From positions 1 to 27,099 of the IMG/VR virus record IMGVR_UViG_3300042691_031725: 27,099 bases of DNA, one strand, 5' to 3'. Of this stretch, positions 1-27,099 are shown one piece after another (the first letter of the stretch is position 1; every line of letters starts with the position of its first letter). This DNA is from a virus. The notes under the pieces were generated by a model. It was not told where the DNA came from and made no database searches. It worked only from the letters and a program-made list of their open reading frames with translations. The position numbers and the translations under genes are program-made.

Positions 1-479
1 TATTAAAAATTACTCCTCCATCTAAAAAAGAAGTAGCACAACATGTTGCTAATGTTTTAGAACAGGAAAATATTAACTATGAACTAAATGACTTAGTATT
101 AGTAGTTAATAAACATTATCCTGATGTTAGAAAAATACTTAATACTTGCCAGGTTAATACAGTTGATAGTAATTTAAAAGTTGATACTTCTATTTTAACC
201 TCAAGCAACTATACAGATGCTATTCTAAAAGAACTTAAAACACCATCTAAAAATAGCTTTAAAAACATCAGACAAATACTTGCAGATAGTAATTTGGATG
301 ATTTTGAAGAAATTTATAGATTCCTATATGATAATTTAGATGAGTATGGTAAAAACGATTTAGCTAAAGTATCAATTATCATTGAAATAGAAAATTATAT
401 GTACCACGCCAATTTTAGAATCGATAAAGAGATCTCAGTAATGGCTTTAATATGTTCAATCTTAAAAACAATACAATAA
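1..479 (+). CDS. DNA polymerase clamp loader large subunit, gp44-like (5' partial)
   Basis: The reading frame enters the window at base 3 and gives 158 C-terminal residues. These resemble the collar end of T4 gp44, the AAA+ ATPase that with gp62 loads the sliding clamp at primer-template junctions. The cues are the motif HYPDVRKIL, which resembles NFPDFRK in T4 gp44, followed by a helical region ending in a segment rich in Ile, Met and Leu (MALICSILKTI) like the gp44 collar domain. The Walker A and B motifs lie upstream of the window and cannot be checked. The gp62-like gene shortly downstream supports the call. Family assignment is from remembered motifs, not an alignment. Confidence 0.8.
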   Translation, partial: LKITPPSKKEVAQHVANVLEQENINYELNDLVLVVNKHYPDVRKILNTCQVNTVDSNLKVDTSILTSSNYTDAILKELKTPSKNSFKNIRQILADSNLDDFEEIYRFLYDNLDEYGKNDLAKVSIIIEIENYMYHANFRIDKEISVMALICSILKTIQ

Positions 480-482
480 AAA

Positions 483-725
483 ATGAATCAACAAGCAGAA
501 AAACTTAATGTCAATATTGACATCAAATCATCTCAACCAATCACTTCACCTGAAGGTAATCATATCTTTGCTGAAGGTGTAATTATTAGAAAAATTTCTA
601 AATTCGTAGCGGGAACAGCTGAGGATGCAATTATTCCTATTCCTTGTTTTTATGACGTTAAAACCGGTAAAGTATTAACTGAATTGCTTCCTAAAGACAT
701 CAGGGACGAGTATGCAAATCTTTGA
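483..725 (+). CDS. Small protein of unknown function between the clamp loader genes
   Basis: This is an 80-residue protein that I do not recognise. It starts 3 bases after the gp44-like stop in an A-rich context without a Shine-Dalgarno sequence, and its 3' end overlaps the gp62-like gene by 14 bases, so it is surely cotranslated with the clamp loader. The N-terminal third has alternating hydrophobic residues (LNVNIDIK) suggestive of a beta strand. The middle is strand-rich (GVIIRKISKFV, AIIPIPCFYDV), and the end is charged. There is no signal peptide or membrane segment. Its position suggests a replication accessory role, which is inference only. Confidence 0.65.
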   Translation: MNQQAEKLNVNIDIKSSQPITSPEGNHIFAEGVIIRKISKFVAGTAEDAIIPIPCFYDVKTGKVLTELLPKDIRDEYANL

Positions 726-1122
726 TTTTTTAAAACAGATTACTTACGAAAAACAACCTTGGGACTCATTTACTGAGGAAGACAAAGCATCATTTAACCC
801 CTATTTATGCCATCGCTTCCTCAGTATGAATCCTGAGTATATTGAGTTTGTAAATTTAATTCAAAATATTCCTTATACTGAAAAGGAAAAAATATATAAA
901 CTATATTTATATATGATTCCAAAGAAAAATATGTTTTTAAAATACATTAAATCATCTAGAACTAAAACTAGAGAGGAGCTATTACAGCATTTAGCTTCTT
1001 ACTATGAATGCTCTTTACGTGAAGCAGATGAATATTATCATATGCTTCATAATGATACTATTAAAGGTATTTTAAAGAAAAAAGGTATTGATGATAAAGA
1101 AATTAAAAAGTTATTGAAATGA
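712..1122 (+). CDS. Clamp loader small subunit, gp62-like
   Basis: This 136-residue protein matches the T4-type clamp loader small subunit in length class, position and character. In the family, gp62 forms a complex with four gp44 subunits and opens the sliding clamp; it has no ATPase site, and none is visible here. The N-terminal pattern is typical: a DFLKQIT segment, then PWDSFTEEDK, then NPYLCHRFLSMNPEYIEFVN, as in other myoviral gp62 proteins. The rest is predicted helical and basic (KKKGIDDKEIKKLLK at the end). It overlaps the preceding 80-residue gene by 14 bases and the next gene by the 4 bases ATGA. Confidence 0.82.
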   Translation: MQIFDFLKQITYEKQPWDSFTEEDKASFNPYLCHRFLSMNPEYIEFVNLIQNIPYTEKEKIYKLYLYMIPKKNMFLKYIKSSRTKTREELLQHLASYYECSLREADEYYHMLHNDTIKGILKKKGIDDKEIKKLLK

Positions 1123-1796
1123 AACTATTAAATATACTGTTAGAAGTATATAAAGAAGAGTATGAATTAAATCTTAAAGAAGGTTTAATTAAAACTACTA
1201 ATATTGGAAAAACTTTAAACATTTTAGAAAAAAAATATTCATCTAAATTTATATTTACTAAAAGTAAAAATTCATTTTACATTAAAACATTTAGTACAGA
1301 CATTAATACTTTATTAAACAGTATCATTAAAGATGCTGATAATTTAGGATGGTTTCCTTCCTTTATGGAAACAGAAGAATATACAGGAAAATGGAATGAA
1401 AAGTATTTTAAAGAAGGTGAAATTAAATTAAGATTTGAAGCTAAATTTGATGAAGAGATAGTTGAAAAAATACCTGAAATTCTTTATCATATCACCCCAA
1501 CACAAAACTCTGATAAGATTTTAAAAATAGGATTAGTGCCTAAATCAAGATCAAAAGCATCTTACCACCCAGATAGAGTTTATTTATCTAAAGATTTAGA
1601 AGATATAGAAAACTTAGGAGAAATGTTTTATCAAAAAACAGGAATAAAAGATTGGTCTATATTAAAAATAGAAACAGATTTTGTTCCTGGGAATTATTTA
1701 AGGTTATATATTGACCCGAATTATACTCAAGGTTATTATACTTTAAATAATATTCCTCCACAAGCAATAGAAAAAGTAAAAGATATAAATTATTAA
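1119..1796 (+). CDS. Protein with a candidate ADP-ribosyltransferase-like C-terminal domain
   Basis: This is a 225-residue protein. Residues 1-115 are charged and unrecognised. From about residue 120 it follows a pattern seen in ART-superfamily proteins (DarT/KptA/PARP-like) and in many myoviral proteins: an ILYHITP strand with H124, then KILKIGLVPKS, then HPDRVYLS with Y155, then a strand region and a final NNIPPQAIEKV with E218. H, Y and a late acidic residue would match an H-Y-E type NAD-binding site. Whether it is catalytically active cannot be told. It begins with an ATGA overlap on the gp62-like gene. An alternative is a non-enzymatic domain of similar fold. Confidence 0.5.
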   Translation: MKLLNILLEVYKEEYELNLKEGLIKTTNIGKTLNILEKKYSSKFIFTKSKNSFYIKTFSTDINTLLNSIIKDADNLGWFPSFMETEEYTGKWNEKYFKEGEIKLRFEAKFDEEIVEKIPEILYHITPTQNSDKILKIGLVPKSRSKASYHPDRVYLSKDLEDIENLGEMFYQKTGIKDWSILKIETDFVPGNYLRLYIDPNYTQGYYTLNNIPPQAIEKVKDINY

Positions 1797-1801
1797 AAAT
1801 A

Positions 1802-1999
1802 ATGGACAGTATTGTAAAATCAATTATAAAACAATTTGAAGAACGAAGTATTAAAGGTAAAGAAAAGTATGGCACTGATTTAGATAGAACAGATCTATCA
1901 TTACTAGAATGGATAGAACATGCTAAACAAGAGCATATGGACGCTATTCTATATTTAGAAAAGCTTAAGCAACAATATATAGAGGAACATAAGCTGTGA
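1802..1999 (+). CDS. Small MazG-like / dATP-dGTP diphosphohydrolase-type helical protein
   Basis: This is a 65-residue all-helical protein with the pattern RSIKGKEKYGTDL, then WIEHAKQEHMDAILYLEKL. Short phage proteins of this kind are commonly related to the all-alpha NTP pyrophosphatase (MazG-like) group, where an E-x-x-x-D pair on a helix binds metal; E-H-M-D fits that position. Such enzymes cleave nucleoside triphosphates to monophosphates, which would suit the neighbouring replication genes. At 65 residues it would need to oligomerise to form a site. It starts 5 bases after the previous stop and overlaps the following gene by 4 bases (GTGA). Confidence 0.5.
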   Translation: MDSIVKSIIKQFEERSIKGKEKYGTDLDRTDLSLLEWIEHAKQEHMDAILYLEKLKQQYIEEHKL

Positions 2000-2925
2000 A
2001 AATACCTCCTATAATAAAAGCTATTCAAAATAAGCCTTTAGCTGAGATAAATTATGCTTTTCATAAAAGTGTATCTTATAGCCAGTTTTCAACTTATGCT
2101 AGTTGTCCTCGTAAATGGCAACTACAATATAGAGAAGGATTAGACACCTACCAGTCAACAATTAATACTGTTTTTGGAACAGCAATTCATGAAACACTTC
2201 AACACTATCTTACTACAATGTATGAGGCATCAGGAGCAGAAGCCGATAAAATTAATTTAGAGGATTATTTTGAGGACAGGTTTAGAACAGTTTATATGGA
2301 CGAGTATAATAAAAACAATAAAGTCCATTTTAGTGATGCTGTTGAGATGAGGGAGTTTTATGATGATGGAGTTGCTATTTTAAACTTTTTTAAAAAAAAA
2401 CGAGGACAATATTTTAATAAAAAAAATTGGCATCTGATTAAATGTGAACTGCCACTTGTAATAATACCAAATGAAAAAATACCTAATATGTATTATAAAG
2501 GATATCTTGATTTAGTATTATACAATGAAAATACGAAAACATTTAAAATTATAGATATAAAAACATCTACTAGGGGTTGGAATAATGATACTAAAAAAGA
2601 TGAATTAAAACAATTCCAACTTATTCTATATAAATATTATTTTAGTAAACTACATAACATCCCAGAAGATAATATTGAAGTTGAGTTCTTTATAGTGAAA
2701 AGAAAAATATGGGAAGAAAGTGAATATCCTCAAAGTCGTATTCAAGAGTTTGCTCCTCCAAGTGGCAAAATTAAAGTTAAAAAAGCATTATCTGCCTTTA
2801 ATAATTTTATAGAGCAATGTTTTAATAATGATGGAACTTACAAAAACACAGAACATCAATTCACCCCTAACAAAAATTGCCAGTATTGTCCATTTAATGA
2901 TAAAAAAGATTTATGTCCAAAATAA
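1996..2925 (+). CDS. Cas4/RecB-like PD-(D/E)XK nuclease with four-cysteine Fe-S signature
   Basis: This 309-residue protein has the ordered motifs of the RecB/Cas4 nuclease family: SYSQFSTYASCPRKW with C37, GTAIH with H65, GYLDLV with D172, the catalytic IIDIKTS with D187 and K189, then the helix QFQLILY. C295, C298 and C307 near the C-terminus join C37 to form the usual four-cysteine 4Fe-4S set of Cas4 and AddB. The expected activity is metal-dependent DNA exonuclease or endonuclease in replication, recombination or host DNA breakdown. The start is GTG at 1996, overlapping the preceding stop. No CRISPR array or other cas gene is near, so a CRISPR role is unlikely. Confidence 0.87.
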   Translation: MKIPPIIKAIQNKPLAEINYAFHKSVSYSQFSTYASCPRKWQLQYREGLDTYQSTINTVFGTAIHETLQHYLTTMYEASGAEADKINLEDYFEDRFRTVYMDEYNKNNKVHFSDAVEMREFYDDGVAILNFFKKKRGQYFNKKNWHLIKCELPLVIIPNEKIPNMYYKGYLDLVLYNENTKTFKIIDIKTSTRGWNNDTKKDELKQFQLILYKYYFSKLHNIPEDNIEVEFFIVKRKIWEESEYPQSRIQEFAPPSGKIKVKKALSAFNNFIEQCFNNDGTYKNTEHQFTPNKNCQYCPFNDKKDLCPK

Positions 2926-2940
2926 TATTTGATATATTTA
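2910..2940 (+). promoter_or_regulatory. Candidate promoter in front of the glycan island
   Basis: A TATATTTA box at 2933-2940 is identical to the -7 element of the three strong promoters at 20310, 23936 and 26105. The upstream half is only partial (TTTATGTCC from 2910, spacing 17). It sits just after the nuclease stop codon and ahead of the RHH gene, in one of the few gaps in this part of the genome. The -7 match is seen directly; activity is inferred. Confidence 0.45.
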
Positions 2941-2956
2941 TATACAAATTAATGTT

Positions 2957-3139
2957 ATGAGTAAAGATAAAACACTTACAAGTGTAAAGGTACAAAGCGA
3001 TTTATTTGAAGATTTTAAAATGGAGTGTGTAAAGAGAAAATTTTCTTTACAAAAACTTGTAGATCGTGCTATTCATATGTATCTTACAAATGATGAATTT
3101 AAAAAGTCAATTCACAATCACAATAAATTAGATAGATAA
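2957..3139 (+). CDS. Ribbon-helix-helix (Arc/MetJ-type) DNA-binding protein
   Basis: This 60-residue protein has the RHH layout: a strand TSVKVQSDLFEDFK near the N-terminus, then helix ECVKRKF, turn SLQ, and helix KLVDRAIHMYL. RHH proteins bind DNA as dimers through the N-terminal strand and usually act as repressors or autoregulators. It is the first gene behind the candidate promoter at 2910-2940 and is followed 7 bases later by the first glycosyltransferase. It is therefore a plausible local regulator of the glycan island. The target is not shown by the sequence, and I found no clear inverted repeat operator nearby. Confidence 0.72.
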   Translation: MSKDKTLTSVKVQSDLFEDFKMECVKRKFSLQKLVDRAIHMYLTNDEFKKSIHNHNKLDR

Positions 3140-3146
3140 AAATTTT

Positions 3147-4583
3147 ATGAATTCAAGTTTTGCGTATTTACCTCAAAATGAGAGGAAAAAAATCTTGTTA
3201 ATTTGTGACGATATAAGAGTACATTCAGGAGTAGCTACTATTGCTCGTGAATTAGTTCTTAATACCGCTCAACATTTTAATTGGGTTAATATAGGAGGTG
3301 CTATTAATCATCCTGAACAAGGTAAACGTTTAGATCTAAGTATAGATACTAATACTAACACTGGGTTAAATGACAGTTCAATTATCTTATATCCAACTAA
3401 CGGTTATGGAGATGCTCGTTTAGTTAGACAACTGATTAGCATGGAAAAACCAGATGCTATATTTTTAATTACAGACCCAAGGTATTTCACTTGGTTATTT
3501 CAGATTGAAAATGAAATCAGAAAGAAAATACCTATCATATATTTGAATATTTGGGATGATTATCCCGCTCCATTATATAATAAAGCTTATTATGAATCAT
3601 GTGATGCATTGTTAGCTATATCTAAACAAACTAAAAATATTAATGAATTAGTATTAGGTAACAAAGCTAAAAATAAACTTATTAAATATATACCTCATGG
3701 TTTAAATCATGATATTTTTAAACCACTTGATTCTACTTCACCTGAACTAGTTAATTTTAAAAAACAACTCTTTGAAGACAAAGAAATTGATTTTGCTTTA
3801 TTTTTTAACTCAAGAAACATTCGTCGCAAACAAATCCCAGATACAATGTTAGCTTATAAGTTGTTTATAGATCAGTTACCTAAAGATAAAGCTAAACGTT
3901 GTGCTTTTGTTTTACATACTCAAGTAGTAGATGACAATGGAACAGATTTAGGAGCAGTAAAAGAAATGTTATTTGGTGATGATGAAAAATATAATATTAT
4001 ATTCTCAAACAAAGTATTAGATCCAATAGGAATGAATTTACTCTATAATAGTACTGACTGCCAAATACTATTAACTAACAATGAAGGTTGGGGATTAAGT
4101 TTAACAGAAGCAATATTAGCCGGTAATCCAATTATCGCTAATGTGACTGGAGGAATGCAAGATCAAATGCGTTTTGTTAAAAACGGTAAATGGGTTGATT
4201 TTGATGCTGATTTTCCTTCAAACCATACAGGTACACTTCGTGAGCATGGTGAATGGGCATTCCCAGTTTATCCAACTAATAGATCAATTCAAGGTTCACC
4301 ATTAACACCTTACATTTGGGATGATAGATGTAATGCTGAAGATGCTGCTGAACAAATTAAAGCTGTTTATGATTTGTCTAAAGAAGAAAGAATAGCACGA
4401 GGATTAAAAGGTCGTGAATGGGCTTTAAGTGATGAAGCTGGATTTACAGGAGAAAAAATGGGAGCTAGAGTAATAGAGGCATTGGATGAATTATTTGCCA
4501 CTTGGAAACCAAGAGAAAAATATGAGTTAATAAACGCAAATCAAGTAGAGAAAAAAGTAGTACCACATAAATTAGTATATTAA
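3147..4583 (+). CDS. GT-B glycosyltransferase, GT4-like
   Basis: This 478-residue protein has an N-terminal Rossmann-type start (KKILLICDDIRVHSGVATIA) and a C-terminal half with GT4 features: a FNSRNIRRKQIPDTMLAYK segment, and the E-x7-E motif NNEGWGLSLTEAILAG (E313 and E321) that contacts the nucleotide sugar. A later PIIANVTGG strand fits the same fold. It probably transfers a sugar from an NDP-sugar donor; donor and acceptor are unknown. There is no membrane helix, so it is soluble or peripheral. It is the first enzyme of the island and is followed 1 base later by a second GT-B enzyme. Confidence 0.85.
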   Translation: MNSSFAYLPQNERKKILLICDDIRVHSGVATIARELVLNTAQHFNWVNIGGAINHPEQGKRLDLSIDTNTNTGLNDSSIILYPTNGYGDARLVRQLISMEKPDAIFLITDPRYFTWLFQIENEIRKKIPIIYLNIWDDYPAPLYNKAYYESCDALLAISKQTKNINELVLGNKAKNKLIKYIPHGLNHDIFKPLDSTSPELVNFKKQLFEDKEIDFALFFNSRNIRRKQIPDTMLAYKLFIDQLPKDKAKRCAFVLHTQVVDDNGTDLGAVKEMLFGDDEKYNIIFSNKVLDPIGMNLLYNSTDCQILLTNNEGWGLSLTEAILAGNPIIANVTGGMQDQMRFVKNGKWVDFDADFPSNHTGTLREHGEWAFPVYPTNRSIQGSPLTPYIWDDRCNAEDAAEQIKAVYDLSKEERIARGLKGREWALSDEAGFTGEKMGARVIEALDELFATWKPREKYELINANQVEKKVVPHKLVY

Positions 4584-4584
4584 A

Positions 4585-5892
4585 ATGAAACCATTATTTG
4601 TAATTAGTTGTGCTGTTGATACCTACAGTGGGTATGGCGCTCGTTCTCGAGATCTAGTCAAAGCAATTATTGAATTAGATAAATATGATGTTAAAATTAT
4701 TCCTCAAATGTGGGGTAATACACCTTGGAATTTTATACAAGATAATCCTGAGTGGTCTTTTTTAACAAAATATATTCTACCAACTCCTCAACTTCCAAAA
4801 CAACCTGAAATCTGGATGCAAATCACTATTCCAAGTGAGTTCCAGCGTATTGGAAAATTTAATATTGGAGTTACAGCTGGTATTGAAACAACTTTATCAC
4901 CTGGTGATTGGATTGAAGGTATTAATAGAATGGATTTGACTTTAACATCCTCAGAACATTCAAAACAAACCTTTATTAATACAGTACTACAAAAAGTAGA
5001 TCAAAGAACAAATCAACAGTTAGGTGAAGCTAAAGTTGAAAAACCACTTGAAGTTTTATTTGAAGGTGTTGATACGAATGTTTATAAACCTATTTCTAAA
5101 GATGAAATTACAAATATTGATTTAAGTAATATTAAAGAATCATTTGCTTATTTGTTTGTAGGACATTGGATAAATGGTGAAGTAGGCGAGGATAGAAAAA
5201 ATGTAGGTTTATTAATCAAAGCATTTTACGAAGTATTTAAAAACAAGAAAAACAAACCTGCACTTATTTTAAAAACATCTCAAGTAGGTTCTTCTTATAT
5301 GGATAGAGATGAAATTTTAAAGAAAATTAATTTTATTAAATCTACAATTAATTCAACTGATTTACCAAATGTTTATTTACTTCATGGTGAATTTAGTGAT
5401 TCTGAAATAAATGAATTGTATAACCACCCTAAAGTGAAAGTAATGGTAAGTTTAACTAAAGGTGAAGGATTTGGCCGCCCATTACTAGAATTTAGTATGA
5501 CTAAAAAACCAATTATCGCATCTGGATGGAGTGGTCATGTAGACTTTCTGAGACCAAATATGACTACTTTACTCTCAGGAACATTAACCCCAGTCCATCC
5601 AAGTGCTGCTAACCAATGGTTATTAAAAGAATCACAATGGTTCTCAGTTGATACAGGCCAAATGGGAGCTTGTTTAAAAGATATGTTTGAAAATTATAAA
5701 AACTATACTGAGAAAGCTAAAATGCAAGGATCATATAGTAAAAATAATTTTAGTTTTGAAAAAATGAAGGAAAAAGTAGATGAGCTATTAACCAAATATG
5801 TTCCCGAGTTTCCAAAACAAGTAGAACTAAAATTGCCCCAACTCAAGAAAATTGAATTACCAAAACTTAAAAAAGTAGAAGAAAATGCTTGA
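4585..5892 (+). CDS. GT-B glycosyltransferase, group 1 type
   Basis: This 435-residue protein starts with SCAVDTYSGYGARSRDLV, a typical donor-side loop, and has TSSEHSKQTF and LFEGVDTNVYKP in the middle. The E-x7-E motif is TKGEGFGRPLLEFSM (E294 and E302), followed by KKPIIASGWSGH. These are the signatures of the large GT4-like families. The last 30 residues are a repeated Lys-Leu-Pro pattern (LKLPQLKKIELPKLKKVEE), which looks like an added basic tail that might bind a partner or nucleic acid. The start lies 1 base after the preceding stop, and the end overlaps the next gene by 8 bases. Confidence 0.85.
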   Translation: MKPLFVISCAVDTYSGYGARSRDLVKAIIELDKYDVKIIPQMWGNTPWNFIQDNPEWSFLTKYILPTPQLPKQPEIWMQITIPSEFQRIGKFNIGVTAGIETTLSPGDWIEGINRMDLTLTSSEHSKQTFINTVLQKVDQRTNQQLGEAKVEKPLEVLFEGVDTNVYKPISKDEITNIDLSNIKESFAYLFVGHWINGEVGEDRKNVGLLIKAFYEVFKNKKNKPALILKTSQVGSSYMDRDEILKKINFIKSTINSTDLPNVYLLHGEFSDSEINELYNHPKVKVMVSLTKGEGFGRPLLEFSMTKKPIIASGWSGHVDFLRPNMTTLLSGTLTPVHPSAANQWLLKESQWFSVDTGQMGACLKDMFENYKNYTEKAKMQGSYSKNNFSFEKMKEKVDELLTKYVPEFPKQVELKLPQLKKIELPKLKKVEENA

Positions 5893-6343
5893 TCAAATTA
5901 TTACTTGCCCTCGTACTGGTGGAGATTTATGCTACGTAATAGAGGTTACTCCTGAAATTAAAAACTACAGTTCATTATCTTGTGGATACTGGACTAACAG
6001 TTTAATGACAGAAGGTAGTGATTTTTACAATGAACAAATGGAGACACTACCAGAACTATATAAAGATTTAGCTTGGAAAGACCCAGAAACAGAATTAGTA
6101 TGGTTACCACAAACTATCAATGAACCTAAAAAAGGCATGGTATTTGCAAACGGTACTAATGCTGGAGAATGGAAATGGGCAGCTGTGAAAGCAGTTCCTG
6201 TTCTTGAAGAGGAAAAACATAAGTATCCGATTCCAAAACAACCAGGTAAATTTTATGAGTTCAGAATGGATATGAGTACTCTTCAACACTTTGAAGAGCG
6301 AGACTTTATGGATGCTCTTTCTTATATAGGCTTGTTACCTTAA
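5885..6343 (+). CDS. Unknown protein between glycosyltransferases
   Basis: This 152-residue protein is not recognised. It begins with ITCPRTGGDLCYVIEV, which contains two cysteines, but there is no second pair to complete a zinc ribbon. The middle is rich in Trp and aromatic residues (SCGYWTNSL, ELAWKD-type, GEWKWAAVKAV), and the end is a helix containing ERDFMDALSYIGLLP. No signal peptide or membrane segment is present. It overlaps the preceding glycosyltransferase by 8 bases and is followed by a 22-base gap. Its position suggests either a phage structural or accessory protein caught in the island, or a glycan-related factor; nothing in the sequence decides between them. Confidence 0.6.
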   Translation: MLDQIITCPRTGGDLCYVIEVTPEIKNYSSLSCGYWTNSLMTEGSDFYNEQMETLPELYKDLAWKDPETELVWLPQTINEPKKGMVFANGTNAGEWKWAAVKAVPVLEEEKHKYPIPKQPGKFYEFRMDMSTLQHFEERDFMDALSYIGLLP

Positions 6344-6365
6344 ACTTTTTTATTATATTGTAGAT

Positions 6366-6989
6366 ATGAAAATTTCATATGCAATTACAGTCTGTAACGA
6401 ACTAGACGAAATAAAATATTTACTTGATTTTCTTCTTAATAACAAACATAAACAAGATGAAATTGTTGTGTTAATGGATACTACAAAGGCCACTGATGAG
6501 TTAATATCAACACTACGCCATTATGAAATGCACAACATGGATCATATGGTTGTATGGCCTGGAGAGTTTAAAGGACACTTTGCTGACTGGAAAAACAAAT
6601 TAACTTCATACTGCTCAGGAGACTACATCTTTCAAATTGATGCTGATGAGTTACCCAATGAACTATTAATAGAAAATCTTCATAGTATATTAGAAAACAA
6701 TGTAGATGTTATTTTAGTTCCTAGAGTAAATACAGTTCAAGGTATCACTCCCCAACATATTCAAGCTTGGGGTTGGAAACAAAATGAAAAAGGATGGATA
6801 CAGTGGCCTGATTTCCAATGGAGAATTTATAAAAATGATCCTGGAATTAAATGGATAAATGTAAAACATGAAATATTAGAGGGCTATAAGAGTTACGCTA
6901 ATTTACCAGAGTTAGAGGAGTATGCTTTGTATCATCATAAAACAATAGAAAGACAAGAAAAACAAAATAATTTTTATAGTACATTATGA
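6366..6989 (+). CDS. GT-A glycosyltransferase, GT2-like
   Basis: This 207-residue protein opens with KISYAITVCNELDEIKYLL, the classic GT2 first strand and helix, and carries a D-x-D metal and nucleotide-sugar site in FQIDADELPN (D92 and D94). The WKNKL segment before it fits the acceptor-side helix of this family. It is short compared with full GT2 enzymes but keeps the catalytic core. Just upstream (6331-6361) there is a weak promoter-like stretch (CTTG, 19 bases, TATATTGT), so it could have some independent transcription. It overlaps the next gene by ATGA. Confidence 0.8.
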   Translation: MKISYAITVCNELDEIKYLLDFLLNNKHKQDEIVVLMDTTKATDELISTLRHYEMHNMDHMVVWPGEFKGHFADWKNKLTSYCSGDYIFQIDADELPNELLIENLHSILENNVDVILVPRVNTVQGITPQHIQAWGWKQNEKGWIQWPDFQWRIYKNDPGIKWINVKHEILEGYKSYANLPELEEYALYHHKTIERQEKQNNFYSTL

Positions 6990-7798
6990 AAATATTTGTA
7001 AATCATTTTGATAAAGAGGTATTTAAGCAAAAACTAAACCATTTAAATCATATTGATTTTTCTTTATTTGTTGATTATTTACCTCAATCTCAAGAAGAAT
7101 TGTCTCCTATTAATATATTAGTATTACAAGAACCAAATGAATATTTTGGATATCATGATTGGGCTATTCAAAATAAACATTTATTTAATGTTATATTAAC
7201 TTGGGATGATAAAGTAATAAACAATTGTGATAACACACTGTTTTTACCTTTTGGTCATAGTTGGTTTAAACCAGACCAATATGAGACAACTCATGATAAA
7301 GTATTTCAAATTTCTCATCTGTGTGGTAAATTATTAAAAACTTATGGGCAATCTCTTAGACATGAGTTATTAGCTAGAGAAAATGAGATTAAAATACCTA
7401 CTAAATTTTTTGATGTTTATGGAGATAGATATAATATTGAAGATGCTAGAAAAGGCAAAGAAGAAGTATTTGGTGACTCAATGTTTGGAGTAGCTATTGA
7501 AAATACTTCTCATAATGGATATTTTACTGAGAAAATATTGGATTGTTTTTTATTAAAAACAATTCCTATATATTGGGGATGTTCTAATATAGATAACTTC
7601 TTTAATAAAGAAGGTATAATTAAATTTAGTAATATAGATGAATTTATTTATATTATTAATAACTTAAATGAAGATTATTATAATTCTAAAAAAGATATTA
7701 TTGAAGAGAACTACCAAAAAGCACTTCAATACGTTGACTACGAACAAAACATAGTAAATAAGATAACAGAAATATTCAAATTAAATAACTTAATATGA
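6986..7798 (+). CDS. GT10 (alpha-1,3-fucosyltransferase-like) glycosyltransferase
   Basis: This 270-residue protein shows the C-terminal GT10 signature in order: FGVAIENTSHNGYFTEKILDCF, with E172-N173 and T181-E182-K183, then IPIYWGCSNID with Y196-W197-G198. In GT10 enzymes this region binds the GDP-sugar donor, usually GDP-fucose. No GDP-fucose synthesis genes are seen in the window, so the donor would come from the host or be a different deoxysugar. Single-domain and without a membrane anchor, it resembles bacterial members such as Helicobacter FucT. It overlaps the preceding and following genes by 4 bases each. Confidence 0.8.
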   Translation: MKIFVNHFDKEVFKQKLNHLNHIDFSLFVDYLPQSQEELSPINILVLQEPNEYFGYHDWAIQNKHLFNVILTWDDKVINNCDNTLFLPFGHSWFKPDQYETTHDKVFQISHLCGKLLKTYGQSLRHELLARENEIKIPTKFFDVYGDRYNIEDARKGKEEVFGDSMFGVAIENTSHNGYFTEKILDCFLLKTIPIYWGCSNIDNFFNKEGIIKFSNIDEFIYIINNLNEDYYNSKKDIIEENYQKALQYVDYEQNIVNKITEIFKLNNLI

Positions 7799-8937
7799 AA
7801 AAAATATGGTATGCTCCTAATAAGTTTGAGTCTTATGGAGAACAAGAAATTCAAGCAGTAGTTGATTGTTTAAGAGATGGCTGGATAGCAGGATTTGGCC
7901 CTCGTTCAGTTGAATTTGAGGAAAAAATAGCTAAACATTTTGGTAAAAAATATGGTGTGTTTGTTAACTCTGGATCATCTGCTTGTTTATTGGCTTTAGC
8001 TAGTTTACAACTACCTAAGGGAACAAAAATCTTAACCCCTGCTTGTACTTTTTCAACCACATTAGCTCCTATTATTCAATTAGGATTAGTGCCTGTATTT
8101 GTAGATGTTGATTTAAATACTTATGTAGTTAATGTTGATGAAGTATTAGCTGCTATAACAGATGATGTTAAAGTATTGATGATACCTAACTTAATAGGTA
8201 ATAAACCAAATTGGAAAGCTATTAAAGATGGTTTAGTAGCTATGGATAGAGAAGATATTATTCTAATTGAAGACTCAGCTGATACAGTCACTCATACTCC
8301 TGAGACAGATATTGCTACTACAAGTTTTTATGCTTCTCATGTTATTACAGCAGGTGGACAAGGCGGAATGGTAATGTTTAATGATGAAAAATTACGTAAT
8401 GTTTGCCTACAGTTTAGAGACTGGGGACGTATTGGTGATAATTCAGAAGCTATGGCTGATAGGTTTAATCATAATGTAGATGGTATTCCTTATGACTATA
8501 AGTTTCTATATGGTGTTTTAGGATATAATATGAAAGCATCTGAAATGAATGCGGCTTTTGGTTTAGTTCAATTAGAACGTTTTAAAGAATTTGAAAAAAT
8601 CAGAAGAGCAAATATTGAAAGATATTTAGAGAATCTTAAAGATGTAAAAGAAATATTATTACCTGATGATAGTATTAAACCAAATTGGTTAGCAATACCT
8701 CTTCAAACAGAAAAACGATATGAGCTACTCCATTTCTTAGAAGAAAATAATATCCAAACCCGAGTAACATTTGCAGGCAATGTAACACGCCATCCAGTTT
8801 ATAGAGAATATCTTCAACCTTTTGAAAACTCTGATATTATTATGAAAAATGGTTTCTTGTTAGGAGCACATCATGGTATGACTATTGAAGATGTAGATTA
8901 TGTTTGTAATAAGATTAAAGAATTCTTTAGCAAATGA
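7795..8937 (+). CDS. DegT/DnrJ/EryC1-family sugar 3-dehydratase-type enzyme (His in place of PLP Lys)
   Basis: This 380-residue protein has the DegT fold: PGWIAGFGP-like N-terminus, VNSGSSACLLAL for phosphate binding, EDSADTV with D160 that holds the pyridine nitrogen, and a C-terminal GAHHGMT segment. At the position of the internal aldimine lysine, the sequence is SFYASHVITAGGQGG with H182. A His here is the hallmark of the PMP-dependent dehydratases ColD and E1/RfbH, which remove the C3 hydroxyl of 4-keto-6-deoxy sugars rather than transaminate them. The product would be a 3,6-dideoxy-4-ketohexose. It overlaps the 4,6-dehydratase gene by ATGA, its natural upstream partner in such pathways. 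Confidence 0.85.
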   Translation: MKKIWYAPNKFESYGEQEIQAVVDCLRDGWIAGFGPRSVEFEEKIAKHFGKKYGVFVNSGSSACLLALASLQLPKGTKILTPACTFSTTLAPIIQLGLVPVFVDVDLNTYVVNVDEVLAAITDDVKVLMIPNLIGNKPNWKAIKDGLVAMDREDIILIEDSADTVTHTPETDIATTSFYASHVITAGGQGGMVMFNDEKLRNVCLQFRDWGRIGDNSEAMADRFNHNVDGIPYDYKFLYGVLGYNMKASEMNAAFGLVQLERFKEFEKIRRANIERYLENLKDVKEILLPDDSIKPNWLAIPLQTEKRYELLHFLEENNIQTRVTFAGNVTRHPVYREYLQPFENSDIIMKNGFLLGAHHGMTIEDVDYVCNKIKEFFSK

Positions 8938-9881
8938 AAGTAGTATATATAACAGGTTGTTTGGGTTTTATAGGTTCCTACATCACCCGCACATGCCTTC
9001 AAAAAGGATGGTATGTTAAAGGTGTAGATAAAATAACTTACGCTGCTAACAAAGATTTATTGGATGAATTTAATCGATATGATAATTTTTCATTTGTTAA
9101 TTGCGATATAAACGATTTAAAGTTTCTTTATGATTGTGATTATATTATTAACACAGCAGCTGAAACTCATGTTGGTAACTCAATAGCTAACAGTGATGAA
9201 TTTGTATCCTCAAACATAAACGGAGTCCATAATTTATTAGAATTAATTCGCAATTATAGACAAGAAACTTCTAAAACTCCTATATTGCTTCATTTTAGTA
9301 CTGATGAAGTTTATGGCGATATAGAAAAGGGAGAACATACAGAAGAAGACCTATTAAAACCTTCTAACCCATACTCAGCTACTAAAGCAGCAGCGGATAT
9401 GTTAGTATTAGCTTGGGCTCGTACCTATAATTTACCTTATATTATAGTTCGACCTACTAACAACTATGGTATAGGTCAATATGTTGAAAAATTAATTCCT
9501 AAAGCATGTAAATATCTTAAATTAAGAAGAAAAATACCATTACATAATAATGGAACACCAATCCGAAATTGGTTGCATGCTCAAGACACAGCAAACGCAA
9601 TTATCACAATCATTGAATCAGGTATTGAAAATGAAATATATAACATTTGTGGAGGATTTGAACAATCAAATATCACTACTGTAGAAAAAATACTTAAAGA
9701 ATATTTTGGAGATTATGAAGTTTCTAGTTATATTGATTTATCATATAATAGACAAGGACAAGATGTTAGGTATGCTTTAGACGATTCTAAATTAAGAGCA
9801 TTAGGTTGGGAACCTAAAGCTAATTTTGATCAAGAATTAAAATATATAGTAGAATACTATAAAAATAAATTTATTTGGTAA
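8934..9881 (+). CDS. NDP-sugar 4,6-dehydratase, RmlB-like SDR
   Basis: This 315-residue extended SDR has the nucleotide-binding TGCLGFIGS near the N-terminus, VDKITYAAN (compare TYAGN of RmlB), the catalytic triad in FSTDEVYGD (T123, D124, E125), and Y147-x3-K151 in PYSATKAAAD. The triad with Glu after Asp is the dTDP-glucose 4,6-dehydratase pattern; CDP-glucose dehydratases usually have Lys there. It should convert an NDP-hexose to the NDP-4-keto-6-deoxyhexose, using bound NAD. The neighbouring His-type DegT enzyme would use that product. RNWLHAQDTANAI near residue 220 is also family-typical. Confidence 0.86.
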   Translation: MKVVYITGCLGFIGSYITRTCLQKGWYVKGVDKITYAANKDLLDEFNRYDNFSFVNCDINDLKFLYDCDYIINTAAETHVGNSIANSDEFVSSNINGVHNLLELIRNYRQETSKTPILLHFSTDEVYGDIEKGEHTEEDLLKPSNPYSATKAAADMLVLAWARTYNLPYIIVRPTNNYGIGQYVEKLIPKACKYLKLRRKIPLHNNGTPIRNWLHAQDTANAIITIIESGIENEIYNICGGFEQSNITTVEKILKEYFGDYEVSSYIDLSYNRQGQDVRYALDDSKLRALGWEPKANFDQELKYIVEYYKNKFIW

Positions 9882-9885
9882 AAAT

Positions 9886-10656
9886 ATGAAAACAGAAAAT
9901 CTCAATAATGATGTTATCTTATCATTAGCTAATAAAAATTTAATTAGTATAAAAACTTCTTTTGAAGATGAAGGAGCAGATTTTGTAGAAGTTTTATTTC
10001 TAAAAACATTTTGTGATAGGAATAATATTCCTCTTATATTAAAAATAAGTGGAGGTGAAGCTATTAGAGATATTAAAGATGCTAATAAAATGCAAATTAA
10101 AAAATTAGTAGCTCCAATGCTTGAATCTAAATTTGCTTTAGAAAAATATATCCAGAGTTGTGATAAGTATTATACTGTTTCTGATAATGAATTAGCTATA
10201 AATGTAGAATCAAAAGTATGTTATGATAATTTAAAAAATATTTCATTGTCTCCCTTATTCACAAGATTAACTAGCATTACAGTTGGGAGAGGAGATTTAG
10301 TGCAATCTATGGAATTAGATAGATATGATGGATCTGTAGATTCTGAGTTAGTATTAAATATATCTCGTGATGTGTTTAAAATAGCTAGAAAAAATAATTT
10401 AGGTTGTACTTTAGGTGGTTCAATGACTGTTTCATCTAAAGATTTTGTTTTAACACTTATTAATGAAGGACTATTAGATAAATTTGAAACTAGAAATGTT
10501 ATATTTGACAAAATGGCTTTACAATATTATGATTTTTCTACTTTAATACAAACTGCATTAGATTTTGAATTAAATTATTTGAAATCTAAAAGAGATTACT
10601 ATAATACTCTATATAATCAAGATATTAACAGAATCAATAAATTATCAAATAAATAA
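9886..10656 (+). CDS. HpcH/HpaI-type aldolase / citrate lyase family protein
   Basis: This 256-residue protein has the TIM-barrel aldolase pattern: LKISGGEAIRDIKDA, then LVAPMLESKFALEKYI with metal ligand E80, then LTSITVGRGDLVQSMELD with D137 as the second ligand. Family members cleave or form carbon-carbon bonds with pyruvate, acetyl or oxaloacetate donors and use a divalent metal. Such proteins occur in surface-polysaccharide clusters next to ThDP enzymes, and here the ThDP enzyme lies two genes downstream. Substrate is unknown. The C-terminal 50 residues are helical and charged beyond the barrel. It starts 4 bases after the preceding stop. Confidence 0.7.
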   Translation: MKTENLNNDVILSLANKNLISIKTSFEDEGADFVEVLFLKTFCDRNNIPLILKISGGEAIRDIKDANKMQIKKLVAPMLESKFALEKYIQSCDKYYTVSDNELAINVESKVCYDNLKNISLSPLFTRLTSITVGRGDLVQSMELDRYDGSVDSELVLNISRDVFKIARKNNLGCTLGGSMTVSSKDFVLTLINEGLLDKFETRNVIFDKMALQYYDFSTLIQTALDFELNYLKSKRDYYNTLYNQDINRINKLSNK

Positions 10657-10657
10657 T

Positions 10658-11050
10658 ATGGATTATAAACAAGTTATTAATCAAGATGAATATAATAATG
10701 TATGTATTGATTTTGATGGTGTAATACATGATAATTTTGATGGATTTGGAGATGGAACAATATATGGTCCAATCATTCCTGGAGCCAGTGAAGCTATTAA
10801 AACATTGTCCACTAAATATAATATTATAATTTTCACAGCTAAAGCCAAACCAGACCGTCCATTAATCAATGGAAAAAATGGTGTAGAATTAGTTTGGGAA
10901 TGGTTAATAAAACATAAACTAGATTCATATGTTAAACAAGTAACAGCTGAAAAACCAAGAGCTTTAACATATATTGATGATAAAGCAATTAGATTTACAG
11001 ATTGGAATTCAACATTATCACAATTTAAAGAACTATATGAGAGTATGTGA
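10658..11050 (+). CDS. HAD-superfamily phosphatase-like protein
   Basis: This 130-residue protein carries the HAD motifs: NVCIDFDGVIHD with nucleophile D18 and D20, IIIFTAKAK for motif II, the basic residue in VTAEKPRA, and LTYIDDKAIRF for motif IV. Small HAD proteins of this size lack a large cap and often act on phosphosugars or nucleotide-linked substrates; a role in the sugar pathway is likely but not proven. It starts 1 base after the aldolase stop, and its last 14 bases overlap the ATG chosen for the ThDP enzyme. Confidence 0.78.
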   Translation: MDYKQVINQDEYNNVCIDFDGVIHDNFDGFGDGTIYGPIIPGASEAIKTLSTKYNIIIFTAKAKPDRPLINGKNGVELVWEWLIKHKLDSYVKQVTAEKPRALTYIDDKAIRFTDWNSTLSQFKELYESM

Positions 11051-12770
11051 TTATATAGCTAGTTTTATAGCTAGTAAAAACATTAATTATGTATTTACAA
11101 TCCCAGGAGGCGGTTGTATCCATTTAAGTGATGCTTTTGCCCGACAAGAGTCAATACAAGTTGTAGTTAATCATCATGAACAAGCGTGTGCTTTATCAGC
11201 TGAAGGATACGCCAGGTTAAAAAATGAAGTTGGGGTATGTTTAGTCACATCAGGCCCTGGAGGCTCAAACACATGGACTGGTATATTATGCTCATATCAA
11301 GATAGCATACCAGTCATGACTATAAGTGGGAATGTTAATAAAAATCTAACTACTAATTATACTGGGTTAGAATTAAGGCAACTAGGTGATCAAGAATTTG
11401 ATGTTGTAAAAACAGTAAGTAATTTTACTAAATATGCTTATCAAGTCAATGAACCTGACACAATAAAATATCATCTTGAAAAAGCATATTATTTAGCAAC
11501 TAGTGGTAGACCAGGACCAGTTTGGTTAGACATACCCTTAGATGTACAATCAATTCAAATTGATCCTGATAAATTAATTGGGTATGATATTATTGAAGAA
11601 GAGTATTCTTTATCTCAGGACACTCTTACTTTAATACTTGATAAATTACATAACAGTAAGAAACCTTTAATTATAGCAGGCCATGGTGTTAGATTATCCA
11701 AATCTATCAATCTATTAAATGATATACTTGAAAAATACAAAATACCTGTAGTGACATCATTTAATGGTAATGACTCAGTGTCAAATGAATATGAATATTA
11801 CTGTGGTAGATTTGGTACTCATGCTCAAATAGCAGCGAATAAAATAGTGCAAGAAGCAGATTTTGTTTTAACTTTAGGTAGTAGATTATATGTACGACAA
11901 ATAGGATATAATTTTAAAAGTTTTGCCAAAAACGCTTTTAAAGTGTATGTAGATATAGATATAAATGAATTAAACAAACCCACTATCTTCCCAGATGTTA
12001 AAGTACATTATGATGTTTTTAAATTTTTAAATTTAATAAAAAATAACATTAATGTATCTGATATATCTGAATGGAGACAATATTGTAAAGACTTAATTAA
12101 GCAGCATCCAACTGTATTACAAAGACATAAAGAAAGTAAACCTTTAAGCATATATGCCTTTATAAATAGCTTGAACAATCAAATGAAATCTGATCTACCT
12201 GTAGTCACATCTGATGGGTCAGCTAATATAGTAGGAATGCAGGTACTTAAACTAAAAAAAAACCAACGCTTATTTAGTAATAAATCAACAGCTCCTATGG
12301 GTTATGGATTACCAGCAGCTATAGGAGCATGTTTTGCTAATAATAAGAAACAAATAATATGTTTAGAAGGTGATGGTAGTCTTCATATGAATATACATGA
12401 ATTACAAGTTGTATTTCAACATCAGCTGCCTATAAAAATATTTGTATTTAATAATGATGGTTATTTATCTATAAAAATTACACAAAAATCTTTTTGTAAT
12501 GGATTACTTTCATTATCAAATTCATCAAGTGGTTTAACATTACCATCATATAAAAAAATAGCTCAAGCATATAATATTCCTTATACCTCTATTAAAAATA
12601 ATAAAAATCTTCAACATCAAATAGATAAATGTTTTGATGTAACTGGGCCTCAAATAATTGAAATTTTTGTAGATCCTAATGAATTTCATGAACCTAAAGT
12701 GATGGCCCAAATAGATGATAATGGAAATTTTATCCCTGGAGAATTAGAGAATATAAAATGGATAAAATGA
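11037..12770 (+). CDS. Acetolactate synthase-like ThDP-dependent enzyme
   Basis: This 577-residue protein has the three-domain ThDP layout. The N-terminal pyrimidine domain carries VVNHHEQACALSAEGYAR with catalytic E48 and then VTSGPGGSNTWTG. A middle domain follows. The C-terminal pyrophosphate domain has LEGDGSLHMN (G445-D446-G447) and ends the motif at N472-N473. It decarboxylates a 2-keto acid and transfers the resulting two-carbon unit. Near a sugar 3-dehydratase this recalls YerE, which adds a two-carbon branch to a keto-sugar in yersiniose synthesis. The upstream ATG at 10974 lies inside the HAD gene, so 11037 (MRVCDYIASF) is preferred. FAD binding cannot be judged. Confidence 0.85.
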   Translation: MRVCDYIASFIASKNINYVFTIPGGGCIHLSDAFARQESIQVVVNHHEQACALSAEGYARLKNEVGVCLVTSGPGGSNTWTGILCSYQDSIPVMTISGNVNKNLTTNYTGLELRQLGDQEFDVVKTVSNFTKYAYQVNEPDTIKYHLEKAYYLATSGRPGPVWLDIPLDVQSIQIDPDKLIGYDIIEEEYSLSQDTLTLILDKLHNSKKPLIIAGHGVRLSKSINLLNDILEKYKIPVVTSFNGNDSVSNEYEYYCGRFGTHAQIAANKIVQEADFVLTLGSRLYVRQIGYNFKSFAKNAFKVYVDIDINELNKPTIFPDVKVHYDVFKFLNLIKNNINVSDISEWRQYCKDLIKQHPTVLQRHKESKPLSIYAFINSLNNQMKSDLPVVTSDGSANIVGMQVLKLKKNQRLFSNKSTAPMGYGLPAAIGACFANNKKQIICLEGDGSLHMNIHELQVVFQHQLPIKIFVFNNDGYLSIKITQKSFCNGLLSLSNSSSGLTLPSYKKIAQAYNIPYTSIKNNKNLQHQIDKCFDVTGPQIIEIFVDPNEFHEPKVMAQIDDNGNFIPGELENIKWIK

Positions 12771-13540
12771 AAATATTAATTACAGGTGGAAATGGTTATA
12801 TAGCTAAAAGTCTTTATAATTCTTTAAAAGATAAACATGATATAACTTGTATCACAAGACAAGATTTTGACCTAATCAACTCTTCTGAGACACTAAAATA
12901 TTTTTCAGATAAACACTTTGATGTTATTATTCATTGCGCGGTAAGTGGAGGCAGTAGACTAAGACCAGACAGTTGTAATGATATGGATAATAATCTTAAA
13001 ATGTATTATAACTTATTAAACTGTAAAAACAAGTTTAAAAAATTAATCCATTTTGGCTCAGGAGCAGAAATAAACACCCCTGAATCACCATATGGCTTAA
13101 GTAAAAAAATTATCGCTAAATCTATTTCAGAGATAGATAATTTTTATAATATTAAAATATTTGCTGTGTTTGATGAGAATGAATTAGATACTAGATTTAT
13201 TAAAGGAAATATAAAACATTATATAAATAAAGAACCTATAATTATTCATCAAGATAAATGGATGGACTTCTTTTACATGAAAGATTTGATTTCTTTAGTA
13301 GATTATTATATCAATAATGATGATCCACCTAAACAAATAGATTGCTCATATATTAAATTGTATAAATTATCTGATATAGCTAACATTATTAATGATTTAG
13401 GTGAATATAAAGTAGATGTTAAAATTGAAAATAATGAATTAGGATTAACATATTGTGGAGAATCTAACATGCTGCTAGATTTTATAGGATTAGAACAAGG
13501 AATTAAAGAAGTTTATAATCAATTAAAAAATGAATATTAA
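12767..13540 (+). CDS. NAD(P)-dependent sugar epimerase/reductase (SDR)
   Basis: This 257-residue SDR begins MKILITGGNGYIAKS, the glycine-rich nucleotide-binding turn, and has IIHCAVSGG, IHFGSGAE and the Y109-x3-K113 active-site pair in SPYGLSKK. It is shorter than full epimerases. Its place directly behind the ThDP enzyme resembles the YerE-YerF order, where an SDR reduces the branched keto-sugar; that parallel is inference. An in-frame ATG at 12758 is possible, but 12767 gives the exact 4-base ATGA overlap that is the rule in this operon. It overlaps the next gene by 11 bases. Confidence 0.78.
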   Translation: MKILITGGNGYIAKSLYNSLKDKHDITCITRQDFDLINSSETLKYFSDKHFDVIIHCAVSGGSRLRPDSCNDMDNNLKMYYNLLNCKNKFKKLIHFGSGAEINTPESPYGLSKKIIAKSISEIDNFYNIKIFAVFDENELDTRFIKGNIKHYINKEPIIIHQDKWMDFFYMKDLISLVDYYINNDDPPKQIDCSYIKLYKLSDIANIINDLGEYKVDVKIENNELGLTYCGESNMLLDFIGLEQGIKEVYNQLKNEY

Positions 13541-14441
13541 AATTATATACCATATAATGCCGTGGGAAATAGATTACGCCCTATTATCTTTCATTCAACT
13601 AAAAAAATCTAAATACTATCTATCAGATGATGTTAATATTATAGTTGAAACAGTATTAAATTTATCTTCTTATATTATAGACTGGAATAAAAGTAAACTT
13701 CCTAAAGAATTTTTTATTGAGAAATATAATCAAATATCTAATTTATTAATTGATTATACCCATAACAAAAAAATATATGACGGAGATAAATTATATGGAC
13801 ATTTAGATTTACAAAAAAATTGTGTATCTAAAGAAGTTGATTACTATATTGGAATATGCCCAGACATGTACTTCAGTGAATATTTGCTATATTACATGAT
13901 TGAAGGAATTAAAAATATTAAAGATAAATATTTCGTATTATCTCCTCAACATAGAAAAATGTCAGATTTTAGTTGGGATCCAACTACATCCCCTGACTTT
14001 CTTGATGTGCCATATTCTCAATGTAATAATATTGATGTTTTTGATTTAAGAATTCAAGATCAAAATAAAGATACTTCTATAATTCAAGTCTCTGATGGAA
14101 AATGGGCTGGGTGGTTTGATTTGTATAGTAAATCATTTTATGAAGATCTATGCCCTATCCAAGACGATTGGTCAGGTTATGGGCCTTGGGATTGGTATAG
14201 TTTAATATTAACAAACATAGCTAAACAAAATGGGTTAGATTTTAAACGTTATGTAGTTAACGGCCAAACAATAGGAGAATATTGGACTGGAGTTTTATTA
14301 GAAAAAGATGGATTTTCAGGTTATTATAAAAACTTCATAACCAAAAATATTATCCCTAACCAGAGAGAAATATTTGAATCTAATATGGAATCATACGTTA
14401 TTAAAGGTGTTAAAATGTTACAAGACAAAAATATTATATGA
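13530..14441 (+). CDS. Putative GT-A-like glycosyltransferase of unrecognised family
   Basis: This 303-residue protein begins NIKIIYHIMPWEIDYALLSFIQLKKS, resembling enzymes that open with a strand and an acidic loop, and has YYIGICPDMYFSEYLLYYM around residues 106-120. The D112 position could act like the metal-site aspartate of a GT-A fold. The motif WDPTTSPDFLDVP and the aromatic segment DDWSGYGPWDWYSL near residue 210 are conserved-looking but not identified. It has no membrane helix. Placement between sugar-nucleotide genes supports a glycan role. The family assignment is tentative, and a related binding or modifying protein is possible. Confidence 0.5.
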   Translation: MNIKIIYHIMPWEIDYALLSFIQLKKSKYYLSDDVNIIVETVLNLSSYIIDWNKSKLPKEFFIEKYNQISNLLIDYTHNKKIYDGDKLYGHLDLQKNCVSKEVDYYIGICPDMYFSEYLLYYMIEGIKNIKDKYFVLSPQHRKMSDFSWDPTTSPDFLDVPYSQCNNIDVFDLRIQDQNKDTSIIQVSDGKWAGWFDLYSKSFYEDLCPIQDDWSGYGPWDWYSLILTNIAKQNGLDFKRYVVNGQTIGEYWTGVLLEKDGFSGYYKNFITKNIIPNQREIFESNMESYVIKGVKMLQDKNII

Positions 14442-15793
14442 TAAAATTAGTTATATTTGATTTAGATGGTGTATTAGTAGAAGCTAAACAAATACATTAT
14501 GAAGCTTTAAATAAAGCACTAGGAGAAAAATACTCTATATCTTGGGATGAACATTTATCAGTTTATGATGGTTTAAAAACAAATCAAAAATTAGATATGT
14601 TAACTGAGAGAAAAGGTTTACCTATTAACACTCATAAACAAATTTGGAATGATAAGCAGAAATATACTTTAAAAGCATTATCTAATCTTCAACCCAATAC
14701 ACAATTGCAGGTTTGTATGGATTCACTTATTGCTAATGGATATAAATTAGCAGTTTGTAGTAATAGTATTCGTAAAACAGTATTAACTGTATTGTCTAAG
14801 TTTGATATCATTGATCGTTTTGATTTAATATTATCAAATGAAGATGTTAATAATAGTAAACCACATCCTGAAATGTATTGGAAAGCGATGAGTATGATGG
14901 GATGTTTACCTGAAGAGACTTTAATTGTTGAAGATTCACCTTATGGATTACTAGCAGCTAGTAGGAGTAAAGCTAGTATAATGAGAGTTGGCTCTCCAAA
15001 AGATATTACTTATAATAATATCTATAAACATTTAAATAAAGAAAAAACAAATATGACACCTAAATGGAAAGATGAAAAACTTAATGTTTTAATTCCAATG
15101 GCGGGTGCTGGTTCTAGATTTGAACAGGCCGGATATACATTTCCAAAACCACTTATTGAGGTTAAAAATAAACCTATGATTCAAGTTGTGATTGAGAATC
15201 TAAACTTAGAAGCTAATTATATATATGTTGTACAAAAAGCACATCGTGAGAAATATAATCTAGATACATTATTAAACCTACTAACTCCTGGGTGTAAAAT
15301 AGTGGAAACAGATGGTTTAACTGAAGGAGCAGCGTGTACTGCATTATTAGCCAAAGAATATATTAACAATAATAACCCACTATTTTTTGCCAATTCAGAT
15401 CAATTTGTTGAATGGGATTCAAATGAATTCATGTATAAAATGAATGAAACTGATGCTGATGGGGGTATAGTCACATTTACAGCCACACATCCAAAATGGT
15501 CATTTGCTAAAATAGATGAAAAAGGATTAGTAACTGAAGTAGCAGAGAAAAATCCAATATCAGATATAGCAACAGTAGGTTATTATTATTGGAAACATGG
15601 TTCTGATTTTGTTAAATATGCTGAGCAAATGATTGATAAAAATATTCGAGTAAATAATGAATTTTATGTATGCCCAGTATTTAATCAAGCAATTGAAGAT
15701 TGTAAACAAATTAGAACATTCAACACATCTGGAATGTGGGGATTGGGGACACCTGAAGATTTAAAGTATTATTTAGAAAATTATAAAAAATGA
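14438..15793 (+). CDS. Fusion of HAD phosphatase/mutase and sugar nucleotidyltransferase
   Basis: This 451-residue protein joins two domains. Residues 1-200 are a beta-phosphoglucomutase-type HAD domain: LVIFDLDGVLVE with D8 and D10, AVCSNSIRK, NSKPHPEMY and IVEDSPYG. Residues 214-451 are a nucleotidyltransferase domain: VLIPMAGAGSRF (A222-R227), the Lys of FPKPLIEV near 237, and FANSDQF with the metal aspartate. It would make or trim a sugar phosphate and activate it as an NDP-sugar. An in-frame ATG at 15053, behind an A-rich stretch, could start the second domain separately. It is the only nucleotidyltransferase in the window, so it may supply the donor for the deoxysugar branch. Confidence 0.84.
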   Translation: MIKLVIFDLDGVLVEAKQIHYEALNKALGEKYSISWDEHLSVYDGLKTNQKLDMLTERKGLPINTHKQIWNDKQKYTLKALSNLQPNTQLQVCMDSLIANGYKLAVCSNSIRKTVLTVLSKFDIIDRFDLILSNEDVNNSKPHPEMYWKAMSMMGCLPEETLIVEDSPYGLLAASRSKASIMRVGSPKDITYNNIYKHLNKEKTNMTPKWKDEKLNVLIPMAGAGSRFEQAGYTFPKPLIEVKNKPMIQVVIENLNLEANYIYVVQKAHREKYNLDTLLNLLTPGCKIVETDGLTEGAACTALLAKEYINNNNPLFFANSDQFVEWDSNEFMYKMNETDADGGIVTFTATHPKWSFAKIDEKGLVTEVAEKNPISDIATVGYYYWKHGSDFVKYAEQMIDKNIRVNNEFYVCPVFNQAIEDCKQIRTFNTSGMWGLGTPEDLKYYLENYKK

Positions 15794-16488
15794 TAGATAT
15801 AAATAATTTAGAATTAATTCAAACTCCTCAATCATTATTTGATAGTTTTAATTCATTTATTTTAAGTGATGATAGAAGAGTATTTAATAAATTAATATCA
15901 AGAACCTTATTATATAATGAAGTTAAAAATGTCCCTGGAGATATTGTTGAATGTGGAGTTTTTAAAGGAACAGGATTATATACTTTTTTAAAATTAAAAA
16001 ATATATTTAACCCTAATTCATCTAAAAAAGTTATTGGATTTGATTTTTTTGATACAGATGGATTAATTTCATCTATCAATAATAAAGAAGATAAGGATGC
16101 TATGGATGTCTTATTTAAAGAAAGACATTTTTCCCATACTCAATTATTTAAAGAAAATTTTAAACTACAATTAATTAATCATGGTTTTTCTGAATCTGAA
16201 TTTGATTTAATTGAAGGAGATGTATCTGAAACAACAAAGTTGTTTTCTCAAAATAATCCTGGATTTAAGATATCTCTACTATACATGGATTTAGATTTAG
16301 AGATTCCAACTTATGATACTTTAGTTAATTTATGGGATAATATTACTAAAGGAGGAATTATAGTATTTGATGAATATGGTTATCATAAATGGAGTGAATC
16401 TAAAGGGGTTGATAGATTTATTAATGAGAAAAATTTAGAAATACAGTCTCTTAATTTTATATGTCCAACAGCTTATATTAAAAAATGA
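15790..16488 (+). CDS. TylF/MycF-like sugar O-methyltransferase
   Basis: This 232-residue protein carries the macrocin O-methyltransferase family motifs: VPGDIVECGVFKGTGLY near residue 50 for SAM binding, VIGFDFFDTDG, then LLYMDLDLEIPTYDTL, where aspartates bind Mg in the family, and GGIIVFDEYGYHKW followed by GVDRFI. TylF and MycF methylate hydroxyls of deoxysugars, which suits a deoxysugar pathway. An EEC-type motif loss is not apparent, so the enzyme looks intact. It overlaps both neighbours by ATGA. Confidence 0.83.
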   Translation: MIDINNLELIQTPQSLFDSFNSFILSDDRRVFNKLISRTLLYNEVKNVPGDIVECGVFKGTGLYTFLKLKNIFNPNSSKKVIGFDFFDTDGLISSINNKEDKDAMDVLFKERHFSHTQLFKENFKLQLINHGFSESEFDLIEGDVSETTKLFSQNNPGFKISLLYMDLDLEIPTYDTLVNLWDNITKGGIIVFDEYGYHKWSESKGVDRFINEKNLEIQSLNFICPTAYIKK

Positions 16489-16925
16489 TTTTAATATCAC
16501 ATAGAGGAAATATTAATGGTAGGATACCCGAATTGGAAAATAATCCTAACTATGTAAGTAAAGCTATATCTTTAGGATATCATGTTGAAATTGATTTATG
16601 GATGAAAGAGGAATTGTTATACTTAGGTCATGATGAGCCTCAATATTTAATAAATGATTCATGGTTAACTCAATTTCTCTACAAATTATGGGTACATTGT
16701 AAAAACTCAGAAGCTATAGTTTATTTACAAGAAAATTACCCTCAAATAAATTATTTCTGGCATCAAGAAGATGTATTAACATTAACTTCTAAAAATTATC
16801 TTTGGGTTTACCCAGGTAAACAACCAATTAAAAATAGTATTTCTGTTATGCCTGAGATTTATAATGATGATGTTTCTCAATGTATTGGAATTTGTAGTGA
16901 TTATATTCAAAATTATAAAAAATGA
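16485..16925 (+). CDS. GDPD-like (glycerophosphodiesterase-fold) protein
   Basis: This 146-residue protein starts with LISHRGNINGR (H6, R7), has an ELENNP segment, YHVEIDLWM with E35 and D37, and YLGHDEPQ with H49 and D50. These match the active-site residues of the glycerophosphodiester phosphodiesterase family in order, although the protein is only about half the usual length. Short forms like this occur in capsule and O-antigen clusters. The reaction could be cleavage of a phosphodiester-linked substituent, but the short barrel makes this uncertain. It overlaps its neighbours by ATGA. Confidence 0.6.
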   Translation: MILISHRGNINGRIPELENNPNYVSKAISLGYHVEIDLWMKEELLYLGHDEPQYLINDSWLTQFLYKLWVHCKNSEAIVYLQENYPQINYFWHQEDVLTLTSKNYLWVYPGKQPIKNSISVMPEIYNDDVSQCIGICSDYIQNYKK

Positions 16926-18121
16926 TATTATTATTTAATGTATTTATAACAGACAAATCTTCAACTAGAGGACAATGGGAAAGTTTAGGGGTATCATATA
17001 ATAGAGGAAATTTACCAAAATTTAATAAACTAGAGATACTAAAATATAGTCTAGCTAGTTATGCTGTTGCATATCCTTGGAAAAGAGTTATATTAAATAT
17101 TCAATTAGATGAAGAATATAATTCTGAAGAAAATAAAAATAATTTAAAGGATTTTATTTTTAATGAATTCAAAAACACTGATCTAATCTTTTCAGACAAA
17201 CGAAATCTAATTCAACAAGATTGGATTAACACTTATAATTTATTGAATGATGATGTTATATTTTATCAATGTAATCATGATCATATCTTTATAGATAACT
17301 CAAATGAATATTTAACTGAATTAGTTAAACTAAGAGATTTATATAAAGAAAATTTAACAATCTCTACCTCCCACTTCCCAGAAGCTATTAGAACATCAAA
17401 GCCTGGGTATATAGATCATAATGATTTTGTTTCAACAAATCCTAATTTAACATATGAATTAAAAAATAATCATATATTTTATGAAGGTAAAATTTTAGAT
17501 AGTTTAATTATAATAACTAAAGAAATTTATTACAATTGGTTTTTAGAAGGAGATTGGAGCACAATCCAAGTCCCAAAAGAATTATTCCCATCAGGACAAA
17601 TGGAATTAACTAGAACAGAAGGAACTGGGGTAATAGGGATTGGTGGAATTAAAGATATATTAGGGTCTCCATTCATAAAACAAAAGATAGTGATCCCATA
17701 TAAGGAATTATTTAGACATTTTGATGGGTATTGGCATCAAAAAATATCTAATAATCAATGTCCCGCTATAGATATACCACCTGGTTTTTTTGAAAACAAT
17801 ATTAAAATTAGATATGGGTATGATGATTATAAAGAAGGATGGGTTAATATAAATCCTAAAAATCCTAATTATTATGCTGATGATAAAACAGGCACTGATT
17901 ATAAATTTACTTTAGAAAATTTGCCTTTAGTTTGGAAGAATAGAATTTCTATTATAGATTCAAATCCTGATATAGATGAAGAAGAAATGATTCAATATTG
18001 TTTAAAGTCAATTTTAGAGATGATTTATACTCATCCTAAGTATGATCAATATTTAGAAGATAAATTAAAAGATAATATTCTAAGTAAATATTTAGAAAAT
18101 TACCCTCAATATAAATTATGA
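16922..18121 (+). CDS. Putative glycosyltransferase of unrecognised family
   Basis: This 399-residue protein is not confidently placed. The N-terminal segment ILLFNVFITDKSSTRGQW and the strand RVILNIQLDEEY resemble a GT-A nucleotide-binding half, and VIFYQCNHDHIFID (H119-D120-H121) sits where a D-x-D-like metal site would be. Later segments include TEGTGVIGIGGIKDI and a Trp/Tyr-rich region around 270-320. No membrane helices are visible. Its neighbours are a GDPD-like gene and a WavE-like gene, both 4-base overlaps, so a glycan-assembly role is likely. It could also be a modifying enzyme rather than a transferase. Confidence 0.5.
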   Translation: MILLFNVFITDKSSTRGQWESLGVSYNRGNLPKFNKLEILKYSLASYAVAYPWKRVILNIQLDEEYNSEENKNNLKDFIFNEFKNTDLIFSDKRNLIQQDWINTYNLLNDDVIFYQCNHDHIFIDNSNEYLTELVKLRDLYKENLTISTSHFPEAIRTSKPGYIDHNDFVSTNPNLTYELKNNHIFYEGKILDSLIIITKEIYYNWFLEGDWSTIQVPKELFPSGQMELTRTEGTGVIGIGGIKDILGSPFIKQKIVIPYKELFRHFDGYWHQKISNNQCPAIDIPPGFFENNIKIRYGYDDYKEGWVNINPKNPNYYADDKTGTDYKFTLENLPLVWKNRISIIDSNPDIDEEEMIQYCLKSILEMIYTHPKYDQYLEDKLKDNILSKYLENYPQYKL

Positions 18122-18804
18122 ATCAAGGTATAGTAATTCAAGGTCCTACCAACTACTGTAAAGAAATAGTAGACTGTTACACAGGTATACCTAATGTTGT
18201 GTTTTCAACTTGGGATGATGAACCCCAAGAAAATATAGATTATATAAAATCAAAAAATATAGATGTGATCCAATCCCCTAAACCAACATTTCCTGGGTAT
18301 TTAAACATTAATTACCAAACTTTAAGTACATATGTTGGCTTAGAATATTTAAAAGAAAAAGGCATAACTGAGGTTTTAAAAATTAGAGGGGATTTAAAAC
18401 CTAATAATGTTAAGTTATTATTAGATATTTTAAAAAATAGACCTTTATCATTTTTAGCTATTTGCAAACCAGGTGTAAGATCTTTGTATTATGAATTAGG
18501 ATATCAACATACTAGTTTTGATTTCCCTGTTGATTTATTTCTCTATGGGAATATAGAAAACTTAGAAAAATGCTTTGCATTTCAGATAGAACAAGAACTA
18601 TCTATACCCCCAGAGTCTCTAATTGCTTATAATTATTTTCTTAATTCTAGTTTAGAATTTGAATTAGATTACAATACATTTATACAAAATGGAATTACTT
18701 TTTTTGCTCAAGAATGTTTAGATAACAATATAAAAGTAGAATGGTTAAAACAAGGGTGGGATCTTATAGAATATTCATCAAATAAAAATTGGTACAATTA
18801 TTAA
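18118..18804 (+). CDS. WavE-like lipopolysaccharide synthesis family protein
   Basis: This 228-residue protein has the ordered cues of the WavE family: GIVIQGPTNY at the N-terminus, VVFSTWDDEPQ, then PGYLNINYQTLSTYVGLEYL, and VLKIRGDLKPNN. WavE was described in the core-oligosaccharide cluster of Vibrio cholerae, and the family is treated as a putative glycosyltransferase. The IRGD segment may be the metal-binding part. It overlaps the previous gene by ATGA. The next gene's chosen ATG lies 11 bases beyond its stop. Confidence 0.78.
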   Translation: MNQGIVIQGPTNYCKEIVDCYTGIPNVVFSTWDDEPQENIDYIKSKNIDVIQSPKPTFPGYLNINYQTLSTYVGLEYLKEKGITEVLKIRGDLKPNNVKLLLDILKNRPLSFLAICKPGVRSLYYELGYQHTSFDFPVDLFLYGNIENLEKCFAFQIEQELSIPPESLIAYNYFLNSSLEFELDYNTFIQNGITFFAQECLDNNIKVEWLKQGWDLIEYSSNKNWYNY

Positions 18805-18815
18805 AAATAAATTTT

Positions 18816-19385
18816 ATGGCTCACAAAGAACAAATTAATTATGTTAATCAAATTAAAAACAAATTTCCACATTACTTCACTAATAAAAAAGTATTAGGAA
18901 TAGGCACCTTTAATGTATGCGGCACAGAAGATGTTTATTTCACAGAATGTGACTACTCAGGACTAGATCTAGGACCGGGCCCTGGAGTAGATATAGTATG
19001 CCCTGCTCAAGATTATGATGCTCCTGATGGTACATTTGATGTTATTATATCATGTGAATGTTTTGAACATAATCCATACTATAAAGAAACAATTCAAAAT
19101 GCTGTTAGAATGCTTAAATCAGGAGGTATGTTTTTGTTCACTTGTGCTACTACTGGAAGACCAGTACATGGGGTAGCTTCATTAGAAGAAGAAAGTAAGA
19201 AAAAATTTCCAAATTGGAAAACAATGCCTAATGTATCTAAAGAAAATTGGGATAATGAATATTATAAAAATTTAACTGAAGAAGATATTAGAGAATGTAT
19301 TGATATTGATTCATATTTTTCATCATATGAATTTGAAGTTGAAACTAATCATTGTGATCTTTTTTTCTGGGGGATTAAAAAATAA
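18816..19385 (+). CDS. SAM-dependent class I methyltransferase
   Basis: This 189-residue protein has a Rossmann methyltransferase pattern: KVLGIGTFNVCG (motif I, a weak variant of the usual GxGxG), YSGLDLGPGPGVDIVCPAQDY (motif II and the acidic adenosine site), GTFDVIISCECFEH (motif IV), and MLKSGGMFLFTCA (motif V). In the operon it would methylate a sugar hydroxyl, amine or carboxyl. A longer reading from TTG 18789 is possible, but ATG 18816 has the A-rich lead typical here. Specificity is not determinable from the sequence. Confidence 0.8.
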   Translation: MAHKEQINYVNQIKNKFPHYFTNKKVLGIGTFNVCGTEDVYFTECDYSGLDLGPGPGVDIVCPAQDYDAPDGTFDVIISCECFEHNPYYKETIQNAVRMLKSGGMFLFTCATTGRPVHGVASLEEESKKKFPNWKTMPNVSKENWDNEYYKNLTEEDIRECIDIDSYFSSYEFEVETNHCDLFFWGIKK

Positions 19386-19388
19386 TAT

Positions 19389-20309
19389 ATGACATCACTT
19401 ATAATACCTACTGTTTCTAAAACAAGAGAGTACACTAATAATATTTTAGATAATATTACAAAAATTTATCCTAATAAATCTGAAGTAGAAATTATTATTG
19501 AGGAAAATGATAATGTTGATTTAGGTACAAACTATAATAATGCTGTAGCTAAAACTAATGGTGAAAAGATAATTTTACTTCATAATGATATGGTTATTAA
19601 ACCGGGTTTTGTTGAAACTATGGATAAACATATCACTAAAGGAAGAGTTACTACATATACTAGAGTAGAACCACCTATTTATTTAGATACATATCCTGGT
19701 AAAGTATTATTAGATTGTGGTTATGATTTAAATTCTTTTAATAAAGAAAAATTTAATCAATTTAATATAGAAGAAAATTTAACTGATGGTGGATCACAAT
19801 TATTTTTTGGTTGCTTGAAAGAAGACTATATTAAACTTGACAATATTACATTTAGCCCACCTCAAATGTGGTGTTCTGATGATGATTTACATCTTAGATA
19901 TAAATTAGCAGGATTTGAACATAAGGTAAGTTCAGCTCATGTTTACCACTTTGTTAGTAAAACCTCTAGAACAGGCAATTATCAAGAGATAGAACAACAA
20001 TCAAATATAAACTTTGTTAAAAAATGGGGTTTTAGAAACTCTATATATAATGTTGTTTATAAGAAATCTATAAAAATACATAATTCTAACCCACAACTAG
20101 AACAAGTTTTAGAACCTTGGTTTAATGGAGGAAAAGACATTATTGTTGAAGTAAATGGAAACACTTTTACCCAACAAGATTTCATCACCATTCAACAACT
20201 AAATGATATAATTAAAGAAAGTGGTGAGATAGGTTCATTTGAATTAGGCAATCTAAAAATCACTATTAATTCAATGACTGAATATCAAAACACTCTTATT
20301 AAATTATAG
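19389..20309 (+). CDS. GT2-family glycosyltransferase with C-terminal extension
   Basis: This 306-residue protein starts MTSLIIPTVSKTREYTNNI and has EIIIEENDN, a KIILLHNDMVIKPGF segment (N66-D67 in the metal site), and WCSDDDLHLRYKLAGF near residue 175, the GT2 catalytic acidic cluster. The AHVYHFVSKTSR segment follows. The last 80 residues or so are extra, holding a strand-rich VEVNGNTFTQQDF part that is not part of the usual fold. It ends the glycan island; its stop codon directly abuts the promoter beginning at 20310. Confidence 0.82.
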   Translation: MTSLIIPTVSKTREYTNNILDNITKIYPNKSEVEIIIEENDNVDLGTNYNNAVAKTNGEKIILLHNDMVIKPGFVETMDKHITKGRVTTYTRVEPPIYLDTYPGKVLLDCGYDLNSFNKEKFNQFNIEENLTDGGSQLFFGCLKEDYIKLDNITFSPPQMWCSDDDLHLRYKLAGFEHKVSSAHVYHFVSKTSRTGNYQEIEQQSNINFVKKWGFRNSIYNVVYKKSIKIHNSNPQLEQVLEPWFNGGKDIIVEVNGNTFTQQDFITIQQLNDIIKESGEIGSFELGNLKITINSMTEYQNTLIKL

Positions 20310-20341
20310 TTTGGCCTCCCAATTTCTTAAAGTTATATTTA
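20310..20341 (+). promoter_or_regulatory. Promoter A, TTTGGC-N18-TATATTTA
   Basis: TTTGGC at 20310-20315, then CTCC, then TATATTTA at 20334-20341 with exactly 18 bases between. The same arrangement occurs at 23936 and 26105. The pattern fits the Bacteroidota sigma consensus (TTTG at -33, TAnnTTTG at -7). It begins immediately after the last glycan gene's stop and faces the small-gene block, with the start at 20358 some 16 bases after the box. Confidence 0.8.
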
Positions 20342-20357
20342 GTTAAAATTAAGAAGC

Positions 20358-20540
20358 ATGGAATACAATCATAGTAATTATTATTTCTACTCACATCTAG
20401 ATCCTAATAGAGAACCTATTGGTACATGTCGAGCAGGTACTTTAGACATAGCAACCTATTATTTTGCATCTATGAAACGTATGAGTGTTGAAGATTTTTT
20501 AAAATTATATTCTATAAGTATAAAAAATGAATCTAAATAA
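20358..20540 (+). CDS. Small protein of unknown function
   Basis: This 60-residue protein is not recognised. It is rich in Tyr and Asn at the N-terminus (NHSNYYFYSHLDPN), with a TLDIATYYFASMKRMS segment that looks helical and a charged end. There are no cysteine clusters beyond one Cys. It is the first gene behind promoter A and overlaps the next gene by 14 bases, so it is a leader of that small operon. Phage early genes of this size are commonly host-takeover or inhibitor proteins; this is inference only. Confidence 0.65.
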   Translation: MEYNHSNYYFYSHLDPNREPIGTCRAGTLDIATYYFASMKRMSVEDFLKLYSISIKNESK

Positions 20541-20904
20541 TTTTGGTAGTAAATTAAAAATTAATCATAATACTGATTCTCAAGAAAAAGAGATCTTTAT
20601 TAACACTATTGAAACCCTTGAGCAATGTTGGATCAGAACAAATTTTCTCCAAGCTCAATTAGGTGTTGATTTTTATAATTATGAACAACATTATTTTACA
20701 ATGATTGAAGATTTATTATATTTAAAATATGGAGATGCTATTGGTAGTTTAATCCTATGGTATGTTTATGACCGTTATGATAAAGATGGAAACTTACTAT
20801 CCATTGAAGTAACAATTAAAGATAAACCTAAAAAAGAGTATAAACTAAAGTCAACACTTGATCTTTGGAATCTAGTAGAAAAAATTTTAAAAACAAATAA
20901 ATAA
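20527..20904 (+). CDS. Unknown protein
   Basis: This 125-residue protein is not recognised. It has a helical first half (ETLEQCWIRTNFLQAQLGVDFYNYEQHYF) and an aromatic-rich YGDAIGSLILWYVYDRYDKDGN segment that ends in a strand. The rest is charged. There is no signal peptide, and the hydrophobic stretch SLILWYVY is too short for a membrane helix. It overlaps the preceding gene by 14 bases and is followed 5 bases later by the zinc-finger gene. Confidence 0.65.
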   Translation: MNLNNFGSKLKINHNTDSQEKEIFINTIETLEQCWIRTNFLQAQLGVDFYNYEQHYFTMIEDLLYLKYGDAIGSLILWYVYDRYDKDGNLLSIEVTIKDKPKKEYKLKSTLDLWNLVEKILKTNK

Positions 20905-20909
20905 AAGTT

Positions 20910-21272
20910 ATGATTAGAAAATGTATTATATGTGGAGTTGAAATTGACCCAAGACGAATTGCTATTTTACCTGATACCCAAACATGCACTCAACATTCAA
21001 CTGTTGAAAAGAAAGTGGCTGTTACTGTTCAAAAAGGAGAAGGTGATCATACATGGATTGAAACATATGCTGTTGATAGAGAGGATTGGGATAGAATGAT
21101 GGAAATTGAAAATAATTGGAAACAACAAATTAAAGAAACACCTACAGTGAAAGTATCGAATATAGATGAGGATGATATTATTCCAACAGTAGATGATTTT
21201 GAATCCAATGAAGATGATGAAAATAAACCATTTGAAGAAGAAATTGATAAATTTACTGAAGAGGAGGAATAA
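20910..21272 (+). CDS. Zinc-finger protein, DksA/TraR-like N-terminus with acidic tail
   Basis: This 120-residue protein begins with CIICG (C5, C8) and ends its zinc-binding region at TCTQHS (C26, H29), with VEIDPRRIAILPDTQ between. The arrangement C-x2-C-x17-C-x2-H, with an RI...LPDT segment, is like the DksA/TraR zinc finger, although the last ligand is His. The last 40 residues are almost entirely Asp and Glu, including EEEIDKFTEEEE. DksA/TraR proteins bind RNA polymerase, so a transcriptional role is conceivable, but the full coiled coil is missing. It is more safely called a zinc-ribbon protein. Confidence 0.55.
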   Translation: MIRKCIICGVEIDPRRIAILPDTQTCTQHSTVEKKVAVTVQKGEGDHTWIETYAVDREDWDRMMEIENNWKQQIKETPTVKVSNIDEDDIIPTVDDFESNEDDENKPFEEEIDKFTEEEE

Positions 21273-21277
21273 TAAAC

Positions 21278-21310
21278 ATGCCTAAAGAAACTTGTATATA
21301 TTTGTTATAA
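21278..21310 (+). other. Possible gene remnant (11-codon ORF, including stop) before the GIY-YIG gene
   Basis: A clean ATG at 21278 follows a purine-rich GAGGAGG at 21261 and reads MPKETCIYLL before stopping at 21308-21310. It could be the leftover start of a gene whose body was lost or replaced when the endonuclease element arrived, or a coincidence of A+T-rich sequence. Nothing downstream shows a matching continuation. Confidence 0.25.
21297..21304 (+). promoter_or_regulatory. Candidate -7 element before the GIY-YIG gene
   Basis: TATATTTG at 21297-21304 is an exact match to the Bacteroidota -7 consensus TAnnTTTG, 15 bases ahead of the ATG at 21319. No TTTG is seen at the usual upstream distance, so the promoter is weak or incomplete. 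A TATAAATA sits at 21306-21313, but I do not treat it as a T4-type late promoter. Confidence 0.35.
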
Positions 21311-21318
21311 ATAACATC

Positions 21319-21996
21319 ATGACAGGTATATACAAGATAACATCTCCATCAGGTAGAATTTATATTGGGCAATCAGTTGATATTGAAAGTAGATGGAAAT
21401 ACTATCAGCATATTAATAGTATTAAAAACCAATCTAAACTTTACAATTCATTTAAAAAATATGGTTATGAAAACCATAAATTTGAAGTTGTTGAAGAATG
21501 CCTAATTGATCAACTTAATGAAAGAGAAATATATTGGGGTCAATATTTTAATACTATTAATGAAGGTTTAAATCATAAATTAGGAAATCAAAATGGTATC
21601 TTTAGTGAAGAGACTAAAATTAAAATGAGTAAAAAAATATACCAATATGATTTAGAAGGTAACTTTATTAAAGAATGGAAAAGTGTTTCTGAAGCATCTT
21701 TAAAATTACAAATAAATAAAGGATGGTTATCTCATATTATAAATCACCCTACTATGACTCTTAAAAATTTTAGATTCACAGATACTAAAGTATTAAAATT
21801 AAATCCTATTACTAAAAACTTTAAATCTAAAAAACCAGTTTTACAATATAGTTTAGAAGGTGATTTAATAAAAGAATGGAGTAGTGCTAAAGAAGCAGCA
21901 ACCTATTTTAATATATTCACTCAAAATATAACGGCTTGTTGCAGAGGAGAAATCCAAACCTGCTATAATTTTATTTGGAAATACAAATATGTATGA
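21319..21996 (+). CDS. GIY-YIG homing-type endonuclease with NUMOD-like repeats
   Basis: This 225-residue protein starts with TGIYKITSPSGRIYIGQSVD (G3-I4-Y5 and Y15-I16-G17), followed by ESRW with R25 and LNEREIYW with catalytic E68 or E70. The downstream part holds an FSEETKIKMSKK motif and two related repeats, YQYDLEGNFIKEW then QYSLEGDLIKEW, each followed by a helical SEA or KEA segment. These are the DNA-binding modules common in phage freestanding endonucleases. It cuts DNA and spreads its own gene. It sits alone between two small gene groups. A TTG at 21292 extends the frame but lies within the promoter-like stretch. Confidence 0.87.
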   Translation: MTGIYKITSPSGRIYIGQSVDIESRWKYYQHINSIKNQSKLYNSFKKYGYENHKFEVVEECLIDQLNEREIYWGQYFNTINEGLNHKLGNQNGIFSEETKIKMSKKIYQYDLEGNFIKEWKSVSEASLKLQINKGWLSHIINHPTMTLKNFRFTDTKVLKLNPITKNFKSKKPVLQYSLEGDLIKEWSSAKEAATYFNIFTQNITACCRGEIQTCYNFIWKYKYV

Positions 21997-22008
21997 TAAA
22001 ATACATAA

Positions 22009-22314
22009 ATGAAAAAGTCTGAATTAAAACAAATTATTAAAGAAGAAATAGAAAAAGTATTACCTGAAATTCATTCCACATCTAATATTACTCATTTTGA
22101 AGGTAAAAAAGTATTCAATGACACATATGAAGATATACTTTTTCTAATAGATAAAATATCTCCAGGAGCGAGTTTGAATAATATGTTAAAAAGTGAAATT
22201 AAGAGTATTTTAAAAGGATATGGAGAAGAAATGATGGATTTAGGTGAAAAATTAACTCGTCAAGAAATGGTATTACTTAAAAAAATAGATCAAGAAAAAA
22301 TGGCCGCTGAGTAA
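22009..22314 (+). CDS. Small coiled-coil-like protein of unknown function
   Basis: This 101-residue protein begins with KKSELKQIIKEEIEKVL, an amphipathic Lys/Glu helix that recurs at the N-terminus of many T4-like phage small proteins. Later are FLIDKISPGASLNNML, KSILKGYGEEMMDLGEKL and a helical end (RQEMVLLKKIDQEKM). The whole is predicted helical and soluble. No enzymatic motif is seen. It is followed by a clear terminator, so it is the last gene of its transcript. Confidence 0.7.
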   Translation: MKKSELKQIIKEEIEKVLPEIHSTSNITHFEGKKVFNDTYEDILFLIDKISPGASLNNMLKSEIKSILKGYGEEMMDLGEKLTRQEMVLLKKIDQEKMAAE

Positions 22315-22338
22315 AGAAATAAAAATACTTTTTGAATT

Positions 22339-22363
22339 AAGCTTGGGAAACTAAGCTTTTTTT
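22339..22363 (+). terminator. Intrinsic terminator with GAAA loop
   Basis: An 8-pair stem (AAGCTTGG with CTAAGCTT, one G-T pair) closes a GAAA tetraloop and runs straight into seven Ts. It lies 24 bases after the previous stop codon. The same GAAA design appears in the terminator at 23911. Confidence 0.85.
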
Positions 22364-22385
22364 ATTAAATTTAAGTTATTAACCA

Positions 22386-23045
22386 ATAAAATTTAAAGTT
22401 ATACCTAAATCTAAACATCTTTCCAAAGAACAAGTAGTGGCTGCTATGAATAAGACCAAGTCTGTTCGAGCAGCTGCTAGATACTTAAATGTATCTTATA
22501 TCCATATGAAAAAATGGATGAAGTTATATAAAAATGAAGATGGTACTAGTTTGTTTGATGCTCATAAAAACCAATCAGGTAAAGGTATTCCTAAGTTTTT
22601 ATCTAATGTTCCACCAAATAAAAAGAAGGATCCTGCTTTAATAGATGTTATAGAAGGTAGAATTGATCCAGCTCACTTTAACCCTCAGAAAATTAAATAT
22701 AGACTAATAACAGAGGGTTATTTAAAAGAAGAATGTGGTAACTGCGGATTCCATGAACGCCGAGTGTCTGATTATAAAATCCCACTTATCCTACATTTTA
22801 AAGACAAAAATAAACAACATTATAGGCTTGAAAATCTAGAAATGCTTTGCTATAATTGTTATTTTTTGATGGTTGGAGATGTGTTTAATAACAAACAAAT
22901 TGAAGGACTAGAAGATCACAAACCAGTTAATGAAAGTAACGTGGATTGGGAACTAGATGATTATACATTACAACGACTTAGAGAATTAGGATTAGATAAA
23001 CCTGAGTCTACAGATGATGGGAGTGAGTTTATAAGCCGGATTTAA
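22386..23045 (+). CDS. HNH-related zinc protein, probable ATA start
   Basis: This protein has an N-terminal helix-turn-helix-like region (AAARYLNVSYIHMKKWMKLY), then a middle linker, two Cys pairs (ECGNCG and LCYNC), and LHFKDKNKQHYRLENLEMLCYNCY, an HNH-like motif. The usual final His after the second Cys pair is Tyr, and the first His pair is reduced, so nuclease activity is doubtful. The first canonical start is GTG at 22437, giving 202 residues. The frame stays open back to the TAA at 22380, and ATA at 22386 would add MKFKVIPKSKHLSKEQ, an opening I recall from similar cyanophage-type proteins. The terminator just upstream leaves little room for other starts. Confidence 0.6.
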   Translation: MKFKVIPKSKHLSKEQVVAAMNKTKSVRAAARYLNVSYIHMKKWMKLYKNEDGTSLFDAHKNQSGKGIPKFLSNVPPNKKKDPALIDVIEGRIDPAHFNPQKIKYRLITEGYLKEECGNCGFHERRVSDYKIPLILHFKDKNKQHYRLENLEMLCYNCYFLMVGDVFNNKQIEGLEDHKPVNESNVDWELDDYTLQRLRELGLDKPESTDDGSEFISRI

Positions 23046-23058
23046 TATTTATTAATAA

Positions 23059-23214
23059 ATGAAAAAACAGAAACATAGTGATATTATAAGTGATTATGAA
23101 AAAATTAAGTCTAAACATTTAGAACAATTAGCTAGTAAAATGTTAAAAAATGATGAGAAAATAAATAGACTTAAAGACAAAAATATTGATATTAACTTTT
23201 TAAATCTATTCTAA
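23059..23214 (+). CDS. Small lysine-rich protein of unknown function
   Basis: This 51-residue protein is rich in Lys and Glu, with a helical body (EQLASKMLKNDEKINRLKDK) and an end of NIDINFLNLF. Its start is in an A-rich context (TTAATAAATG) 13 bases after the HNH-related gene's stop, and the following gene begins 2 bases after its own stop. It resembles many short phage proteins but I do not recognise it. The codon use and tight spacing support a real gene. Confidence 0.55.
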   Translation: MKKQKHSDIISDYEKIKSKHLEQLASKMLKNDEKINRLKDKNIDINFLNLF

Positions 23215-23216
23215 CT

Positions 23217-23603
23217 ATGGCCACAGAAATTACATTAAACAATAGTGACGAGTTTCAGGATATGATTGATAGAAAAGATTTTACTATAGCTAAGGCCATC
23301 GTAGAGGCTATTCTAAACAATATTAACACTCGTAAAAAACATGTTCATATACTATCAGTGAATTGTATAGATGATAATACTACTTATGATATCACTTTAG
23401 AGAAAAGATATTTTGTAGAAACACTACAAGAAAATTTAAAATTCTATGTTGAAAAAGAATTATATGAGGAATGTTCTAAAATAGTACAAGCTATAAATAA
23501 TTTAATAAATAAAGAAAATGTCATTGAAAGTACCAACACAATCAAAACAAAGAAAACCAAGAAAAAAACGTCCGGGGATTCACTCGAAGAAAAAAACCAG
23601 TAA
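23217..23603 (+). CDS. Unknown protein with lysine-rich tail
   Basis: This 128-residue protein is not recognised. It has two helical parts (DEFQDMIDRKDFTIAKAIVEAIL and LYEECSKIVQAINNLINKE) with a strand-rich KKHVHILSVNCIDDNTTYDITLEKR between. The last 35 residues are rich in Lys and Thr. The final 86 bases of the gene are also read in another frame by the following ORF, starting at 23518. It starts 2 bases after the previous stop. Confidence 0.65.
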   Translation: MATEITLNNSDEFQDMIDRKDFTIAKAIVEAILNNINTRKKHVHILSVNCIDDNTTYDITLEKRYFVETLQENLKFYVEKELYEECSKIVQAINNLINKENVIESTNTIKTKKTKKKTSGDSLEEKNQ

Positions 23604-23652
23604 AAATAAAAATAGTAAAAATTATAAAAAATTATATAAAGGACAAGGATAA
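23518..23652 (+). CDS. Lysine-rich conserved phage mini-protein
   Basis: This 44-residue, very basic protein has RKKRPGIHSKK followed by repeats of Lys, Asn and Ser and ends NYKKLYKGQG. Short proteins with RPG-H-S-K and NYKK-Y-GQG segments recur in phages of this kind, as I recall them; no function is known to me. Its start lies within the preceding gene in another frame, so 86 bases code for two proteins. The next gene's ATG lies 3 bases after its stop. Confidence 0.6.
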   Translation: MSLKVPTQSKQRKPRKKRPGIHSKKKTSKNKNSKNYKKLYKGQG

Positions 23653-23655
23653 GTT

Positions 23656-23808
23656 ATGAGTAAAAATTCAGCACAACAACATTTAGAATGTTTCAAAGAT
23701 TGGTTACGTTTCATCGAATCAAAACGTAAACATAATAAAAAGCCAATCATAAAGAAAAATAAACCACTAACCAAATACCATCCAGCTTTGAATTATAATG
23801 AAGAGTAA
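23656..23808 (+). CDS. Small basic protein of unknown function
   Basis: This 50-residue protein has a helical first part (AQQHLECFKDWLRFIESKRK) and a basic middle (HNKKPIIKKNKPLTK), ending YHPALNYNEE. The start lies 3 bases after the mini-protein stop. Its end overlaps the following short ORF by 11 bases. No family is recognised. Confidence 0.55.
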   Translation: MSKNSAQQHLECFKDWLRFIESKRKHNKKPIIKKNKPLTKYHPALNYNEE

Positions 23809-23920
23809 TTATTTGGATAATATTCCTGATGAATATTTAGCATACATGGCTATGTACCATTGGGATAAGCTAAAACAATTCTGTATACTCCTAACACTAG
23901 ATTTAGAAACAGAGGGTTAA
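23798..23920 (+). CDS. Tiny acidic ORF ending in a terminator stem
   Basis: This 40-residue ORF (NYLDNIPDEYLAYMAMYHW, then a hydrophobic LLTLDL end) overlaps the previous gene by 11 bases. Its stop codon lies within the left arm of the terminator stem at 23911, so it is the last gene of its transcript. No family is recognised. Tight packing supports it, but at this size it could be chance. Confidence 0.45.
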   Translation: MKSNYLDNIPDEYLAYMAMYHWDKLKQFCILLTLDLETEG

Positions 23921-23938
23921 GAAATTAACCCTCTTTTT
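23911..23938 (+). terminator. Intrinsic terminator with GAAA loop, abutting promoter B
   Basis: A perfect 10-pair stem (AGAGGGTTAA with TTAACCCTCT) closes a GAAA loop and runs into five Ts. Those Ts form the start of the TTTGGC element of promoter B, and the stop codon of the preceding ORF is inside the stem. This is a very compact end-and-restart point. Confidence 0.9.
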
Positions 23939-23967
23939 GGCTTCCAGTGATCTTGATGTTATATTTA
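23936..23967 (+). promoter_or_regulatory. Promoter B, TTTGGC-N18-TATATTTA
   Basis: TTTGGC at 23936-23941, TTCC following, and TATATTTA at 23960-23967 with 18 bases between, the same as promoters A and C. It sets the start of the following gene: an in-frame TTG at 23937 is inside the promoter, so ATG 23985 is the real start. Confidence 0.8.
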
Positions 23968-23984
23968 GGTATAAATTAAAACAC

Positions 23985-24323
23985 ATGAGTGAGCGTGGTT
24001 ATTATTTTAAAGACAATAAACATTATGTCACTGGTGGTTCTATTCCACCTATGCTTGTTAATCTAATAGATAAAATGAGTATTATACCTTGGTGGGTAAA
24101 TGTTCCATTAGATACAACTCTTAATGATATTATTTGGATTAAAGAAGATAAAGAACAAATAAAACCTAATTATTTTGAAATTAAATCATCTTCAAGTAAC
24201 GAAGTATATTGTGTAACTAAAAGACCAAATAATAAATATCATTGTACATGTCCTGGTTATTGGAGAAGTAAAGATCATATTTGTAAACATATTAAACAAG
24301 TTATAAAGGAAAAATCATTATGA
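23985..24323 (+). CDS. SWIM zinc-finger protein
   Basis: This 112-residue protein ends with a SWIM finger: YHCTCPGYW (C87, C89) and HICKHI (C100, H102), the C-x-C-xn-C-x-H layout. SWIM domains bind zinc and are linked to DNA or protein binding. The N-terminal part has IPPMLVNLIDKMSIIPWWVNVP, which looks like a folded hydrophobic module. It starts at ATG 23985, 18 bases after promoter B. It overlaps the next gene by ATGA. The finger is certain; the target is not. Confidence 0.83.
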   Translation: MSERGYYFKDNKHYVTGGSIPPMLVNLIDKMSIIPWWVNVPLDTTLNDIIWIKEDKEQIKPNYFEIKSSSSNEVYCVTKRPNNKYHCTCPGYWRSKDHICKHIKQVIKEKSL

Positions 24324-24553
24324 AGACAATAGGTAAAATCACTAACACTTGGAAAAAGGCTCTCAATCATATTAAAAATAATGATGTTGAGAAAGCAGTT
24401 GAAACACTAGATACTTGTCTTTTAATTTTAGCTCAAGCTACTGAAGAAGGCAAAACTCAACTTGATAATGTAAAAATTGATACTTGGAAAGTAAGAGTAT
24501 GGGTCAGTCTAGAAGAACTAAATGTAATCCCTGAATACGATGCTTATATCTAA
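24320..24553 (+). CDS. Small protein of unknown function
   Basis: This 77-residue protein is mostly helical (KKALNHIKNNDVEKAVETLDTCLLILAQATEEG) with a strand end (KVRVWVSLEELNVIP). The helical pair could resemble a TPR-like repeat, but one repeat is too little to call. It overlaps the SWIM gene by 4 bases and the next gene by 14. No function is inferred. Confidence 0.6.
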   Translation: MKTIGKITNTWKKALNHIKNNDVEKAVETLDTCLLILAQATEEGKTQLDNVKIDTWKVRVWVSLEELNVIPEYDAYI

Positions 24554-24779
24554 AACAAAGAAAAAAGAACGAGTTGATTTTGTTAAAGATGACCCTGAAT
24601 ATAAACCTTTTATTGTGATGAATGAATACCTGCAAGTATGGACAGGTCTAAAAGATGGAGGACTTACTTTAACATTCTCTGATAATTTTGATGATGCTAA
24701 ACCTCTTAATTTTCATACTCAATTTTTATCATTAAAAAGGGTATATAAATTAACTAAACTAGAACAAATATATTTATGA
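24540..24779 (+). CDS. Small protein of unknown function
   Basis: This 79-residue protein has a basic start (SKTKKKERVDF), a strand-rich middle (KPFIVMNEYLQVWTGLKDGGLTLTFSD) and an end of YKLTKLEQIYL. The middle looks like a small beta fold. It overlaps the previous gene by 14 bases and the membrane-protein gene by ATGA. It is not recognised. Confidence 0.6.
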   Translation: MLISKTKKKERVDFVKDDPEYKPFIVMNEYLQVWTGLKDGGLTLTFSDNFDDAKPLNFHTQFLSLKRVYKLTKLEQIYL

Positions 24780-25114
24780 AATTGTTATTAGGAATAAGTA
24801 TTGGACTAATAGCTCAAGCTTTAACTTTTATTCAATTACAAGGTCGTTTTAAGTTTCCTTGGATGAAAGAACATCCACATGTTATTGTATTGCTTGGGAT
24901 TCCTATATCATATCTATTTATGTGTTCTGTTCAGTATATGGTTGAATATTTTGGAGGAGCACTTTGGCCTTCTCGATTAATAGGTTTTGTTATTGGAACT
25001 TTTGTTTTTACATTCATGTCAGTGAAGTGGTTCAATGAACCAATTTCTATAAAAACAGGAGTATGTTTGTTTTTAGCATTTTGTATTTTAATAATTCAAT
25101 TATTTTGGAAATAA
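24776..25114 (+). CDS. Four-helix integral membrane protein
   Basis: This 112-residue protein has four hydrophobic stretches: near residues 2-18 (LLLGISIGLIAQALTFI), 34-56 (VIVLLGIPISYLFMCSVQYM), 68-82 (LIGFVIGTFVFTFMS) and 94-110 (VCLFLAFCILIIQLF). It is an inner-membrane protein by sequence. No known holin motif is clear, although phage membrane proteins of this size can be holins, antiholins or superinfection-exclusion factors. It is the only clear membrane protein in the window and is separated from the glycan island by about 4.5 kb. Confidence 0.72.
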   Translation: MKLLLGISIGLIAQALTFIQLQGRFKFPWMKEHPHVIVLLGIPISYLFMCSVQYMVEYFGGALWPSRLIGFVIGTFVFTFMSVKWFNEPISIKTGVCLFLAFCILIIQLFWK

Positions 25115-25115
25115 T

Positions 25116-25460
25116 ATGGGTGAAAAAAAAGGTAAAACAATAAAACTAATTTATGATTTTCCAACACAACTAAGTACTGAAGTATTTGAACATAATGTGT
25201 GGAGTAGAGTGACTTGTATTAATTTTAGAAGTTTTAATGGATCACGCCGTATTTTAAAATTCTATAAAAATGGGGATTCATATTATGAAGAGTATAATGG
25301 ACCTGTTTTTTTATTTGAAACAAATACTAAACTAAAAGATATGTCTAAAAAAGGATATGTTTATCCACATGATATTCAACCTAAAGGACTTATAAGACAA
25401 TCAGAGTTAGATTATCTTAAAAATCCAAAGGTAGATAAAAACAAATATATTTATAAATAA
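25116..25460 (+). CDS. Unknown protein
   Basis: This 114-residue protein is not recognised. It is basic and strand-rich: KTIKLIYDFPTQLSTEVF, WSRVTCINFRSFNGSRRILKFYKNGDSYYEEYNG and GPVFLFETN. The basic, aromatic strands suggest a small nucleic-acid or protein-binding domain, which is inference. It starts 1 base after the membrane protein's stop. Confidence 0.62.
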   Translation: MGEKKGKTIKLIYDFPTQLSTEVFEHNVWSRVTCINFRSFNGSRRILKFYKNGDSYYEEYNGPVFLFETNTKLKDMSKKGYVYPHDIQPKGLIRQSELDYLKNPKVDKNKYIYK

Positions 25461-25464
25461 AATT

Positions 25465-25686
25465 ATGGCCATCAAATTAGATAATACTTTAACTAATCTT
25501 GAGAAAATACTTAAATCATCTATTTATGAGAATAAAATGGAATTAATCCATCCATCTCAAGAGTATGGACCATTACAAATAGCTTATATAAAAGGTTATA
25601 TATGCTCCTTAGAAGAAATATTAAAAGAAGTAATAGAAATAAATAATACAGAACAAAAAAATGTTTATAAAGTTTGTTTAAATTAA
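25465..25686 (+). CDS. Small helical protein of unknown function
   Basis: This 73-residue protein is largely helical (NTLTNLEKILKSSIYE, YIKGYICSLEEILKEVIEI). There is no membrane segment. It starts 4 bases after the previous stop and is followed 8 bases after its own stop by the next start at 25695. Not recognised. Confidence 0.6.
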   Translation: MAIKLDNTLTNLEKILKSSIYENKMELIHPSQEYGPLQIAYIKGYICSLEEILKEVIEINNTEQKNVYKVCLN

Positions 25687-25694
25687 AAATATTT

Positions 25695-25934
25695 ATGTTC
25701 TGTATTCATAAACAGTCCATGAATAAAAAATTAACATATCATTATTACAAAATAATAAACATAATTCAATCTTGTGAAACCCAAGACCACTTATTCTCAG
25801 CTAAAACAATAGTTAACAATTTTATTAAATATTGGGTTTATCATAAAATAAATAATGAAGTATTAAATATATATGTTAAATATTTTACTATTTTAATAAA
25901 ACATAAACATAATAATATACTAGGTTATGACTAA
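25695..25934 (+). CDS. Small helical protein of unknown function
   Basis: This 79-residue protein is helical and rich in aromatic residues (LTYHYYKIINIIQSC, TIVNNFIKYWVYH, VLNIYVKYFTILIK). An in-frame TTG at 25674 lies within the preceding gene, so ATG 25695 (or 25719) is preferred; 25695 has an A-rich lead. The stop overlaps the next gene by 8 bases. Not recognised. Confidence 0.5.
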   Translation: MFCIHKQSMNKKLTYHYYKIINIIQSCETQDHLFSAKTIVNNFIKYWVYHKINNEVLNIYVKYFTILIKHKHNNILGYD

Positions 25935-26103
25935 TGAAGAACGTTTAGAAGAAATCATTTATCAAGCACATCAAAGAGGAGATAATGATATATTACATTC
26001 ATATGTTGACATCTATCGTAAACAACACCCAAATTTACGTTTAATTGATTACTATGATATGGCTCATACACAAATAAAAAAAGAATTAGGGATTATAAAA
26101 TAA
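25927..26103 (+). CDS. Small protein of unknown function
   Basis: This 58-residue protein is helical (EERLEEIIYQAHQRGDNDIL then YDMAHTQIKKELGIIK). It overlaps the preceding gene by 8 bases, and its stop immediately precedes promoter C. No motif or family is recognised. Confidence 0.58.
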   Translation: MTNEERLEEIIYQAHQRGDNDILHSYVDIYRKQHPNLRLIDYYDMAHTQIKKELGIIK

Positions 26104-26104
26104 G

Positions 26105-26136
26105 TTTGGCTCCCCACAATTCTCTAGCTATATTTA
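26105..26136 (+). promoter_or_regulatory. Promoter C, TTTGGC-N18-TATATTTA
   Basis: TTTGGC at 26105-26110, then TCCCC, and TATATTTA at 26129-26136, with 18 bases between. It is the third copy of the arrangement at 20310 and 23936 and begins one base after a stop codon. It is expected to drive the small basic gene and, downstream, the ClpP-like gene. Confidence 0.8.
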
Positions 26137-26154
26137 TATCATATGATAAAAAAC

Positions 26155-26304
26155 ATGGCACAGAGTAAAAAACATATAAACATAATTGATGGATTAAATG
26201 AACGTCATATAGCTCAAATCATACGTAGAAAAATGATTCAACGCACTGAACCAAATAGTAAAACATATAAACGAGAAAAGTATCGTTATGATGGAAATAA
26301 TTAA
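26155..26304 (+). CDS. Small basic protein of unknown function
   Basis: This 49-residue basic protein (MAQSKKHINIIDGLNERHIA, then RRKMIQRTEPN and a Lys/Arg-rich end with YKREKYRYDG) sits directly behind promoter C. An in-frame ATG at 26143 would add four residues but leaves little leader after the -7 box. Basic and helical, it could bind nucleic acid or a host protein. Not recognised. Confidence 0.58.
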   Translation: MAQSKKHINIIDGLNERHIAQIIRRKMIQRTEPNSKTYKREKYRYDGNN

Positions 26305-26391
26305 GAGTGTTTTTTGCTCTGAATATACTTAAGTCATTATTTTATAATGATGAATACTCTATAATTTCAAAACAAGGATGGGAGGTAATAA
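26305..26391 (+). other. Short gap with weak AT hairpin and possible tiny ORF
   Basis: This gap of about 87 bases has a perfect but A+T-rich 7-pair hairpin at 26334-26350, with no T-run after it. A GTG at 26307 opens a 36-residue frame (MFFALNILKSLF and KQGWEVINEKYN) that overlaps the next gene by 26 bases. Neither is convincing alone. Confidence 0.3.
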
Positions 26392-26628
26392 ATGAAAAAT
26401 ATAATAATTCTAAATAATACTCCATTCTTTATTGTTAGAGATGTTTGGGTAGGTAAATTTATTGATAATATTAATGGAGGTAAAATACTTACTGACCTTA
26501 TTGAGTTATGGAAAGAATATACTGAAACTGATTTTGTTTATCAAAACGGTGAAAGAGTATTATTTTTAAAAAATATAGACGAACCAGAATGGTTTGAAAT
26601 CCAAGATATAAATGAAGAACAATTATAA
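26392..26628 (+). CDS. Small acidic protein of unknown function
   Basis: This 78-residue protein has a strand start (NIIILNNTPFFIVRDVWVGKF), a helix (ILTDLIELWKEYTETDF) and an acidic end. It has one of the rare Shine-Dalgarno-like leads in the window, GGGAGG ahead of the ATG. It overlaps the ClpP-like gene by 17 bases. Not recognised. Confidence 0.6.
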   Translation: MKNIIILNNTPFFIVRDVWVGKFIDNINGGKILTDLIELWKEYTETDFVYQNGERVLFLKNIDEPEWFEIQDINEEQL

Positions 26629-27099
26629 TCCAAACAATAAGACATTTAGAACAATTGTTTTAAGTGGTGAAATAGATGAGTCATCTGTTAAAGATGCTAT
26701 TCAAACTATTTCATTCATAAATGAAATTGATAATGGTAAAGATGAAGTTGAACCTATAAAACTAATCATTAATAGTTTAGGTGGTAATATACTTGATGGT
26801 TTTGCTTTAATAGGTGTTATAGAAAACTCATTTGTTCCTGTCTACACATACGGTTATGGATCAATAATGTCAATGGCCTTACCTATATTAGTTTCTGGTG
26901 ATAAACGTTTTGGACATCAATTAGCTACATTTATGTATCATGAATGCTTGGATAGTGTACCTTATGATAAAATGTCTGTTATAAAAGAAAATATAGAAGA
27001 AACAGATCGATTAATGTCAATGTATGATAAATATCTCATCTCCAGAACATCACTGACTCAAAAACAGTTAAATAAAGTTAAGAATAAAAAAACTGACTG
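26612..27099 (+). CDS. ClpP-like serine protease (3' partial)
   Basis: The 162 visible residues show the ClpP fold: FRTIVLSGEID, IKLIINSLGGNILDGFALIGVI, the nucleophile region YGYGSIMSMALPIL with S87, and FMYHECLD with H110. The third triad member is expected about 50 residues after the His; D162, the last visible residue, is a fair candidate. In phages such proteins may act as head-maturation proteases or as ClpP-like cytosolic proteases. No portal or capsid gene is seen near enough to decide. It starts within the preceding gene, overlapping by 17 bases, and is cut by the window edge. Confidence 0.85.
   Translation, partial: MKNNYNPNNKTFRTIVLSGEIDESSVKDAIQTISFINEIDNGKDEVEPIKLIINSLGGNILDGFALIGVIENSFVPVYTYGYGSIMSMALPILVSGDKRFGHQLATFMYHECLDSVPYDKMSVIKENIEETDRLMSMYDKYLISRTSLTQKQLNKVKNKKTD

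Follow-up and report, generated by a model that had tools for sequence, protein, structure and literature searches.

Yersiniose, erwiniose and caryophyllose are C4-branched 3,6-dideoxyhexoses made with a ThDP carboligase. The characterised yersiniose-type pathways use CDP sugars and serve bacterial surface glycans. Branches can be long, as the tetrahydroxyhexyl branch of caryophyllose illustrates (PMC5706390). YerE-like branching enzymes have been described from bacteria, and a 2025 review leaves phages out and refers to viruses solely as an unexplored source (PMC12247030). JanthE, a characterised YerE-like ketone carboligase, takes ketones and several 2-oxo acids, with 4-hydroxy-2-oxovalerate among its reported donors (PMC12188165). 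Pyruvate is accepted by JanthE and YpYerE, and hydroxylated 2-oxo acids are taken by ErwE and JanthE (PMC12188165; PMC12247030). Two other ThDP classes, alpha-KADH2 (KbDH) and transketolase, are known or proposed keto-sugar branchers (PMC12247030). In the literature searched, we found neither a description of phage YerE-like enzymes or donor modules nor a gene list for the caryophyllose cluster.

The window analysed here is the whole 27,099-nucleotide stretch of IMG/VR virus record IMGVR_UViG_3300042691_031725. At 7795-13540 it carries a tight operon of six intact genes, all on the plus strand, as the first-pass annotation had described, and their motifs were verified on alignments. 3-Dehydratase, carboligase and SDR are encoded together, as in the yersiniose pathway. 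The relevant features are as follows.

6986..7798, + strand, GT10-like glycosyltransferase (PF00852), immediately upstream of the DegT gene
7795..8937, + strand, DegT-fold PMP-dependent 3-dehydratase (predicted C3 deoxygenation), H182 for the PLP lysine, no [2Fe-2S] cysteines
8934..9881, + strand, RmlB-type NDP-hexose 4,6-dehydratase (predicted dTDP; TIGR01181, PDB 2hun, TDE/YxxxK)
9886..10656, + strand, HpcH/HpaI-like (phosphoenol)pyruvate-superfamily TIM-barrel protein (PF03328, model fold)
10658..11050, + strand, small hydrolase of HAD type, predicted to act as a phosphatase on the phosphorylated donor acid (motifs, phrog_1238)
11037..12770, + strand, predicted YerE-like ThDP carboligase (PDB 8rph match, tree)
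12758..13540, + strand, SDR reductase, predicted YerF-like (PF01370, conserved S/Y/K, co-occurrence with the carboligase)
14438..15793, + strand, HAD and NTP-transferase fusion (PF13419 and PF00483)

Adjacent operon genes overlap by 4-14 bases or are separated by gaps of 1-4 bases, and the overlapping arrangement runs on past the operon into the genes at 13530 and 14438. The ThDP gene starts with ATG at 11037; a longer reading has a TTG start at 10974. Family names are backed by Pfam and NCBIfam for every operon gene but the small HAD. An independent phage contig, L003, repeats the order RmlB-HpcH-HAD-ThDP-SDR with identities of 60-78%; hence, the gene set is not a product of chance. The HAD/NTP-transferase fusion recurs in L021, L027, L029 and L030. 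A GT10-like glycosyltransferase also lies directly 5' of DegT in many relatives and is a candidate user of the sugar. Gene content, families, motifs, co-occurrence and trees were computed, and from them we infer the reactions, carrier, donor and target. Taken as a whole, and not for each detail jointly, the proposal that phages make C4-branched 3,6-dideoxysugars by a modular route is given a probability of about 0.68.

The RmlB-like protein scored 306 bits against TIGR01181, under the cut-off of 365 yet the best of all dehydratase models, versus only 76 bits against the CDP model TIGR02622. Its PDB sequence match was 2hun (239 bits). The TDE triad (T123-D124-E125) and the YxxxK motif (Y147 to K151) noted at first reading were kept in 77/77 distinct phage homologues. 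By Pfam and NCBIfam, the window contains no RfbF/RfbG of the yersiniose (CDP) pathway, and its sole dehydratase is RmlB-type. Neither CDP-glucose synthase (TIGR02623) nor CDP-glucose dehydratase (TIGR02622) rose over the cut-off in any of 14 related phage records, which are fragments, and no Wzx flippase was found in these records either; both CDP models were above the cut-off in the bacterial record of L170. These results agree with the earlier proposal of a dTDP-type rather than a CDP-type carrier, and dTDP is the likely carrier. The 14 phage records also lacked a dTDP-glucose synthase above the cut-off; therefore, the host must supply the precursor.

The DegT enzyme had been likened to ColD and E1. 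In the alignment, H182 does replace the PLP lysine, at the equivalent of His220 of E1, but E1's [2Fe-2S] cysteines have no counterpart. E1/RfbH (CDP-4-keto-6-deoxyglucose 3-dehydrase) is the nearest solved relative by sequence (3bcx, 222 bits, versus 145 bits for ColD). Among DegT folds, Foldseek likewise ranked E1 first and ColD second, using a model of moderate confidence (pLDDT 73, loop 210-246 poorly modelled) that served for fold ranking only. The enzyme shares with ColD (GDP-4-keto-6-deoxymannose 3-dehydratase) the DegT fold, the His for Lys and the lack of Fe-S cysteines, although its sequence is nearer to E1. Because the cysteines are missing, the window DegT probably acts in a ColD-like manner, as judged from the alignment. 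No E3 reductase partner (PF00175) was found in the 14 phage records, nor in the bacterial comparison record. The phages L002 and L003 carry a 437-aa DegT version with the cysteines.

It is improbable that DegT serves a separate sugar route and that the branched sugar is a 6-deoxy rather than a 3,6-dideoxy hexose. Such a division would fit the 44 distinct loci in which a DegT of the window type occurs without SDR or carboligase, and the distance of several kilobases between DegT and the ThDP gene in L002 and L003. However, many loci have DegT immediately 5' of RmlB or of the carboligase, and RfbH is present beside the bacterial homologues. The two DegT His types also substitute for each other: of 98 SDR loci assignable to a single type, 49 have each, and both types together occur in none of the deduplicated ThDP loci, as expected of one shared step. 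A 3,6-dideoxy configuration of the branched sugar is held with good confidence.

By PDB sequence score, JanthE (8rph, 361 bits) ranks first for the ThDP enzyme, ahead of ALS 5ahk (260 bits) and IlvB 6lpi (226 bits). A quick tree with long branches grouped it with JanthE and left ALS and IlvB outside (SH-aLRT 100), so the placement with acetolactate synthases that would have spoken against a YerE-type enzyme did not occur. Its ThDP residues are E48, G445-D446-G447 and N472-N473; E48 and the NN pair were found in 78/78 homologues and GDG in most, which bears out the motifs read initially. The best NCBIfam matches are acetolactate synthases, as would suit an auxiliary metabolic gene encoding an ordinary acetolactate synthase of the branched-chain amino acid pathway, but at 337 bits they fall far under the cut-off of 738. 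In addition, the operon contains no small subunit and no other branched-chain amino acid gene, and the sugar enzymes and SDR travel with the ThDP gene. An amino-acid role is extremely unlikely and was rejected on the NCBIfam scores, PDB matches and tree.

JanthE, YpYerE and ErwE share with the window enzyme the family (decarboxylase superfamily), the ThDP motifs and a cluster in which the carboligase is accompanied by a 3-dehydratase and an SDR. The window system differs in being phage-encoded, in having RmlB for RfbF/RfbG, and in the HpcH and HAD genes lying between the others. Identity to JanthE is 34%, and JanthE has a rare CDG motif whereas the window enzyme has the usual GDG. The CDG motif defines a clade that contains L222 and L223 (60-64% identity to JanthE) as well as three phage enzymes; each of these five adjoins MhpF-MhpE, a 4-hydroxy-2-oxovalerate route, in agreement with the measured JanthE donor. 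Three more phage enzymes of this clade lie without donor genes. A search of 50,697 phage records gave no match for the HpcH-like protein and no ThDP match above 31% identity over most of the length, although one fragment covering 30% reached 39%. Among the best-matching records, several are clearly bacterial sequence; isolates thus yielded no annotated relative. The SDR of the operon belongs to PF01370 as annotated, and S101/Y112/K116 are conserved in 83-84 of 84 homologues. All 132 distinct SDR loci contain a ThDP carboligase (41/41 among those from the SDR scan alone), and the SDR is predicted to reduce the side-chain ketone just formed, in the manner of YerF. The product is very likely a C-branched sugar.

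The two proteins between RmlB and the carboligase had been treated as bystanders. The HpcH-like protein passes PF03328 barely (27 bits versus a cut-off of 25) and has no PDB sequence match. Its model (pLDDT 88) matches SbnG, HpaI/HpcH and pyruvate kinase in fold, a pyruvate-superfamily barrel that does not tell pyruvate kinase, SbnG and HpaI apart. E108 and D137, invariant in 37 homologues and located after barrel strands, may be metal-site residues. Lys53 is conserved within an LKISGG stretch, which we take, by reading rather than by a residue-level HpaI alignment, to be the place where the HpaI Arg is expected. The small HAD (phrog_1238) has no Pfam match and is named from its DxD, T/S, K and DD motifs, conserved across 15 homologues. 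In the window and in L003, HpcH and HAD fill the space between RmlB and ThDP, and in further phages from two separate ThDP clades they lie 5' of ThDP. Every locus with HpcH has exactly one of two partners, a HAD (9 loci) or an AroB-like protein (23 loci). Far from being bystanders, HpcH and HAD form a recurrent donor module of the window ThDP clade and, on this gene context, are predicted to produce the donor 2-oxo acid.

Donor genes (HpcH, NeuB, PanB, MhpE/MhpF and others) were counted in relatives taken from IMG/VR. They flank the YerE-like enzyme in 87/96 loci and occur in 0/32 loci where a split transketolase or an E1alpha/E1beta pair, both absent from the window, fills the ThDP slot; the reference donor proteins were picked for nearness to ThDP genes, which favours such linkage counts. 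Among phage DegT loci, donor genes are present in 25/29 with a ThDP gene and 0/51 without one. Donor type tracks the ThDP tree (10 changes versus 42 when shuffled) and not the SDR tree (63 changes).

These counts bear on the two-carbon branch of the first-pass annotation, in which the ThDP enzyme would use pyruvate directly, giving an acetyl and then a hydroxyethyl group as in yersiniose, and HpcH/HAD would serve another role. JanthE and YpYerE accept pyruvate, and L002 has a closely related ThDP enzyme of the same clade (72%) with neither HpcH nor HAD nearby; hence, the donor genes are either dispensable or located elsewhere. Nevertheless, the recurrent placement of HpcH and HAD and the lack of donor genes at transketolase/E1 loci, where a special acid is needless, make direct use of pyruvate unlikely. 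A donor other than pyruvate is fairly likely. Since HpcH-like and HAD are a recurrent module, a branch longer than two carbons is the likelier one for the window sugar. The earlier yersiniose-like route therefore stands in outline, with its YerE logic and branched 3,6-dideoxysugar, and the two-carbon branch is not upheld.

2-Keto-3-deoxy acids are the products of NeuB and HpcH enzymes in known pathways. Such a product could itself be the sugar on which the ThDP enzyme acts, in place of the NDP-4-keto sugar. This is very improbable: the transketolase/E1 loci retain RmlB, DegT and SDR yet drop HpcH/NeuB, and the bacterial homologues lie in CDP-3,6-dideoxyhexose clusters, adjoining RfbF/RfbG/RfbH and the same donor enzymes.

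In the preferred route to a C4-branched 3,6-dideoxysugar, RmlB would convert host dTDP-glucose to the 4-keto-6-deoxy sugar. DegT (H182), having no Fe-S cluster, would remove the C3 hydroxyl in the ColD fashion with PMP and glutamate. HpcH would join pyruvate to an aldehyde that may be a sugar phosphate, after which HAD would strip the phosphate to give a 4-hydroxy-2-oxo acid. The YerE-like enzyme would then decarboxylate this acid and attach the acyl unit at the ketone of C4, the SDR would reduce the side-chain ketone just formed, and a phage glycosyltransferase would place the sugar on a target.

Hundreds of related aquatic phage sequences share this gene set, whose interchangeable parts probably alter the branch. 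Across phages, the RmlB/DegT/SDR frame would stay constant while carboligase and donor genes are exchanged as a unit. We lean slightly towards a broader picture in which aquatic T4-like phages combine a fixed frame with one of three carboligase classes, the YerE-like class being paired in turn with one of at least six donor-acid modules, lineages switch branch, plausibly under host-defence or receptor selection, and the window variant is long-branched through an HpcH/HAD acid. If so, phages would be a large carboligase reservoir in which neighbouring genes reveal the natural donor acids, and the physiological donors of JanthE and similar enzymes would become directly testable. Phage glycans would also be in rapid modular exchange, suggesting a role in evasion or recognition. 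Thymidylate-synthase-type genes, which could hint at modified DNA, are present in some of the related records only.

The window is a virus record of 27,099 bases. The first-pass annotation had placed at 7795-13540 a candidate gene set for a yersiniose-like route to a two-carbon-branched 3,6-dideoxysugar. Every gene of the set was present and intact, its family names were supported by family searches, and the catalytic motifs were real and also conserved across phage homologues. The six genes are tightly packed, with ends that overlap or abut, and the operon is flanked on both sides by glycosyltransferases and methyltransferases.

7795-8937: DegT-family enzyme, intact
8934-9881: RmlB-like dehydratase, intact
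9886-10656: HpcH-like protein, intact
10658-11050: HAD protein, intact
11037-12770: ThDP enzyme, intact
12758-13540: SDR, intact

The larger result extends beyond this operon: a modular phage system is predicted from sequence for carbon-branched deoxysugars, and the window would be one variant of it. Related loci were collected from IMG/VR by scans with DegT (80 loci returned), a ThDP enzyme alignment (80 of at least 527 loci used), and the SDR (80 of 311 loci used). The nearest phage (L003) shares RmlB-HpcH-HAD-ThDP-SDR at 60-78% identity. A T4-type major capsid protein was found in 6 of 14 phage records searched.

Among solved structures, the window ThDP enzyme was closest to 8rph (361 bits, compared with 260 for an acetolactate synthase and 226 for IlvB). 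8rph is cited as a structure of JanthE, which is YerE-like and joins 2-oxo acids to ketones (PMC12188165). In a quick tree of 154 sequences, in which some branches are long, JanthE lay among bacterial and phage homologues, apart from acetolactate synthase and IlvB, and the window enzyme fell inside a phage-only set of 60. The bacterial ThDP relatives were often accompanied by CDP-glucose synthase (a cluster of 36 genes), CDP-glucose dehydratase, and RfbH, the setting of the known YerE enzymes.

The genes between RmlB and SDR vary among the relatives. The YerE-like gene is adjoined in some by PanB (over both NCBIfam cut-offs) and in some by MhpF and MhpE (both over cut-off); other neighbours are a DRE-TIM aldolase-like protein, NeuB-like proteins, and HpcH with HAD or an AroB-like protein. 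All these families make or handle 2-oxo acids; MhpF is acetaldehyde dehydrogenase, and MhpE is the aldolase whose product is 4-hydroxy-2-oxovalerate. Such donor genes were present in 25 of the 29 DegT loci with a ThDP gene and in 0 of the 51 without one, counts based on reference donor proteins that had been selected for their position next to ThDP genes. Each of 32 HpcH loci carried exactly one of HAD (9) or AroB-like (23), as if phosphate were removed by either of two means. In two further phage loci (L008:17074-19698 and L029), DJ-1/PfpI, cupin-like, and HAD genes stand beside the YerE-like gene, in L008 also with a malate/lactate-type dehydrogenase; this group is a further candidate donor module.

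The CDG motif of JanthE is uncommon (PMC12188165). In our set it occurred only in JanthE, in the bacterial enzymes of L222 and L223 (60-64% identity with JanthE), and in six phage enzymes. MhpF-MhpE adjoin the ThDP gene in both bacterial loci and in three of the six phage loci. This arrangement beside JanthE's close relatives predicts a donor already measured, since JanthE is reported to accept 4-hydroxy-2-oxovalerate with benzaldehyde (PMC12188165). The donor predicted from neighbours thus matches the measured one, the neighbours being genes of close relatives, not JanthE's own.

Some SDR loci without a YerE-like gene at first looked like a counter-example. On inspection, the same slot held a split transketolase (PF00456 and PF02779 over cut-off) or an E1alpha/E1beta pair. 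Besides the YerE-like enzymes, two ThDP classes are known or proposed to form branches on keto sugars, namely transketolases and alpha-KADH2 (PMC12247030). The SDR thus offered an independent test. In a span reaching 5 kb upstream and 1.5 kb downstream of the SDR, a ThDP carboligase was present in 132 of 132 distinct SDR loci (96 YerE-like, 22 transketolase, 10 E1, and 4 YerE-like plus E1). The loci found by the SDR scan only gave 41 of 41. Donor genes accompanied 87 of 96 YerE-like loci, whereas none of the 32 loci with transketolase or E1 had them. Such a pattern would follow if the branch ketone is the substrate of the SDR and the requirement for a special acid is confined to the YerE-like enzymes. 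The split transketolase of L034 (11140-12215; about 205 and 157 aa) lies between DegT/RmlB and SDR, and likewise in L006, L011, L024, L026, L032, L035, and L049. An E1alpha/E1beta (alpha-KADH2-like) pair precedes the SDR in L061 (11029-12199), L094, L097, L269, and L280, sometimes with a YerE-like gene.

On the ThDP tree, donor type changed at least 10 times when only phages were counted, against 42 in shuffles; adding the bacteria raised these figures to 16 and 58.5. On the SDR tree, donor type changed 63 times (86.5 in shuffles) and carboligase class 23 times (30 in shuffles); these are upper-end estimates, since this tree was built by a fast method from a protein of 260 residues and covers a larger locus set. 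With few donor-type changes on the former tree and many on the latter, the donor genes move with the ThDP enzyme, and the SDR frame is kept.

The predicted 3-dehydratase also varies. Among solved structures, the window DegT scored highest with E1/RfbH (222 bits), and ColD came next at 145 bits. Its structure model, of moderate confidence, matched E1 best in the PDB and had ColD in fifth place amid other DegT folds. The PLP lysine is replaced by His182 in the window DegT and by histidine in every checked distinct phage relative of the same type. E1, ColD, and SpnQ, 3-dehydratases of 4-keto-6-deoxy sugars, are the DegT enzymes known with this change. The window DegT has no counterparts of the four E1 cysteines that ligate the [2Fe-2S] cluster; hence, it should resemble ColD in mechanism and, like ColD, do without a separate reductase. 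In related phages, a 437-residue RfbH-like enzyme with the cysteines replaces it. A single type could be assigned to 98 of the SDR loci, 49 for each enzyme, and the two never occurred together in a deduplicated ThDP locus. In L012 (11140-14597), L038, and L040, the same DegT is not directly before RmlB/carboligase. Different genes follow it, by inspection cupin-like, ketosynthase- or acetyltransferase-like, short DegT-like, and GDP-mannose-dehydratase-like SDR, which suggests a further sugar route.

The window HpcH matched PF03328 only just above cut-off; the modelled fold (pLDDT 88) is a barrel of the pyruvate superfamily with invariant acidic residues, E108 and D137, at strand ends. HpcH would be a pyruvate aldolase and HAD may dephosphorylate its product, a donor that would extend the branch beyond two carbons. 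A long branch has a precedent in nature, since caryophyllose carries a tetrahydroxyhexyl one (PMC5706390). The earlier interpretation holds in outline, and its two-carbon branch gives way to a probable longer one. A two-carbon branch is possible, as the ThDP enzyme of phage locus L002 is 72% identical to the window's and has no HpcH or HAD nearby.

RmlA, RfbF, and RfbG were not found over cut-off in the 14 related phage records, many of them fragments; the nucleotide sugar, most likely dTDP-glucose, would thus have to come from the host. The RmlB-like dehydratase scored below the curated dTDP cut-off, which makes the dTDP carrier likely rather than shown. No Wzx-type flippase was found in these 14 fragment-rich records, which would speak against a phage-run O-antigen and favour a cytosolic target, such as a virion protein or DNA.

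Four further genes of the window, three of them flanking ones, were noted.

3-479: first ORF, resembling an AAA clamp-loader subunit (named by inspection only)
1996-2925: ORF resembling a PD-(D/E)XK nuclease (named by inspection only)
14438-15793: fusion of HAD phosphatase-like and sugar nucleotidyltransferase-like domains
26612-27097: ClpP-like protease (PF00574), at the right edge

Several related phages also encode the fusion protein, with 76-85% conservation, and the flanking ORFs at 3-479 and 1996-2925 are likewise conserved among such phages.
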